A DNA stretch of 64,000 nucleotides, taken from positions 1 through 64,000 of the forward strand of contig NCGJ01000002.1 in the NCBI GenBank assembly GCA_002281555.1, read 5' to 3'. Position numbers and translations under genes: made by a program. Each line of letters starts with the position of its first letter. Within the stretch, counting starts at the first letter, position 1. Origin of the DNA: Hydrogenophilales bacterium 28-61-23. Its GTDB lineage: Bacteria > Pseudomonadota > Gammaproteobacteria > Burkholderiales > Thiobacillaceae. A model generated the notes under the pieces. The model was not told where the DNA came from, searched no databases, and was given only the letters and a program-made list of their open reading frames with translations. Below, in pieces: positions 1 to 64,000 of this stretch.

Positions 1-857
1 AGGCTTTGCGCCGTCGCGGAAACCTCCTCCGAGGCGGAAGACAGGTTGTCGGAGGCGCTGCGCACTTCGGTGATGATCTGGGTGAGCTTGGCGACCATGT
101 CCCGCATGGCGGCCAGCAACTGGCCGGTCTCGTCCTTGCTGTTCACCTCGATCTTCATGCTCAGGTCGCCTTCGGCCAACTGGTTGGCGACGCCGACGGC
201 CTGGTTGATCGGGCCGGTGATGCTGCGGGTGACCCAGACGGCGATGCTGGCGCCGAGCAGGATGGCGATGGCGGCGAGGGCCAGCATCAGGGTGCGCGCC
301 TGCTGGTATTGCTCCGCGGTGGATTTCCCGGTCTGATCCATCAGGTCGCCCTGAAACTTGATCAGTGCATTGACACGCTGGCGGTATTGCACGGCCACAT
401 TCCGGAAATCTCCGGCGATAAAGGCACGCGCTTCCTCCGCCCTGCCTTCCTCCGTCAGCTTGAAGACCTGGTTTTGCGCCGCAATGAAGCGTTCGCGTGA
501 TTCCAGTACCTGCTGAAACATTTCAATCCCTTTCGGCTGATTCAGCATGGGTTTGAGCGCCTCCCACGCCTTGCCGATGCTGGCGCGGCCCGCCAGGACA
601 CGATCCTTCGCGGCCTGCCTGTCCTCCCTCGAATCGGCCAGCGCCATGTCGCGTGCACCAATGCCGATCTCATTGACCCCGACGAGTCCATCCTGGAGCA
701 AAGAAGTCTTCTTCCATTTGTCGTGGATGATGTCCTCGACAGAGGTGTTGACTGCCGCCAGCCGGGATATGCCGATGAAGGCGATCACCATCAGCAGAAT
801 CAACACCAGGCCGAAGCCCAGCCCCAGTCGCGTACCGATTTTCATATTGCCGAACAT
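1..857 (-). CDS. Methyl-accepting chemotaxis protein (3' end cut by window edge)
   Basis: Membrane chemoreceptor expected to control the CheA kinase encoded just upstream on the same strand. The visible 285 codons begin MFGNMKIGTRLG, with a membrane helix at about residues 11-31, a periplasmic four-helix-type region of about 150 residues, a second membrane helix near 190-210, a HAMP linker (VTRSITGPI) and the first heptads of the cytoplasmic coiled coil, where the window ends. ATG 857 is chosen because GGGAG lies 6 bases upstream; a second in-frame ATG at 845 has no better site. It starts 37 bases after the cheA stop, so it is probably the last visible gene of the chemotaxis operon. The signalling tip and any C-terminal pentapeptide lie outside the window. 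Confidence 0.9.
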   Translation of the reverse strand, partial: MFGNMKIGTRLGLGFGLVLILLMVIAFIGISRLAAVNTSVEDIIHDKWKKTSLLQDGLVGVNEIGIGARDMALADSREDRQAAKDRVLAGRASIGKAWEALKPMLNQPKGIEMFQQVLESRERFIAAQNQVFKLTEEGRAEEARAFIAGDFRNVAVQYRQRVNALIKFQGDLMDQTGKSTAEQYQQARTLMLALAAIAILLGASIAVWVTRSITGPINQAVGVANQLAEGDLSMKIEVNSKDETGQLLAAMRDMVAKLTQIITEVRSASDNLSSASEEVSATAQS

Positions 858-894
858 TTTTAACTCCCTTTGAAAAAAAAGATCAAACCTCGAT

Positions 895-3039
895 TCAGGC
901 TGCCAGTTTTCGGGCCGCTTCAGTCAACAGCGCGGGCACTTCCAGCACCAGGGCCACTTCGCCCGAGCCCAGGATGGTGGAACCGGTAACCCCGCGCACC
1001 TTGGCGAACATGGCCGCGAGCGGCTTGATCACCGCCTGGAATTCGCCCTTGAGTTCGTCCACCACCAGGCCCGCCTTGCGCCCGGCCGAATTCACCACCA
1101 CCACGTTCTCCCGGCGCCCGGCGCGCCCGCCGAGGCCGAAGTGTTCCTTGACGCGCAGCAGAGGCAGAACCTCGCCGCGCAGATTGATGTAATCGCGCTG
1201 CTCGCTGCGCGCCGGATCGAGTTCCAGGCATTCCTGCACCATGTCGAGCGGCACCACGTAATGGCCGTCGCCGACCCCCATCAGGAAACCGTCGATGATG
1301 GCCAGTGTCAGCGGCAGACGGATGCGGAAGATGGAGCCCAGGCCGGCGTGGCTTTCGATATCGACCGTGCCGCGCAGCGCTTCGATATTGCGGCGCACCA
1401 CGTCCATGCCGACGCCGCGCCCGGACAGGTTGGAAACCTGCTCGGCGGTGGAGAAACCGGCCTCGAAGATCAGCTTCCACACTTCGGCGTCGGACAGGTT
1501 GCCGCCGTCGTCCGGAATCAGGCCTTTTTCCCGCGCCTTGGCCAGAATCCGTTCCCGATTCAGGCCGCCGCCGTCGTCGGACACCTCGATGACGATGCCG
1601 CCAGATTCGTGATAGGCGTTCAGCTTGAGCGTGCCTTTGACCGGCTTGCCGCGGCTGGCGCGCAGCTCGGCCGGTTCGATGCCATGATCCATGGCGTTGC
1701 GCATCAGATGGGTGAGCGGATCGCCGATCTTGTCGACCACGGTCTTGTCCAGTTCGGTGCCCTCGCCTTCGATGACCAGTTCGATGTCCTTGCCGATTTC
1801 CTTGGACACGTCGCGCACGACGCGGCGGAAGCGGTTGAAGGTCTCGCCGATCTCGACCATGCGCAGGCGCATGGCGCCGTCGCGGATGTCTTCCACCAGG
1901 CGGGCCATGCCGGAGACCGATTCCATCAGGGTGGCGTCCTTGTTGCGGGCGGCCTGCAAGCCGACGCCGGCGCCGGAGATGACCAGTTCGCCGACCAGGT
2001 TGATCAAGTGGTCGAGCTTGTCGGCGTGGACGCGGATGAACTTGGCTTCCTGGGCCTGGCGGTTGCGTGCGTCCTTCTGCTTGCTCAGCGCGGCATTGAC
2101 CAGTTCCGGCTGAACGATCTGGCGTTCCACCAGGATCTCGCCCAGCGGTTTCTGGGTTGCCTGGCTCGCGCCTGCGGATTCCTGCGCCGTCAGGATCATT
2201 TCCAGCTCGCGCGCGGTCATCGCGCCGGAAGCGACCAGCAGTTCGCCCAGACGAGCGTTGTCTTCGGGCAGCGCGGCGATCAGGCGCAGGTAGTCTGCCT
2301 GCTTGCTGCCAGGCGGCAGGATGTGCAGGTCGCAATCGTCGCGCACGAATTCGAACACGGCCTCGATGCGCGCCTTGTCGACATCGCTCTTCAGACAGAG
2401 TTCGAAACCCAGGTAGCAGCACTCCGGATCCATCTCGGCGGCGGCCGGCAGGGCATCGGCCAGGGTGGCGAGGTGGCAGATCTCGCCCAGCGTGCCCAGA
2501 TAGCGGAGGAAGGACAGGGGATCCATGCCGTTCTTGAGCACATCCTGGCCAAAGCGCAGGGAGATGTGCCAGGTATCGCCCGCCATCGGCCTGCCGCCGG
2601 CGCTTTCCAGCGGCGATACGGCTTCCGCCGGCACCGTCGCCGATTTGCCCAGACACTGGCTCAGTTGCGCCGTCAGCGCTTCGCCGTGTGTGCGGGCATC
2701 GGCATCCATCTCTTCACCGGCGGCGGCGAAATCGAGCAGCCGTTCAATATGGTCGCGACAGGCCAGCAGCAGGCCGATCATGCCTTCCTTCAGCGGCACC
2801 GCTCCGTTGCGGACCTGATCGAGCAGGTTCTCGACCTTGTGGGTGAAGGCGACGATGGCGTCCAGCCCGAACATGCCCGAGGAACCCTTGATGGTATGGG
2901 CGGCGCGGAACACGGCATTGATCGATTCGGCGTCGTCGGATTCGCTCTCCAGGCGCAGCAGGGACTCTTCCATGTCCTGGAGCAGGCCACGGCTTTCCGC
3001 GAAAAAGGTTTGCAGCGCTTCACCCAGATCCAGGCTCAT
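895..3039 (-). CDS. cheA: Chemotaxis histidine kinase CheA with tandem MshEN-like motifs
   Basis: Cytoplasmic kinase that autophosphorylates when driven by chemoreceptors and passes phosphate to CheY. 714 residues: an N-terminal Hpt domain with phospho-acceptor His48 (AAHTIKGSSGMFG), a CheA middle domain at about 155-245, then two tandem 24-residue motifs (R263-Q286 starting RLGELLV, P298-Q321 starting PLGEILV), a dimerisation helix (HLINLVGELVIS), an ATPase domain with N-box LMRNAMDHG and G-box GRGVGMDVV, and a C-terminal CheW-like domain. The tandem motifs resemble the MshEN domain known from type II secretion and pilus ATPases, which binds c-di-GMP; that role here is inference. The start overlaps the stop of the STAS gene by four bases (ATGA), indicating translational coupling. 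No cheW, cheR or cheB is seen in the window. Confidence 0.96.
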   Translation of the reverse strand: MSLDLGEALQTFFAESRGLLQDMEESLLRLESESDDAESINAVFRAAHTIKGSSGMFGLDAIVAFTHKVENLLDQVRNGAVPLKEGMIGLLLACRDHIERLLDFAAAGEEMDADARTHGEALTAQLSQCLGKSATVPAEAVSPLESAGGRPMAGDTWHISLRFGQDVLKNGMDPLSFLRYLGTLGEICHLATLADALPAAAEMDPECCYLGFELCLKSDVDKARIEAVFEFVRDDCDLHILPPGSKQADYLRLIAALPEDNARLGELLVASGAMTARELEMILTAQESAGASQATQKPLGEILVERQIVQPELVNAALSKQKDARNRQAQEAKFIRVHADKLDHLINLVGELVISGAGVGLQAARNKDATLMESVSGMARLVEDIRDGAMRLRMVEIGETFNRFRRVVRDVSKEIGKDIELVIEGEGTELDKTVVDKIGDPLTHLMRNAMDHGIEPAELRASRGKPVKGTLKLNAYHESGGIVIEVSDDGGGLNRERILAKAREKGLIPDDGGNLSDAEVWKLIFEAGFSTAEQVSNLSGRGVGMDVVRRNIEALRGTVDIESHAGLGSIFRIRLPLTLAIIDGFLMGVGDGHYVVPLDMVQECLELDPARSEQRDYINLRGEVLPLLRVKEHFGLGGRAGRRENVVVVNSAGRKAGLVVDELKGEFQAVIKPLAAMFAKVRGVTGSTILGSGEVALVLEVPALLTEAARKLAA

Positions 3040-3380
3040 GCCGCACCCCGCGCCGACGCTTGGAGGTTGGGCGGCAATACCTGCGGATCGCCGAACCAGC
3101 CGCCCAGGCCCAGAAGTTCGAACACTTCGAGCACGGCCGGACTATGGCCGGAAAGCGCCAGAGACTTGCCGGCGGCCACCGCCTCGCGCTTCATCAGCAT
3201 CAGCAGTTGCACGCCGCTGGTATCCAGCTCGCTGACGGCCGACAGATCGAGCTCGATCGCGTCGCTTTGCCCGAGCGCGTCGAGCAGGGCGGGCTTGAGA
3301 TCGGCCGCGTGGTAGATGGTCATTTCGCCCTCGGGGTACAGGCTGAGACGGCCGTCATTGCGTTCGCTGCGTATTTCCAT
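3036..3380 (-). CDS. STAS domain protein (anti-sigma antagonist type)
   Basis: A 114-residue single STAS domain of the SpoIIAA class. The conserved phosphorylatable site is visible as SELDTSGVQLL near residue 55. In chemotaxis operons such proteins are thought to act as small regulatory partners, but no cognate serine kinase or anti-sigma factor is present nearby, so the target is unknown. It sits between cheY and cheA and shares an ATGA overlap with cheA, so the two are likely co-translated. The start is supported by its position 30 bases after the cheY stop and by GGGAG about 8 bases upstream. Confidence 0.85.
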   Translation of the reverse strand: MEIRSERNDGRLSLYPEGEMTIYHAADLKPALLDALGQSDAIELDLSAVSELDTSGVQLLMLMKREAVAAGKSLALSGHSPAVLEVFELLGLGGWFGDPQVLPPNLQASARGAA

Positions 3381-3410
3381 GTTTTTCTCCCTGCGATCAA
3401 GACTGAGTCA

Positions 3411-3779
3411 TTACGGCAAGATCAGCTTCGATACCGCGTCGAGCATCTGCGCGGGCTGGAACGGCTTCACCACCCAGGCCTTGGCGCCGGCGGCCTGGCC
3501 GTCGCGCTTCATGGCCTCGCTGCCCTCGGTGGTGAGCATGATCACCGGCGTGAACTTGTAGGCCGGCATCGTCTTCATCTGTTTGACGAAGCTGATGCCG
3601 TCCATGTTGGGCATGTTCACGTCGCTGATGACCAGGTTGATCTTGCGGCCGTCCAGTTTGGTCAGCGCATCCTTGCCATCCACCGCGTCGACGATGTCGT
3701 AGCCCGCGCCTTTGAGTGTCAGCCCCACCACCTGCCGGATGGATGCCGAGTCGTCCACGATCAAGATTGTTTTTGCCAT
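3411..3779 (-). CDS. cheY: CheY-like single-domain response regulator
   Basis: 122-residue receiver-only protein (MAKTILIVDDSASIRQ). The acidic pair D9/D10, phospho-acceptor D53 (VISDVNMPNMDG), the conserved Thr in IMLTTEGS and the Lys in VKPF are all present, so it should be phosphorylated by the adjacent CheA and signal to the flagellar motor or another output. No output domain is attached. It lies in the order RR-MCP-cheY-STAS-cheA, with short gaps of 12 and 30 bases. A CheZ-type phosphatase is encoded at 29.7-30.2 kb. Confidence 0.93.
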   Translation of the reverse strand: MAKTILIVDDSASIRQVVGLTLKGAGYDIVDAVDGKDALTKLDGRKINLVISDVNMPNMDGISFVKQMKTMPAYKFTPVIMLTTEGSEAMKRDGQAAGAKAWVVKPFQPAQMLDAVSKLILP

Positions 3780-3791
3780 GCTGCTCTCCCT

Positions 3792-4997
3792 CTAGAAAAA
3801 AGTGATTTCGGTGGCGCCGGTCGACGCGCTGTTTTTTGCGCCGCCCTGGTGGTTATCCGCTTCCTCCAGGGTGGTGTAGGTGCGGGCCAGGTTGTCGAGC
3901 CATGCCTTGGCGTCGAGGCGCGGACTCTCTTGCCCGTTGGCCTGGCGCGTGTCGTGCTCCGCCAGGCGGTCTTGCAGGCGGCCGAGGTCGGCCATGGTCT
4001 GGCGCAGGATCTGGCTGACCCGGTCCTGGAACTGCAGCGAAACGATGACTTCGCCGACGCTGTTCTGCACCGCCATGCCCTCGTGCTGGAATTGGCTGGC
4101 GTTGGCGGTCAATTGTTCTACCGCGCCGCGGAAGACCTGCAGCACATGCTCGATGGTTTGCTCGGAGTCCCGCATGGTCTGCGCGTCCTGGTTCGAGAAG
4201 CGCTCGGTCATCTGTACGGTGTCCTGGATGGCCTTGCCGACGGCATCGACCCGCGAACCGATCAGCTTTCCGGTATCGTTCGACAGGGTGGACAGCTTGC
4301 GCACCTCGTCCGCCACCACGGCGAAGCCGCGCCCGGCCTCGCCAGCCCGCGCCGCTTCGATGGCCGCGTTGAGCGCCAGCAGGTTGGTCTGGGTGGCGAT
4401 GCTGGAGACCGATCCGGCCATCTGCTTGAGTTCATCGGAAAATTTGGCGATCTCGCGGATGCGCTCGAGCATTTCTTCCTTGGCCAGCAGGCCGGCGCGC
4501 AGGGTGGTGAGCATTTGCGCCAGGTCTTGTTGCCCGCTGTTCAGCAGCGCCAGCACGTTTTCCTCGCCGCTGTTGGCGTTGTTGCCCGCGCTTTGGCGAT
4601 GCACCCCGATGGCGCGACCGAGGTGGTCGTGGATCTCGGCAAAGCGGGTGGACAGATCGGACACGGCGCTTTCGGTCTGGCCACGCGCGGTTTCGATCTG
4701 GCGGCTCCAGATCGGCAGCACCTGGCCGCATAGCTGATCGAGTCCATCCAGATTTCGCACCGGCGGCAACTCGGCCAGGCAGGCTGCCGCGCCGGCCTGG
4801 CGCGCCGATTCCTGAGCGGCGCGCAAGCGTCGGGAAAGCAGCATCGCGGCCACGATTCCAGCCAGCACGAGTAGCGCGGCCCAGACCGCGCCGCCCATGC
4901 CACCGGCGGATATCGGATGCACCGCGCCGAGCAGGCCGAGCAGGATGGGCAGCGCGAAGATCAGCATGTCGCCGCGTGATTCATTCCTGGCGTTCAT
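3792..4997 (-). CDS. Methyl-accepting chemotaxis protein with minimal periplasmic part
   Basis: 401 residues starting [14 protein letters not shown]. Two membrane helices lie close together (about residues 11-27 and 36-54) with only a few periplasmic residues between, so it lacks a classical ligand domain and probably senses from the membrane or cytoplasm. The cytoplasmic part carries the receptor hairpin tip ([31 protein letters not shown]). It ends in EITFF, an aromatic terminal tail reminiscent of the CheR/CheB-tethering pentapeptides of other receptors. Start ATG 4997 overlaps the stop of the upstream response regulator (ATGA); an upstream extension to 5165 has implausible composition and overlaps that gene, so it is rejected. 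Confidence 0.92.
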
Positions 4998-5377
4998 GCG
5001 TGGACCCCCCGTTGATGTTCGAGCGCCGAACCCTCGCTGACCAGGCGGGCGACCAGCGCCTCGAATTCGAGCGATTTGTCGTAAAACCCGTCGGCGCCGG
5101 CCAGCCTGGCCTTGTCGCGAAACTCGATCTGGTTGGAGAACATGAACACATGGGCATTCGGACAATTGCGCTTGATCAGATACAGCGCGTCGAGGCCGTT
5201 GCCATCCGGCAGATTCATGTCCAGCACGGCGGTATCGGGGCAGAAGTCGCGACTTTTCTCGTCCGCTTCATGCAGGGTGCGCGCGATGGACAATGCGGTG
5301 AGGTGTTCCACCCCGCCCAGCATCGCCAACAGCCGGACATACACGGCCGAAGAATCATCCACGATCAGTAATTTCAT
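4994..5377 (-). CDS. Single-domain response regulator
   Basis: 127 residues, receiver domain only: acidic D7/D8 ([13 protein letters not shown]), phospho-acceptor D53 ([11 protein letters not shown]) and a Lys in FYDKSLEFE at about 100. It is the first gene of the chemotaxis operon and is translationally coupled to the following MCP gene. The switch region (VFMFSNQIE) differs from the CheY at 3411, so the two receivers probably have different partners. A good Shine-Dalgarno (AAGGGAGA) lies just before ATG 5377. The output is not deducible from sequence. Confidence 0.88.
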
Positions 5378-5481
5378 TTTCCGTCTCCCTTGAACAGCTT
5401 GGAGCGGATGGTGATAGACGCCACGGCAACGCTCTATCGGCGAATCCCGCTTGCGGATAGGTAAAAAGGACTAATCGCGGC

Positions 5482-5495
5482 TAGGAATATTCCTA
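5482..5495. promoter_or_regulatory. Perfect 14-bp palindrome, candidate operator
   Basis: TAGGAATATTCCTA is a perfect two-fold symmetric site about 105 bases upstream of the first chemotaxis gene. Symmetric AT-centred sites of this size are typical for dimeric LuxR/NarL-type regulators, and such a regulator is encoded immediately upstream (5603-6235). The pairing of site and regulator is inference; the symmetry is direct observation. Confidence 0.45.
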
Positions 5496-5523
5496 CAACC
5501 GATTGGGCGACTACGTCAGGGAG

Positions 5524-5583
5524 TAGGTCGGCAAGCCTTTGCCGACACGCTCGGTTGGGATGTCGGCAAGGTGTTGCCGACCC
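5524..5583. repeat. Paired-palindrome (BIME-like) repeat, copy 1
   Basis: Two copies of the palindrome GTCGGCAA-N4-TTGCCGAC (5527-5546 and 5562-5581) separated by 15 bases; the pair as a whole is also an inverted repeat, and it is preceded by GTAG. The same arrangement, with an 18-base spacer, occurs at 55465-55528 inside lnt. This copy lies just downstream of the NarL-type regulator gene (minus strand), a usual location for REP/BIME elements. Confidence 0.8.
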
Positions 5584-5602
5584 GCCCGCGGATGGGGCGC
5601 GC

Positions 5603-6235
5603 CTATTGCGCCAGGTCGTGCTTCAGCGCGTAGCGCACCAGGTCGCTGAGGTTGTCCACGCCTAGCTTTTGCATCAGGCGCAGCTTGTGAGTGCTGACGG
5701 TCTTGGCGGAGAGGTGCAGTTCTTCGCCGATGTCGTTGACGCCACGCCCCGCGACGAGGAGCAGGAAGATCTGGTATTCGCGATCGGACAGGGTCAGGTG
5801 CGGCTGCTCTGTCACGTCCGGCTTGGCTTCGAACAGCAGGCGCGCGGCGACCGCCGGCTCGATGTAATTGCCGCCGTTGGCGACCTGGCGGATGGCGGCA
5901 ATCAGGGTTTCCGGCTCGCTGTCCTTGGTCAGATAGCCCGAGGCGCCCGCCTTGATGGCGCGCCCGGCGATCTGGCTTTCGCCATGCATCGACAGCACCA
6001 GGATGGGCAGACGCGGCGCTTCTTCGCGCACCCGCTTGATCAGTTCGACGCCACTGGGGCCGGGCATGGTCATGTCCAGCAACAACAGGCTCAGGTCGCC
6101 GGCGCGCACCTGTTCGATCACCTCCCAACCGTCCTTCGCCTCGCCGACCAGTTCCAGTTCCGGCGCCAATGCCAGCACCTGGCGCAGTCCCTGGCGCACG
6201 ATGGCGTGGTCGTCGGCGATCAGGATGCGGATCAT
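5603..6235 (-). CDS. NarL/FixJ-family response regulator
   Basis: DNA-binding regulator of 210 residues. Receiver domain with phospho-acceptor D54 (LLLDMTMPGPSG), conserved Lys in GYLTKDSE, and a C-terminal LuxR-type helix-turn-helix (LTLSDREYQIFLLLVAGR to AKTVSTHKLRLMQKLGV). ATG 6235 gives a canonical beginning (MIRILIADDHAIVRQG); the frame stays open further upstream only through the kinase gene. It lies 16 bases downstream of a HisKA_3 kinase gene, its evident partner. Possible targets include the palindrome in the next intergenic region. Confidence 0.93.
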   Translation of the reverse strand: MIRILIADDHAIVRQGLRQVLALAPELELVGEAKDGWEVIEQVRAGDLSLLLLDMTMPGPSGVELIKRVREEAPRLPILVLSMHGESQIAGRAIKAGASGYLTKDSEPETLIAAIRQVANGGNYIEPAVAARLLFEAKPDVTEQPHLTLSDREYQIFLLLVAGRGVNDIGEELHLSAKTVSTHKLRLMQKLGVDNLSDLVRYALKHDLAQ

Positions 6236-6251
6236 GCGAGTAGGCAAAACA

Positions 6252-7418
6252 TCAATTTCCCTGCGCTTGTAGCGGAATTCGGATGTGCAGGATTGTGCCG
6301 GCGCCGGGCTCGCTGTCAATTCTTGATTCGCCGCCGAACATGAGCGCCCGCTCGCGGATGCCGAGCAATCCGAAGGTCTTGCGGCCGCGCACCTCGGCGG
6401 GGTCGAAACCGATGCCGTCGTCCCCGACTTCCATGACCAGCGCGGCGTCGGCCTGCTTGATCGCGACGTTGACCAGGCTGGCCTGGGCATAGCGGGTGAT
6501 GTTGGTGAGCGCCTCCTGCAGGATGCGGAACGCGGCGGTGGCGCGCTCGTTGTCCAGACCGAGTTCTTCCTGCGCGGCATGTAAACGATAGGGGATGCCG
6601 GTGCGCTCCTCGAACCCGGCCAGCAGCCATTCCGCCGCCGAGACCAGACCCATGTCGAGCGCGCCCGGTCGCAGCGCGGAAGCCAGGTTGCGCACCACGC
6701 CGATGGTGGTGTCGATGGTCTGTTTCATGCCGTCGAGATGCTGTTTCAGTTCCGGATTGTCGGCGCCGTAACGGATGTTGAGCATGGCGGTATCCATGCG
6801 CAGGGCGGTGAGGTATTGCCCGAATTCATCGTGGATCTCGCGCGCCATGCGGGCACGTTCCACTTCCCGGATCCTTTCGCGGTGGGCGGCCAGATCGCGG
6901 ATCATTTGCCGCGAGCGGAACAACTCCTCGGTGCTTTCGCGCACCCCCGCCTCAAGCGACTGGTTCAGCGCGTGCATCCGCTTCTGGTAGAGCCGCACCT
7001 TGACCAGATTGCCCACCCGCGCCAGCAACTCGTCGACCTGGAACGGCTTGGTGACGTAGTCGGCCGCGCCCTCGCGCAAGGCGCGCACCCGGTGGTCCTG
7101 ATCGTGCTGGGCGGTGACGACCAGGATCGGGGGCAGGTTATCCGCATCCAGTTCCCGCAACTGGCTCATGACCTGATAACCATCCAGGTAAGGCATGTTG
7201 AGATCCAGGACGATCAAATCAAAACGATGCCGTTGATAGAGGTCAACCACACACCGGGGATCGGTGGTGGAGACCAGACTGAAGTGCGCGCAAGACTGCA
7301 GCGTTCGTTCCAGCAGCTTGATGTTGGACGGCTCGTCGTCGACCAACAGGACGCTGACAGCAAGATCCTCCACCAGGCTTGGATCGGAAACATGCAACTT
7401 CATGATCGCTTCAACCAT
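6252..7418 (-). CDS. Response-regulator/histidine-kinase hybrid (REC-HisKA_3-HATPase)
   Basis: 388-residue soluble kinase with an N-terminal receiver domain (D72 in VLDLNMPYLDG, Lys in YVTKPF) followed by a coiled linker, a NarX-type HisKA_3 dimerisation domain with phospho-His196 (MAREIHDEFGQYLTAL) and an ATPase domain (EALTNITRYA, VGDDGIGFDP, GLLGIRERA). No membrane segment is seen, so its own receiver is the likely input, placing it as a relay from another kinase to the adjacent NarL-type regulator. ATG 7418 has AAGGG 7 bases upstream; the preceding in-frame GTG at 7421 is a possible alternative, as is ATG 7403. Confidence 0.9.
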   Translation of the reverse strand: MVEAIMKLHVSDPSLVEDLAVSVLLVDDEPSNIKLLERTLQSCAHFSLVSTTDPRCVVDLYQRHRFDLIVLDLNMPYLDGYQVMSQLRELDADNLPPILVVTAQHDQDHRVRALREGAADYVTKPFQVDELLARVGNLVKVRLYQKRMHALNQSLEAGVRESTEELFRSRQMIRDLAAHRERIREVERARMAREIHDEFGQYLTALRMDTAMLNIRYGADNPELKQHLDGMKQTIDTTIGVVRNLASALRPGALDMGLVSAAEWLLAGFEERTGIPYRLHAAQEELGLDNERATAAFRILQEALTNITRYAQASLVNVAIKQADAALVMEVGDDGIGFDPAEVRGRKTFGLLGIRERALMFGGESRIDSEPGAGTILHIRIPLQAQGN

Positions 7419-7652
7419 CACTGTGCCCTTCCGGGTAAACGGATCGATTCGGCAGAATTGCCCTGTGTTTTCGTCTACCGATGGCTAGGAAATACGCCGC
7501 GAAGAATTCTACCTACAGCGCGGGTCGCCCATGGAATCACAGACGCCTCGACGGTTACCCGCGCATGGTCGACTGGAGCCGGAAACCCTTGAAAGACGGG
7601 GTGCCCACAAAACCCAAAACCCGCGCCAGCACTGGCGTTTCGGGCAGACGTG

Positions 7653-7679
7653 AAAAAGGCCAGAGCAACGTCTGGCCTT
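7653..7679 (-). terminator. Rho-independent terminator after tRNA-Ala
   Basis: Read on the minus strand, AAGGCCAGA-N6-TCTGGCCTT forms a nine-pair stem followed by further T residues, 7 bases beyond the tRNA CCA end. It fits as the tRNA terminator. The rest of 7419-7652 holds no visible gene; it presumably carries the promoter of the kinase/regulator pair. Confidence 0.75.
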
Positions 7680-7686
7680 CGATTAG

Positions 7687-7762
<76 letters not shown>

Positions 7763-7794
7763 ACGAAGGGGGCGGAATATAGCAAAAAAGGCGC

Positions 7795-8595
7795 TCAGGG
7801 CAAAGGCGGGGCAGCCTGCTTGTGGGCGCGCCAGAGCAGCCAGATGCCGATCAGGATCATGGGGAGCGATAACCACTGGCCCATGCTGACGACATAGGAC
7901 TGTCCGAAGATGCCGGCATCCGGGCTGCGGAAGAACTCGCCCAGACTGCGAAAAACACCATAGCCGATCAGGAATGCGCCGGACACCGCGCCGACCGGAT
8001 GGCGACGCGAGGAGTACCACCACAACAGGATGAAAAACAACAGTCCTTCCAGTCCGGCTTGATAGAGCTGCGACGGGTGGCGCGGCAGGTCATCCACCTG
8101 TGGGAACACCATCGCCCAAGGCAGCGCGGGATCCGCAGCCCGACCCCAGAGTTCGCCGTTGATGAAATTGCCGATGCGGCCGAACATCAGCCCGAGCGGT
8201 ACCAGCGGGGCGACAAAATCGCCCACTTCCAGAAATTTGCGCTGGTATTTGCGGGCGTGCCAGGCCAGGGCGATCAGCACGCCGATCAGACCGCCGTGGA
8301 AGGCCATGCCGCCTTTCCAGACCGCAATGATTTCCGCCGGATGGCTGAAGTAATAATCCGGTTCGTAGAACAGGATCTGGCCGAGTCGCCCGCCCAGCAC
8401 GACACCGAGTACGCCCCATAGCAGCAGGTCGTCCAGTTCTTCCGCGCTCCAGCGGCTTTCCGGTTGCGTGCGGATGCGTCGCCGGCCGAGCAGGATGAAA
8501 GCGGCGAAAGCGGCGACATACATCAAGCCGTACCAATGCACGGCGAGCGGGCCGATGGCGATGGCGACCGGTTCGAACTGGGGATGGATAAGCAT
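7795..8595 (-). CDS. lgt: Prolipoprotein diacylglyceryl transferase
   Basis: Inner-membrane enzyme that transfers diacylglycerol from phosphatidylglycerol to the lipobox cysteine of prolipoproteins. 266 residues, about seven membrane helices; conserved motifs include FHGGLIG (catalytic His region) and the Lgt signature [16 protein letters not shown] 8595 ([15 protein letters not shown]) matches the family start; no clear Shine-Dalgarno precedes it. It is transcribed divergently from ilvD. Lnt, which completes lipoprotein maturation, is at 54.9-56.5 kb, and several lipoproteins in this window are clients. Confidence 0.96.
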
Positions 8596-8612
8596 GGGGC
8601 GGGCGCCTACGA

Positions 8613-8642
8613 TTGCTGGGCTAAAATGCAAGCGATTATAGA
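8613..8642 (+). promoter_or_regulatory. Possible sigma-70 promoter for ilvD
   Basis: TTGCTG (8613-8618), 18 bases, TATAGA (8637-8642) in the 64-base divergent region between lgt and ilvD. The fit to the consensus is moderate and the spacing acceptable. Confidence 0.35.
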
Positions 8643-8659
8643 GACCAAGGTTGAATCCC

Positions 8660-10513
8660 ATGCCCCAATACCGCTCCCGCACCACCACCCATGGCCGCAA
8701 CATGGCCGGCGCCCGCGCCTTGTGGCGCGCCACCGGCATGAAGGATGGCGATTTCGACAAGCCTATCGTCGCCATCGCCAATTCGTTCACCCAGTTCGTG
8801 CCCGGCCATGTGCATCTGAAAGACATGGGCCAACTGGTGGCGCGCGAGATCGAGGCGGCCGGCGGCGTGGCCAAGGAGTTCAACACCATCGCGGTCGACG
8901 ACGGCATCGCCATGGGCCACGGCGGCATGCTGTATTCGCTGCCCAGCCGCGATCTGATCGCGGATTCGGTTGAATACATGGTCAACGCGCATTGCGCCGA
9001 CGCGCTGGTGTGCATTTCCAATTGCGACAAGATCACGCCCGGCATGTTGATGGCCGCGCTGCGCCTGAACATTCCCACCGTATTCGTTTCCGGCGGGCCG
9101 ATGGAAGCCGGCAAGGTGATCTGGGACAACAAGACGATCAAGCTGGATCTGGTCGATGCGATGGTGCAAGCCGCCGATGCCAGTCGTTCCGACGCGGAAG
9201 TCGAGGCGACCGAACGTTCCGCCTGCCCGACCTGCGGCTCCTGTTCCGGCATGTTCACCGCCAATTCGATGAACTGCCTGACCGAAGCCCTGGGTTTAAG
9301 CCTGCCCGGCAACGGCTCCCTGCTCGCCACCCACGCCGACCGCAAGGAACTGTTCCTGCGCGCCGGCCGCTTGATCGTCGATCTGGCCAAACGCCATTAC
9401 GAGAAGGACGACGCCTCCATATTGCCGCGCGCCATCGCCAGCTTCGACGCATTCGAGAACGCGGTGTGCCTGGACATCGCCATGGGCGGCTCCACCAACA
9501 CCGTGCTGCACTTGCTGGCAGCGGCGCATGAAGCCGGCGTCAACTTCACGATGAAAGATATCGACCGGCTTTCCCGCAAAGTGCCCAACCTGGCCAAGGT
9601 CGCCCCCTCCACCCAGCTTTACCATATGGAAGACGTGCATCGCGCCGGCGGCGTCATGGCCATTCTGGGCGAACTCGACCGCGCCGGCCTGATCCACCGC
9701 GACTGCCACACCGTGCACAGCCACACGATGGGCGGCGCGCTGGAGAACTGGGATGTGATGCGTGCGCACGATATTTCCGTATTCGAGTTCTTCAAGGCCG
9801 CGCCCGGCGGCGTGCCGACGCAAGTCGCGTTCTCGCAGAACCGCCGCTTCCCGGAACTCGACCTGGACCGCGCCAACGGCTGCCTGCGCGACAAGGCGCA
9901 CGCCTATTCGCAAGACGGCGGCCTCGCCGTGCTGTACGGCAACCTGGCGCTGGACGGCTGCATCGTGAAGACCGCCGGCGTCGACGAAAGCATCCTGAAA
10001 TTCACCGGCCCGGCGCGTATTTTTGAAAGCCAGGATACGGCGGTGGCAGCGATTCTGGCCGACGAAATCAAGGAAGGCGACGTGCTGGTGATTCGCTACG
10101 AAGGCCCGCGCGGCGGCCCCGGCATGCAGGAAATGCTCTACCCGACTTCGTACCTGAAATCGAAGGGACTGGGCAAAGCCTGCGCGCTGATCACCGACGG
10201 CCGCTTCTCCGGCGGCACCTCCGGCCTCTCCATCGGCCACGTCTCGCCGGAAGCGGCGGAAGGCGGACTGATCGGCCTGGTAAAGGAAGGCGACCGCATC
10301 GAGATCGACATCCCCAACCGTAGCATCCAGTTGAAAGTGGATGCCGAGGAACTGTCGCGCCGCTGGGGCGAGATGGAACAAAAGGGAGCGCAAGCCTGGA
10401 AACCGGTCAACCGGGACCGCCCGGTTTCCCCCGCCCTGCGCGCGTATGCCGCGATGACCACCAGCGCGGCATTCGGCGCGGTGCGCGATGTTTCGCAAGT
10501 GGAACGCAAATAG
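8660..10513 (+). CDS. ilvD: Dihydroxy-acid dehydratase
   Basis: Third enzyme of branched-chain amino acid synthesis: dehydrates dihydroxy-isovalerate and dihydroxy-methylvalerate to the keto acids using an Fe-S cluster and Mg. 617 residues, the usual length. The beginning [18 protein letters not shown] matches the family, so ATG 8660 is preferred over the in-frame TTG at 8651. Cluster and metal motifs are visible: [12 protein letters not shown] and [18 protein letters not shown]. It is divergent from lgt and followed 9 bases later by an Uma2-family gene; no other ilv gene is nearby. Confidence 0.97.
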
Positions 10514-10522
10514 GAGAACAAC

Positions 10523-11116
10523 ATGGGACTGCCGCTGCGCGATCCGGAATACCACACCTACGGCGATTACCTGACCTGGCCGGAGGACGTGCGCTACGAA
10601 TTGATCGACGGCGACGCCTACCTGATGGCGCCAGCCCCCACGGTCAGTCACCAGGACATCGCCGGCGAGGTGTACAGACAACTGGGAAATGCCTTGCAGG
10701 GCAAGCCGTGCCGCGCGCTGATTGCGCCGGTGGACGTGCGACTGCCGAAAGCGGATGAAGCCGACGAGCAGATCGATACCGTGGTGCAGCCCGATGTTCT
10801 GGTGGTCTGCGACAACGGCAAGCTCAGTGATCGCGGTGTGCGCGGCGCGCCGGACTGGGTGCTGGAAGTGCTGTCACCCGCCACGGCTGGTCACGATCAG
10901 GTCAAAAAGCTCCATCTCTACGAACGGCATGGCGTGCGCGAATATTGGCTGGTGCATCCGCGTGACAAGGTGTTGACCGTGTACACGCTGAACAACGGTG
11001 CCTATGGCCGCCCGTATACACAGGAACTCGTTGGCGAGACACCGGTTGGCGTGCTGGAAGGCGTCACCATCCAGTGGGACGACGTGGTCGCCCGTCTACC
11101 CAAACCCGAATTCTGA
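10523..11116 (+). CDS. Uma2 family (DUF820) endonuclease-fold protein
   Basis: 197 residues with the Uma2/DUF820 restriction-endonuclease-like fold: YELIDGD and the PD-(D/E)XK-like core QPDVLVVCD ... PDWVLEVLSPATAGHD followed by KLHLYERHGVREYWLV. The family is widespread and its physiological role is unsettled; a nuclease function is inferred only from the fold. AGGAGA lies just upstream of ATG 10523. It follows ilvD closely and may be read from the same transcript, although there is no functional connection. Confidence 0.85.
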   Translation: MGLPLRDPEYHTYGDYLTWPEDVRYELIDGDAYLMAPAPTVSHQDIAGEVYRQLGNALQGKPCRALIAPVDVRLPKADEADEQIDTVVQPDVLVVCDNGKLSDRGVRGAPDWVLEVLSPATAGHDQVKKLHLYERHGVREYWLVHPRDKVLTVYTLNNGAYGRPYTQELVGETPVGVLEGVTIQWDDVVARLPKPEF

Positions 11117-11120
11117 ATTC

Positions 11121-11462
11121 ATGCACGTCATTGACGTCCCTGAGCAAAAACCTTCCGCCCCGGAAGACCCTGCTGACGAACTGTCCTCCTCGCAAGAAGG
11201 AAGCCGCTTCCACAGTTGGCGCGGTTTTCTGTTCGCCAGCGTCGCGGTCAATCTGCTGTTCGTCTACGGCATGCTGGCCGGCATGGGCGATGCCACCGTC
11301 TCGATCTGGTACAAGTCCTTGGTCTGGTTGCCGTTCAATGTCATTTCCACGGCGCTCTACCTCGCCATCATGGCCCGGCTGGGCAATTCCGGCTGGGCGC
11401 TGTTCCGGGTAATCTGTGTCGTCATGATCGTCGCCAACTGGTCTGTCATGTTCGTCATCTGA
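11121..11462 (+). CDS. Small two- to three-helix membrane protein of unknown function
   Basis: 113 residues from ATG 11121 (MHVIDVPEQKPSAPEDP). A polar, Ser/Glu-rich N-terminal tail of about 35 residues is followed by three hydrophobic stretches (FLFASVAVNLLFVYGML, WLPFNVISTALYLAIMA, LFRVICVVMIVANWSV). I do not recognise a family. It begins 4 bases after the Uma2 stop, so the two are probably co-transcribed. Coding status is supported by clean membrane segments and GC-rich codon use like the neighbours. Confidence 0.6.
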   Translation: MHVIDVPEQKPSAPEDPADELSSSQEGSRFHSWRGFLFASVAVNLLFVYGMLAGMGDATVSIWYKSLVWLPFNVISTALYLAIMARLGNSGWALFRVICVVMIVANWSVMFVI

Positions 11463-11538
11463 ACCGACCCTTCCGAAGCGCCGCACGCCATCTGTTTCAA
11501 ATTTCCCCTATTCACTTACCCTCACTCTGGAGCTCCGC

Positions 11539-12444
11539 ATGACCCTCGCCGACCTGAACAGCCGCTTTGGCATCGCCGACCAACTCACCTTCATCGACGG
11601 CCCCAACGGCCTGGTTTTTGCCGAAATCGACAACGCGCTCGGCTCCGCCTACATCTGCCTGCAAGGCGCGCACATCACCACGTTCCGACCCAAGGATCAG
11701 GTCGAACCGGTGATCTGGGTATCCAAATTCGCCAAGTTCGCGCCGGGCAAATCCATCCGCGGCGGCGCGCCGGTGTGCTGGCCCTGGTTTGGTGCGCACG
11801 CGACCGAATCCAGCTTCCCCGGCCACGGCTTCGCCCGCACGGTGATGTGGGAAGTCACGCACAGCGCGGCTTTGCCCGGCGGCGAGACGGAAATCACGCT
11901 GGCCCTGCTGGAGACCGAGCAGACTCACGCTCAATGGCCGCACAAGACTCGCCTCGAACTCAACGTGATCGTCGGCAAGAGCCTCAAGGCCAGCCTCAAC
12001 ACCAGCAATCTGGGCGACACGCCGGTGCAGATCGGCGAAGCCTTGCACACCTATTTCCAGATCGGCGACATCGAAGAAGTGCAAGTGACCGGCCTGGAAA
12101 ACACCGTCTATCTCGACAAGGTCGGCGAGGTTGCACGCAAAACGCAAAGCGGCGCGATCACCTTCAATGGCGAGGTCGACCGGGTTTATGTCGACACGAC
12201 AGCCACCTGCACCATCGTCGATGCCCGCCTGAATCGCCGCATCGTCATCGCCAAAACCGGTTCCCGCTCCACCGTGGTGTGGACGCCGTGGACCGAGAAA
12301 GCCGACAAGATGGGCGACTTCGGCCCGGACGGCTGGCGCCAGATGGTCTGCGTGGAATCGGCCAACGCGCTGGAGAACGGGGTCACCGTGGCCGCCGGGG
12401 AAACCCACCGGATGACCGTGGAATACTCGGCGGAGGCGATGTAA
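11539..12444 (+). CDS. D-hexose-6-phosphate mutarotase (YeaD family)
   Basis: 301-residue aldose-1-epimerase-fold enzyme of the YeaD/YMR099c group, which interconverts alpha and beta anomers of hexose-6-phosphates. Visible family features are the early QGAHITTFRP segment, VCWPWFG, HGFARTVMW, and the GEALHTYFQIGDI region followed by DRVY and WTPWTEKADKMGDFG. CTGGAG lies 7 bases before ATG 11539. It sits between an unknown membrane protein and hemA, without an obvious pathway partner; fbp at 19-20 kb also acts on sugar phosphates. Confidence 0.9.
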   Translation: MTLADLNSRFGIADQLTFIDGPNGLVFAEIDNALGSAYICLQGAHITTFRPKDQVEPVIWVSKFAKFAPGKSIRGGAPVCWPWFGAHATESSFPGHGFARTVMWEVTHSAALPGGETEITLALLETEQTHAQWPHKTRLELNVIVGKSLKASLNTSNLGDTPVQIGEALHTYFQIGDIEEVQVTGLENTVYLDKVGEVARKTQSGAITFNGEVDRVYVDTTATCTIVDARLNRRIVIAKTGSRSTVVWTPWTEKADKMGDFGPDGWRQMVCVESANALENGVTVAAGETHRMTVEYSAEAM

Positions 12445-12485
12445 GCGTACAATGCGCGCCCCTATCGCATTGATTTCATAGCGGA

Positions 12486-13754
12486 ATGCAGCTTTTCGCC
12501 TGTGGCGTGAACCACCACACCGCGCCCGTCGCCATACGGGAGCGGGTCGCCTTTCCGCCCGACATACTGCCCAGAGCGTTGTCCGATGTAACCGGCGCGC
12601 GCCACGGGGCGGGCCGGCTCGCGCGTGAAGCGGCGATACTGTCGACCTGCAATCGCACCGAGATTTACTGCAATACGCAGGCACCCGAGCAGGTGGCGGA
12701 ATGGCTGGCCAACTTCCACGGCCTGCCGCCGCGCGAGGTGAAACCCTACCTGTATCTGCTGCCGCAACACGAAGCGGCCAACCACGCCTTCCGGGTCGCC
12801 TCCGGACTCGATTCGATGGTGCTGGGCGAAACCCAGATTCTCGGCCAGATGAAGCAGGCGGCTTCAAGCGCGCACGATGCGGGCACCCTGGGACTGCTGC
12901 TCAACAAGCTGTTCCAGCGCACCTTCTCGGTCGCCAAGGAAGTGCGCAGCTCGACCGAAATCGGTTCCAGCACGGTGTCCATGTCCGCCGCCGCCGTCAC
13001 GCTGGCGGAGCGTATCTTTCCGTCGATTTCCGGCCAGGCCGTGTTGTTCATCGGTGCCGGCGAGATGATCGACCTGGTCGCCACCCACTTCGCCGCGCGC
13101 AAACCGCGCCGCTTGATGGTGGTCAACCGCACCATCGAACGCGCGCGCGATCTGGCCAACAAGTTCGGCGGCGAAGCGGCGGCGCTGACCAATCTGCCCG
13201 ATCTGCTGGCCGAATTCGACATCGTCGTCACCTCCACCGCCAGCCCGCTGCCCATCGTCGGCCTGGGCCTGGTCGAACGCGCGATCAAACAGCGCAAGCA
13301 TCGCCCCATGTTCATGGTCGATCTGGCCGTGCCGCGCGATATCGAAACCGAAGTCGGCGAACTCAACGACGTGTTTCTCTACACCGTCGACAATCTGGGC
13401 GAAGTCGTGCGCGCCGGCCAGGATAGCCGGCTGTCGGCGGTGACTCAGGCCGAGGCGATCATCCAGGCGCGGGTCAACGAATTCATGCACTGGATGGACA
13501 CCCGCCAGGCGGTGCCGGTGATCCGTTCGCTGCGCGATCACGGCGAACGCCTGCGTCGGCACGAACTGGAAAAGGCGCACAAGGCGCTGCTCAAGGGCGA
13601 CCGGCCAGAAGCGGTGCTGGAAGCGCTCAGCCATGCCTTGACCAACAAATTCCTGCACGACCCCAGTCACGCCTTGAATCAGGCCGGCGAATCCGAGCGC
13701 GCGGAACTCGCTCGCCTGGTCTCCCATCTGTACAACCTGCACGACAATGAGTGA
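12486..13754 (+). CDS. hemA: Glutamyl-tRNA reductase
   Basis: First committed step of C5 tetrapyrrole synthesis: reduces glutamyl-tRNA(Glu) to glutamate-1-semialdehyde with NADPH. 422 residues, normal length. The active-site cysteine lies in [10 protein letters not shown] (about residue 58), the NADPH-binding stretch is [17 protein letters not shown], and the C-terminal dimerisation helices follow [14 protein letters not shown]. It begins [19 protein letters not shown]. It heads the conserved hemA-prfA-prmC order. Confidence 0.97.
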
Positions 13755-13886
13755 AAGGTGAAGGGTGGCGCGGCCGCGCCGCTGGTGAAGGGTGAAATGT
13801 GAAAGGTGAAACGCGGTACCGCGCGCATCACGTTTCATAACACCGCTCACGACACTTTCCACATTTCACCCCCCACGCCTCACTCA
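13751..13886. repeat. GTGAAA-type heptamer array with hairpin between hemA and prfA
   Basis: The 132-base hemA-prfA gap is made largely of heptamers of the form GTGAAAN/GTGAAGG (13751-13764 and 13785-13812), followed by a perfect palindrome CGCGGTACCGCG (13812-13823) and the inverse sequence CGTTTCA (13831-13837) and ATTTCACC. The same heptamer, in the opposite orientation, forms a tandem array directly before ntrY (32305-32332). There is no Shine-Dalgarno before prfA ATG 13887. Confidence 0.7.
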
Positions 13887-14969
13887 ATGAAACCCAGCCT
13901 TCAATCCAAACTCCAGCAACTCGCCTATCGCCTCGACGAGATCAGCGGCCTGCTCGCCGACGAGCGCGCCACGGCGGACATGGCGCAATACCGCAGGCTG
14001 AACCAGGAACATTCCGAACTGACGCCGGTGGTCGAGCATTACCATGCCTGGCAACAGGCGCAGGCCGATCTCGCCACCGCCGAAGGTCTGCTCGGCGACC
14101 CGGACATGAAGGAATTCGCGCAAGACGAGATCGGGGCCGCGAAACAGCGCCTGATCGAGCTGGATGCCGAACTGCAGATTCTGTTGCTGCCGCGCGACCC
14201 GAACGACGAACGCAATATCTTCCTGGAAGTCCGCGCCGGCACCGGCGGCAACGAGTCGGCGCTGTTCGCCGGCGACCTGTTCCGCATGTACGCCCGCTAC
14301 GCCGAACGCCAGCGCTGGAAGGTGGAGATCGTGTCGGCCAGCGACGGCGAAGTCGGCGGCTACAAGGAAATCATCGCCCGTATCGTCGGCAATGGCGCCT
14401 ATTCGAAGCTGAAGTTCGAATCCGGCGGCCATCGCGTCCAGCGCGTGCCGGATACCGAAACCCAGGGCCGCATCCACACCTCCGCCTGCACCGTCGCGGT
14501 GATGCCGGAAGCCGACGCCGCCGCGGCAATCGACATCAACCCGGCCGACCTGCGCATCGACACCTTCCGCGCCTCCGGCGCCGGCGGCCAGCACATCAAC
14601 AAGACCGATTCCGCCGTGCGCATCACGCATCTGCCGTCCGGTCTGGTCGTGGAATGCCAGGACGATCGCTCGCAGCACAAAAACAAGGCGCAGGCGCTGT
14701 CGGTGCTGGCCGCGCGCCTGAAAGACCAGCAGGAACGCGAAGCCCACGCCAAAGAGGCCAGCACGCGCAAGAGCCTGATCGGCACCGGCGACCGCTCCGA
14801 CCGCATCCGCACCTACAACTTCCCGCAAGGCCGCGTCACCGACCACCGCATCAACCTCACGCTATACAAGATCGACGCGATCATGGAAGGCGGCCTGGAC
14901 GAACTCATCGCCGCGCTGACCGCCGAACATCAAACCGAATTGTTGTCGGCCTTGTCCGGCGAAGAATGA
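13887..14969 (+). CDS. prfA: Peptide chain release factor 1
   Basis: Recognises UAA and UAG stop codons and triggers peptidyl-tRNA hydrolysis. 360 residues, exactly the length of the E. coli protein. The catalytic GGQ motif is in [16 protein letters not shown], and the stop-codon recognition PxT tripeptide is PDT in [15 protein letters not shown] 13887 ([16 protein letters not shown]) matches the family start; an in-frame GTG at 13806 lies in repeat sequence and is rejected. The stop overlaps the start of prmC, whose product methylates the GGQ glutamine. Confidence 0.97.
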
Positions 14970-15877
14970 GCGCCGCTCCGACCGTTGCCACGCTGCTGCG
15001 CGACGCGACCGGCCGGCTGGCCGACGCCCTCGCGCTGGATAGAAGCGAGGCCCGCATCGAGGCGCGTGCGCTGCTCGCGCACGCGCTCAAGGTCGACCAC
15101 GCCTGGCTCATAGCGCACGACCGCGATACGCCGGCGCCGGCCCTGCGACACGCCATCGAAAGCCTGATCGTTCGCCGCGCGGGCGGCGAACCGGTCGCCT
15201 ACATCATCGGCGAGCGGGAATTCTTCGGCCTGAATTTTGTCGTCGGCCCGGCGGTGCTCATTCCACGTCCGGATACCGAACTGCTGGTCGAAGCCGCCCT
15301 GCAACGCCTGCCCGAGCATCCGTCCTGCCGCATCCTCGACCTCGGCACCGGCAGTGGCGCCATCGCCATCGCGCTGGCTCGGCGTTGTCCCAGCGCGGAA
15401 GTGGTCGCGGTCGATGTCTCCGCCGATGCGCTGGCGATCGCGCAAGCCAACGCGCGTCGACTCGGAGCTGCAAATCTGCATTGCATGGCCGGAGACTGGT
15501 ATGCCGGACTCGGCATAAAGAAATTCGACCTGATCGTCTCCAACCCGCCCTATATCGCTTCAGCCGATCCTCACCTGAGCGCGGGCGACCTTCGCTTCGA
15601 GCCGCTTCAGGCGCTCGCGTCGGGCGACGACGGACTGCGCGACATTCGCCGCATCGTCGCCGGCGCGCCGGCGCATCTTGCCGACCAGGGCTGGCTCTTG
15701 CTCGAACACGGCTTCGAACAGGCTGGCGCTGTCGTCGAACTGCTGCAACAACATGGCTTCGAGCAGACCTGCACACTGCGCGATCTGGCCGGACTGAACC
15801 GGGTCAGCGGCGGGCGGTGGCCAAACCAGCCCAATCGACAAGCCCGCCCCGGCCTCGGGGCAGGGCCAGCGGGCTGA
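14966..15877 (+). CDS. prmC: Release factor glutamine methyltransferase
   Basis: Uses S-adenosylmethionine to methylate the GGQ glutamine of release factors. 303 residues: N-terminal helical substrate-binding domain, then a Rossmann fold with SAM-binding [15 protein letters not shown] and the amino-methyltransferase signature NPPY ([11 protein letters not shown]). The overlapping ATGA with prfA indicates translational coupling. The C-terminus is slightly long and Gly/Pro-rich (PGLGAGPAG), and its stop codon is embedded in a terminator-like hairpin. Confidence 0.95.
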
Positions 15878-15895
15878 TACACTAGCCCGCGTTTT
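15869..15895 (+). terminator. Terminator-like hairpin after prmC
   Basis: GCGGGCT (15869-15875), 8-base loop, AGCCCGC (15884-15890), then GTTTT. The stem includes the prmC stop codon. It likely ends the hemA-prfA-prmC transcript and separates it from the HPr-rel-A cassette that starts at 15912. Confidence 0.6.
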
Positions 15896-15911
15896 CTGCC
15901 GATTATCGAAG

Positions 15912-16202
15912 ATGACTTCAGCTCCCTCCCGCACCTGGCGCATTCCCCTGGAAGCCGACTTGCGCCACCGCGAATGGGATGGCGAACACGTCTTCTTCCA
16001 TGGCGCGGCGGGCGACACGCACCGTTTTTCCGAGGCCACCGCGCTGATCCTGCTGCGCTTGATGGCCGCCCCGGCCGACCAAGCCAGCCTGGCCCGCCTG
16101 CTGGCCGAATCGGCTGAAGTCGATCTGGCCGAAGCCGAACCGGCGCTGGCGGATATCCTGGCCGAACTGGCCAGACTCGAATATGCGGAGCCGGTGGCAT
16201 GA
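15912..16202 (+). CDS. HPr-rel-A system PqqD-family peptide chaperone
   Basis: 96-residue protein of the PqqD-like winged-helix (RiPP recognition element) type: WRIPLEADLRHREWDGE, then FSEATALILLRLMAA and two helices ending EYAEPVA. PqqD-like proteins hold a leader or substrate peptide and present it to a modifying enzyme. It is the first gene of a three-gene overlapping set with an HprK-like kinase and a nucleotidyltransferase, the arrangement named HPr-rel-A in TIGRFAMs. The substrate is unknown; the secreted protein at 18313 is the nearest candidate. The stop overlaps the start of the next gene by four bases. Confidence 0.85.
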   Translation: MTSAPSRTWRIPLEADLRHREWDGEHVFFHGAAGDTHRFSEATALILLRLMAAPADQASLARLLAESAEVDLAEAEPALADILAELARLEYAEPVA

Positions 16203-17101
16203 AACTGGCCGATCTGTCCCTGGCGCAACTGCGCCAGCGCCTGGCCGACAACGACTTGGCGTTGCGCACCGGCCCCTTCGTCACCCGCATACACAGCCCC
16301 ATGCCGCAAATTGCCGACGGCTTGCTGCGGCTTTATGGCGAATTCCGGCTCGATGACGGCAAGTTCCAGGATTTCCATGTCCGCGTCGGCCCGCCAACCG
16401 GCCTGCGCCGCTGGCTGCGGCCGCAGATCAATTTCTGGTATGACGGCCATTCGCCGTTCAAACCGCTACCGGCCAACCACGCCTTCGCGCTGATGGAATG
16501 GGGATTGAACTGGTGTGTCGCCGGCCACGCCCATCATTACCTGATGCTGCACGCCGCCGTGCTGGAAAAGAACGGCCGCGCCGTGGTGCTGCCGGGCGAC
16601 CCCGGCGCCGGCAAGAGCACGCTCACCGCCGCGCTGATGCTGTCCGGCTGGCGCTTGCTGTCCGACGAAATCACCCTGATCGACCGCGACGACGGCCTCT
16701 TGGTCGGCCTGGCGCGCCCGGTCAGCCTGAAGAACGCATCCATCGACGTGATCCGGCGCGCGTTTCCCGACGCGGTAATCGGCGCGCCGGCCTACGACAC
16801 ACACAAGGGCACGGTGGCGCATGTACGGCCCAGCGCCGACAGCGTCGCCCGCGTCGGCGAAAAAGCGCGGCCGGCCTGGGTCATCTTCCCGCGCTGGCGA
16901 GAAGGAAGCCCGGCGCGTCTGAGCCCGCATTCGCGCGCCGACGCGATGTTGCATACCGCCAGCCACGCCTTTAATTACAGCTTGTTGGGCGGACTCGGTT
17001 TCGAGCTCAACGCCGCGCTGATGGATGCCTGCACGTGCCACGACTTCGAATATTCAAACCTCGACGACGCGCTGCGGGTCTTTTCGGAATTGGCGGCATG
17101 A
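16199..17101 (+). CDS. HprK-related kinase A
   Basis: 300 residues, distantly related to HPr(Ser) kinase/phosphatase. The P-loop is GDPGAGKST (133-141), preceded by LMLHAAVLEKNG, in which His118 corresponds by position to the conserved HprK histidine region, and followed by LLSDEITLID, like the HprK acidic motif. The N-terminal 110 residues are not HprK-like. There is no PTS HPr gene in the window, so the target is probably not HPr. It overlaps both neighbours by four bases. HprK-like kinases in some lasso-peptide clusters phosphorylate a serine on the peptide tail; a comparable role here is inference. Confidence 0.88.
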   Translation: MKLADLSLAQLRQRLADNDLALRTGPFVTRIHSPMPQIADGLLRLYGEFRLDDGKFQDFHVRVGPPTGLRRWLRPQINFWYDGHSPFKPLPANHAFALMEWGLNWCVAGHAHHYLMLHAAVLEKNGRAVVLPGDPGAGKSTLTAALMLSGWRLLSDEITLIDRDDGLLVGLARPVSLKNASIDVIRRAFPDAVIGAPAYDTHKGTVAHVRPSADSVARVGEKARPAWVIFPRWREGSPARLSPHSRADAMLHTASHAFNYSLLGGLGFELNAALMDACTCHDFEYSNLDDALRVFSELAA

Positions 17102-18183
17102 GCCTTGACCAGCGCTGCCAACCCTTGCTCAACGTCCTGCGCGATGCCACGCACATGGCCACGCTCGATCTGGAAAACTGGGATTTGCTGCTACGCCAGG
17201 CCGGCTCCGCCGGGCTGCTATCCCGCATCGCCATACAAGCCGATGCGCTTGGCCTCGACGTCCAAGTCCCGGACGCGGTGCGCCCGCATCTGACCGCTGC
17301 CCGCACCTTGGCCGCCAAGCAACGCCAGGCCGTGCGCTGGGAAGCGCGCCGAGTGGCGCGCGCACTGTCGGGAATCGAAGGCCCCGTGCTGCTGCTCAAG
17401 GGCGCGGCTTATGCCATTGCCGACTTGCCGCCGGCCGCCGGCAGACTATTCGGAGACATCGATATTCTGGTTCCGCGGGCGCAACTCGGCCAGACCGAGG
17501 CCGCACTGATGCTGGCCGGCTGGCACACGCAGACACAGGACGACTACGACCAGCGTTACTACCGGCGCTGGATGCACGAACTGCCGCCGATGACCCACAT
17601 CCGGCGCGGCACGGTGCTCGATGTGCATCACAACCTGCTGCCGGAAACCGCGCGCATTCGCACCCATGCCTCGCCCATCCTCGACGCGGCCAAGGCACTG
17701 GCCGATCCGGCCGGGCTCAGCATCCCCGCGAATGTCGATCTGGTGCTGCATTCCGCCTGTCATCTGTTCCACGAAGGCGAATGGGGCCACGGCCTGCGCG
17801 ATCTGGTCGATCTCGACGCCATGCTGCGCACCTTCTCGGCCGAAGCGGATTTCTGGCCGAGGCTGCAGGCGCGCGCGCGGACCCTCAATCTGGGGCGGCC
17901 GTTGTATTACGCGCTGGACACCTGCCGACGCTGGCTGAAAACCCCCATTCCAGATCGCGTCATCGCCGAATGCCCATCGAAACCGCCGACATGGCAACGT
18001 CCGCTGATGCGCAAGCTATTCGATGCGGGACTGGCCTCGGTGCATGCCTCTTGCGCAAGCGGAGGTTTGAAATCAGCCACCTTCATTCTGTTCGTACGCG
18101 GCCACTACTTGCGCATGCCATGGCATCTGCTGTTGCCGCATTTGTTGCATCAGGCGCTCAGACGGGATGCGCCGCAAACCTGA
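17098..18183 (+). CDS. Nucleotidyltransferase family protein (NTP_transf_5 type)
   Basis: 361 residues with the uncharacterised nucleotidyltransferase fold: LLLKGAAYAIADLP followed by GRLFGDIDILVPR, the motif with paired aspartates expected to bind metal and nucleotide. It starts at ATG 17098, overlapping the kinase stop (ATGA); a longer frame start at 17035 lies within the kinase gene. It completes the HPr-rel-A cassette. Members of this family in lasso-peptide clusters act after an HprK-like kinase on the phosphorylated serine; that parallel is from memory and the function here is inference. The last 60 residues contain a basic, membrane-proximal-looking helix (FILFVRGHYLRMPWHLLL). Confidence 0.83.
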   Translation: MSLDQRCQPLLNVLRDATHMATLDLENWDLLLRQAGSAGLLSRIAIQADALGLDVQVPDAVRPHLTAARTLAAKQRQAVRWEARRVARALSGIEGPVLLLKGAAYAIADLPPAAGRLFGDIDILVPRAQLGQTEAALMLAGWHTQTQDDYDQRYYRRWMHELPPMTHIRRGTVLDVHHNLLPETARIRTHASPILDAAKALADPAGLSIPANVDLVLHSACHLFHEGEWGHGLRDLVDLDAMLRTFSAEADFWPRLQARARTLNLGRPLYYALDTCRRWLKTPIPDRVIAECPSKPPTWQRPLMRKLFDAGLASVHASCASGGLKSATFILFVRGHYLRMPWHLLLPHLLHQALRRDAPQT

Positions 18184-18208
18184 ACAAGTAGCGTCGGGAT
18201 TTTTTACA

Positions 18209-18225
18209 TTACGTTTTTCACGTAA
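18209..18225. promoter_or_regulatory. 17-bp inverted repeat, candidate activator site
   Basis: TTACGT-TTTTC-ACGTAA, a perfect six-base inverted repeat with 5-base centre. Its midpoint lies about 70 bases upstream of the transcription start predicted from the sigma-54-type promoter at 18262, a normal position for an enhancer-binding protein. Confidence 0.45.
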
Positions 18226-18261
18226 ACGCTAAGCCGTTGTTTCAAATTGGGATTATCCGGG

Positions 18262-18276
18262 TGGTATATTTCTTGC
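18262..18276 (+). promoter_or_regulatory. Sigma-54 (-24/-12) promoter of the GYWK-motif gene
   Basis: TGGTAT-N5-TTGC fits the RpoN consensus TGGCAC-N5-TTGC with invariant GG and GC at the exact spacing. It lies 37 bases before ATG 18313. A second inverted repeat, TTCACG-N6-CGTGAA (18283-18300), falls at the predicted start of the transcript and borders the ribosome-binding AAGGA, so it could be an operator or a leader hairpin. Confidence 0.65.
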
Positions 18277-18312
18277 TTATTATTCACGCAATTACGTGAA
18301 GGAACACACGCC

Positions 18313-18996
18313 ATGAATACACATAAAGATCCGACTTCCAGTGAAAACCGTCCCGCGGTCGATGAACAACGCCGCCGCCTGACCAAAGGCGGCTTGGCCG
18401 CGCCCATCGTCATTGGCGCTTTGTTGAGCCGCCCCGTGCTGGGCGCCGCACCGCACAACTGCACCATCTCCGGCCAGATCTCAGGCAATGTCTCCACCCA
18501 TGGCACTCCTGTTGACTGCAAGACCTTGGGACGTTCTCCCGGATACTGGAAAACCCATAACCCATGGCCCAACCCGACCGTCTATGGCTCCCCGGCCGCG
18601 GGCACATGCGTTACCAACGCGACCGTTGGCACGCGCTTCAATGGATTCCAGATCAACGGCGCGACTTTTCTAGCCGCTTTCAGGTGCAAGAAAGGCGTTG
18701 TACTTGATCCTCAAAGCACGGATTGGAGCACCACCACAACAAAGGCCACCATGTTGCAGGTTCTGAACACCGGTGGCGGCCTCAATGACACGGCAATCTT
18801 CGCTTTAGGCCGCGCAACAGTCGCTTCCTTGTTGAATTCTCTTTTTTACGCACCCAATTACCCGCTCAAACCGGAGCAGGTTATCGCCATGTTCAATGCA
18901 GTCTATCTGGGCGGGAAATATCAGGTTAACCCGACCACCTTCTGGGATCGCGATCAGGTAAAGATTTACTTCGAAAGCCTTTACGGTAGCCTCTGA
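18313..18996 (+). CDS. Secreted GYWK-motif protein, possible HPr-rel-A substrate
   Basis: 227 residues with an N-terminal export signal of twin-arginine appearance (EQRRRLTKGGLAAPIVIGAL, cleavage probably after VLGAA). The mature part has four cysteines and the motif LGRSPGYWKTHNPWP, a GYWK-type sequence seen in many secreted or surface proteins, then a region resembling a small enzyme-like or binding domain I do not recognise. It ends FESLYGSL, a serine one from the end. It lies 130 bases after the HPr-rel-A cassette under its own sigma-54-type promoter and is followed by a bidirectional terminator. That it is the cassette's substrate is inference from adjacency; a cell-surface role is likely. 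Confidence 0.7.
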   Translation: MNTHKDPTSSENRPAVDEQRRRLTKGGLAAPIVIGALLSRPVLGAAPHNCTISGQISGNVSTHGTPVDCKTLGRSPGYWKTHNPWPNPTVYGSPAAGTCVTNATVGTRFNGFQINGATFLAAFRCKKGVVLDPQSTDWSTTTTKATMLQVLNTGGGLNDTAIFALGRATVASLLNSLFYAPNYPLKPEQVIAMFNAVYLGGKYQVNPTTFWDRDQVKIYFESLYGSL

Positions 18997-19027
18997 ACGA
19001 ATTGGCGGTTTTGTCAAAAGAAGCAAC

Positions 19028-19056
19028 AAAAAGGGCGCCTAGAAGGCGCCCTTTTT
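19028..19056. terminator. Bidirectional rho-independent terminator
   Basis: AAAAAGGGCGCC-TAGAA-GGCGCCCTTTTT: a seven-pair GC stem flanked by A5 and T5 tracts, placed between the convergent GYWK gene and fbp. It can terminate transcription from both sides. Confidence 0.92.
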
Positions 19057-19077
19057 ACATGGCCTGTACAGCGCCCA

Positions 19078-20082
19078 TCAATTCCGGTGATACCCCAGCA
19101 CCACCTCGACCTCATTCCTCGAACCCAGAATCACCGGCACGCGCTGGTGCAGGTTTTCCGGGGTCATGTCCAGAATGCGTTCGTACCCGGTTGAAGACAG
19201 GCCGCCGGCCTGTTCGACGATGAAACTCATCGGGTTGGCTTCGTAAAGCAGGCGTAGCTTGCCGGCCTTGCTGGCGTCCTTGGTATCGCGCGGGTACATG
19301 AAGATGCCGCCGCGGGTCAGGATGCGATGCACTTCGGCCACCATCGAGGCGACCCAGCGCATGTTGAAGTCACGCCCGCGCGGGCCGGTGCTGCCTTCCA
19401 GACATTCCGCGACATAGCGCTGCACCGGCGCTTCCCAGAAACGTTGGTTGGAGGCGTTGATGGCGAACTCCTTGGTGTCGGCTGGAATCTTCATGCCCGG
19501 GTGGGTCAGCACGAACTCGCCGATGTCGCGGTCCAGCGTGAAGCCGTTGACGCCGTGGCCGGTGGTCAGCACCAGCATCGTCGAAGAACCGTACAGCGCA
19601 TAGCCGGCGCAGACCTGTTTGACGCCCGGTTGAAGGAAATCGACTTCGGCGGCGGCGCGGTTGGGTACCGGCGCGCGCAGGATGGAGAAGATGGTGCCGA
19701 CCGAGATGTTGATGTCGACGTTGCTGGAACCATCGAGCGGATCGAACACCATCAGGTATTTGCCGAGCGGATATTTGTTCGGAATCGGGTAAACCTCATC
19801 CATTTCTTCCGAAGCCATGCCGGCCAGGTGACCGGCCCATTCGTTGTGGCGGATCATCATTTCATTGGTGATCACGTCCAGTTTCTTCTGGGTTTCGCCC
19901 TGCACGTTCTCGGTTTCCAGCGCGCCCATAACGCCGATCAACGCGCCCTTGTTCACCGCGTTGGAGATGGTCTTGATGGCCGTGACGACATCGTTCAGCA
20001 AGGCGGTGAAGTCGCCGGTTGCGCCGGCAATGTGACGCTGTTCTTCGATGATGAATTGGGTAAGCGTGGTGCCGGTATGCAT
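19078..20082 (-). CDS. fbp: Class I fructose-1,6-bisphosphatase
   Basis: Hydrolyses fructose-1,6-bisphosphate in gluconeogenesis and, in autotrophs, the Calvin cycle. 334 residues, close to the E. coli length. Metal and substrate motifs are visible: [29 protein letters not shown] (metal-binding DPLDGSS) and the C-terminal [11 protein letters not shown] and [23 protein letters not shown] 20082 ([17 protein letters not shown]) matches the family. It is the last gene of the minus-strand run and ends at the bidirectional terminator; 72 bases separate it from the TonB-like gene, so it may have its own promoter. Confidence 0.97.
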
Positions 20083-20154
20083 GAAGCGCTCTTTCGGTAA
20101 ATTGGAAAGCGGCGATTTTACGATTTACTGGCTTTATCGGTACAACAGAAATTC

Positions 20155-21108
20155 TTATTGCGTCGTCAGTTGATCGGAACGTGTGAATGTCCAGCTACGC
20201 GTAATACCGAGAATATCCACCTTCTTGCGGATGGCTTCCGGGAAACGCGGAAACGGCGCGGACATTTCCACGATCTTGATCGCGGCCGCATCGAGCACCC
20301 TGGAGCCGGACGAGCGCTCGATCTGGATCGATTCGATCGCGCCGCTCTCGAAGATGTTCACCGTCAGCATCAGGGTGCCATAAAGGCTGTTGCGCTTGGC
20401 CGCCTCCGGGTAATTCATGTTGCCTACCCGCTCGACCTTGATGCGCCAATCTTCCACGTACTGCGCGAAGGTGAATTCCTGCGCGCGCGCGCCGACAAAC
20501 ATGCGACGCGGACGCTTCTGATATTCCTCGCGCCCCTGATCGATACGGGCCTGCAGGCGCGCCATTTCCAGACTGCGCGAAGCCAGGTCCATCGGGGCGG
20601 GGTTCGGCGGGGTTGGAATAGGCGGGCGCGGATCGGCGACCGGGTCGGGCTTCTGTTCCGGCGCTTTGTAATCCGACTTGATCTGCCGCATCAGCGCCTT
20701 GGTCTGCTGTTCCAGAGCCTGCACACGCGCGTTGAACTCGGCTTCGGCGCTTTGCGCCTGGTCGCGCTCAGCCGCCGGCAACGGCGATTTGGCCTGGCGG
20801 TCGTCATCGACATTGCCGCCGCCATCCAGATTCGCCTGCGCCAGCACGTCGGCCTGCAGTGGTTTTGCCTTGGTTTTGGCATTGACCAGCACCACATCGA
20901 TAGGCGGCGAGGTGTTCTCGAACAGCTTCGGGTTGGCCGCCGTGAACTGCATGCCGAAGATGGCCAGCACATGGATGATGGCCGAGATCAGGATCGCCTG
21001 CGTGAAGCGGTCATCCCAATCGACCGATGTGCGCGGCGCATAAGGCAGCGGCGCCAGAACATCGGCCAGGAAGCTCTTCAGATGCTGAGCTGAGTCAAGA
21101 AGCGACAT
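20155..21108 (-). CDS. TonB C-terminal domain protein (energy transducer type)
   Basis: 317 residues: a short cytoplasmic start (MSLLDSAQHLKSFLADVL), one membrane helix (QAILISAIIHVLAIFGMQF), a periplasmic coiled and Pro-rich spacer (PEQKPDPVADPRPPIPTPP), and a C-terminal TonB domain (YPEAAKRNSLYGTLMLTVNI to SSGSRVLDAAAIKIVE). Such proteins couple the proton motive force to outer-membrane transport, but no ExbB/ExbD or TonB-dependent receptor is nearby. ATG 21108 overlaps the 3' end of the RNB gene by 31 bases; longer in-frame extensions are antisense-like in composition. Confidence 0.88.
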   Translation of the reverse strand: MSLLDSAQHLKSFLADVLAPLPYAPRTSVDWDDRFTQAILISAIIHVLAIFGMQFTAANPKLFENTSPPIDVVLVNAKTKAKPLQADVLAQANLDGGGNVDDDRQAKSPLPAAERDQAQSAEAEFNARVQALEQQTKALMRQIKSDYKAPEQKPDPVADPRPPIPTPPNPAPMDLASRSLEMARLQARIDQGREEYQKRPRRMFVGARAQEFTFAQYVEDWRIKVERVGNMNYPEAAKRNSLYGTLMLTVNIFESGAIESIQIERSSGSRVLDAAAIKIVEMSAPFPRFPEAIRKKVDILGITRSWTFTRSDQLTTQ

Positions 21109-22928
21109 GTCAGATCGATGTCGAGCAAGTCGATATCCGCCACCGCGACGCGTATCCGCTCGCCCGGATTCAACGTCGGCGCGCCGACGACTTTGGCGAC
21201 GAAGGGCAAACCATCCAGCCGAATCAGGTTCTCGCGCCAGACCGAGGCGTCGATCTCCTGGATGCCTTCCTGGCGCAGCCAGCGCAAGCACCAGTAACGC
21301 TCCATGCCGCGCTGGAATTCGTTATAGGCATCGTGGGCAAGCTCGAAATCGCGCACGGCGGCGAACAGCATCTGATCGTTGCCGGCATGCGGCGGCGTTT
21401 CTTCGCGCGCCACGGCCAGGATCTGGCGTTGATTCAGCAAATCGACGTAACGGCGCAGCGGCGAGGTGCTCCAGGTGTAATGCGCAACGCCCAGCCCCTC
21501 GTGCGGCGCGGGCTTCAGCGTCATGCGCACCTTGCCGCCGGTTTGTGCGCGATAAATCCCCGCCACGTTGCGATCCGCCAGCATGCCGCCCCAGCGGCTG
21601 TTGGCCAGAATCATCATTTCCGAAACCAGCTTGTCGATCGGGTTGCCGCGCTGGCGCGGCACGATATCGACACGTTCCGCGTCCTTTTCACCGCTCACCT
21701 TGAACACGTAATCGTGGCGCTGCACCTGATCCGCCTTGCCACGCCCGATTTCGAGTTGCTTGGCGAAGCCATACAGCCATTCCAGTTCGCGCCGGAAAGC
21801 GTAGTCCGCGCCAGGCTGGCCGATGCTGGCTTCGTTGAACAAGGGTTCCAGCGTCTCATGGCGCAGATTGGCCGCGATGCGGATCAAATCGGCCTTGGTG
21901 GACAGGCTCTGGATGACGTAATCCGGCCCGACTTCCACATACAGCGAAAGCGCCGGGCAATCGCGATTCTCGGCCAGGGTGTACTGCTCAATGAGGCCTT
22001 CCGGCAGCATGGTGATCTTGTCGCCCGGCATATAGATGGTCGACAAGCGCGTCGCCGCCAGCTTGTCGAGATCGGAACCCGGCGTGATGCCCAGCGCCGG
22101 CGCGGCGATGTGGATGCCAACGCGGACCGAACCGTCGGCGCGGAAAATCACCGAAAACGCATCGTCGATCTCGGTGGTCGAGGCATCGTCGATGCTGAAT
22201 GCCGGCGCGTCGCCGGCCGGCAATTCGGGCGGCGGCAACGGCGCGGCCAATGCCGGGAAAGCCAGGCCGCGCGGGAAGTGGGTCAGAAAAAAAGCCTGGC
22301 GATGGAATTCGAGGCTGGATGGAATCGCTCCGCATTTATCGAGCAGACGCACGGCGGAAAGATTGGTTTCGGCGCAAGCATCCGACAGCGCCTTGAACTC
22401 GAGGCTGTTCTTGTCCGGCTTGTGCGCCAGCTCGAACACCTTGGCGCGGATCACTTCCGGCAACTCGCCGCGCACCAGCATGGCAACCCATTCGGCGCGC
22501 AACGCGGCCTCGCGCGCCTTGCGCTCCAAGCCCAGCTTGGCCGCGGCCAGAGTTTCCGCCGGCGCGGCCTTGTAGCGTCCCTTGCCCTTTTTCTGGAAAT
22601 AGATCGGCGCCTGATGCAAGGCAAGCGCGATGGCGGTGGCTTCCGGCGCATCCGGTTTGCGGCCGAAATATTCCTGCGCCAAAGCCTCGAAGCCAAACTC
22701 TTCGCCGCCCGCGACTTCCCAGAGGAAATCGAGATCGAGTTCCTCGCGCAACGCGCGCGCGCTCTCCATCACCTGCGCCGGCGCGGGCGCGGCGTAACGC
22801 AGCAACACATGCGCCGCCTTCAGCTTGCCGCGCTTGCCGTGCTGGGATTCGATCTGCAGCGAACTGTCCTGTTCCGACAGGATGGTGCCGGCCTTGATAT
22901 CGCCGTCTTCTTCATAAAGAACGTACAT
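21078..22928 (-). CDS. Ribonuclease II family (RNB domain) exoribonuclease
   Basis: 616-residue 3'-5' exoribonuclease of the RNB family. Catalytic aspartates lie in FSIDDASTTEIDDAFSV and the downstream RNB motifs HIAAPALGITPGSDLDK and YTWSTSPLRRYVDLLNQRQ are intact, followed by a C-terminal S1-like strand region. The N-terminal part (MYVLYEEDGDIKAGTIL) resembles the group of short RNase II homologues in betaproteobacteria rather than full RNase R. It overlaps the downstream TonB-like gene, and the esterase gene ends 44 bases downstream of position 22928, so the set is probably one operon. Confidence 0.93.
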   Translation of the reverse strand: MYVLYEEDGDIKAGTILSEQDSSLQIESQHGKRGKLKAAHVLLRYAAPAPAQVMESARALREELDLDFLWEVAGGEEFGFEALAQEYFGRKPDAPEATAIALALHQAPIYFQKKGKGRYKAAPAETLAAAKLGLERKAREAALRAEWVAMLVRGELPEVIRAKVFELAHKPDKNSLEFKALSDACAETNLSAVRLLDKCGAIPSSLEFHRQAFFLTHFPRGLAFPALAAPLPPPELPAGDAPAFSIDDASTTEIDDAFSVIFRADGSVRVGIHIAAPALGITPGSDLDKLAATRLSTIYMPGDKITMLPEGLIEQYTLAENRDCPALSLYVEVGPDYVIQSLSTKADLIRIAANLRHETLEPLFNEASIGQPGADYAFRRELEWLYGFAKQLEIGRGKADQVQRHDYVFKVSGEKDAERVDIVPRQRGNPIDKLVSEMMILANSRWGGMLADRNVAGIYRAQTGGKVRMTLKPAPHEGLGVAHYTWSTSPLRRYVDLLNQRQILAVAREETPPHAGNDQMLFAAVRDFELAHDAYNEFQRGMERYWCLRWLRQEGIQEIDASVWRENLIRLDGLPFVAKVVGAPTLNPGERIRVAVADIDLLDIDLTCRFLTQLSI

Positions 22929-22972
22929 AAAGAGCTACCCGCGGGCCTTTCGTTGATGCGTAAAAATGGGGT

Positions 22973-23539
22973 TCAAAAAGCCAGGATGGCGGGAATGTAT
23001 TCGTTGAACCGGGAGAAACCGTGATCGCCGCCGTCCAGCACAACCTGCTGCGCGCCGGTGTAATACCTCACCGCCTCGCGGTAGTCGAGCACTTCATCGC
23101 CGGTTTCCGCCAGCAACAGATAACGCTCCGGCCGGGTAATCGCGGCAACCGCGCAAGCGTCCAGCGCCGCCGCGTGTTCGCCGCTGAACACATACTCCTC
23201 GCCGCTATGCCAGTTCTTCTGGGTCTGGCCGACCAGATTGGCGAGTTTTTTGTGGCAGGCCACGCACGGATTGACCAGAACCGCCCTGAGGTCGTGTTTT
23301 TCGGCCAGCCAGGTCGCGTAATAACCGCCCAGCGAACTGCCGATCAACTTGACCGGTTGCGCCTTGCTCAAGCTGGCGACGATCAGATCGTCCAGCAGCC
23401 GAATGGCATCGGCCGGCCGATGCGGCAAATCGGGGCAGACATAAGCCTCGCCCAGGCCGCGCTGGTTGAGCCATACGCCGAGATCGCGCGCCTTGCCTGA
23501 GCGGGAAGAACTGTTGAAACCGTGGATATAGAGCAACAT
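22973..23539 (-). CDS. YqiA/YcfP-family alpha/beta-fold esterase
   Basis: 188 residues, MLLYIHGFNSSSRSGKA at the start, with nucleophile elbow IGSSLGGYYATWLAE, catalytic Asp in LLLAETGDEVLDY and His in DGGDHGFSRF. This is the short YqiA-type hydrolase family, whose natural substrate is uncertain. The first ATG (23539) is preferred over an in-frame TTG two codons upstream. It starts 9 bases after the lipoprotein gene and appears to be part of the long minus-strand operon. Confidence 0.9.
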   Translation of the reverse strand: MLLYIHGFNSSSRSGKARDLGVWLNQRGLGEAYVCPDLPHRPADAIRLLDDLIVASLSKAQPVKLIGSSLGGYYATWLAEKHDLRAVLVNPCVACHKKLANLVGQTQKNWHSGEEYVFSGEHAAALDACAVAAITRPERYLLLAETGDEVLDYREAVRYYTGAQQVVLDGGDHGFSRFNEYIPAILAF

Positions 23540-23548
23540 CGACAAGAC

Positions 23549-24226
23549 CTATGTGTTGGCGGGCCGCACCCGCGTCAGCCACGCGATGACCGCATCCAGC
23601 ACTTGCGCGCTGGCCTGGCCCAGACCCGCCGCGGCGCCAGCGGCGTCCGCGCCGGTCAACGGCACATCGGCGACAAATACTTGCTGGCCGATCAGGCGCG
23701 CCGAACTTCTCCGCACCAGCTCGACTTCCAGCTTGACCCGCGCGCGACCCGGCGTTTGCGTGGCGTCGTGAAAAAACTCGTGCAGTCTGAAATTCATCTG
23801 ATATTCGCCTTGCACGCCGGCCCCCAACGGCACGACACCGGCATAGAAACCGCTGGCGATCAAACGTTCGCGTAACAACGTATGCAGGCGCTTGGGCGGG
23901 GCTTCGTTCCAGAATGCGTACTGATACTGCGCCTGCGTGCCGGGCGTCCGGCTGTAGATCAGATGCAGATTCTGGCCAAAGCCGCCGGCCTCGGCCTCGC
24001 GCAGCAACAAGATCGGCTTCTCGGCATTGCCGGAATCCTTGGCCGCGACCGCGGACGGCGCGGCAAGCGGCGGAACTTCCAGCACGAAATAGCGGATAGG
24101 CTGCGCGCGCGCGCCGGGCAGACTGCAAGCCGAGATGCCAAGCAAACTGGATATGGCAAGAAAAACGCCGAGCAATATGCCTATCGACGCCAGCGCGTTT
24201 CGATGCTTCGGGTTGATCGGTTTCAT
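23549..24226 (-). CDS. ABC-type transport auxiliary lipoprotein (PqiC/DUF330-like)
   Basis: 225 residues with a lipoprotein signal: basic start MKPINPKHRNALAS, hydrophobic core and lipobox LGISAC, so the mature protein is lipid-anchored, probably in the outer membrane. The rest matches the auxiliary lipoprotein family (YFVLEVPPL near the start, IASGFYAGVVP, LIGQQVFVADVPL). These work with MlaD-type proteins in lipid transport between membranes. The start overlaps the MlaD gene stop by four bases, fitting a common complex. Confidence 0.88.
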   Translation of the reverse strand: MKPINPKHRNALASIGILLGVFLAISSLLGISACSLPGARAQPIRYFVLEVPPLAAPSAVAAKDSGNAEKPILLLREAEAGGFGQNLHLIYSRTPGTQAQYQYAFWNEAPPKRLHTLLRERLIASGFYAGVVPLGAGVQGEYQMNFRLHEFFHDATQTPGRARVKLEVELVRRSSARLIGQQVFVADVPLTGADAAGAAAGLGQASAQVLDAVIAWLTRVRPANT

Positions 24227-25203
24227 TGTTCCCCCGGCCCGAATTCAGCCTTGTGCGGGCCATAAAGTATGCGGCCAGGATCGGCGAACTCCTGGCTGGT
24301 GGCTTGCAGTGTATCGCTGGAAGCGCGGAACGCCTGCGCCGTCGTCTGCAATTCCTGCATGCCCAGATCCAGGCTGAGCCGAAGCTGGGATTGCATGTCG
24401 CGCAGGCTGGTGTCCAAGGTATTCAGTGTCGTGCGGGTGGCGCCCAGCGTGCTTTCCGCATCGCTGGCCAGCCGGTCCAGACGTTGGCTGGTTTTCTCCG
24501 CCAGCAGCTCCCCGTTGCGCAGCAGAGCGCGGCTGTCGCGCAGAACCGGGCTCAACTCGGCGCCGACCGCATCCATCCGCGCCGCCGCCTGGCGCGCCGC
24601 GACCAGCGTGGCGCCCAACTCGGGCCCCAGCTGGCGCAGTTCTCCGGTGACGCCGGCCACATTGACCAGAATGCTGGTGAACGCTTTCTGGTTGTCGTCG
24701 GAGAGCAACTGATTGACGCGCACCACCGCCTCGCCGCCCGCCTTGCCCAAACCTTCCAGCGTGTTGGAGATGCGCGCCATTTGCGGCACGCCTTCGTCGA
24801 TGACCGGATACGCCTCGCCTTTCGGCGCGGGCCCGATATCCGCCCCGCCCATCCAGACATTGTCGAGATCCACCGCGGCAAGGCCAGTCACCAGATTCCG
24901 ATTGACCACCGCCTCGGCGCCCTCCCAGACCGGGGTGCGCGCATCCACCTCGAGTATCACGCGCACCGTCTTGGCCTGCCCCGGCAGGATCGTGTAATCG
25001 GCCACCTTGCCGACCTTGATGCCCTGCATACGCACATCGCTGTTGATTTGCAGGCCTTCCAGCGACTGGTTCTGGAAGTACACGGTATACCGGCGCACCT
25101 CCTGTTCGCTGCTGCCACTGAGCCAGTAAAAGCCTGCCGCCATCGCAAGCATGAGCGATACCACGGCGAAACCGACCCAGGCATAGCGCGCATCAGATTC
25201 CAT
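24223..25203 (-). CDS. MlaD-family periplasmic lipid-transport protein
   Basis: 326 residues: one N-terminal membrane helix (WVGFAVVSLMLAMAAGFYWL), a single MCE/MlaD domain (YTVYFQNQSLEGLQINSDV, MQGIKVGKVADYTI, LVTGLAAVDL) and a long C-terminal helical region (about 150-305) likely to form a bundle or tube. It would be the periplasmic substrate-binding part of the Mla-like ABC system formed with the flanking genes. ATG 25203 overlaps the ATPase gene by 11 bases, typical of translational coupling. Confidence 0.93.
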   Translation of the reverse strand: MESDARYAWVGFAVVSLMLAMAAGFYWLSGSSEQEVRRYTVYFQNQSLEGLQINSDVRMQGIKVGKVADYTILPGQAKTVRVILEVDARTPVWEGAEAVVNRNLVTGLAAVDLDNVWMGGADIGPAPKGEAYPVIDEGVPQMARISNTLEGLGKAGGEAVVRVNQLLSDDNQKAFTSILVNVAGVTGELRQLGPELGATLVAARQAAARMDAVGAELSPVLRDSRALLRNGELLAEKTSQRLDRLASDAESTLGATRTTLNTLDTSLRDMQSQLRLSLDLGMQELQTTAQAFRASSDTLQATSQEFADPGRILYGPHKAEFGPGEQ

Positions 25204-25990
25204 CTTCAAACTCCTCCCGTCCTCTCTGCCCCGAATGCGCGGAAAAATAGTCCCGTATCCAGTCATGTTCGAGTTTGGCGACAGCCGCCACCGGCCCATT
25301 GGCGATCACTTTGCCGCCATGCAGCACGATGACCCGATCAACCATACCCCAGAGGGTATCGAGGTCATGCGTGGCCATCAACGCCGTCAGCCCAAGACTG
25401 TCGCACAGCACACGCAACAGATGATCGAATTCTCGCGCGCTGATCGGATCGAGGCCGGAAGTCGGTTCGTCGAGGAACAGCAGTTCCGGCTCCAGGGCCA
25501 GCGCGCGCGCCAGGGCGGCGCGTTTTTTCATGCCGCCGGAAAGCTCGCTCGGTCTTTTGTCAGCGGCTGAAATCGGCAAACCCACGAGCCGGATTTTCAT
25601 GTTGACCACTTCATCGCGCAGCTTGGGCGGCAAATCGGTATGTTCGACCAGCGGCGCGGCCACGTTTTCGGCCACGGTCAGCGACGAAAACAACGCGCCC
25701 TCCTGAAACAACACGCCATAACGGCTGCGCACCCGACTCAGGTGGCTGCGCGACAAATCACAGATATCGTCGCCGAACAGGCGCACACGCCCTTCGCTCG
25801 GACGATTCAAACCAATGCATTCGCGCAGCAATACGCTCTTGCCGGTACCGCTGCCGCCGATCAGGGCAACCACCTCGCCGCGCCCGATCGAGAAGTCGAC
25901 GCCCCGGTGCAGCCATTGCCCGGCCAAGTGGGTATGCAAGCGCTCGACCTGCAAAACCGGTTCGGCCGCGCCCGCGTCTGTATCGCGCAC
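25193..25990 (-). CDS. MlaF-like ABC transporter ATP-binding protein
   Basis: 265-residue ATPase that powers the MlaE-type permease. Walker A GGSGTGKS, Q-loop YGVLFQEGALF, signature LSGGM, Walker B LLFLDEPTSGLDP and switch His in MATHDLDT are all present. It starts with GTG (25990), overlapping the permease stop by one base. The order permease-ATPase-MlaD-lipoprotein is that of a complete retrograde or anterograde phospholipid transporter, lacking only a separate MlaC-type shuttle. Confidence 0.95.
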   Translation of the reverse strand: MRDTDAGAAEPVLQVERLHTHLAGQWLHRGVDFSIGRGEVVALIGGSGTGKSVLLRECIGLNRPSEGRVRLFGDDICDLSRSHLSRVRSRYGVLFQEGALFSSLTVAENVAAPLVEHTDLPPKLRDEVVNMKIRLVGLPISAADKRPSELSGGMKKRAALARALALEPELLFLDEPTSGLDPISAREFDHLLRVLCDSLGLTALMATHDLDTLWGMVDRVIVLHGGKVIANGPVAAVAKLEHDWIRDYFSAHSGQRGREEFEDGI

Positions 25991-27111
25991 TAGATGATCT
26001 CCGGGAACGCCATGGCGAAAAACGCATCGATCAAAATCACCGCGACCAGGCTCTGCACCACCGTGCTGGTGGTGAAGTCACCGACGCTGCGCGCATCGCG
26101 GCTGACCGCAAAACCGTTGCGACATGCGATCAACGCGATCGCGGCCGCGAATATCGGCGTTTTGGACAGACCGAACAGTACCGTATTGACCGGCAACACC
26201 GATTTCAGCCGTTCAAAGAAGGTGTAGTAAGTGATATCCAGCTGCGCATTGGCCACCAGCGCGGCGCCGAGCACGCCCATGACATCGCCGATGAAAGTGA
26301 GCAGCGGCATGGCAATAATGATCGCCAGGACGCGCGGCAGCACCAGCACCTGAACCGGCGACAAACCCAGCGTGGTGATGGCGTCGATTTCCTCGGTCAC
26401 CTTCATCGCGCCGATTTGCGCGGTAAACGCCGCGCCGGAGCGACCCGCGATCAAAATCGCCGTCAACATCGGCGACAGCTCGCGCGTCACGGCCAGCGAA
26501 ACGCCATCGACGATAAAAATATTGGCGCCGAATTTTTGCACCTGGATGCCGAGCAGAAATGCGAACACCACGCCGATCAGGAAAGTCATCAACATGACGA
26601 TAGGCAACGCATTCAGGCCCACGATTTCAAGTTGGGTCGTGCATTCACGCAGCCTGAGCAAGTTCGGATGCCGCGCGGCATCCGCCGCCGCCTCGGCGAT
26701 GCGGCCGAAAAAAGCGAATTGCTCGATCAGCAGTCTGGTCAGCCGCGCCGCATTGCGCCCGATCAACGGCAACAAGGCCACCCCGCGCTTGCGCGGCGGA
26801 GCACGCGCATCGAGGCGGTCGGCGATCAGGTGGATCAGGGTGAGTTGAGCTTCGCTGAATGCGACCAGGTCGACACTCGGCCACACCACGCCTTTTGCGC
26901 GCAAACGGTTCACCAGCAACATCACGCCCGCGCTGTCGAGCGCAACCAGGTCGCTGGCATCGATCCGCACGCTACGGTCGTACGAAACCGAAGCGGCGGT
27001 CAACAATCGATCGACCTGCTCAAGATGATTGATGCACCAGCGGCCGCCCGGTTTGAGCAGGCAGCCGGCATCGGACAAAACGCATTCCAGGCTGGGACTG
27101 GCGTCGCGCAT
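25990..27111 (-). CDS. MlaE-family permease with N-terminal STAS-like domain
   Basis: 373 residues. The first ~110 residues (MRDASPSLECVLSDAG, then VRIDASDLVALDSAGVMLLVNRL) form a STAS/MlaB-like domain, fused to a MlaE permease with five or six membrane helices (VMLMTFLIGVVFAFLLGIQ, LSPMLTAILIAGRSGAAFTA, VTEEIDAI, LVLPRVLAIIIAMPLL). In E. coli MlaB and MlaE are separate proteins. ATG 27111 is chosen because it leaves a 26-base gap to the mpl stop and opens the STAS domain correctly; longer frames run into mpl. It heads the lipid-transport part of the operon. Confidence 0.92.
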   Translation of the reverse strand: MRDASPSLECVLSDAGCLLKPGGRWCINHLEQVDRLLTAASVSYDRSVRIDASDLVALDSAGVMLLVNRLRAKGVVWPSVDLVAFSEAQLTLIHLIADRLDARAPPRKRGVALLPLIGRNAARLTRLLIEQFAFFGRIAEAAADAARHPNLLRLRECTTQLEIVGLNALPIVMLMTFLIGVVFAFLLGIQVQKFGANIFIVDGVSLAVTRELSPMLTAILIAGRSGAAFTAQIGAMKVTEEIDAITTLGLSPVQVLVLPRVLAIIIAMPLLTFIGDVMGVLGAALVANAQLDITYYTFFERLKSVLPVNTVLFGLSKTPIFAAAIALIACRNGFAVSRDARSVGDFTTSTVVQSLVAVILIDAFFAMAFPEII

Positions 27112-27137
27112 CAGGCTAGGGGCCGGGTATTGGCCAT

Positions 27138-28526
27138 TTACGCCGGCACCCGCGCCGACAGACGCGCCAACAACTTTTCGTGTATCCCGCCGAAGCCGCC
27201 ATTGCTCATCACCAGAATGCGATCGCCCGGCCTTGCCTGCGTCGCGATCCGCTCGATCAGGCTGGCCAGATCGGCCTCGGTGGTCGCCTTGGCGCCAAGC
27301 GGAGCCATGGCGCCGGCCACGTCCCAATCGATACCGCCGCTATAACAGAACACCGCATCCGCCAACGCCAGGCTGGCCGGCAACAAATCCTTCATGACAC
27401 CCAGCTTCATGGTGTTGGAGCGCGGTTCCAGCACGGCCAGAATCCGCCCGGAAGCGCCCATCTTGGCGCGCAAACCTTCCAGCGTCGTGGCGATCGCGGT
27501 CGGGTGATGCGCGAAGTCGTCGTAAACCGTGATTTTGTCCGCCCCGGCACCCACCTCGCCGCGCACTTCCATGCGCCGTTTGACGTTGATGAAGCGGCCC
27601 AGCGCCGCGATGCCGTCCTTGGCCGGCACACCGGCATGACGGGCCGCTGCGATGGCGGCGAGCGCATTCATCCGGTTGTGTTCGCCCTGCAAGCTCCAAC
27701 CGACCCGGCCGATCGGCCTATCGTCCAGCGTCACATCGAAGGCATCGACATTGGCGACTTTGGCTTTCCAGCCGGCACCCGCGCCGCCGCCGGATTTACC
27801 GAAATACTCGACCGGACTCCAGCAGCCACGGCCGAGCGCGCGCAGGATGTTGGCGTCGCCGCCATTGGCGACAATCAGACCGTTGGCCGGCACGGTGCGC
27901 ACCAGATGGTGAAACTGGGTTTCGATGGCGGCCAGGTCGGGGAAGATGTCGGCGTGATCGAATTCCAGGTTGTTCAGCACCACGGTGCGCGGGTGGTAAT
28001 GCACAAACTTGGAACGTTTGTCGAAGAAAGCGGTGTCGTATTCGTCGGCTTCGATGACAAAGAAGGGGCTATCGGTCAGGCGCGCGGAAACGCCGAAATT
28101 CATCGGCACGCCGCCGATCAGGTAACCCGGCTCAAGCCCGCAGTCTTCCAATATCCAGGCCAGCATGGAAGAGGTTGTCGTCTTCCCATGCGTACCAGCC
28201 ACGGCCAGCACCCATTTGTCGCGCAACACGTTTTCGAACAACCACTGCGGCCCGGAGATATAGGGCAGGCCGCGGTTCAGAATTTCTTCCATCAAGGCCT
28301 GTTTACCGCGCGCCACCACGTTGCCGATGACGAAGATATCCGGGTTCTGATCGAGTTGCTCCAGACCGAAACCTTCGGTCAGACCAATGCCCTGTTCCTC
28401 GAGCTGCGTGCTCATCGGCGGATAGACATTGGCATCGCAACCGGTGACGGTATGGCCGGCCTGTTTGGCCAGAACGGCGAGGCCACCCATGAAAGTTCCG
28501 CAGATACCGAGGATGTGAATATGCAT
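27138..28526 (-). CDS. mpl: UDP-N-acetylmuramate:L-Ala-gamma-D-Glu-meso-DAP ligase
   Basis: Peptidoglycan recycling ligase that reattaches the recovered murein tripeptide to UDP-MurNAc. 462 residues, Mur-ligase architecture: N-terminal MHIHILGICGTFMGGLAVLAK, ATP-binding AGTHGKTTTSSMLAW, central VIEADEYDTAFFDKRSKF, C-terminal FAHHPTAI. The start is unambiguous. It is the first gene of the minus-strand run reaching down to fbp, and is divergent from the diguanylate cyclase gene across 193 bases. Confidence 0.96.
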   Translation of the reverse strand: MHIHILGICGTFMGGLAVLAKQAGHTVTGCDANVYPPMSTQLEEQGIGLTEGFGLEQLDQNPDIFVIGNVVARGKQALMEEILNRGLPYISGPQWLFENVLRDKWVLAVAGTHGKTTTSSMLAWILEDCGLEPGYLIGGVPMNFGVSARLTDSPFFVIEADEYDTAFFDKRSKFVHYHPRTVVLNNLEFDHADIFPDLAAIETQFHHLVRTVPANGLIVANGGDANILRALGRGCWSPVEYFGKSGGGAGAGWKAKVANVDAFDVTLDDRPIGRVGWSLQGEHNRMNALAAIAAARHAGVPAKDGIAALGRFINVKRRMEVRGEVGAGADKITVYDDFAHHPTAIATTLEGLRAKMGASGRILAVLEPRSNTMKLGVMKDLLPASLALADAVFCYSGGIDWDVAGAMAPLGAKATTEADLASLIERIATQARPGDRILVMSNGGFGGIHEKLLARLSARVPA

Positions 28527-28653
28527 GGAAGGTCGTGTCGGCTAGTAGAGTATTCGGAATGGGTAAGGGTGGCACAAAACGGCAACCCAAAGCGGCCGCG
28601 CAAAGAGCCGGATCTGGCGCATTACGGCAAGCGCGCGGAATTATCCGTTGGGA

Positions 28654-28681
28654 TAAAGATTGTCGCCAGCTTGGCCGATAC
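28654..28681 (+). promoter_or_regulatory. Candidate flagellar sigma-28 promoter (diguanylate cyclase)
   Basis: TAAAGATT (28654-28661), 12 bases, GCCGATAC (28674-28681), against the FliA consensus TAAAGTTT-N11-GCCGATAA: 7 of 8 matches in each element, spacing one base longer than optimal. It lies 38 bases before ATG 28720. Confidence 0.5.
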
Positions 28682-28719
28682 ACCATAATCCAAAAGAATT
28701 GAATTCCTCGCATTACTTC

Positions 28720-29661
28720 ATGGCTCAAACTCCCAACGTCATCGGCATGGCTGTCATGCAACGGCTGAAGGAGACTGGCGTCCCCCCGACGCCGGAAAAC
28801 TATGCGGATTGCTATTACGAAATGTCCGGTCTGCCGCGCCCGAGCGCCCAGCCGACGGACGCCTCGGCGACGCAAGCCGACACGGGGTTCCAACGCGAGT
28901 TACTGGCCATGCTGCGAAAAATGGCGCAAGACATGACCGACAAAACCGAGGCCTTGGCCAATGGCCTGGACAGCAAGAACAAGGACTTGAGCGAAAATGT
29001 CACCAACCTGAGAAACAGCCGCGATAAAAACGAAATTCTACGTCTGCTTTCCACCGTGGTCATGCAGGCCGGCGGCATCCAGAACACGGTTGAATCCAGC
29101 CACAAGGATCTGCTTGAAACCCGGCGGGCATTGAATGTGCTCCATGAAGAAATGGCCGAGACGCGCCAGCTACTGAATGAAGATGCGCTCACCGGCACGC
29201 TGAATCGGCGTGGCCTCGATCAAACCCTGGGCCGCGAAATAGCGCGCGCCCAGCGTGGAGACGGCGTTTTGTCCTTGGGCATGCTGGATCTGGACTTCTT
29301 CAAGAAGATCAACGATCAATACGGCCATGAAGCGGGCGACCAGATGCTGGTTCACTTCACCAGCCTGATCAAATCGATCATGCGCAAATCCGATGCACTG
29401 GTGCGCTACGGCGGCGAAGAATTCACGCTGATACTGCCTGACACCGATGCGCGTGGCGCCCAATTCGTACTGGGCCGGCTCCAGCAATTGATGAGCAAGA
29501 CACCGCTGAATTTCGAAGGCGCGCAAATCAGTATCACCTTCAGCGCCGGCATCGCCACGCTACGTCCGGACGAAAACGGCCACGCCCTGCTGCGCCGCGC
29601 CGACGAAGCGCTGTACAGCGCCAAGCATGGCGGCCGCAATCTGATCAAAATTTCGGATTAG
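28720..29661 (+). CDS. Diguanylate cyclase (GGDEF domain), soluble
   Basis: 313 residues making c-di-GMP from two GTP. The N-terminal ~160 residues are helical and coiled-coil rich, with no membrane segment; the GGDEF domain (DALTGTLNRRGLDQTL onward) has the active site GGEEF and an RxxD inhibitory site (RKSD) five residues before it, so it should be active and product-inhibited. ATG 28720 (MAQTPNVIGMAVMQRL) is chosen over an upstream frame start at 28660, which overlaps the candidate sigma-28 promoter. It is convergent with the cheZ gene, whose promoter also looks like sigma-28. Confidence 0.93.
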   Translation: MAQTPNVIGMAVMQRLKETGVPPTPENYADCYYEMSGLPRPSAQPTDASATQADTGFQRELLAMLRKMAQDMTDKTEALANGLDSKNKDLSENVTNLRNSRDKNEILRLLSTVVMQAGGIQNTVESSHKDLLETRRALNVLHEEMAETRQLLNEDALTGTLNRRGLDQTLGREIARAQRGDGVLSLGMLDLDFFKKINDQYGHEAGDQMLVHFTSLIKSIMRKSDALVRYGGEEFTLILPDTDARGAQFVLGRLQQLMSKTPLNFEGAQISITFSAGIATLRPDENGHALLRRADEALYSAKHGGRNLIKISD

Positions 29662-29670
29662 CGTTAGCGG

Positions 29671-30186
29671 CTAGTCGAACAAATTATCGATATCGGCCTG
29701 ACTGGCCCGCGCTTCGCCGTGTATCTGCGGCCCGGCAAGCAAACCAGGGTCGGCTTCCTCGTCGAGCAACAAATGCGCCAGACTGGCCTCCATCCTCTCG
29801 ATGGTCAGCATCAGTTTATTGACCACCTGCCCGACCAGATCCTGAAAAGACTGCGCCTGAATGATTTCGCTGACCTGGCCCAAAGCCAGCAAATGTTGCG
29901 CATCCAGGTTCTGAAGAAATTCGACCGCCTCGGGTGAACGTACCTTGCTCAGCAATCCACGCGCTTTGTTCTGCTGCGCACGCAAGCTGTCACTGATCGT
30001 TTCGGCCGCATGCAAAGTCTGGCTGGCCGATTGCTCGGTCAAGGTGGCGATGTAGCGCAACCGGTCGCGCGTGTTGTTGATGATCGACGCTTGCGGCAAC
30101 GGCTCATTGCCGATTTCCCGCAATGCCGCCCGCAATTCGCCAACGATATCGACCAGATCGTGGCGCAGTGTTTCTACGTTATTCAT
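29671..30186 (-). CDS. cheZ: CheZ-family CheY-P phosphatase (short)
   Basis: 171 residues, mostly one long helical hairpin. The catalytic stretch SFQDLVGQV contains D116 and Q120, equivalent to the CheZ Asp and Gln that position water on phospho-CheY, and the C-terminus SQADIDNLFD matches the CheY-binding tail. It is shorter than the 214-residue E. coli protein, mainly at the N-terminus. ATG 30186 has GGAGG about 8 bases upstream. It lies away from the che operon but beside a diguanylate cyclase gene. Confidence 0.88.
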   Translation of the reverse strand: MNNVETLRHDLVDIVGELRAALREIGNEPLPQASIINNTRDRLRYIATLTEQSASQTLHAAETISDSLRAQQNKARGLLSKVRSPEAVEFLQNLDAQHLLALGQVSEIIQAQSFQDLVGQVVNKLMLTIERMEASLAHLLLDEEADPGLLAGPQIHGEARASQADIDNLFD

Positions 30187-30236
30187 TGCCTGCCTCCAAG
30201 TAAATCGGGCGCTGCCGCGCGCATACACAACCGACG

Positions 30237-30263
30237 CTATCGGCGGCTGACTTGAATTCTTGA
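30237..30263 (-). promoter_or_regulatory. Candidate flagellar sigma-28 promoter (cheZ)
   Basis: On the minus strand: TCAAGAAT (30256-30263), exactly 11 bases, GCCGATAG (30237-30244). The minus-10 matches FliA at 7 of 8 positions and the minus-35 at 5 of 8, with the TCAAG form seen in other proteobacteria. It lies about 50 bases before the cheZ start. Confidence 0.5.
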
Positions 30264-30311
30264 ATACAAGCAATCGCGGCCAACGCGATCGGCATCGGCG
30301 ACAATGACGCC

Positions 30312-31649
30312 ATGCCCTCTCTTGATTCGTCTCCCCGCCTTCTGGCCGCCAATATGGTCAATGCCGTTCTGCTCGACGGAACCAGCCTGACCGCCACACT
30401 CGCCAACCTTCGCGCCAACTCCGCCGCCGAGAGCAGAGACCTGGCCGCCGCGCAAAACCTGGCCTACGGCGTCCTGCGCCAAGCCGGGCGCTTACGTTTT
30501 TTTCTCGCCCGTCTGACGCAACGACCCGTGCAGCCGGACGAACTGAACGGTCACTTGCTGGTCGGTCTGCATGAACTCGATGCGGGGCTGGCGCCCGCCT
30601 ATGCCGCCGTCAATGAAACGGTGGCCGTCGCCGCGCACCGCTTTCCTTACGCCCGCGCCTTCGTCAACGCCGTGCTGCGCAATTTCCAGCGCAGCCGTGA
30701 AACATTGGCACAGGCCGCGCTGCAAAACCCGGAAGCGCACTGGAATTTCCCGCTTTGGTGGCTGAAGCGATTGCAAGCGGAATATCCCGCCGATTGGGAA
30801 AACATAGTCACCGCCCAGAACAACCGTCCGCCCATGACGCTGCGCGTCAATCCGCGCCGGACGACACTGGCCGATTACCGCTCGCTGCTCGATGAAGCCG
30901 GCCTGAAGCACCGCGTCTTGAGCGCATCCGGCCTGATGCTGCTCAATCCGGTTCCGGTCGCCGAACTGCCCGGATTTTCCGCCGGCCTGGTTTCGGTTCA
31001 GGACCTGGGCGCGCAATTGGCCGCGCCGTTGCTCGATGTCGCTCCTGGCAAGGCGGCGGAGCCGCCGACGGCTCCGCTGCGGGTGCTCGACGCCTGCGCC
31101 GCGCCCGGCGGCAAAACCAGCCATCTGCTGGAAATTGCCGACCTCGATCTGGTCGCGCTGGATAACGACGCCACACGCCTGCATCGGGTGCGGGAAAACC
31201 TGGATCGGCTCGGCTTGGCCGAACTACCCGGATCGAGCATCGGCTTGCTCGCGGAAGACGCCGGCAAGCCCTCGCTCTGGTGGGACAAAAAACCGTTCGA
31301 CCGCATCCTGCTCGACGCGCCATGCACGGCATCCGGCGTCGTGCGCCGGCATCCGGACGGCAAATGGCTAAAACGCGCGGAGGATATGCAACACCTTGCA
31401 AACGAACAGTCCCGGCTTCTGGAAGCTTTATGGCCGCTGTTGAAACCGGGTGGCAGAATGCTTTACGCCACCTGCAGCCTGTTCGCGGCGGAAAACACGA
31501 ATCAAATGACTGCTTTCGTCGCCCGCCACCCCGATGCGCAAATCGATGCCATCGAAATGCCGAACGCGCCTGAAGGCCAATTAAAAGGTCAGCTCATACC
31601 CGGTCCCGATACCGATGGATTTTTCTATGCTCGCCTGTTCAAGACGTGA
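30312..31649 (+). CDS. rsmB: 16S rRNA (cytosine-967-C5)-methyltransferase
   Basis: Methylates C967 of 16S rRNA with SAM. 445 residues: N-terminal NusB-like RNA-binding domain (PRLLAANMVNAVLLDGTSL) and C-terminal Rossmann methyltransferase with DACAAPGGKTSHLLE, LDAPCTASGVVRRHPD (catalytic PC motif) and YATCSLFAAEN (second Cys). Its 3' end overlaps the DUF4390 gene by 23 bases. It opens the conserved rsmB-DUF4390-ntrY-ntrX string found in betaproteobacteria. Confidence 0.96.
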   Translation: MPSLDSSPRLLAANMVNAVLLDGTSLTATLANLRANSAAESRDLAAAQNLAYGVLRQAGRLRFFLARLTQRPVQPDELNGHLLVGLHELDAGLAPAYAAVNETVAVAAHRFPYARAFVNAVLRNFQRSRETLAQAALQNPEAHWNFPLWWLKRLQAEYPADWENIVTAQNNRPPMTLRVNPRRTTLADYRSLLDEAGLKHRVLSASGLMLLNPVPVAELPGFSAGLVSVQDLGAQLAAPLLDVAPGKAAEPPTAPLRVLDACAAPGGKTSHLLEIADLDLVALDNDATRLHRVRENLDRLGLAELPGSSIGLLAEDAGKPSLWWDKKPFDRILLDAPCTASGVVRRHPDGKWLKRAEDMQHLANEQSRLLEALWPLLKPGGRMLYATCSLFAAENTNQMTAFVARHPDAQIDAIEMPNAPEGQLKGQLIPGPDTDGFFYARLFKT

Positions 31650-32211
31650 CTTTCTGCGCGCGGCCTGCGCTGCAAGCGTATTTGCGCTCACGCCGCCCAG
31701 CCATGCCGAAAACAAGGCGGGCGGCGGTGGAATCACGCTTGAGCGGGCTGAGATCACTCAGAAAGGCGAGTTGTTCGAGCTTTCCGGCCATTTCAATGTC
31801 CAGCTTTCAAAGACGCTGGAAAACGCCCTGATGCGCGGGGTGCAACTGACTTTCCTGCAAGCCTTCGAGGCCGAACGGCTGCGCGATTTCTGGATTTCCG
31901 AGAGTCTGATCGATATCGAGCGCAGCGTGCGCCTGTCCTACAACGCGTTATTGCGGCATTACTACGTCAACCTGTCCGGTGTTTCCAGCACGCACGAAAC
32001 GCTTGCCGACGCGTTGCATGCCGTCGGCGAACTGCAGGACTGGTCGGTACTGAACGTCAAGCAGATGAAGCGCAAATCCGATTTCAAAGCCTACGTGCGC
32101 ATGTATCTGGATATCGCCCAGTTGCCCAAACCGCTACAGATCAACGCCCTGGCTTCCTCCGCGCGCTGGCAGCTCGACTCCGGCTGGCAGGAACGCGGCT
32201 TCAAGTATTGA
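31627..32211 (+). CDS. DUF4390 domain protein with twin-arginine-like signal
   Basis: 194 residues. The N-terminus MLACSRRDFLRAACAAS fits the Tat motif (SRRxFLR) with cleavage near SHAEN; the mature part is a DUF4390 domain (GHFNVQLSKTLENALMRGV, YVNLSGVSSTHETLADAL, YVRMYLDIAQLPKPLQI). Its function is unknown; it is regularly found just before ntrYX, suggesting a link to that system. ATG 31627 is required to keep the whole signal and lies inside rsmB. Confidence 0.88.
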   Translation: MLACSRRDFLRAACAASVFALTPPSHAENKAGGGGITLERAEITQKGELFELSGHFNVQLSKTLENALMRGVQLTFLQAFEAERLRDFWISESLIDIERSVRLSYNALLRHYYVNLSGVSSTHETLADALHAVGELQDWSVLNVKQMKRKSDFKAYVRMYLDIAQLPKPLQINALASSARWQLDSGWQERGFKY

Positions 32212-32304
32212 CATCATGGCCCACGCGACGCCGATAACGCGAATCTGTGCCGACCCCGCAGCCAGTTTCCACTTCAACCCCCACGCAACACGCCGCACGC
32301 ATCG

Positions 32305-32332
32305 CGTTTCACGTTTCACGTTTCACGCTTCA
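32305..32332. repeat. Tandem CGTTTCA heptamer array before ntrY
   Basis: Three perfect copies of CGTTTCA and one variant CGCTTCA in tandem, ending 8 bases before the ntrY start codon at 32341. No Shine-Dalgarno is present between array and start. The reverse complement of the same heptamer makes up the gap before prfA (13751-13812). Confidence 0.8.
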
Positions 32333-32340
32333 CGTCACCC

Positions 32341-34503
32341 ATGATCTATCTGGTCGCCGCCAGTCTGCTGCTGGGTTCCGCGCTGATCGGACTGCTCGCG
32401 ACCGCCGCCGATAACAGCCAGTTTCTCTCCAACAACCTCACGCTGCTGCTTTGGGTCACCCTCGCCGCCGCGCTCGGCCTGATCCTGCTGATCGGCTACC
32501 AGAGCCTGATCCTGGTACGGCGGATACGCGCCGGCGTGTTCGGCGCCAAGCTCACCGCGCGCCTGTTCCTCATCATCAGCCTGATGGCCCTGGTACCGGG
32601 CATGGTGGTCTATGGCGTTTCGGTACAGTTTCTGATTCGCTCGATCGAGTCGTGGTTCGACGTCCATATGGAAAGCGCGCTCGAAGGCGGATTGGCGCTG
32701 GGTCGTTCGGCGCTTGAGCATGTCCAGCGCGAAGTGGTCGGAAAATCCGAAACGCTGTCCCGCCAATTGGCCGAACTGCCGCCGTCACTGCAGACCGCGC
32801 GTCTCGACGAGTTGCGCGAATCGGTTGGCCTGCAGGAGGCGGCGTTACTGGACGACCAGGGCAAGTTGCTGGCTTTTTCGTCCGCCGGCCATGGCGCATC
32901 GATTCCACGCGCGCCAGAGCGGGGCGCGATCTGGCAAGCCCGCGCCATGCAGCCCTGGTCGCGGCTGGCGGCCAGAGCGGACGGCGGCATTTCGGTGCAA
33001 GTCGTCGTACCGGTCAGCGTTGTCGCCTTGAGCGAACGCATACGCATCCTGCAAGTCACCCAACCGGTGCCGGCAAAGCTGGCCATGGACGCGCAGCAGG
33101 TCGAGGCGGCAAGCCAGGGCTACCAGGAATTGCTGCTATCGCGCCTGGGCCTGAAACGCATGTACGGCATCTCGTTGACCATGGCGTTGATGCTGGCCTT
33201 GTTCTCCGCGCTCAGCCTGGCGTTCCTCATCTCCGAACGCCTGGCCGCCCCCTTGCGCGCATTGGCGCGCGGCACCCGGGCCGTCGCGCGCGGCGACTTC
33301 ACTCAGGTGCATACCGTCGCCAGCCGCGACGAACTGGGCATGTTGACCCAGTCCTTCAACCGGATGACCCGCCAGCTCGCCGACGCGCGCGCCGCCGCGG
33401 ACGAAAGCCACGACAAGCTGCTGGAAGCGAATTCCTATCTGGAAGGCGTCCTTTCCGGCGTCACCGCCGGCGTGGTCACGCTGGAACACGACCTCGGCGT
33501 TCGTCTGGCCAACCCGGCCGCCAGCGACATTCTGGGACTGCCGCGCGACGCGCTGGAAGGGCGCCACCTGTCCGAATGGGGTGCGCAGACGCGCGACCCG
33601 CGCCACGCCGGGCTGCATCCCTTTGCCTTGGCGATTGCGGGGCATTTCCAGGCTACGCCGACACAAGCCTGGAGCGAGCAACTGGAACTGGCGACGCCTT
33701 CCGGCAACCGCATGATGCTGGCGCGCGGCCGGCCCTTGTCCGAAGGCGAAGCGCCGGACTACGTGCTTGTGCTCGACGATGTCACCCAACTGATTCAAGC
33801 CCAGCGCAACGCCGCCTGGGGCGAAGCGGCCCGGCGCATGGCGCATGAAATCAAGAATCCGCTGACGCCGATCCAGCTTTCCGCCGAACGCCTGGAAGCC
33901 AAGTTATCCGATCGGCTGGATGGCCCGGGGCGCGACACCCTGACGCGCGCCGTCGCCACCATCGTCGGCCAGGTCTCGGCGCTGAAGGGCCTGGTCGACG
34001 CCTTCGCGCAATACGCCCGTCTGCCCGCGCCGAAAATCCAGCGCGTCGATCTGAATGGCCTGGTGCGCGAAATGCTGGAGCTCTACGAAGACAGCATACC
34101 GATTGAACTGGATCTGGCGGCGAACTTGCCGCCGGTCGCCGGCGACGCATCGCTGCTGCGCCAAATCCTGGTCAATCTGGTCAAGAATGCGCGGGAAGCG
34201 CAGGACGCCACGCCCGCGCCGCTGATACGAATCGGAACCCGCCTGGAAAGCTTGCACTCGAGCGAGCGCATCGTCCTCTGCGTGGAAGACAATGGCGCCG
34301 GATTCCCCGAGGCGCTTAAAAGCCGTATGTTCGAGCCTTACGCCACGACAAAACCCAAGGGAACCGGCCTGGGCATGGCGGTAGTCAAGAAGATCGTCGA
34401 AGAACATCACGGCGAAATCGATGTCTGCAATATTGACGGCGGCGGCGCGCGCATCAGCGTGCGCTTGCCGGTGTTGACTGGCGGCGGGGCTGGCGCGCGA
34501 TAA
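32341..34503 (+). CDS. ntrY: NtrY-type sensor histidine kinase
   Basis: 720-residue membrane kinase of the NtrY/NtrX pair, linked in other bacteria to nitrogen, redox and envelope regulation. Several N-terminal membrane helices (MIYLVAASLLLGSALIGLL, LTLLLWVTLAAALGLILLI, LFLIISLMALVPGMVVYGV), an extracytoplasmic region of about 180 residues, a further helix, HAMP, PAS (SYLEGVLSGVTAGVVTLEHD), phospho-His in RRMAHEIKNPLTPIQLSAER and an ATPase domain (NLVKNAREAQD, VEDNGAGFPE, KGTGLGMAVVKKIVEEH). It is followed 56 bases later by ntrX. Confidence 0.95.
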   Translation: MIYLVAASLLLGSALIGLLATAADNSQFLSNNLTLLLWVTLAAALGLILLIGYQSLILVRRIRAGVFGAKLTARLFLIISLMALVPGMVVYGVSVQFLIRSIESWFDVHMESALEGGLALGRSALEHVQREVVGKSETLSRQLAELPPSLQTARLDELRESVGLQEAALLDDQGKLLAFSSAGHGASIPRAPERGAIWQARAMQPWSRLAARADGGISVQVVVPVSVVALSERIRILQVTQPVPAKLAMDAQQVEAASQGYQELLLSRLGLKRMYGISLTMALMLALFSALSLAFLISERLAAPLRALARGTRAVARGDFTQVHTVASRDELGMLTQSFNRMTRQLADARAAADESHDKLLEANSYLEGVLSGVTAGVVTLEHDLGVRLANPAASDILGLPRDALEGRHLSEWGAQTRDPRHAGLHPFALAIAGHFQATPTQAWSEQLELATPSGNRMMLARGRPLSEGEAPDYVLVLDDVTQLIQAQRNAAWGEAARRMAHEIKNPLTPIQLSAERLEAKLSDRLDGPGRDTLTRAVATIVGQVSALKGLVDAFAQYARLPAPKIQRVDLNGLVREMLELYEDSIPIELDLAANLPPVAGDASLLRQILVNLVKNAREAQDATPAPLIRIGTRLESLHSSERIVLCVEDNGAGFPEALKSRMFEPYATTKPKGTGLGMAVVKKIVEEHHGEIDVCNIDGGGARISVRLPVLTGGGAGAR

Positions 34504-34559
34504 GCCGCGCCAGCCCCGCATATTCCCGACCGGACCGGTCGGGACTGGAAAGGGTGGAT

Positions 34560-35819
34560 ATGGCTGAGATTCTGGTAGTCGACGATGAACCTGGCATACG
34601 CGAGCTGATGCGTGAAATCCTCGAAGAGGAAGGCTTTGAAGTCCGCATGGCCGAAAACGGCGCCGCCGCCCGCGCGGCGCTCGACGCCAAAACGCCCGAT
34701 CTGGTGCTGCTCGACATCTGGATGCCGGATGTCGATGGCGTCACGCTGCTGAAAGAATGGAAAAGCCAGGGCCGGCTGATCATGCCGGTGGTCATGATGT
34801 CCGGCCACGGCACCGTGCATACCGCGGTCGAGGCGACCCGGCTGGGCGCCTTCGATTACCTGGAAAAACCGATCTCCTACAAGCACTTGCTTGAAACGGT
34901 CAAGAAAGCGATGGACAGCCGGCGCGCGCCCGCCACGACCAGCGGCAATCTGGATCGGCTCGGCCAGGGCGAAACGATACGGCGGCTCACGCAGCGCCTG
35001 AATCTGACCATCAGCGCCGGTCTGCCCGTGTTGTTGCAGACCCACCCTGGCGCCGGCGAAGAAATCGTCGTGCGGTATCTGACGCCACCCGACGCCCACA
35101 GTCTGCATGTCGATAGTCCCGCCGCGCTGGCCGACCGCCCGGCCGAGTTGCTCGAACAGACCAAGGGCGGACTGGTCTTCGTGCCCGATCTTTCGGTGCT
35201 GTCCAACATGCAGCAAAAGGGCCTCACGCTGCTGATCGCGCGCCGTGGCGAGTTTGGCGTTCGCGTCGTCGTCGCCAGCCCGCGGCCGCTGTCGGAACTG
35301 CTGACCGAGAATCGTCTGACGCAAGACCTGCACGATCAACTCATCCATGCCGTCGTCGAGTTGCCGCCCCTGCAATCCCGACGCGAAGATATTCCGGCCC
35401 TGGCGGCGCAACGCCTGGAGGACGCCTTTGTCCGTTTGCTGATTCCGCCACGCGGACTCACCGCCAGCGCGCTCGAAACGCTGACCGGTTATGGCTGGCC
35501 CGGCAATCTGGCGGAACTCGATGCCTTGGCCGGGCGCTTGGCGCTGGAACCCGGCAACGGCCCGATCGAGGCGGACACGGTCAAAGCGATGCTCGGCATC
35601 GACGCCACGCCGGCCAGCCCGGCGGGTATCGGGCTGATGCTGGATTTACCGCTGAAAGAAGCGCGCGACGCCTTTGAAAAAGCCTATCTCGAGGCATTGC
35701 TCGCGCAATGCGGCTGGGCCATGAGCAAGACCGCCGAACGCGCCGGACTGGACCGCACCAATCTGTATCGCAAGGTCAAACAACTCGGCATCGAAACCCC
35801 GGGGCGTGACAAAGAGTAG
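34560..35819 (+). CDS. ntrX: NtrX-type response regulator with degenerate AAA+ domain
   Basis: 419 residues: receiver domain with D52 (LLDIWMPDVDG) and Lys in YLEKPIS, a central region in the place of the sigma-54 activator AAA+ domain, and a C-terminal Fis-type helix-turn-helix (AMSKTAERAGLDRTNLYRKV). The central domain is eroded: the Walker A position reads THPGAGEE, lacking the GK pair; there is no GAFTGA loop; the arginine-rich sensor segment survives only as GWPGNLAELDAL. It is therefore unlikely to remodel sigma-54 holoenzyme and probably regulates by binding DNA. ATG 34560 is preferred over a GTG two codons upstream. Confidence 0.9.
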   Translation: MAEILVVDDEPGIRELMREILEEEGFEVRMAENGAAARAALDAKTPDLVLLDIWMPDVDGVTLLKEWKSQGRLIMPVVMMSGHGTVHTAVEATRLGAFDYLEKPISYKHLLETVKKAMDSRRAPATTSGNLDRLGQGETIRRLTQRLNLTISAGLPVLLQTHPGAGEEIVVRYLTPPDAHSLHVDSPAALADRPAELLEQTKGGLVFVPDLSVLSNMQQKGLTLLIARRGEFGVRVVVASPRPLSELLTENRLTQDLHDQLIHAVVELPPLQSRREDIPALAAQRLEDAFVRLLIPPRGLTASALETLTGYGWPGNLAELDALAGRLALEPGNGPIEADTVKAMLGIDATPASPAGIGLMLDLPLKEARDAFEKAYLEALLAQCGWAMSKTAERAGLDRTNLYRKVKQLGIETPGRDKE

Positions 35820-36762
35820 GCCCGGGAATAACCCGCCCGGAAGCAACCCGCCCGGCGGCAACCCGATCTCGCCGCCCTATCTGGCCTGGCTGGAGGCCGA
35901 TGCCGCCGCCGGGCCGACGCGCTCGTATCGGCTCGCATGCAGGCTGCCCGAGCTCATGCGCGCGCAAGGCCGAACCGCATCCGCCCGCGCCGGCTGGGCC
36001 CTGGCGCGCACGGTATTCTGCAAGGGCCGATTTGAAGAATCGCGGGCGTTATTGGCCAGCATCGACATGGCGGCCATCGACCTCGAAGCGATCACACCGG
36101 ACGCGGATTCCGAATCCCGCCTGGAATGGCTGATCCCCGCGCAACAAAGCTGGGCGCTGGCCATGCTGGGCGAAGTCGACCGCGCGCTGGCCCAGGCCGA
36201 ACTCGCCAGGAGCTGGGCGGAAACGCGGCCGGAACCCGGCTTGGTCAGCGGCCATCTCGCCCAGCTCCATTGTTTTCTCGATGCGCCCGAGGCGACGCTG
36301 GCCTGGAGCCGACGCGCGCGGGCAAGCGCCCGGCAAAGCGTAACCAGCAACATCGCGCGGCTCCTGGAATACTGGGCGCTATCCCGTCTCGCTCAAACCC
36401 CGGACGAAACCGCCGCGCAAACCGCGCTGGCCGAACTGCGCCGGCATAGTCCGGCGCATGAAGCGCGCGCGTTCAGCCTGTACGCGCAAGCCCTGTTCCA
36501 CCAGGCGCCGGCGCTGGCCGTCACGCAACTCGACGCGGCGCTGGATCTGAACGCGCGTTTCGGCCTGCATCACTGGACGGCGCGCTTGTTGCACCTCAAG
36601 TCCAAAAGCCTGGATGCCGGCGGCCAATTGAGCGAAGCCAGCCGGTTTCTCGAGCTGGCGCGGGAAGTGGCGCAAAGACAGGACGCGCGCCTGTTCCTGG
36701 CCGAGATCGAGGGCATAGAATCACGCCCTCGCTCCAGCCCGACTCTGCTACCCGCATCATGA
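35806..36762 (+). CDS. TPR-like helical-repeat protein of unknown function
   Basis: 318 residues starting at GTG 35806, overlapping ntrX by 14 bases. The first 20 residues repeat Asn-Asn-Pro-Pro-Gly-type units (NNPPGSNPPGGNP); the rest is alanine- and leucine-rich paired helices typical of tetratricopeptide-like scaffolds (SWALAMLGEVDRALAQAELA, ARAFSLYAQALFHQAPALAV). No signal peptide or catalytic motif is seen. It lies between ntrX and trkA, overlapping the trkA start by four bases, so it is translated in the same operon. I do not recognise a named family. Confidence 0.75.
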   Translation: MTKSRPGNNPPGSNPPGGNPISPPYLAWLEADAAAGPTRSYRLACRLPELMRAQGRTASARAGWALARTVFCKGRFEESRALLASIDMAAIDLEAITPDADSESRLEWLIPAQQSWALAMLGEVDRALAQAELARSWAETRPEPGLVSGHLAQLHCFLDAPEATLAWSRRARASARQSVTSNIARLLEYWALSRLAQTPDETAAQTALAELRRHSPAHEARAFSLYAQALFHQAPALAVTQLDAALDLNARFGLHHWTARLLHLKSKSLDAGGQLSEASRFLELAREVAQRQDARLFLAEIEGIESRPRSSPTLLPAS

Positions 36763-38162
36763 AAATCATCATTCTCGGCGCCGGCCAGGTCGGCTCCAAT
36801 CTGGCCGAACACCTGGTGCGCGAAGGCAACGACATCACCGTGGTCGATATCGATGCCGAAAAGATCGCCGTCCTGCAAAGCCGCTTCGACCTGCGCACCG
36901 TCTGCGGCCAGGCCTCGCATCCCGCCGTGCTCAAACAGGCCGGCGCCGGCGACGCCGACATGCTGGTCGCGGTGACCCTGAACGACGAAACCAACATGGT
37001 CGCCTGCAAGCTAGGCGGCACGCTGTTCAACATCCCGACCAAGATCGCGCGCATCCGCGCCGCCGACTACATGAAACACCCGCAACTGTTCGCCGCCGGC
37101 GGCTTCGGGGTCGACCACGTCATCGCGCCGGAACAGGAAATCACCGATTACCTGCGCAAGCTGATCGACTACCCGGAGGCGCTGCAAGTGGTCGATTTCG
37201 CCGAGGGGCGCATCCGTCTGGTCGCGGTCAAGGCGCACGGCGGTTTCATGGTCGGCCACCAGCTCAAGCATCTGCGCGAACACATGCACATGATGTTCCG
37301 CGAAATGAAGCATATCGACGACCGGCTCGATGCCCGCGTCGCCGCCATCTATCGGCAGGATCGGGCCATCGTGCCGCAGGGCGATACCGTGGTGCAGGAA
37401 GGCGACGAAGTCTTCTTCCTGGCCGCCACCGAACACATCCGCGCGGTGATGAAGGAAATCCGTCGCACCGACCATTCGGTGCGCCACATCATGATCGCCG
37501 GCGGCGGCAACATCGGCCGGCGCCTGGCCATGAGCTTGCAGAACGACTACCACGTCAAGCTGATCGACCATAACAAGAAAAGCGCCAGCCGCCTGGCCGA
37601 GGAACTGCAAAATACCCTGGTTCTCGCCGGCGACGCGACCGACGAAGCGCTGCTGGAACAAGAGAACGTCAGCGAAGTCGATGTGTTCTGCGCGCTGACC
37701 AACGACGACGAAGACAACATCATGTCCTCGCTGCTGGCCAAGCGCATGGGCGCAAAAAAAGTCATCGCGCTGATCAACCGTTCCGCCTATGTCGACCTAT
37801 TGCAAGGCGGCGAGATCGACATCGCGCTGTCGCCGGCGCAAGCCACCATCGGCCCGCTGTTGACCCATATCCGGCGCGGCCACATGGCGGTGGTGCACAG
37901 CCTGCGCCGGGGCGCGGCGGAGGCGCTGGAAGCCGTGGTGCATGGCGACGCCAAGTCCTCCAGGCTGATCGGCAAGCAGCTCGACGAAGTGGACCTGCCC
38001 GAAGGCGTCTCGATCGGCGCCATCCTGCGCGGCAAGCAAGTCATCATCGCCCACCACGACACCCGCATCGAATCGGACGACCATCTGATTCTGTTCGTGC
38101 CCAACAAGCGCCTGATTTCCAAGGTGGAAAAGCTGTTCCAGGTCGGCTTCAGCTTTTTCTGA
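36759..38162 (+). CDS. trkA: Trk system potassium transporter TrkA
   Basis: Cytoplasmic NAD-binding regulator of the TrkH potassium channel. 467 residues in two RCK halves: first Rossmann motif MKIIILGAGQVGSNLAEHL with the acidic VVDIDAEK, second IMIAGGGNIGRRLAMSLQ with LIDHNKKSA, each followed by a TrkA-C domain. The start overlaps the preceding stop (ATGA), and trkH begins one base after the trkA stop, so the two are translated together. Confidence 0.97.
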   Translation: MKIIILGAGQVGSNLAEHLVREGNDITVVDIDAEKIAVLQSRFDLRTVCGQASHPAVLKQAGAGDADMLVAVTLNDETNMVACKLGGTLFNIPTKIARIRAADYMKHPQLFAAGGFGVDHVIAPEQEITDYLRKLIDYPEALQVVDFAEGRIRLVAVKAHGGFMVGHQLKHLREHMHMMFREMKHIDDRLDARVAAIYRQDRAIVPQGDTVVQEGDEVFFLAATEHIRAVMKEIRRTDHSVRHIMIAGGGNIGRRLAMSLQNDYHVKLIDHNKKSASRLAEELQNTLVLAGDATDEALLEQENVSEVDVFCALTNDDEDNIMSSLLAKRMGAKKVIALINRSAYVDLLQGGEIDIALSPAQATIGPLLTHIRRGHMAVVHSLRRGAAEALEAVVHGDAKSSRLIGKQLDEVDLPEGVSIGAILRGKQVIIAHHDTRIESDDHLILFVPNKRLISKVEKLFQVGFSFF

Positions 38163-38163
38163 C

Positions 38164-39630
38164 ATGGCCGCCATCAGCAAACTCGCCCCCGTCGTCAGCG
38201 TCCTCGGCATGGTCACCATGCTGTTCTCGTTCACCATGCTGCTGCCGCTGGGTCTGTCCTGGCTGACCGACGACGGCGCGTTGTGGATCTACGACCAATC
38301 CATCGCCATCACCTTCGGCGCCGGTTTTGTCATGTGGATCGGCACCCGGCATCTGAAGCGCGAGCTGGCCGCGCGCGACGGCTATCTGCTCGCCAGTCTG
38401 ATCTGGACCGTGCTGCCCGCGTTCGCCGTGTTGCCGCTGATGTTTCACCTGCCCAATTTGTCCTTCACCGACGCCTATTTCGAGACCATGTCCGGCCTCA
38501 CCACCACCGGCGCCACAGTGCTGAGCGGGCTCGACCATCTGCCCAAGTCGATCAATCTGTGGCGGCACCAGCTCAACTGGATGGGCGGCATGGGCATCAT
38601 CGTGCTGGCGGTGGCCATCCTGCCCATGCTGGGCGTCGGCGGCATGCAGCTCTACAAGGCGGAAACGCCCGGGCCGATGAAGGACGACAAGCTGACGCCG
38701 CGTATCACCGAGACGGCTAAAAACCTCTGGCTGGTTTATTTCGGCATCACCCTGGCCTGCATCGGCTCCTTGATGTGGGCCGGCATGGATTGGTTCGACG
38801 CCATCTGCCACGCCTTCGCGGCGCTGGGCCTGGGCGGTTTCTCCACCCATGACGCCAGCGTCGGCTACTTCAACTCGGCGTTGATCGAATACGTGCTGAT
38901 CATCTTCATGCTGATCGCCGGTATGAACTTCGCCACCCACTTTCTGGCCTGGCGGGGAAAAAGCCTGCGTGTCTATCTCAACGACACCGAAGCCAAAGCC
39001 TTTCTGCTGCTGGTGCTGACCAGTTGCATCGGCATCGCCTGGTATATCTGGATGAAAGGCGTGTACGCCGACTACTGGGTGGCGCTGCGGCACGTCAGTT
39101 TCAACCTGGTCTCGCTCGCCACCGACTGCGGTTTCGTCAGTATGGACTACAACCCGTGGCCGCCATTCGCCACCTTCTGGATGCTCTACCTGTCCTGCGT
39201 CTCTGTCAGTTCCGGCTCCACCGGCGGCGGCATCAAGATGGTGCGCACCATCGTCACCTTCAACCAGGCGCTACGCGAAATGACGCGCCAGATTCACCCC
39301 AACGCCATCCTGCCCTTGCGACTGGGCCAGCAGGTTCTGGACAACCGCATCGTCTTCGCGGTGCAGACCTTCGTGCTGGTCTACTGCACATTGGTGATGT
39401 TCCTGACCATGATCCTGATGGCCAGCGGCCTCGATCTGGTCTCTTCGATTTCCGCCATCATCGCCTGCATCAACAACGCCGGCCCGGGCCTCAACGTGGT
39501 CGGCCCGGCCAGCAACTTCTCGCCGCTGACCGATTTCCAGACCTGGGTCTGCACCTTCGCCATGCTGGTCGGCCGGCTGGAACTGTTCACCCTGCTGGTA
39601 TTGGTCACGCCGGCGTTCTGGCGCAAGTAA
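38164..39630 (+). CDS. trkH: Potassium uptake channel subunit TrkH
   Basis: Membrane potassium-translocating subunit, 488 residues with about ten membrane helices. Selectivity-filter-type segments are visible as ETMSGLTTTGATVLSG, ALGLGGFSTHDASVGY, SLATDCGFVSMDY and CINNAGPGLNVVGP, the four pore loops of the family, together with NWMGGMGIIVLAVAILPML. It ends the ntrYX-trkAH run. Immediately downstream, on the other strand, lies a truncated gene fragment. Confidence 0.97.
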   Translation: MAAISKLAPVVSVLGMVTMLFSFTMLLPLGLSWLTDDGALWIYDQSIAITFGAGFVMWIGTRHLKRELAARDGYLLASLIWTVLPAFAVLPLMFHLPNLSFTDAYFETMSGLTTTGATVLSGLDHLPKSINLWRHQLNWMGGMGIIVLAVAILPMLGVGGMQLYKAETPGPMKDDKLTPRITETAKNLWLVYFGITLACIGSLMWAGMDWFDAICHAFAALGLGGFSTHDASVGYFNSALIEYVLIIFMLIAGMNFATHFLAWRGKSLRVYLNDTEAKAFLLLVLTSCIGIAWYIWMKGVYADYWVALRHVSFNLVSLATDCGFVSMDYNPWPPFATFWMLYLSCVSVSSGSTGGGIKMVRTIVTFNQALREMTRQIHPNAILPLRLGQQVLDNRIVFAVQTFVLVYCTLVMFLTMILMASGLDLVSSISAIIACINNAGPGLNVVGPASNFSPLTDFQTWVCTFAMLVGRLELFTLLVLVTPAFWRK

Positions 39631-39648
39631 GCGGCAGCCGGAACTCCG

Positions 39649-39810
39649 CAAGCCGGCCTCCACCCGCCCGAGGTCGCCGACGTGGCCCCAATCGATGGCA
39701 TCGGGGTCATGACCGAAATGGTCGTCGGCGAATTGTTGCAGCCGTTCCAGCTTGACGCGGATGGCGGCGGTGTGGACGAGGTAGGCGTCGAGGGCGGTTT
39801 GGGCGTTCAT
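39649..39810 (-). pseudogene. Truncated 5' fragment of a small conserved gene
   Basis: On the minus strand ATG 39810 (preceded by GGAG at 7 bases) opens MNAQTALDAYLVHTAAIR followed by KLERLQQFADDHFGHDPD and a WGHVGDLGRVEAGL segment, which I recognise as a small conserved hypothetical protein type often found beside toxin-antitoxin genes. After about residue 54 the frame continues only as antisense of trkH, so the 3' end appears lost at the trkH border. The full open frame to 39271 is not credible as a protein. Confidence 0.5.
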
Positions 39811-39960
39811 CGTGGGCTCCGAGGGGTGATCGATGACGCACTTATGAACACGCTGAGTGATCAGGAAGCCAAGCTATGTCGCATCGATTTGCCATCAAAA
39901 ACATCTGGCGTCACTTTGGCGACACACATACACTGGCCACCCGTAGTTATAAAGGTGGAG

Positions 39961-40275
39961 ATGATGGAAACCGCCACTGCCAAGCAAGACCGCATCGGTG
40001 CTCGCGTCCCCCACGAGGTCTATGAGACCTTGTGCCGTGCCGCTGAATTGAGCGGCGCAACAGTCAACCAGTTTCTGGTGCAAGCGGCGCTGAAGGAGGC
40101 CCAGGCCGTCATCGAGCGGGAAGAGGTCATCCGTCTGTCGCCGCGCGACTGGAACTGGCTGCTCGATCTGATGGAGAACCCGCCCAAGCCGACGCCCGCG
40201 TTGACGGCTGCCATGAAGCGCTACCAGAAGGCCAAGCGAGACGATGCAGGTACTGCCTTTAACTGGGAGCCATGA
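39961..40275 (+). CDS. DUF1778 antitoxin (TacA-type)
   Basis: 104-residue ribbon-helix-helix antitoxin of the DUF1778 family: DRIGARVPHEVYETLCRAAELSGATVNQFLV forms the DNA-binding arm, followed by a helical toxin-neutralising tail (REEVIRLSPRDWNWLLDLM). It pairs with the overlapping GNAT gene as a type II toxin-antitoxin module. Two adjacent ATG codons (39961, 39964) follow AGGTGGAG; the first is used. The upstream 39811-39960 presumably contains the autoregulated promoter, but no clear operator symmetry was found. Confidence 0.92.
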   Translation: MMETATAKQDRIGARVPHEVYETLCRAAELSGATVNQFLVQAALKEAQAVIEREEVIRLSPRDWNWLLDLMENPPKPTPALTAAMKRYQKAKRDDAGTAFNWEP

Positions 40276-40726
40276 CCGGCAGGGGTTCGACTGCGGCCGC
40301 CAGGAACTGAACGATTGGCTGCGGCAGGTCGCTCGCCAGCATCAGGACAAGGGGCTGTCTAAAACCTTCGTCGCGGTGCGCGAGGATGCGCCAGAGCATA
40401 TTTGCGGCTACTACGCGCTGACCCTGGCCGAACTCGAAAACCGTCACCTGCCAGACGCCTGGCGCAAGAAACTGCCGCGTCGCATTCCGGGTGTGCGGCT
40501 GGGACGTCTGGCCATCGATAAGCAATACCAGAGCAAGGGCCTCGGCGAGCTACTGCTGGTCGATGCCTTGACCAGGGCGCGGCGCATCTACACGGAAGCG
40601 GGCGGAATTGGCCTGTTTGTCGATGCCATCGACGAGCGGGCGGCAGACTATTACCGGCGCTTCGGGTTTCAAGCTGCGCCCGATAATCCGCTGTTGCTTT
40701 TCCTCCCGGCGAGCGTGGCAGGATGA
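40244..40726 (+). CDS. GNAT-family acetyltransferase toxin (TacT-type)
   Basis: 160 residues. GNAT toxins of this type acetylate the amino group of charged tRNAs and block translation. Features seen: FDCGRQELNDWLRQVARQHQ, acetyl-CoA site VRLGRLAIDKQYQSKGLGELLL and the conserved C-terminal DERAADYYRRFGFQ with the catalytic Tyr region. It overlaps the antitoxin by 32 bases, as is usual. GC content is like the host chromosome. Confidence 0.92.
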   Translation: MQVLPLTGSHDRQGFDCGRQELNDWLRQVARQHQDKGLSKTFVAVREDAPEHICGYYALTLAELENRHLPDAWRKKLPRRIPGVRLGRLAIDKQYQSKGLGELLLVDALTRARRIYTEAGGIGLFVDAIDERAADYYRRFGFQAAPDNPLLLFLPASVAG

Positions 40727-40842
40727 GATTGCAAACACTGCAATGGCAACAACTGGACGAAACCGCTATGACAAGCCCAATGCCGGCTTGGGCATGCTGG
40801 ATCGGAGGGAATTGACTTGAGTTCCAAAATAATTGGCAAAAT

Positions 40843-40925
40843 AATTTGGGCCAGACCACGATTTTCTTTCAGGCCTCAAATTTTTGTTTCAATTTCATCG
40901 AAAAACCGTGGCCTGCCCCCGATTG
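40843..40925. repeat. REP-like inverted repeat at the left side of AT-rich island
   Basis: Left arm 40843-40866 contains GGGCCAGACCACGATTTTC and right arm 40900-40925 contains GAAAAACCGTGGCCTGCCCC, an imperfect inverted repeat separated by about 33 bases. A third copy in left-arm orientation is at 41568-41592 (GGGGACAGACCACGATTTTC). Sequences of this type accompany REP-associated tyrosine transposases in many proteobacteria; no transposase is present here. Confidence 0.6.
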
Positions 40926-40951
40926 TTACGATTATTTACGAGGTGGAATGA

Positions 40952-41431
40952 ATGCGAAAATACAAATCGACACTAACCACTTTGGCTGCTTTAGCAGGAA
41001 ATGAATGGTTTATCAGAGTGGGTAATATTATTTATTCAAATAAGTGGCGCTATGACAGTATTACAGCGCTCGCCCTCCTTGCCCCAATCGTATTCTGGGC
41101 AATCGCTTCAATTATCTTGCACAAACTTGGTGCTAGAAATATTCTCGACCCGTCATTTATGCGCCCAGTAATTCTTGGGCCTTTTTTTATTTTCGTACCA
41201 ATAATCGCTATAGCGCGTCGCCTGTCCGACAATTTATTCGGCAACTTCTACACAGAGCGCAAGCAGGGATGGGACGTCAAGACCACGAGTGAATGTTTTC
41301 AAGAGGCTATCAAGAACGAGGACCACGGCAAGGCAAAACAGATTGTTATTTACCAAATCCTGATCATTGTAAGTATGTTTTTGATGGGTTGGTGCACTGG
41401 TGCCGGGGCTTTTTATATTTTTGTTTATTAA
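40952..41431 (+). CDS. AT-rich gene for a membrane protein of unknown function
   Basis: 159 residues with three clear membrane helices (SITALALLAPIVFWAIASII, VILGPFFIFVPIIAIA, IVIYQILIIVSMFLMGWC) and a polar loop (TERKQGWDVKTTSECFQEAI). Base composition is strikingly AT-rich against the GC-rich chromosome, and codons such as ATA, AAA and TTA are common, indicating recent acquisition. AGGTGG precedes ATG 40952. REP-like repeats lie on both sides. I do not recognise a family. Confidence 0.65.
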   Translation: MRKYKSTLTTLAALAGNEWFIRVGNIIYSNKWRYDSITALALLAPIVFWAIASIILHKLGARNILDPSFMRPVILGPFFIFVPIIAIARRLSDNLFGNFYTERKQGWDVKTTSECFQEAIKNEDHGKAKQIVIYQILIIVSMFLMGWCTGAGAFYIFVY

Positions 41432-41893
41432 CTTATTGGGAGGATGATATGTCTGCTGGGGGAATGGGTGCTGCGTTAGAAATTGGAAATAGTCTGGTCA
41501 CAGCACCGACGGGGTCAGGTCTTGCATTAACACATTCCGATAGATAGTCTTGGGCGAAAACAAGAACAATTGGGGACAGACCACGATTTTCGCAGGCAAG
41601 ACAACACCAGACTGGGATTCAACTGATTCACCGCCTTTCGCCCATATTGCGCGCACGTACCCATCCCGTTGTTCATAGTTATCTCCCTTGACGACTTATT
41701 TGATCCCGAACCGGAAGCATGCATCGCGTTCCGTCAGCGCGCAGCGATGCTATCCCGCGCTCACCCGTTCAGCCTATATGTCGAAAGATATTACCTGATG
41801 AATTTAATAAATAATTAATCATTCAGGTTGAGGGCCGATCCAGCGGCCAGCCGGTCGGACCGGGTCGTTCCCGCGCGCGGATTCCCACCCGGG
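41432..41893. other. Gene-poor AT-rich remnant with repeats
   Basis: 462 bases between the AT-rich gene and the GGDEF-EAL gene. It contains a short ORF with a strong ribosome site (41449-41547), a REP-like copy (41568-41592), and an imperfect inverted repeat CCTGATGAAT/ATCATTCAGG (41794-41827) that could act as a weak terminator for the minus-strand sensory operon ending at 41894. Otherwise I see no gene; a minus-strand open stretch (41527-41724) reads across the repeat and is not convincing. Confidence 0.5.
41449..41547 (+). pseudogene. Small ORF with strong RBS, probably truncated
   Basis: 32 codons (MSAGGMGAALEIGNSL ...), preceded by GGGAGG at an ideal 5-base distance, 17 bases after the AT-rich membrane gene. 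The second half (GGGGTCAGGTCTTGCATT onwards) looks like the conserved flank of REP-associated transposase elements, so the original gene seems to have been cut by repeat sequence. It could still be translated as a small peptide. Confidence 0.4.
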
Positions 41894-44380
41894 TTACACG
41901 TTCAGCGTATCCAGCGGCACCGGCTTGGCGATGCCATAACCCTGCGCGTAATCGACGCCGATACGCATCAGTTCGCGCAGGATTTCGTCGCTCTCGACGA
42001 ACTCGGCGATGGTTTCCATGCCCATGACCTGGCCGATCCGGTTGATGGTTTCGACGAAGGCCCGGTCGATCGGGTCGCTGACGATATCGCGCACGAAGGC
42101 GCCGTCGATCTTGAGGAAGTCCACCGGCAGGTTTTTCAGGTAGGTGAACGACGACATGCCCGAGCCGAAGTCGTCGAGCGAAAAACGGAATCCCCAGGCC
42201 TTCAGATCGCGGATGAAGGCGATGGCGTGGCCGACATGGGTGATGGCGGCGGTCTCGGTAATTTCAAAACAGACATGGCTGGCGTCGACATTGAACTGCG
42301 TCAGCCACTGCGTGATGTAGGCGGAGAAGTTTTCGTCCTGCAACGACAGGCCGGATAGATTGATGGCCAGATGCACTTTCGGGTGTTGCGCCATGAACAT
42401 GAACGCGTTGCGCACCACCCAGCGGTCGACTTCGCCCATCAGACCGTAACGTTCCGCCGCCGGGATGAACAGCGCGGGCGCTTGCAGCACGCCATCCTCG
42501 CCGCGCAATCGCAGCAACACTTCGTAATGTCCCTGGCCGTCGCCGCGGATCGAGCGGATTTCCTGGCCGAACAGGACCAGACGGTTTTCCTCCAGCGCCG
42601 AGCGGATGCCGCCGGCGGCGTGCAATTCATTGCGCCGGCGCTCCATGTCGAGATCGTCGGGCGAGTGCACATGGATCCGGTTGCGGCCGCGCTCCTTGGC
42701 CGCGTAACATGCCATGTCGGCGGCGGCGGTCACTTCGGCGATGCTGCCGGCGGCCGCGTCGATCGGCGCGACACCGATCGAGACGCCGACTTCAAAACGT
42801 TTGTCTTGCCAGAAAAACTCGAAATCACGCACTTTCTGGCGCAACTTCTCGGCAATGCCGCGGGCCCGGTCGAGCGGGCAGTTTTCCAGCAACACGGCGA
42901 ATTCATCGCCGCCCAACCGCGCCAGCACGTCGCCGCCGCGCACCTGCTCCTGCAACATCTCGGCCAGGCGTTTGAGCAGTTCGTCTCCGGCCAGATGGCC
43001 GCAGGTGTCGTTGACGATCTTGAACTGATCCAGATCGAGGAACAGCAGGGCGTGCGCCACGCCAGGCGCCGCGCAAGCCAGCAACGCCTGCAGGCGGCGT
43101 TCGAACTCGCGCCGGTTGGTCAGGCCGGTCAGGCCGTCATGCGCCAGTTGCCAGGACATTTCACGCGTCATCGCGCGCTGACTGGAAACGTCGTGGAACA
43201 CCATGACCACGCCGATCAAGCGTCCATCCTTGTCCCGGATCGGCGCGGCCGAATCTTCGATCGCCACTTCGGTGCCGTCCCGGCCGATCAGCACGGTATG
43301 GTTGGCCATGCCCACCACGGATCCCTCCAGGCGACAGCGTTCGACCGGGTTTTCCGCCAGCGCCCGGGTCTCTTCGTTGACCAGCCGCATCACCTCTTCG
43401 ATGCGCAGACCGCGCGCCTCGGCCTGTGTCCATCCGGTCAGTCGTTCCGCGACCGAATTCAGGAAACTGACGCGCGCCTCGGCATCGGTGGTGACGACGC
43501 CGTCGCCGATCGAGGCCAGGGTGACCAGAGCCATTTCCTTCTCTTCGTACAACGCCTGTTTGACGCGGATGAGTTCCGCCTCGCGATTGGCCAACGCATC
43601 GAGCATGTGATTGAAGTCCCGGCCCAACTGGCCCACTTCATCGCCGCCCAGGCCGGGCGCGCGGTGATCCAGCTGGCCGTGGCGCACCGCCTCGGAAACC
43701 CGGCGGATCGCGTACAGCTTGGCGGTCATGCGACGGCCCATCCAGGTCGCCAGCAAAGCGCCGATCAGGACGGCGACTGCGGTGTATATCAGCCCGGCGC
43801 GCGTCACCGCCTGCAGTTTTGCCGCGCCTTCGCCTTGCGCGATGCCAACCCGCGCCCAGCCGATGAGCCGGTCATTGGCTTTGACCGGCATGACCGAATC
43901 GACCAGCTCGACCGTCTTCGCAAGCAGTATCGATTTTCGCGTACTGGCGACGCCATCCGGCGCGATCGAACCGGTCAGGCGCGCGATATCCGAAACGAAC
44001 AGACCGACGCGCTCGCTCTGGTTATGCGCCATGACGCGGCCTTTGGCGTCGAGCAACATGACAAACACCATGCCGGGATGGCCCGCCTGAGCGTTGACCA
44101 GCTCCTGCATGCCGGCCACGTCATCGGCCAGCAAAGCGGACGCGGCCGATAACGCCAGCGATTCCGACAGGATTTGCGCCTGCTCGGCCTGGCGCTCGAT
44201 CAGAAAACCCTGCTGCCGTCCGGCCAGATCCCAGACAAAAAGCGACATCATCACGGCATGCACGGCGGCGACGCCAAAGATCAATTGACGCCGAATGCTG
44301 CCGAACAGCATGCCGTGCAAGCGCTCGCGCCAGATCGGAACGATTCGGTCGGGCATCGGTGGAATCTTCCGCTGCGTCAT
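41894..44380 (-). CDS. Membrane sensor with HAMP, PAS, GGDEF and EAL domains
   Basis: 828 residues. N-terminal membrane helix (LIFGVAAVHAVMMSLFVWDLA), a periplasmic region to about 180, second helix (LIYTAVAVLIGALLATWMG), HAMP, PAS (VTLASIGDGVVTTDAEARVS), then a GGDEF domain with intact GGDEF and an RGGD inhibitory site five residues before it, and an EAL domain (EVLLRL, INLSGLSL, ITETAAITH, DDFGSGMSSF, KIDGAF). Both catalytic sites look complete, so it may make and break c-di-GMP depending on input. It lies 18 bases downstream of a PhnD-like lipoprotein gene, its probable ligand-binding partner. ATG 44380 lacks a strong ribosome site; ATG 44356 is an alternative. Confidence 0.93.
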   Translation of the reverse strand: MTQRKIPPMPDRIVPIWRERLHGMLFGSIRRQLIFGVAAVHAVMMSLFVWDLAGRQQGFLIERQAEQAQILSESLALSAASALLADDVAGMQELVNAQAGHPGMVFVMLLDAKGRVMAHNQSERVGLFVSDIARLTGSIAPDGVASTRKSILLAKTVELVDSVMPVKANDRLIGWARVGIAQGEGAAKLQAVTRAGLIYTAVAVLIGALLATWMGRRMTAKLYAIRRVSEAVRHGQLDHRAPGLGGDEVGQLGRDFNHMLDALANREAELIRVKQALYEEKEMALVTLASIGDGVVTTDAEARVSFLNSVAERLTGWTQAEARGLRIEEVMRLVNEETRALAENPVERCRLEGSVVGMANHTVLIGRDGTEVAIEDSAAPIRDKDGRLIGVVMVFHDVSSQRAMTREMSWQLAHDGLTGLTNRREFERRLQALLACAAPGVAHALLFLDLDQFKIVNDTCGHLAGDELLKRLAEMLQEQVRGGDVLARLGGDEFAVLLENCPLDRARGIAEKLRQKVRDFEFFWQDKRFEVGVSIGVAPIDAAAGSIAEVTAAADMACYAAKERGRNRIHVHSPDDLDMERRRNELHAAGGIRSALEENRLVLFGQEIRSIRGDGQGHYEVLLRLRGEDGVLQAPALFIPAAERYGLMGEVDRWVVRNAFMFMAQHPKVHLAINLSGLSLQDENFSAYITQWLTQFNVDASHVCFEITETAAITHVGHAIAFIRDLKAWGFRFSLDDFGSGMSSFTYLKNLPVDFLKIDGAFVRDIVSDPIDRAFVETINRIGQVMGMETIAEFVESDEILRELMRIGVDYAQGYGIAKPVPLDTLNV

Positions 44381-44398
44381 TAGGAGGTCATCGCCGGA

Positions 44399-45310
44399 TC
44401 AAAGCGGCCGCACCCGGGCGACGAACTCGGCCATGAAATGTTCCACCACGGCATAGTCGCGGTCTTCGGCAGCAACGATGCCCCGACTTTCCATATCCGC
44501 CAGGATGGCCTTGCCGTCGGCGCTTTCGCCCAGGCCCAACAAGGCAAGACGCACCTGGTTGGTCAGGCCCTCCGGCAGATCCCGGCGCGCCACGAATGCG
44601 TTGTTGATCAACGGCGGCGTTTCCCACGCCACCCTGAGCGCGGCGGCTTCCTTGGCATGGTTTTTCTGGAACGTCCGCCACGGCGGTGGCCAGGTCGCAC
44701 CGGCTGCGCTGCGGCTCAGATAGACACTCATGATGGAAGACTCCTGCGAGCCGACATAGTGGTTTTCGATGTCCCGGTTGACGTCCAGGCCATGTTTTTG
44801 CAGATAAAGCTGCGGCATCATCGCGGCCGCCAACGCGGTGGGCGCCGGATAGCTCACCGCTTTGCCGCGCAGATCGGCGGGCTGGCTGATGCCGCTGTCG
44901 GCGCGAACCAGGAAGATGCCGCGAAAATCCTGGTCGTCATCCAGCTTGGCGATGACGCGATAACCCCAGTCGCGCGCCAGCATGGTCTGGTAAGGGTTGG
45001 GCAGGGCGAACTCGAACCGCCGCGCTTTCAGCTTTTGTTCGTAATGCGCGTAATTGTTGGACGCTTCCAGTTCGAAGCGCGTGCCTGGAATCCGCCGCTC
45101 CAGATAGGCCATCAGCGGCGCAAAAACCCGGTGCAGCTTTTGCGGGTTGTGCAGCGGATGCACGCCGAAACGCACCACGCGCTCCCCTTGCGATGGAGAC
45201 TGATGCAGATATTGCGGCTCCTGCGCGCGTTTTTCTTCGTCGCAGCCGACCATCCAGGCGAGCGATGACAACAAGGCGAGACGGAGCAGGGATCGACGCG
45301 GAGAGTTCAT
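44399..45310 (-). CDS. PhnD-like phosphate/phosphonate-binding lipoprotein (orphan)
   Basis: 303-residue periplasmic binding protein with lipoprotein signal (MNSPRRSLLRLALLSSLAWM, lipobox MVGC). The domain begins RVVRFGVHPLHNPQKLHRVF, then YAHYEQKLKARRFEFALPNP and GKAVSYPAPTALAAAMMPQL, typical of the PhnD-like family that binds phosphonates, phosphate or other anions. No ABC permease or ATPase is nearby; instead it is between a hybrid kinase and a GGDEF-EAL receptor, so a sensory role is likely. ATG 45310 lies 10 bases after the kinase stop. Confidence 0.88.
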   Translation of the reverse strand: MNSPRRSLLRLALLSSLAWMVGCDEEKRAQEPQYLHQSPSQGERVVRFGVHPLHNPQKLHRVFAPLMAYLERRIPGTRFELEASNNYAHYEQKLKARRFEFALPNPYQTMLARDWGYRVIAKLDDDQDFRGIFLVRADSGISQPADLRGKAVSYPAPTALAAAMMPQLYLQKHGLDVNRDIENHYVGSQESSIMSVYLSRSAAGATWPPPWRTFQKNHAKEAAALRVAWETPPLINNAFVARRDLPEGLTNQVRLALLGLGESADGKAILADMESRGIVAAEDRDYAVVEHFMAEFVARVRPL

Positions 45311-45320
45311 CCCGGCTGCC

Positions 45321-47312
<1,992 letters not shown>

Positions 47313-47320
47313 GCGCGCCC

Positions 47321-48460
47321 TCAGGCCTTTTCGCTCAAATAGGTGATGGTCATGGTCTGGTTATGCAACTTGCATTCGGTACTCTCGATGAACGGGCTGA
47401 TCTCGCCGTTGGAATAAAACCCGGTCAGCGCGCACTGCCGGCCAAACACCGCGCCGACCGCCTCCACTTCCTCATCGACCCGGTCGCCCATGACCAGCTT
47501 GCGGCCGATGCACGAAACCAGCAGCGCCAGCCCCGGCTCGTCGCTATCCAGCATGCGCCGCGCCGCCTCGGCGGCGGCTTCCGCGCCATCGATCAAGGCT
47601 TCGGTGGAAGCATGCATCAGCTTGAGATAACCCTCGGCCGGAATATCTCCCGCCAGGGTCAGGCTGCCATCGCTTTCGTTGACGCCCAACAAGGTGCGGA
47701 TCAGGCCGGTTTCCTGGCGGTCGTCGGACAGAATGGCGAACGGAAACAACAACCCGGAGGCCGGCAGGCCCTCGGCGTATTCGCCCAGATAACGCTTGTA
47801 GATTTCCAGTGCCGGCTCGCCATCCAGCTCGTACAACACGTTGCCGGCCACCTTGGTGGCGCGCCGCGCCGGGCCGAAACTCTGCCAGCCGCCAAAGGAG
47901 CCGTGGGCAAAGTTGATCGCATCGCCATACAGGCCGATCGCCAGCATCAAACGGTTGGAAACGTCGTCGTCGAGCAGCACCCAGGTGCGCGTGAAAGCGC
48001 CGTTATCGCCGGCCAGACCGCCGGTGAGCGGGATGTTCTTGCCGAGCACTGAAACGAAACCGGCAATGAGGTCGCTGCCATTCACCGCGACACCCTGCGA
48101 AAGCAGGATCACCGCTTTCAGATCCGGCGCCCGCAGTTGCCGCGCCAGGCGCTGGCCGGCGCCGGCCGAATCGGCCATGCCGGCAATATCGGTCGCGGCC
48201 AATTTGATCGGCGTGCGCTCGAAACGAATCGCGCTGATCACGGCGCTGTCTTCGCTCACGCCCCGGCTGGAAATCTCGCCGGCGGTGGATAGCGCGACTC
48301 GGCGCGCGCCCGGAAAAGCCGCCGCCAATTGCGCGCTGAAATCGGGTTCGGCAAAGAAACGCGGCGCGGCGAAAACCAGCACCAGATTGGGCTCGATTTC
48401 GGCCAGCTCATGTAACGCCGCGGCATCCAGACGGGTAAAAACAGATTGGCGAACGAGCAT
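47321..48460 (-). CDS. FIST N- and C-domain sensory protein
   Basis: 379 residues, soluble. FIST domains were proposed to bind small ligands such as amino acids for signal transduction. The N-domain contains FPGARRVALSTAGEISSRG and VAVNGSDLIAGFVSVLGKN followed by PLTGGLAGDNGAFTRT; the C-domain ends with VFGRQCALTGFYSNGEISPF, characteristic of the family. GAGGAAG lies 5 bases before ATG 48460, and a sigma-28-like promoter is at 48487-48513. It is co-directional with, and 8 bases from, the hybrid kinase. Confidence 0.93.
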   Translation of the reverse strand: MLVRQSVFTRLDAAALHELAEIEPNLVLVFAAPRFFAEPDFSAQLAAAFPGARRVALSTAGEISSRGVSEDSAVISAIRFERTPIKLAATDIAGMADSAGAGQRLARQLRAPDLKAVILLSQGVAVNGSDLIAGFVSVLGKNIPLTGGLAGDNGAFTRTWVLLDDDVSNRLMLAIGLYGDAINFAHGSFGGWQSFGPARRATKVAGNVLYELDGEPALEIYKRYLGEYAEGLPASGLLFPFAILSDDRQETGLIRTLLGVNESDGSLTLAGDIPAEGYLKLMHASTEALIDGAEAAAEAARRMLDSDEPGLALLVSCIGRKLVMGDRVDEEVEAVGAVFGRQCALTGFYSNGEISPFIESTECKLHNQTMTITYLSEKA

Positions 48461-48486
48461 GGCGCTTCCTCGACGTAAGTCCCGAT

Positions 48487-48513
48487 CTATCGGCTATCGG
48501 GCCGGTAACTTGA
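48487..48513 (-). promoter_or_regulatory. Candidate flagellar sigma-28 promoter (FIST operon)
   Basis: On the minus strand: TCAAGTTA (48506-48513), exactly 11 bases, GCCGATAG (48487-48494). The fit to FliA consensus is 6 of 8 and 7 of 8 with optimal spacing. It lies 27 bases before the FIST start codon. Confidence 0.6.
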
Positions 48514-48526
48514 GGCCGGGCGGGGT

Positions 48527-51217
48527 TCAGGCGCCCGTCGATTGACCGGGCCGCGCCGCCAGCCAGGCCATGAACTCCGCGCGCGGCATCGGTTTGCCGA
48601 AGTAATAACCTTGCAGGCAATTGACGCCGAGGTCGCGCAGTTTCTCGGCCGTCGCCTGGTCCTCAACCCCTTCCGCCACCGTTTTCATGCCGAACAGGCC
48701 GGCCAGATTGACGATGGCCTGCACCAGGCTCAGGCCGGCCGGCTCGTCCAGCCGGCGCACGAAGGAAATGTCGATCTTCAGTTCATCCGCTTGCATCTCA
48801 TGCAGCTGCGACAGCGAGGAGTAGCCGGTGCCGAAATCGTCGATGGCGATATGGAAACCGGCCTGCCTGAGTTCCAACACCCGTTCCGCCCCGTTCTTCA
48901 CATCGCTGAGCGCCACGCTTTCGGTCACTTCCAGCACCAGCATCGCGGGCATCAATCCGCGCAAGGCGACTTCTTCGAGCAGATGTTCGGTGAAGGCGTG
49001 GGTGAACAGCTGACGCTTGGAAACATTGACCGCGAGCAGGACGGGCATGCCCAGGTCATGCCAATCCCGCGCAGCATCCAGGCTCGATTTAAGGATATGC
49101 AAGCCGAGGTCGCGGATCAGGCCGAGGTTTTCCGCCATCGGGATGAAGGTCGCCGGGCTGATCCAGCCGTATTCCTCATCATGCCAGCGCGCCAGCACCT
49201 CGACCGAGGTACAGCGTCCGCTGCCGGCTTCGACGATGGGCTGGAACCAGGTCTCGATCTTGTTTTGGTCGATCGCCTGGGTAAGACGGTTCTGGATATA
49301 GAGCTGTTTCTTGCCCAGTCCCTGGCTTTCCATGTCCTGGAAAAAGCAGACCTGGTTGCGTCCCTGGGACTTGGCGAAAAACATGGCGCGGTCGGCATGG
49401 GAATACAGCGTTTCGACCTCGCCGCCATCGCTCGGGAAGACCGCCGCGCCCATGCTGAAGGTGACGCGGGTTTCGCCGCCGTCCAGGTCCAGAGGCTGTT
49501 GCAGAGCCAGAATCACCTTGTCGGCCACCTGGCGGATGGCATGTTCCGAGCCCATGTCCGGCAGCAGCAGCACGAATTCATCGCCGCCCCAGCGCGCCAG
49601 CGTATCGCCGATGCGCATCTCGGCGCGCAGCCGTTCCGCGAAGGCGATCAGCAAACGATCACCGGCATTGTGGCCAAGAGAGTCGTTGACGACCTTGAAG
49701 TGGTCCAGATCGATGAAACAGACGCCCACCATCTGCCCGTTGCGCCCGGCCAGGCGCAGCGCGGTCTTGATGCGGTCCTCGAGCAGAACCCGGTTGGGCA
49801 GCCCGGTCAGCGCATCGTGCAAGGCCATGTGGGTGACCTGTTTCTCATGCAGATAGGTCTGCGTGATATCGCGCAACACGCCGCGAATGCCGGTCACCCG
49901 GCCATCCGTATCCCGGTGGCTGAGCAGCCGGCATTCGATCCAGATCTCATGATCCGGATTGCCGGTCTTGGATTTCATGCGCAGGCGCAAGGAAACCTGG
50001 CTTTTTTCAGCGCTCAGCAAAGCGGCGAACTGGGCATGCAGCAGCTCGATATCCTGCGCATGAATGCTTTCGTATATCTCTTGGCCGACGCTGTCAGCGC
50101 GATGCGAGAGCTTGTTCCAGGCCGGACTGGCGCGCAGGATGACGCCCTCCCCGCTCAGTTCGATCACCGCTTCTTCCAGCAAAGCCAGGGTTTCCAGATA
50201 GCTTTGCTGCTCCATGTCGCGCTTTTCGACCGCCTCGGCCATGTGCTCGAAGGCTTGCGCGGTCTCGCCGATTTCATCCGCCTCGCGATAAGCCAAAGCC
50301 AGTTCGGCGACCAGCGATTCCTTGCGCGAGCCCTCGGCGAACAGGCGCGCGCTCCTGCCCAGAGACTCGATGCGTTGCGCCGTTTGCGCCAGCCAGCGCC
50401 CCATGCCCAGCCACAACAACACCGCGATGAAGGCGATGACGGCAATGGGTCGGATGATGAAACTCGAATACGGCAACAGATCCAGCAACTCTCGATCCAC
50501 TTCCAGCACCGGCCCGTCGTCGTCGCCGATGTCTGGCCAGGGGATGGCGACCCGCAGCATGGTCACTCCCTCCGGCGGCGCGGTATCGTGGGATTTGGCG
50601 GCCACCTGGCCACGGTAGTCGAGGGTCAGCCGCGCCTGGGGAATCACCAGATCGCGCAACATGGCGTTGGACAGGGATTTGAACAGCACCAGCTTGCCCT
50701 CGCCGCGCGCGCCCAGCCAGATCGGCACCTGGAACACCCGGTACAACTGCCGGAACTGGGGCGCGTAGAACCACTGTCCCGGTTCGCCGGCCTGATCCCG
50801 TAAGGCAAGGGATTCGGAGCCGTGGTGATAGACCACGCGGTTGTCGCGATCCAGCACGATCAGATTGGAAAATTCGCTCTGGCTCCACTGCACATTGAGA
50901 AAGGCGGTCAGCTTGGGGAATCCGACCACATCCGGCTGTTCGAGAATGCGCTGGAATTCGATGCGTGAACGGGTCTGCACCGCGGCCGTATGCCAGGATG
51001 CTTCCAGACGCGGCACGACCGCCAGGTAATGTTCCCGAATCTGGGCCTCGCGTTGCTCGACATCGTGTTCGTTGATCATGATGAAGGACACGGTGCCGAT
51101 CGACAGAATTCCGCCGGTCGCGAGCAGGATGACCAGCGCGAGGTGGGAATAAGCCTGTCCGCGCAGCCGGGTCGGCCAGCGCGGTAGCCCCCAGCGACGC
51201 TGCGGACGGTCTGTCAT
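48527..51217 (-). CDS. Membrane sensor with PAS, GGDEF and EAL domains
   Basis: 896 residues. N-terminal helix (HLALVILLATGGILSIGTVS), a large periplasmic region of about 220 residues, a second helix (FIIRPIAVIAFIAVLLWLG), HAMP-like coil, PAS (LALLEEAVIELSGEGVILR), GGDEF with intact active site and RIGD inhibitory site five residues before it, and EAL (SVEVLARW, VNVSKRQLF, LEVTESVALS, DDFGTGYSSL, KIDISF). Catalytic residues of both c-di-GMP domains appear present. It follows an orphan NitT/TauT-like binding protein gene by 10 bases, suggesting that the binding protein supplies its ligand. Confidence 0.93.
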   Translation of the reverse strand: MTDRPQRRWGLPRWPTRLRGQAYSHLALVILLATGGILSIGTVSFIMINEHDVEQREAQIREHYLAVVPRLEASWHTAAVQTRSRIEFQRILEQPDVVGFPKLTAFLNVQWSQSEFSNLIVLDRDNRVVYHHGSESLALRDQAGEPGQWFYAPQFRQLYRVFQVPIWLGARGEGKLVLFKSLSNAMLRDLVIPQARLTLDYRGQVAAKSHDTAPPEGVTMLRVAIPWPDIGDDDGPVLEVDRELLDLLPYSSFIIRPIAVIAFIAVLLWLGMGRWLAQTAQRIESLGRSARLFAEGSRKESLVAELALAYREADEIGETAQAFEHMAEAVEKRDMEQQSYLETLALLEEAVIELSGEGVILRASPAWNKLSHRADSVGQEIYESIHAQDIELLHAQFAALLSAEKSQVSLRLRMKSKTGNPDHEIWIECRLLSHRDTDGRVTGIRGVLRDITQTYLHEKQVTHMALHDALTGLPNRVLLEDRIKTALRLAGRNGQMVGVCFIDLDHFKVVNDSLGHNAGDRLLIAFAERLRAEMRIGDTLARWGGDEFVLLLPDMGSEHAIRQVADKVILALQQPLDLDGGETRVTFSMGAAVFPSDGGEVETLYSHADRAMFFAKSQGRNQVCFFQDMESQGLGKKQLYIQNRLTQAIDQNKIETWFQPIVEAGSGRCTSVEVLARWHDEEYGWISPATFIPMAENLGLIRDLGLHILKSSLDAARDWHDLGMPVLLAVNVSKRQLFTHAFTEHLLEEVALRGLMPAMLVLEVTESVALSDVKNGAERVLELRQAGFHIAIDDFGTGYSSLSQLHEMQADELKIDISFVRRLDEPAGLSLVQAIVNLAGLFGMKTVAEGVEDQATAEKLRDLGVNCLQGYYFGKPMPRAEFMAWLAARPGQSTGA

Positions 51218-51227
51218 GACAGCGGAC

Positions 51228-52247
51228 TCATCGCCCGACCCATTGTTCGGCGATCAGGCTGTGAATATCCATCCCGGCGGGCAAGGGCGAGCCCGAGGCG
51301 ACCAGAAAGGCCCGGGTCGCCTCAAGCTCAGAGTCCTTGAAGCGTCCATCCAGGCTGTAGAGGTGAGGCATGCGCATGAGCGGGTCGGCCAGATCCCGGG
51401 CCAGATCGGCATCCTGGATGGCCAGTTTGGCCACGATATCGGCAGGTTTGTTGGCATGTATCCATTTCAGGCTGCGCCGCAACATGCCAACCATCAACTC
51501 GGCGCGCCGGGGATGGTTGTCGAGCAGTTCGCGCGGGGCGGCCAGGATCGCGCGCAGATGGTTCGCCCAGGCGGCGCGGCCGGGGGCTTTCGGATCGTTC
51601 AGACTAGCCAGCCGGCGGCCCACCTTCTTGCGCACCAGGGTGCCGGCCAACGGCTCCTCACAGAACACGGCATCCACCACGCCGCTCGCCAGACTCCCGT
51701 ACATGCCATCCAGATTCTGATTGGTCTGCACCCAGCGAACCTCCTCTCTGCCGACCCCGTGCGCCCTCAGCCAGAGTTCCATCATCGTCTGCAGATACGT
51801 CTTGGTGGTCTGGCTGCCCAACGGAATGCCGATGCTGCGGCCCTTGAGATCGCGCACTCCGCGCACGCTTTTGGCCAGTTCGGGACGGATCAGGATCGAA
51901 TAGGGCGGCACGCCGCTACTCAGCGTGGCCACGGCCGCCACCGGCTTGCCCTTGGCGACAAAATTCGGCAAAACGGAAAATCCGATGCCGGCGAAATGTC
52001 CATTCCCGGCCACCACATCCTCCAGCGCGAGCACCCCGCTCGGCAGGTAACGAATGGCCAGTTGCGCCCCGAGCGCCTGGTCGATGCCCAGGCGGGGAAT
52101 CAACTCGATCGGCAGGTAAGGCAGCATGTTGGGGCCGGGAATATTGACCCGGATGACGGTCGGGCCGGCCTCCTCGGCGGCCTGCGTTCCGAATCCCGCG
52201 AGCGTCGCCGAAGCGGCCATCAATTTGAGGATGGTTCTGCGATCCAT
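51228..52247 (-). CDS. NitT/TauT-type (NMT1-like) periplasmic binding protein, orphan
   Basis: 339 residues with a twin-arginine-type signal (MDRRTILKLMAASATLAG). The mature domain has the NMT1/SsuA-like fold: YLPSGVLALEDVVAGNGHFA, LKGRSIGIPLGSQTTKTYLQ, GVVDAVFCEEPLAG. Relatives bind sulfonates, nitrate, taurine or thiamine precursors for ABC uptake, but no transporter genes are present; the next gene is a membrane GGDEF-EAL sensor. ATG 52247 follows GGGAGG at 4 bases; an in-frame GTG four codons upstream is less likely. Confidence 0.88.
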   Translation of the reverse strand: MDRRTILKLMAASATLAGFGTQAAEEAGPTVIRVNIPGPNMLPYLPIELIPRLGIDQALGAQLAIRYLPSGVLALEDVVAGNGHFAGIGFSVLPNFVAKGKPVAAVATLSSGVPPYSILIRPELAKSVRGVRDLKGRSIGIPLGSQTTKTYLQTMMELWLRAHGVGREEVRWVQTNQNLDGMYGSLASGVVDAVFCEEPLAGTLVRKKVGRRLASLNDPKAPGRAAWANHLRAILAAPRELLDNHPRRAELMVGMLRRSLKWIHANKPADIVAKLAIQDADLARDLADPLMRMPHLYSLDGRFKDSELEATRAFLVASGSPLPAGMDIHSLIAEQWVGR

Positions 52248-52317
52248 GTTGCCTCCCACAGGACAGGCGATCGCTTCGGACCGCCAGGTTCAGCCTAAAA
52301 AACAGCCTAGGGCATAA

Positions 52318-52345
52318 AAGTCGGCAGCCACACGCAAAAACTTTA
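52318..52345 (-). promoter_or_regulatory. Candidate flagellar sigma-28 promoter (binding-protein operon)
   Basis: On the minus strand: TAAAGTTT (52338-52345, perfect match), 12 bases, GCCGACTT (52318-52325, 6 of 8). Spacing is one base over the optimum, as in the diguanylate cyclase promoter at 28654. It lies 71 bases before ATG 52247. Confidence 0.5.
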
Positions 52346-52407
52346 GGTCATGACCGATCAAACCGCCATTGCCCGCCCCGGCCACCTGGCCGGTATCGGC
52401 ATACCGA

Positions 52408-54546
52408 TCAGCCCAGCGTGGTCAGCCGCGCGTATTCCAGAATGAACCACTTGTCGCCGATTTTCGGGAAGATGACCTTGATCTCGGCTTCCGCGCCCTG
52501 GCCCTGGTAGGCGGCGACGACGCCTTCGCCGTATTTCGGGTGGATGACGCGGGAGCCGATTTTGTAGGGCAGATTGGCTTCGCGCCGCGACACCGGGCGC
52601 GGATGGTAGTGCTCGACACGGGGGGTGGCGGCGCGCACCGGCGCAGGCGCCGGTTTGCTGGCGCGGAACGAGAACGAGCGCACCAGGTTTTCCGGAATTT
52701 CCCGCAGAAACTGGGACGGCAGGTTGTAGCGGATCTGGCCGTGCAGCATGCGTTGCTGGGCGTGGGTGACATAGAGCTGTTTGCGCGCGCGGGTGATGGC
52801 GACGTACATCAGGCGGCGTTCCTCTTCCAGGCCGTCGGCTTCGTTGCGGCTGTTTTCATGCGGGAACAGGCCTTCTTCCAGGCCGGTGATGAACACGGTC
52901 TGAAACTCCAGGCCCTTGGCGGAATGCACGCTCATCAGTTGCACCGCGTCCTGGCCCTGCGCGGCGGCGTGTTCGCCGGCTTCCAGCGCGGCATGGCCGA
53001 GGAAGGCTTCGAGCGACTGGTCATCACTTTCGGCGGCAAAACCGGCGGCGGCGTTGGCTAGTTCGTTCAGGTTTTCGACCCGGTCTTCGCCGTCTTTTTC
53101 GTTCTTGTAAAACTCCAGCAGGCCGGAACGGGCGACGACGTGTTCGACCTGTTCCATCAGCGGCAGGCCGACGATGTCGTTTTTCAGGCTTTCGATCAAG
53201 GCCACGAAGGCGGCGAATTTCTTGCCCGCCGCGCAGGCCGCCGCCCACAAACTGACGCCGGCCGCGCGCGCCTCGGCATCGAGCGACTCCAGGCCGCGCG
53301 CGCCGATGCCGCGCGCCGGGAAATTGACCACGCGCAGAAAAGCGTTGTCGTCTTCCGGAAACGCGGCCAGGCGCAGATAGGCCAGCGCGTGCTTGATCTC
53401 GGCGCGCTCGAAGAAGCGCAGGCCGCCGTAGACACGATAAGGAATGCCGGCGGAAAACAGCGCGTGCTCGATGCTGCGCGACTGCGCGTTGGAGCGGTAC
53501 AGCACGGCCTGGTCGAGGTAGGTATCGCCGTCGAGTTTGCGCGCCTGGATTTCCTCGACCAGAAAGCGCGCCTCCTCGTTGTCGTCGGCGGCCTGGAAAT
53601 GGCGGATCAATTCGCCCTCGCCGGCATCGGTCCACAGGTCTTTGCCCAGGCGGCCCTGGTTGTGGCTGATCACCGCGTTGGCGGCGTCGAGAATGACCGA
53701 GACGGATCGATAGTTGCGGGTCAGCTTGATCGGCGCGGCGATGTTCAGTTCTTCCATCAACAAACCCATGTTGCCGACGTTGGCGCCGCGAAAAGCGTAG
53801 ATCGACTGGTCGTCGTCGCCGACGGCGAACAACGCGCTGTCCGGGCCTTTCAGCAACTTCAGCCAGAGATATTGCAGGCGGCTGGTATCCTGGAATTCGT
53901 CGACCAGGATGTGGCGGAAGCGCTCTTGGTAATGCTCGCGCAACAGCGCATTGCGCGACAGCAGTTCATACGCGCGCAGCAGCAGTTCGGCGAAATCGAC
54001 CGCGCCTTCGCGATGAATCTGCGCGTCATACGCGGCGTAATACTCGACCAGATGCCGGCTGTAGGGGTCCCAGGCTTCGACCTTGTCGGCGCGCAGGCCG
54101 GCTTCCTTGTTCTGGTTGATGAAGCTCTGCACCTTGCGCGGGTCGTATTTCTCGGTATCGACATTGAGCGCGCGCAACACGCGTTTGACGGCGGAAAGCT
54201 GATCCGAGGAATCGAGGATGGTGAACAGTTGCGGCAGGCCGGCTTCACGGTGATGCGTGCGCAGCAGGCGGTTGCACAAGCCGTGGAAGGTGCCGACCCA
54301 CATGCCGCGCGTGTTGATCGGCAGCATGGATGTCAGGCGGGTCAGCATTTCCCTTGCCGCCTTGTTGGTGAAAGTGACCGCCATCAGGCCCATCGGCGAA
54401 ACCTGATTGGTCTGGATCAGCCAGGCGATGCGGGTGGTCAGAACGCGGGTCTTGCCCGACCCCGCGCCGGCCAGAACAAGGGCGGAAGCGGGAGCGGTAA
54501 CGGCGGCGAGTTGGTCTGGATTGAGCGTGCTGAGGAGATCGGTCAT
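52408..54546 (-). CDS. uvrD: ATP-dependent DNA helicase UvrD/PcrA type
   Basis: 712-residue superfamily 1A 3'-5' helicase of excision and mismatch repair. Motifs: Q-motif/start LLSTLNPDQLAAVTAPAS, Walker A AGAGSGKT, TFTNKAAREM, motif II ILVDEFQDTS, motif III AVGDDDQSIYAFRGA, motif IV-V NYRS and VHSAKGLEFQTVFITG, VAITRARKQLYV, and a C-terminal Tudor-like end (GSRVIHPKYGEGVV). ATG 54546 (MTDLLSTL) matches the family; longer frames extend across the divergent MoaD-like gene. Confidence 0.96.
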   Translation of the reverse strand: MTDLLSTLNPDQLAAVTAPASALVLAGAGSGKTRVLTTRIAWLIQTNQVSPMGLMAVTFTNKAAREMLTRLTSMLPINTRGMWVGTFHGLCNRLLRTHHREAGLPQLFTILDSSDQLSAVKRVLRALNVDTEKYDPRKVQSFINQNKEAGLRADKVEAWDPYSRHLVEYYAAYDAQIHREGAVDFAELLLRAYELLSRNALLREHYQERFRHILVDEFQDTSRLQYLWLKLLKGPDSALFAVGDDDQSIYAFRGANVGNMGLLMEELNIAAPIKLTRNYRSVSVILDAANAVISHNQGRLGKDLWTDAGEGELIRHFQAADDNEEARFLVEEIQARKLDGDTYLDQAVLYRSNAQSRSIEHALFSAGIPYRVYGGLRFFERAEIKHALAYLRLAAFPEDDNAFLRVVNFPARGIGARGLESLDAEARAAGVSLWAAACAAGKKFAAFVALIESLKNDIVGLPLMEQVEHVVARSGLLEFYKNEKDGEDRVENLNELANAAAGFAAESDDQSLEAFLGHAALEAGEHAAAQGQDAVQLMSVHSAKGLEFQTVFITGLEEGLFPHENSRNEADGLEEERRLMYVAITRARKQLYVTHAQQRMLHGQIRYNLPSQFLREIPENLVRSFSFRASKPAPAPVRAATPRVEHYHPRPVSRREANLPYKIGSRVIHPKYGEGVVAAYQGQGAEAEIKVIFPKIGDKWFILEYARLTTLG

Positions 54547-54603
54547 GGTGGTGATTATAGGCGGCGTAAAATCGCGCTCATTTTTGTTATTGAGGCATGA
54601 AAC

Positions 54604-54867
54604 ATGAGCCAGCAAATCACCATCTTTTACTTCGGCCATCTGGCGGAAATGCTGTTCCGCGAGAGCGAATACATGTTTTTGCCGCTCACCATCAAGGATG
54701 TGAAGGGGCTGATGGCCCACCTGGCGCGGCGCGGCGACAACTGGCCGACGATTTTCGAAAACCCGCGCGACACCATGAAGATCACCGTCAACAAGCAATT
54801 CGCCGAACTGGATACACCGGTCAAGGGCGGCGATGAAATCGCCTTTGTCGCGTTCCAGATGAATTGA
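54604..54867 (+). CDS. MoaD/ThiS-like ubiquitin-fold protein lacking C-terminal Gly-Gly
   Basis: 87 residues that align through the MoaD fold (ITIFYFGHLAEMLF, the middle RRGDNWPTIFENP, then VKGGDEIAFVAF) but end AFQMN rather than with the Gly-Gly used for thiocarboxylation. Reading the two other frames past the stop does not restore Gly-Gly. A perfect palindrome (54876-54903) begins 9 bases after the stop. No moa genes are nearby. It may be a true non-catalytic member or a gene whose tail was lost. It is divergent from uvrD. Confidence 0.75.
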   Translation: MSQQITIFYFGHLAEMLFRESEYMFLPLTIKDVKGLMAHLARRGDNWPTIFENPRDTMKITVNKQFAELDTPVKGGDEIAFVAFQMN

Positions 54868-54875
54868 ATATGGAC

Positions 54876-54903
54876 CGTCATTCCGGCCTGCGCCGGAATG
54901 ACG
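54876..54903. repeat. REP-like perfect palindrome
   Basis: CGTCATTCCGGC-CTGC-GCCGGAATGACG, a 12-base perfect inverted repeat with a 4-base loop, between the MoaD-like gene and lnt. It resembles ATTCC...GGAAT repeats (dRS3/REP type) widespread in beta- and gammaproteobacteria. It may also act as a stem-loop at the 3' end of the MoaD-like transcript; there is no T-run. Confidence 0.75.
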
Positions 54904-54917
54904 GCTCGGCTTACACC

Positions 54918-56480
54918 ATGCACCCCGCCCTCCGTTACGCGATATCCGCCCTGCTCGGCGCGCTGGCCGCGCTCGGCTATGCGCCCATCGGCTGGTTTCC
55001 GCTACCCATCCTGACCCTGGCCGGACTCTTCTGGCTGGCGCGCGAGGCCGCGCCCGGCCGCGCCTTCCTGCTCGGCTGGGCCTATGGGCTGGGCCTGTTT
55101 CTGGCCGGGGTGTCCTGGATCTTCGTCAGCATATCGACCTATGGCGGCATGCCGTTCCCGATCGCCGCGCTGGCCACTTTGCTGTTCTGCGCGTTCATGG
55201 CCTTGTGGCCGGCAGCGGCCTTGAGCCTGGGCGCGCGCCTGGCCGCGTCCGGATGGACACGAAGCGCGCTGGCGCTACCGGTGGCGTGGGCGCTGCTGGA
55301 ATGGACGCGCGGCTGGCTGTTGACCGGTTTTCCTTGGCTGGCGCTGGGCTATTCGCAAGTACCGGCAAGCCCGCTGGCCGGCTATGCGCCAGTGCTCGGC
55401 GTCTATGGCGTGACCTTGCTGGCGGCGCTTTCGGCGGGCGCGTTGACGCTCATGGCGCGGTTCGGTAGGTCGGCAATCCTTTGCCGACACGCCTCCGACG
55501 CGGAATGTCGGCAAGGGATTGCCGACCAACGTTCCCGCTGGGCGTTCGCCTTCCTGGCCGTGTTGTGGCTGGGTGGCTGGGGACTGCAACAGATCGACTG
55601 GACGCAGCCGGCCGGCGCGCCTGTTTCTGTCGCCTTGCTGCAGGGCAATATTGCCCAGGACATGAAATTCCGGCCGGAAAAACTGGATGAGACGCTGCGC
55701 CACTACGCCCGCGCCGTGCTGGCCAGCCAGGCGAAACTGATCATCCTGCCGGAAACCGCGCTGCCGCTGTTTCGCTCCGACATTCCGCGCGACTACCTGG
55801 GCATGCTGGCCGATCACGCCAAAAAGCGCGGCGGCGATGTGCTGGCCGGCGTGCCGGAAGACGATGGTCGGGACACAAATGGCAACGCGCGCTACTACAA
55901 CAGCGTCATCAGTCTGGGCGGCTCGCCGGAAGGTCGCTATGCCAAGGCGCATCTGGTGCCGTTCGGCGAATTCGTGCCGTTCGGCTTCCGCTGGGCGGTG
56001 GACATGATGTCGATCCCGCTCGGCGATTTCGCCCGCGGCGCGGCGGACCAGCCGGCCCTGGCCGCCGCCGGTGAAAAACTGGCCGTCAATGTCTGTTACG
56101 AAGATGTCTTTGGCGAAGAAAGAATCCATGCCGCGCGCGACGCCACGCTGCTGGTCAATGTCAGCAACGACGCCTGGTTCGGCGATAGCTGGGCGCCGTG
56201 GCAGCATATGCAGATCGGCGCCATGCGCTCGCTGGAAGCCGGCCGCTGGCAACTGCGCGCCAACAACACCGGCATCACCGCCATCCTCGACGACAAAGGC
56301 CGCGTGCGCGCGCAACTGGCGCCGTTCACCACCGGCACGCTGACCGGCGATGCCCAGGGCCGGATCGGCGACACCCCCTACCTGATCTGGGGAAACTGGG
56401 CGTTTCTGGCTTTGGTTGCCACGTTGCTGGCCATGCACGCCATTTTCAACTCACCTTTACGACGCAAGAGCACACCATGA
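54918..56480 (+). CDS. lnt: Apolipoprotein N-acyltransferase with in-frame repeat insertion
   Basis: Final enzyme of lipoprotein maturation, N-acylating the diacylglyceryl cysteine in the inner membrane. 520 residues: six to seven N-terminal membrane helices, then a nitrilase-like periplasmic domain with catalytic Glu (IILPETALPLF), Lys (GRYAKAHLVPFGEFVPFG) and Cys (NVCYEDVFGE), and a final membrane helix. Residues about 183-204 (GRSAILCRHASDAECRQGIA) are encoded by a copy of the paired-palindrome repeat, lying between membrane helices where a length change is tolerated. ATG 54918 (MHPALRYAISALLGAL) is chosen; an upstream frame runs through the REP palindrome. The stop overlaps selD. Confidence 0.95.
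   Translation: MHPALRYAISALLGALAALGYAPIGWFPLPILTLAGLFWLAREAAPGRAFLLGWAYGLGLFLAGVSWIFVSISTYGGMPFPIAALATLLFCAFMALWPAAALSLGARLAASGWTRSALALPVAWALLEWTRGWLLTGFPWLALGYSQVPASPLAGYAPVLGVYGVTLLAALSAGALTLMARFGRSAILCRHASDAECRQGIADQRSRWAFAFLAVLWLGGWGLQQIDWTQPAGAPVSVALLQGNIAQDMKFRPEKLDETLRHYARAVLASQAKLIILPETALPLFRSDIPRDYLGMLADHAKKRGGDVLAGVPEDDGRDTNGNARYYNSVISLGGSPEGRYAKAHLVPFGEFVPFGFRWAVDMMSIPLGDFARGAADQPALAAAGEKLAVNVCYEDVFGEERIHAARDATLLVNVSNDAWFGDSWAPWQHMQIGAMRSLEAGRWQLRANNTGITAILDDKGRVRAQLAPFTTGTLTGDAQGRIGDTPYLIWGNWAFLALVATLLAMHAIFNSPLRRKSTP
55465..55528. repeat. Paired-palindrome (BIME-like) repeat, copy 2, inside lnt
   Basis: GTCGGCAA-N4-TTGCCGAC twice (55469-55488 and 55507-55526) with an 18-base spacer, preceded by GTAG as in copy 1 at 5524-5583. 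Both palindromes are perfect. The element keeps the lnt reading frame open and has no stop codon in that frame. Confidence 0.85.
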
Positions 56481-57550
56481 CCGAACCCGTCCTGAACACC
56501 CCGATCCGTCTCACCCACCTTTCCCACGGCGGCGGTTGCGGCTGCAAGATCGCGCCGGCGGTGCTGGAGAAAATCCTGGCCGACTCGCCTTTTTCCAAAG
56601 GCTTGAGCAGCACGTTTCCCGATCTGCTGGTCGGCATCGAATCGAGCGACGACGCGGCGGTGTGGCGGCTGAACGAAACCCAGGCCATCGTCGCGACCAC
56701 CGATTTCTTCATGCCCATCGTCGACGATCCGTTCGAGTTCGGCCGTATCGCCGCGACCAATGCGATATCCGATGTCTATGCCATGGGCGGCCAGCCCTTG
56801 TTCGCGCTGGCGCTGGTTGGCATGCCGATCGACAAACTGCCGCACGAGACCATCCGCGCGATCCTTTCCGGCGGCGAAGCGGCAGCGCGGGCGGCCGGCA
56901 TACCCATCGCCGGCGGCCATTCCATCGATTCACAGGAGCCGATCTATGGCCTGGTCGCCATCGGCGTGGTCGACCCGCGCCAGATCAAGAAAAACAATGC
57001 CGGCCAGCCCGGCGATGTGTTGATTCTGGGCAAAGGCTTGGGCGTCGGCATCTATTCGGCGGCGCTGAAGAAAGATGCGCTGCCGGAAGACGGCTACCGG
57101 GCGATGATCGCCTCCACCACCCAACTCAATACGCCGGGCACGGAACTGGGCAAGCTGGACGGCGTGCATGCGATGACCGACGTCACCGGTTTCGGCCTGC
57201 TCGGCCACGGCCTGGAACTGGCGCGCGGATCGAACCTGACCGCGAACATCGAATTCGCCAAATTGCCGACGCTGCCCGGCGCGGCCGAACTGGCACAAGC
57301 GGGATTCGTCACCGGCGCCAGCGCGCGCAATTGGGACAGCTACGGCAACGGCGTGGAACTGTTCGACGGCTGCGCCGACTGGCAAAAGGCCATCCTGACC
57401 GATCCGCAGACCAGCGGCGGCTTGCTGGTGGCGTGCGCGGCGGAATCGGTGGCGGAAGTCATGGCCGTGTTCCGGCGCCATGGCTTCGAACACGCCGTCG
57501 TCATCGGCGGGCTGCGGGCCGGGCCGGCATTGGCGCGAGTGGCGATGTAA
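56477..57550 (+). CDS. selD: Selenide, water dikinase
   Basis: Makes selenophosphate from selenide and ATP for selenocysteine or selenouridine synthesis. 357 residues; the active-site segment GGGCGCKIAP carries Cys21 and Lys24 (a cysteine, not selenocysteine, form), followed by ATP-binding SSDDAAVWRLNE and DFFMPIVDDPF and the metal-binding GGHSIDSQEP. ATG 56477 overlaps the lnt stop (ATGA). No selA, selB, mnmH or selenoprotein gene is visible in the window. Confidence 0.96.
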   Translation: MTEPVLNTPIRLTHLSHGGGCGCKIAPAVLEKILADSPFSKGLSSTFPDLLVGIESSDDAAVWRLNETQAIVATTDFFMPIVDDPFEFGRIAATNAISDVYAMGGQPLFALALVGMPIDKLPHETIRAILSGGEAAARAAGIPIAGGHSIDSQEPIYGLVAIGVVDPRQIKKNNAGQPGDVLILGKGLGVGIYSAALKKDALPEDGYRAMIASTTQLNTPGTELGKLDGVHAMTDVTGFGLLGHGLELARGSNLTANIEFAKLPTLPGAAELAQAGFVTGASARNWDSYGNGVELFDGCADWQKAILTDPQTSGGLLVACAAESVAEVMAVFRRHGFEHAVVIGGLRAGPALARVAM

Positions 57551-57627
57551 CGGTTCCCGCAGCCCGGCTTCCGGCCAGCCGCTTATTCCGACTAAGATTG
57601 TCGGGATTGATCAACCTGGAGATTTCG

Positions 57628-58779
57628 ATGTCTGTTGCCGCACCGGCCATTCCGTCACCGACCATTGCTTCTTTTTCGCCACCGCACCGCACATTGATGG
57701 GCCCCGGCCCGTCCGATGTGCCACGACGCATACTCGACGCCATGGCGCGACCGACCATCGGCCATCTCGACCCGGCCTTCACCGACATGATGGAACAGAC
57801 GAAAACGCTGCTGCGTTACGCGTTCCAGACCGGGAACAAGCTGACGTTCCCGGTATCCGGCCCGGGTTCGGTCGGCATGGAAACCTGCTTCGTGAATCTG
57901 GTCGAGCCGGGCGACAAGGTCATCGTCTGCATCAATGGCGTGTTCGGCGGCCGCATGCTGGAAAACGTCAAGCGCTGTGGCGGCGTGCCGGTCGTGGTCG
58001 AGGACGCCTGGGGCCGGGCGGTGGATGCGGCCAAAGTGGAAGCGGCGTTCGCCGCGAATCCGGACACGAAAATCCTCGCCTTCGTGCATGCCGAAACATC
58101 CACCGGCGCGCAATCGGACGCGGCCGCACTAGCCGCCATCGCGCGCAAACATGGCGCGCTGACGCTGATGGATTGCGTGACTTCGCTCGGCGGCACGCCG
58201 GTGCTGATCGACGCCTGGGGCATCGACGCGGCCTATTCCGGCAGCCAGAAATGCCTGTCCTGCACGCCCGGCCTGTCGCCGGTAACCTTTTCCGAACGCG
58301 CCATCGAGAAGGTGCGCGCGCGCAAGACGCCGGTGCAAAGCTGGTTCATGGACCTGAATCTGGTGCTGGGTTACTGGAGCGGAGAAGGCAAGCGGACCTA
58401 TCACCACACCGCGCCGATCAATCCGCTCTACGGCCTGCATGAGGCGCTGGTGATGCTGGCCGAGGAAGGCATCGAGAACGCCTGGGCGCGGCATCGGACG
58501 ATGCACGAACAACTCAAGACCGGGCTGGAAAAACTGGGCCTGAGCTTCGTGGTGCCGGAAGACGAGCGTTTGCCGCAGCTCAATTCGGTTTATCTGCCCG
58601 CGGACGTGGACGATGCCGCTTGCCGGGCGCGCCTGTTGTCGGAGTTCAATCTGGAAATCGGCGCCGGCCTGGGCGTCCTGGCCGGCAAGATCTGGCGCAT
58701 CGGCCTGATGGGCGCGTCCGCCAGCCAGAAAAACGTCGATTACTGCCTGAAAGCGCTGGCGGCGGTACTGGGCAAATAA
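57628..58779 (+). CDS. Class V aminotransferase, alanine/serine-glyoxylate type
   Basis: 383-residue PLP enzyme. The segment TLMGPGPSDVPRRILDAM and the PLP lysine in YSGSQKCLSCTPGLSP place it in the alanine-glyoxylate/serine-glyoxylate aminotransferase family; HAETSTGAQSD and DCVTSLGGTPV are further conserved parts. It would interconvert glyoxylate and glycine using alanine or serine. GGAG lies 8 bases before ATG 57628. It is 77 bases downstream of selD; the connection is probably only transcriptional. Confidence 0.92.
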   Translation: MSVAAPAIPSPTIASFSPPHRTLMGPGPSDVPRRILDAMARPTIGHLDPAFTDMMEQTKTLLRYAFQTGNKLTFPVSGPGSVGMETCFVNLVEPGDKVIVCINGVFGGRMLENVKRCGGVPVVVEDAWGRAVDAAKVEAAFAANPDTKILAFVHAETSTGAQSDAAALAAIARKHGALTLMDCVTSLGGTPVLIDAWGIDAAYSGSQKCLSCTPGLSPVTFSERAIEKVRARKTPVQSWFMDLNLVLGYWSGEGKRTYHHTAPINPLYGLHEALVMLAEEGIENAWARHRTMHEQLKTGLEKLGLSFVVPEDERLPQLNSVYLPADVDDAACRARLLSEFNLEIGAGLGVLAGKIWRIGLMGASASQKNVDYCLKALAAVLGK

Positions 58780-58790
58780 TCGGAAAGCAA

Positions 58791-59114
58791 TCAGCGCTCC
58801 AGCAAACCGGCCTTGTCCGGTTTGCCATTCCAGATATCGGCATCCGGCGGCGCGGCTTTCTTCTCGGCGATCGCCGGCCAGGTTCGCGCCAGTTCCGCGT
58901 TGAGCGCAAGGAATTGGCGCTGTCCAGCCGGTACATCGTCCTCCGGAAAGATCGCCTCGGCCGGGCATTCCGACACGCACAGATTGCAGTCGATACATTC
59001 TTCCGGATCGATCACCAAAAAATTCGGCCCCTCGTGAAAACAATCCACCGGGCATACTTCGACGCAATCGGTGTATTTGCACTTGATGCAGTTTTCCGCG
59101 ACAACGTAGGTCAT
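58791..59114 (-). CDS. fdxA: Ferredoxin FdxA (seven-iron type)
   Basis: 107-residue electron carrier with one 3Fe-4S and one 4Fe-4S cluster, as in Azotobacter ferredoxin I. Cysteine spacing is visible in [18 protein letters not shown] and [19 protein letters not shown] 59114 ([12 protein letters not shown]) follows GAGGAAAG at a good distance; four upstream codons in frame are not needed. It is convergent with the aminotransferase (12 bases) and divergent from trxA across 135 bases in which I see no firm promoter. Confidence 0.95.
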
Positions 59115-59249
59115 AACTTTCCTCACTATTACTTTTTCGCTACGATAGCGACAAACAATGTACTACGGCCACCCAAGCGCCTCCCTCATTCCCTTGCTTT
59201 CCCGCACTTTTAAAGCTCCATCCACACTCCTCCGCGAGGTACTTCCGCC

Positions 59250-59576
59250 ATGAGCGAACACATTCATTACGTCACCGACGACACCTTCGAGCAAGAAGTT
59301 CTGCAATCCCCCATGCCGGTTCTGGTGGATTACTGGGCTGACTGGTGTGGTCCGTGCAAGATGATTTCCCCGATTCTCGATGAAGTCGCCAAGGAATATT
59401 CCGGCCGCCTCAAGGTGTGCAAACTGAACATCGACGAAAACCAGGCGACACCGCCAAAGTTCGGCATTCGCGGCATTCCCACCCTGATGATTTTCAAAAA
59501 CGGCAACGTCGAAGCCACCAAAGTTGGCGCCCTGTCCAAATCTCAGTTGACGGCTTTCGTTGACAGCAACATCTAA
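59250..59576 (+). CDS. trxA: Thioredoxin 1
   Basis: 108-residue cytoplasmic disulfide reductase. Active site WCGPCK in [15 protein letters not shown], cis-Pro in [11 protein letters not shown] and C-terminal LTAFVDSNI. Length and sequence are standard. It is followed by the 162-base rho leader; the trxA-rho order is common in proteobacteria. Confidence 0.97.
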
Positions 59577-59738
59577 CTTCCGTTAGCTTAGCTTCATCCG
59601 GCGTATCCACAGGGATGATGCCGGACTTACAAGCACTAGAGTTTTAACGAATCCGCAGCCCGCCGGGCCGGATTCACACCTCCCCCTCCAGCATTTCCCT
59701 CCCAAGGCCGCTTTCGGCCAACCCGCACCCATACACAC
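59577..59738 (+). promoter_or_regulatory. trxA terminator hairpin and rho leader
   Basis: The 162-base gap holds two hairpins: TCCGGC/GCCGGA (59597-59602 with 59620-59625) just after trxA, and GAATCCG/CGGATTC (59649-59655 with 59669-59675) in the rho leader, the latter with inner GC pairing. rho leaders are known in other bacteria for transcriptional autoregulation; that these hairpins serve it is inference. Confidence 0.45.
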
Positions 59739-60998
<1,260 letters not shown>

Positions 60999-61033
60999 AT
61001 ATCGCGCGGCTCAGGTGAACCAGGAGCAGAACC

Positions 61034-63826
61034 ATGCCCCGTCCGGCGCCCGCCGTCTTATTGTCATTCTTCCTGCTTGCCTCGCAGTCACATGCGGGCG
61101 ACCCCGCCAAGGCGGCACAGTTTTTCGAGGACGCGCTTACCCGCTTCGAACGGGACGATAGCGCCGGAGCCGTTGTCCAACTCAAGAACGCATTGCAGCA
61201 GGATGAACGCCTGTTGCAGGCACATGTGTTATTGGGGCGCGCCCAACTGAAACTGGGCAACCCCGCCGCCGCCGAAACCTCGTTCGACAACGCGATGAAA
61301 CTGGGCGCGGATCGCGCCGAGATCGTGCCCCAGCTTGCTCAGGCCTATTTCGCCCAAGGCAAGTTCAAGCAACTCGCCGAGCGCATTTCCCCTGTTGGCC
61401 TGCCCGCGTCAATCCAGCAGGAGCTCCTGCTGCTACGCAGCTACGCCTTGATGGAACTGGGCGACATGGCCGGCGCGGACATCACGCTCAACCAGGCCGC
61501 CAATCTCGGCAAAACCTCCGATCTGCTGGTCGCGCGCGGCATGCTCAGCCTGCAACTGCGACAGCTTGCAGCCGCGCGCGGTTTCGCCGATCAGGCCCTG
61601 GCCCTGGATGCCCGCAACGCCAAGGCCTGGAATCTGCGCGGCTCCATCGAACATCTGCAGGGGGCGGCACAAAACGCCCTGCAGAGCTACGCCAAGGCGC
61701 TGGAGTATCTGCCGGGTCTCGCCGACGCGCGCGTAGCCCGCGCGGGCCTGCTCCTCGACCTCAACCGACTCGACGAACTGGCCAAGGAGCTGGCGGCCCT
61801 TAAAGCAAAAAATCCCAATGACCCGCGTGGCACTTATCTGCATTCGGTCTATCTGGCCCTCAAAGGCGACGGCAAGGCCGCGAAAATCGCCTTGCTGGAA
61901 ACCGCAAAGCTCATCGATGCGCTACCGCCCGAAGCCGTCCGCCGACGCGGCCAATTTCTCATGCTGGGCGCGCTGGCCAATTACGGCCTGAATTCGACAG
62001 CCAAGGCTCAGGCCTATCTGGAAAGCTACCTGAAATTGCACCCCGACCATCCCGGCGCTCGCAAGATGCTCGGCTCGCTTTATCTAAGGGACAAGCAAAC
62101 CGATGCCGCGATTACCGTGCTGGAAAGGGCGGCCAAGTTCGCCCCCAACGACCCGGACGTGCTTTCACTTCTAGCCGGCGCCTATCTGGCGAAAAATCAG
62201 CACGCCAAGGCCGCCAACCTGCTGGAACAGGCTGGCGCGGCCGTCCAGCGCAAGCCCGAACTCACCGCCTCCCTGGGCTTCAGCCTGCTCGGTGTCGGCA
62301 GAATTGACAGTGGCTTGCAGCACATTACACAGGCCTTCCGTCAGCGCCCCACCGATGGCCGCCTCGGCACCGCTCTGGTCATGTTGCACATTCAGCAGGG
62401 CCAAACGCGTGAAGCTGTCGGCGTCGCCGAAGCACTGGTACGCGCCGGCAAGCAGCCAGCGCCTGCCTACAACCTGCTGGGGGTCGCCAAGGCCGCAGCC
62501 AACGACCACAAGGGCGCTCGCGCCGCCTACGAAAAAGCGTTATCCCTCGATCCCCAAATGGATGCCGCCCGCCTCAACCTGGGCAGGCTGGAAACCGCGA
62601 CCGGCCGTCTCGACGCGGCGCGCCAGCAGTATTCATTGCTCATCAAGCGCAATCCCCGCCACAGCCAGGCGCAATTCGAGCTAGCCAAGACGGACGCGGC
62701 GGCAAACAAGCTGCCAGACGCCATCGGTCGCCTGGAAAAACTGCGCAGCGTCGATGCGGGCATGAATATCGCGCTCACCCTGGGAGATTATTACCTCGCC
62801 AACAACCAGCCTGACAAAGCACTGGATCTCGCCCAGGATCTCAGTGGCCGCGACCCGGAGAATTTCCAGGTACTCTCACTGCTCGGGCGAAGCCATGCCG
62901 CCAATGGCCGCAACGACATGGCCCGAGTTGCATTCAGCAACATGAGCAAGCAGGCGGGATTCAATATCGATCTACTAGCGGAAACCGCGCGCCTGCAACT
63001 GCGCCTGAACGATCTGGACGGTGCCGCGCAGAGCCTGAACAAGGCCCTCACAACGTCACCCAACAACCTGGCCATCAACCTGTTGCTGGCGGAGCGGGAT
63101 TTGCGCAAGGGTACGCCCGAGCAGGCGCAAAGCCGAGCCCAACAACTCACCGCCTTGCACCCAAACAGTGCCGAGCCTTACCGCCTGCTTGGCGATATCG
63201 CCAGCGCTGGCGGACGGCCGGCGGATGCCGTCCAGCACTATCGGGCCGCACTAAACAAATCGGATAGCGCCGACAACGCACTGCGGCTGTTCCGGAGCCA
63301 ACTCCAGGCCGGCGACCTGACGCACGCTATGGAGCTGCTTGAAGCCTGGAATCGGCGCCACCCCAATGTCGCGGCGACCCAACTCGCGCTGGCGGATGGA
63401 TGGCTGCGCGCCGGCAAGCTGGCTCAGGCCAGGGCGGCTTACGAGCGCCACCTCAAGCAGCACGGAGAACAAGCCCCCGCGCTTAATAATCTGGCCAACA
63501 TTCTGCTCCAGCAAGGCGACCGGGATGTCGCCTTGCGTTACGCCGAGCGCGCCTACCAGCTGACCCCGGAAAGTCCCATTACCAACGACACATTGGGCTG
63601 GATATTGGCGCAGAAGGGAGACAACACGCGGGCGTTACGCCATTTGCGCGATGCCCGTTTACGCGCGCCCAACAGCCCGGAAATCCACTATCACCTGGCC
63701 GTTGTTCTGCACCGGACCGGACGCCATTCCGAGGCCGGCAAAGAGCTGGAACTCGCCTTGAATCCCGGGACCGTTTTCGATGGCGCGGTTGAAGCCAGAC
63801 AATTACTGCAACAACTGAAACGTTGA
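61034..63826 (+). CDS. prsT: PEP-CTERM system TPR-repeat protein PrsT
   Basis: 930 residues: an N-terminal signal (MPRPAPAVLLSFFLLASQ, cleavage likely after SHA) followed by about twenty tetratricopeptide-type repeats along the whole length, e.g. AAQFFEDALTRFERDDSAG and GHNDMARVAFSN-type units. Length, secretion and repeat pattern match PrsT of the XrtA/PEP-CTERM exosortase loci, thought to aid exopolysaccharide assembly or export; here no cysteine lipobox is evident. It begins 35 bases after rho. The rest of the locus (xrtA, prsK, prsR, eps genes) would lie beyond the right edge or elsewhere. Confidence 0.88.
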   Translation: MPRPAPAVLLSFFLLASQSHAGDPAKAAQFFEDALTRFERDDSAGAVVQLKNALQQDERLLQAHVLLGRAQLKLGNPAAAETSFDNAMKLGADRAEIVPQLAQAYFAQGKFKQLAERISPVGLPASIQQELLLLRSYALMELGDMAGADITLNQAANLGKTSDLLVARGMLSLQLRQLAAARGFADQALALDARNAKAWNLRGSIEHLQGAAQNALQSYAKALEYLPGLADARVARAGLLLDLNRLDELAKELAALKAKNPNDPRGTYLHSVYLALKGDGKAAKIALLETAKLIDALPPEAVRRRGQFLMLGALANYGLNSTAKAQAYLESYLKLHPDHPGARKMLGSLYLRDKQTDAAITVLERAAKFAPNDPDVLSLLAGAYLAKNQHAKAANLLEQAGAAVQRKPELTASLGFSLLGVGRIDSGLQHITQAFRQRPTDGRLGTALVMLHIQQGQTREAVGVAEALVRAGKQPAPAYNLLGVAKAAANDHKGARAAYEKALSLDPQMDAARLNLGRLETATGRLDAARQQYSLLIKRNPRHSQAQFELAKTDAAANKLPDAIGRLEKLRSVDAGMNIALTLGDYYLANNQPDKALDLAQDLSGRDPENFQVLSLLGRSHAANGRNDMARVAFSNMSKQAGFNIDLLAETARLQLRLNDLDGAAQSLNKALTTSPNNLAINLLLAERDLRKGTPEQAQSRAQQLTALHPNSAEPYRLLGDIASAGGRPADAVQHYRAALNKSDSADNALRLFRSQLQAGDLTHAMELLEAWNRRHPNVAATQLALADGWLRAGKLAQARAAYERHLKQHGEQAPALNNLANILLQQGDRDVALRYAERAYQLTPESPITNDTLGWILAQKGDNTRALRHLRDARLRAPNSPEIHYHLAVVLHRTGRHSEAGKELELALNPGTVFDGAVEARQLLQQLKR

Positions 63827-64000
63827 CGTCGCGCCTCGAATGCGCCGAGCGTTCATGCGCTTTGTGTCGAATTTCTTGACATCAAAATGCAATGTACAAA
63901 CGGGCCTCTCCATAACAGACTGATTTTATTGGAATAACTTAGGTAAAAAAAGTTGGCATTAGATTTGCTAAAAGGCAAACAAGCCCAACAAATCTAAGGA
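63827..64000. other. Upstream region of a gene beyond the window edge
   Basis: 174 bases, much more AT-rich than the neighbouring genes. It contains TGTC-N9-GACA (63865-63881), an overlapping near-symmetric TTGACAT/ATGTACAA, and a sigma-54-type promoter. No ORF starts here before the window ends. Confidence 0.6.
63954..63968 (+). promoter_or_regulatory. Sigma-54 (-24/-12) promoter at right edge
   Basis: TGGCAT-N5-TTGC, followed by TA, matches the RpoN consensus TGGCAC-N5-TTGC at nine of ten defined positions with exact spacing. The symmetric TGTC/GACA site lies about 107 bases upstream of the predicted start, a normal place for an enhancer-binding protein such as PrsR. The downstream gene is outside the window; a PEP-CTERM or polysaccharide gene is likely. 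Confidence 0.7.

Follow-up and report, generated by a model that had tools for sequence, protein, structure and literature searches.

An exported protein encoded beside the HPr-rel-A enzyme cassette of Hydrogenophilales bacterium 28-61-23 is a likely target of phosphate-and-sugar tagging

The exported protein described here, previously unnamed, is the likely target of a system that would attach phosphate and sugar and is linked to bacterial slime production, since comparison of sequences makes it the near-constant companion of the three enzymes of the HPr-rel-A cassette. We consider it fairly probable that the four genes form one system, in which the exported protein would be a dedicated client, phosphorylated and then decorated on a Ser behind its leader and exported to the slime or floc matrix. 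Gene content, co-occurrence, conservation and promoter are observed, while all of the chemistry, the route of export and the role are inferred. The HPr-rel-A trio is a cassette already known, yet unexplained; our literature search found no paper naming HprK-related kinase A or its substrate.

The window analysed is a whole stretch of 64,000 nucleotides (contig NCGJ01000002.1, positions 1 to 64,000). An ORF check located the trio and the exported-protein gene between 15912 and 18996, all on the plus strand. The trio genes are joined by two ATGA overlaps and are followed, after a gap of 129 nt, by the exported-protein gene, which bears out the arrangement given in an earlier note on this DNA (ATGA junctions, then a secreted protein after about 130 bases). 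The ten window genes scanned around the cassette are housekeeping or unrelated. The features are as follows.

15912..16202, plus strand: PqqD-like protein (RRE type), 96 aa, TIGR04353
16199..17101, plus strand: HprK-related kinase A, 300 aa, TIGR04352
17098..18183, plus strand: NTP_transf_5 nucleotidyltransferase, PF14907
18192..18208, plus strand: PrsR-type enhancer box (motif 1 of PEP-CTERM genes, after the available text of PMC1569441), one mismatch to TGTCGG-N5-TTTACA
18262..18277, plus strand: sigma-54 -24/-12 promoter-like site, GG-N10-GC, score 13.8 of 17
18313..18996, plus strand: exported protein of 227 aa and no known family, the proposed client, relatives adjoin the trio
18313..18444, plus strand: leader, residues 1-44, containing the twin arginine R20 R21, cleavage placed by eye after about G44
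18460..18489, plus strand: CTISGQISGN, residues 50-59, proposed acceptor region, with conservation of Ser53, Ser57 and Cys50
18469-18471, plus strand: Ser53 codon, candidate acceptor
18481-18483, plus strand: Ser57 codon, candidate acceptor

The trio belongs to the NCBIfam HPr-rel-A system, whose models name no client. The kinase (395.4 bits against TIGR04352, cut-off 200) and the chaperone (39.4 bits against TIGR04353, cut-off 35) both score above the curated cut-offs; the PqqD-like protein stays under that of Pfam PqqD (17.4 bits, cut-off 23.4), and the nucleotidyltransferase reaches 196.6 bits against PF14907 (cut-off 31.2). Judged by aligned residues, the active sites of the kinase and the nucleotidyltransferase are intact. 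Walker A residues G136, G138, K139, S140 and T141 of the kinase, as well as S155, D156 and E157, are invariant in an alignment with 24 relatives, and K100, R115, D119 and D121 of the nucleotidyltransferase (numbered without the start Met) are kept in 112-113 of 113. Among solved structures, the kinase aligns weakly to HPr kinase 1jb1 (E 6e-4), and no sequence relative of the nucleotidyltransferase was found up to E 1. The organism's own genome holds a second, weak TIGR04352 match (25 bits, far under the cut-off). HprK-related kinase A is present in 66 of 399 sampled genomes of the order and 42 of 370 of the class.

The link between the trio and the exported protein is far beyond chance. A survey of their co-occurrence, set beforehand in the earlier note as the test that could refute its proposal, left that proposal standing. 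In 108 of 110 fetched loci a relative of the client is encoded next to the trio and on its strand (upstream in 102 and downstream in 6), the two exceptions being one contig edge and one locus with a relative overlooked by the profile. At class level a same-strand client neighbour was found in 38 of 39 loci, a set only partly independent, as 3 of the 38 clients duplicate training sequences and 5 are at 60% or more; these loci, like those of the ten genomes discussed below, were judged by a profile built from the first 110. In the order survey of 399 genomes, kinase and client profile occurred together in 56, the kinase only in 10, the profile only in 3 and neither in 330, so that the profile matched 56/66 kinase genomes vs 3/333 of those without the kinase (Fisher P 6e-54, which overstates independence because the genomes are related). 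All three profile-only genomes owe their match to a body domain, covering about 74-175 of the profile, in ORFs that are 342-1301 aa long. All ten genomes with the kinase but no profile match have an RR-leader ORF at the locus, seven of them recognized by pattern and eye only. The profile gave no off-target match among 27,416 six-frame ORFs; the single match flagged as distant (locus L091) adjoins a kinase with a broken frame.

Trio and neighbour are also found outside the class, on Vibrio and Sphingomonas plasmids (four records in a plasmid search), where RefSeq labels the neighbour 'hypothetical protein'. This adjacency on plasmids, and the co-occurrence and adjacency throughout the class, make it extremely unlikely that these are plain neighbours with no functional tie, even though the client gene of the window has its own promoter-like site and stands apart from the trio by the gap noted above.

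As the earlier note had described, the exported protein has an RRRLTKG twin-arginine-like signal, GYWK, four Cys and the C-terminal end YGSL; the Cys are residues 50, 69, 99 and 125. No NCBIfam or Pfam model matched it, and no sequence relative was found among solved structures (best E 0.68). Its AlphaFold model is poor (pLDDT 66), and a fold search gave eight PDB matches, none at E 0.001. Of 58 clients a single one was touched by Tat model TIGR01409 (E 0.096), and S/T stands directly before RR in 57/110 leaders, so that Tat export is a candidate route only. The mean column identity of the client alignment is 17% (R20, R21 and S53 invariant) vs 62% for the kinase. The twin arginine is invariant in the 58 aligned sequences, where the RR anchor also served for trimming, and occurs in 110/110 clients, partly by construction. 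Just behind the leader, Ser53 is present in all 110 clients, Cys50 in 107 and Ser57 in 105. Alignment thus presents the client body as divergent and replaceable, with conservation carried by the twin-arginine leader and Ser53/Ser57. Clients are mostly 150-250 aa long, several have only the leader region in common, and the client of locus L163 is a precursor of 74 aa in which about 13 residues follow the leader. Among clients outside the main type, which were picked out by pattern and eye, the spacing of the Ser differs, and this counts against our reading: 23 of 26 have a Ser at +3 of some AxA-like site, but 20 have one at +5 and 16 each at +2 and +4, with several possible sites per protein.

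The exact GYWK string occurs in 20 of 30 family loci, in 9 of 80 wider loci and in 30 of the 110 clients, and is ruled out as a client hallmark; five more GYWK strings in the loci sit in unrelated ORFs. The YGSL tail is ruled out in the same role, with Ser at -2 in 3/110 clients. The suggestion that the exported protein partners the trio stands as regards near-constant company, but not with GYWK and YGSL as its defining features. The tail also bears on whether the trio targets a C-terminal Ser of the client, in the way that paeninodin-type kinases modify the tails of lasso peptides, a chemistry that has been tested for lasso kinases according to the available text of PMC8498205. Many clients of other body types do have a C-terminal motif of the kind S-C-[WY]-[TS]-S, and the window protein itself ends in YGSL; however, the tail is not conserved in the window's client type, where 63 of 110 have any S/T among their six final residues, and one whole subgroup ends CPLN, without Ser. 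We regard this target as unlikely.

Conserved residues within the leader (Ser at position 39 in 101 and Thr at position 36 in 92 of the 110 clients) would fit a kinase that targets Thr36 or Ser39 and so gates export, leaving the mature protein without a tag. We hold this to be very unlikely: position 36 is Ala in the window protein, the nucleotidyltransferase is hard to account for, and a signal peptide alone also predicts conserved c-region residues. As for Ser53, its invariance next to a conserved Cys may instead reflect a structural role.

The promoter of the client gene connects it with exopolysaccharide genes. In the available text of PMC1569441, the PEP-CTERM regulon promoter consists of a 17-nt box ending in TTTACA, a spacer of 32-92 nt and a GG/GC sigma-54 site. 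The window client gene agrees with this description (PrsR box plus sigma-54), its box being followed by a 53 nt spacer and a sigma-54 site 35 nt before the ATG. Of 107 client genes, 72 carry box and site together, against a mean of 0.3 after shuffling and 1 on the reverse strand; among clients of other types the pair was found in no more than 10 of 26. Near the promoter lies a palindromic hexamer, but no gapped dyad of this kind came back in other loci, and it is the TGTCGG-N5-TTTACA box that is enriched. Exosortase XrtA scores above its cut-off in 62/66 kinase genomes vs 28/333 others. The XrtA/PEP-CTERM system, as far as the available text of PMC1569441 and PMC9850573 goes, thus has the promoter at the described spacing and the genomes in common with the client gene. 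The client lacks a PEP-CTERM tail, unlike PEP-CTERM proteins, and is therefore not an exosortase substrate.

This shared regulon and these shared genomes, and the XrtA-system genes near the cassette in many loci (PrsT in 29 of 100), would also suit an exported protein that is a partner or sensor while the target of the trio is something else, for instance a PEP-CTERM protein or a sugar carrier. We judge this rather unlikely, because sequence change is much faster in the client than in the enzymes and the client body is swapped with leader and position kept, as expected for a substrate, and because the L163 client contains little beyond the leader.

In the one-system explanation that we prefer, the N-terminus of the client would be an export signal of the twin-arginine type and a RiPP-like leader at once, to which the PqqD-like protein would bind in the cytoplasm. 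The HprK-like kinase would then phosphorylate a Ser just behind the leader, Ser53 or, less likely, Ser57, and the nucleotidyltransferase would extend the phosphate by a further moiety, probably a nucleotide or a sugar. Export and cleavage of the leader would leave the tagged N-terminus exposed. The client gene, to judge by its promoter, belongs to the PrsK/PrsR/sigma-54 regulon of the XrtA/PEP-CTERM exopolysaccharide system, and its product would for this reason most likely act in the slime or floc matrix. The intact kinase and nucleotidyltransferase sites, the RRE-type chaperone and a tested relative (PMC13381572, in its available text) make phosphorylation followed by decoration of a Ser the best reading.

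That relative is the system for linear polyphosphorylated peptides (LPP) of Bacillota, where, in the available text of PMC13381572, LppK places a phosphate on Ser3 of LppA, the leader ending just before it, and an RRE takes part; LppN was without activity there, which counts against our reading. By analogy, we propose the same chemistry on the exported protein, its conserved Ser being the predicted counterpart of the LPP acceptor. The same text shows further likenesses: a stand-alone RRE, an HprK-like kinase and an NTP transferase together, precursors with a conserved N-terminus and variable C-terminus, and a setting among polysaccharide genes. LPP is said there to be restricted to Bacillota, whereas the window system is from Pseudomonadota; its products are small peptides, unlike most clients here; its clusters hold a SipW-like peptidase and an MsbA-like exporter, neither of which is among the ten window neighbours scanned; and its leader reads YxxPxVLxHQxIxFETxxS, where window-type leaders have a twin arginine instead. 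The lasso/LPP leader motif [YW]xxP occurs in 1/110 client leaders. Phosphorylated and phosphoglycosylated lasso peptides (paeninodin, pseudomycoidin) offer a second parallel: as the available text of the review PMC8498205 has it, an HprK-like kinase and then a nucleotidyltransferase act on a Ser phosphate, with an RRE, as in the window gene set, and PsmN adds a hexose to the phosphorylated peptide. The lasso acceptor is a C-terminal Ser, in contrast to the N-terminal one proposed here. The absence of lasso partners, also pointed out in the earlier note, was confirmed for the B2 leader peptidase (PF13471, 0 matches in the own genome) and for the macrolactam cyclase (Asn-synthase-like, none among the ten neighbours scanned).

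With a client and one Ser named, the question of modification becomes testable. A more specific idea, which we find doubtful, is that in XrtA/PEP-CTERM bacteria the twin-arginine leader is read by the trio and that a Ser-phosphate-linked sugar on the first mature residues is the covalent foot or primer by which a matrix protein becomes linked with exopolysaccharide. The exosortase/exopolysaccharide system matters for flocs in sewage treatment, according to the available text of PMC9850573. If our proposal is true, this system would gain a new protein-modifying branch, and RiPP-style leader-guided phosphorylation would extend from small peptides of Bacillota to exported proteins of Pseudomonadota.

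The earlier note described a cassette at 15912-18183 (+ strand), consisting of a PqqD-like gene (RRE type), HprK-related kinase A and an NTP_transf_5 nucleotidyltransferase, and ORF calls, coordinates and family scans of the window bear out this trio and its gene overlaps. Its proposed target, an exported protein of 227 aa encoded at 18313-18996 (+), matched no Pfam or NCBIfam model, and its predicted structure is a poor model. Elsewhere in the window, a Uma2-family gene (putative endonuclease; 10523-11113) adjoins ilvD.

A profile seeded with this protein and grown over three rounds detected a relative ('client') on the same strand as the trio in 108 of 110 loci, and no off-target match among 27,416 six-frame ORFs. 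The loci comprised 30 from the family, where the kinase exceeded the cut-off in 83 of 117 genomes, and 80 named genome loci fetched via the kinase (the best 80 of 143 relatives). The client lies upstream of the trio in 102 loci and downstream, the window's arrangement, in six. Of the two misses, L047 begins at the kinase, and in L104 the profile overlooked an RR-leader protein containing CTVSGNQS. Two arrangements differ: one client gene flanked by two kinase-nucleotidyltransferase pairs (L036:9669-15123) and a single trio preceded by a tandem pair of client genes (L083:7957-9615).

In the order, the same 399 genomes were searched with the kinase (E 1e-30) and client profile A1 (E 1e-4), which were found in 66 and 59 genomes, respectively, and together in 56. 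The match in the three profile-only genomes is limited to the body part, in ORFs of 342-1301 aa. In all ten kinase-only genomes an RR-leader ORF adjoins the PqqD-like gene or the kinase (three scored by the grown profile, seven recognised by a sequence pattern and visual inspection). Of 370 genomes at class level, 42 carry the kinase, and a profile-scored client adjoins the trio in 38 of 39 newly fetched loci (3/38 clients are identical to training sequences); at the sole miss the contig starts 217 nt before the PqqD-like gene. One of these loci, L176, has no PqqD match. Six others (L163, L165, L171, L173, L174 and L175) keep client, PqqD-like gene and kinase together, while their nucleotidyltransferase gene lies on the other strand, upstream or at a greater distance. 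Outside the sample, plasmids of Vibrio alfacsensis and the alphaproteobacterium Sphingomonas parapaucimobilis carry an RR-leader 'hypothetical protein' upstream. On the latter (L227:5230-9932), trio and RR-leader protein adjoin glmU and glmS, UDP-GlcNAc supply genes that hint at a sugar donor.

Ser53 is invariant in 110 clients, as are R20 and R21, although RR doubled as the trimming anchor; Cys50 (107/110), Ser57 (105/110) and Trp79 (103/110) are also kept. Without alignment, S[GASNV]xxS was found close to the mature start in 102/110 clients and C-x(1-3)-SxxxS in 91/110, several failures being wrong anchors and some one-residue shifts. Mean column identity is 17% in clients (58 representatives, left from 64 clusters after removal of six with uncertain starts) versus 62% in 24 kinases. 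Scanning all 58 revealed no family common to more than one member (best E 0.019). Twenty-six clients of other body types keep the leader and little else. The client at L163:2288-2511, of 74 aa, has about 13 residues (AGSACISCNASLI) after the leader, the size of a RiPP precursor, and that at L130:5291-5740 has a long tail, Gly/Asn and Ser-rich. A constant leader and putative acceptor region with a fast-changing or swapped body is the pattern expected of a leader-guided modification system.

Both enzymes look active, with catalytic residues kept: Walker A and SDE are invariant in 24 kinase relatives, in a region aligning with HPr kinase structures, and Lys100, Arg115, Asp119 and Asp121 of the nucleotidyltransferase are kept in 112-113 of 113. 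Popov et al. (2026; PMC13381572) report from Bacillota the LPP system, with RRE, HprK-like kinase, NTP transferase, SipW-like peptidase and exporter, whose kinase places one to four phosphates onto Ser3, which immediately follows the leader. In the host used, the transferase showed no activity; the loci sit among polysaccharide genes, and the authors give the role as unknown and call the family Bacillota-restricted. In pseudomycoidin, a nucleotidyltransferase adds a hexose to the Ser phosphate (reviewed in PMC8498205). The window system has its enzymes and the Ser position in common with LPP, and by analogy may work like it, with a similar chemistry. However, neither the peptidase nor an exporter was found among ten scanned neighbours of the cassette, the [YW]xxP leader is lacking, and we therefore do not class it as LPP. 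We infer that the client is modified, and at which site, and its export may follow a Tat-type route. No description of the trio-client link was found in open-licence literature on the kinase, the families, GYWK, or RREs with twin-arginine leaders.

Two predicted elements precede the client gene:
18192-18208, + strand, PrsR-type box CGTCGGGATTTTTTACA, upstream of the client gene
18262-18277, + strand, predicted sigma-54 site, 53 nt past the box and 35 nt before the client ATG

The same arrangement was described by Haft et al. (2006; PMC1569441) for PEP-CTERM genes, as a 17-nt motif ending TTTACA, a spacer of 32-92 nt and a sigma-54 motif. The pair lies upstream of 72/107 clients; shuffled sequences gave a mean of 0.3 and the reverse strand gave 1. 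Among clients of other types it precedes only 10/26. In the genome of the window (GCA_002281555.1) the box (at most one mismatch) occurs 30 times versus 12 for a reversed control pattern, and at 15 of the 30 loci a simple pattern picks up a PEP-CTERM-like C-terminus. XrtA exceeds the cut-off in 62/66 kinase genomes versus 28/333 others, these genomes being related and not independent. PrsT, PrsK and PrsR appear in the neighbour clusters of 29, 28 and 23 of 100 loci, and Aquincola flocs are reported to require an RpoN-dependent PEP-CTERM gene (PMC9850573). Thus, the client probably belongs to the matrix or the cell surface and is produced alongside exopolysaccharide.
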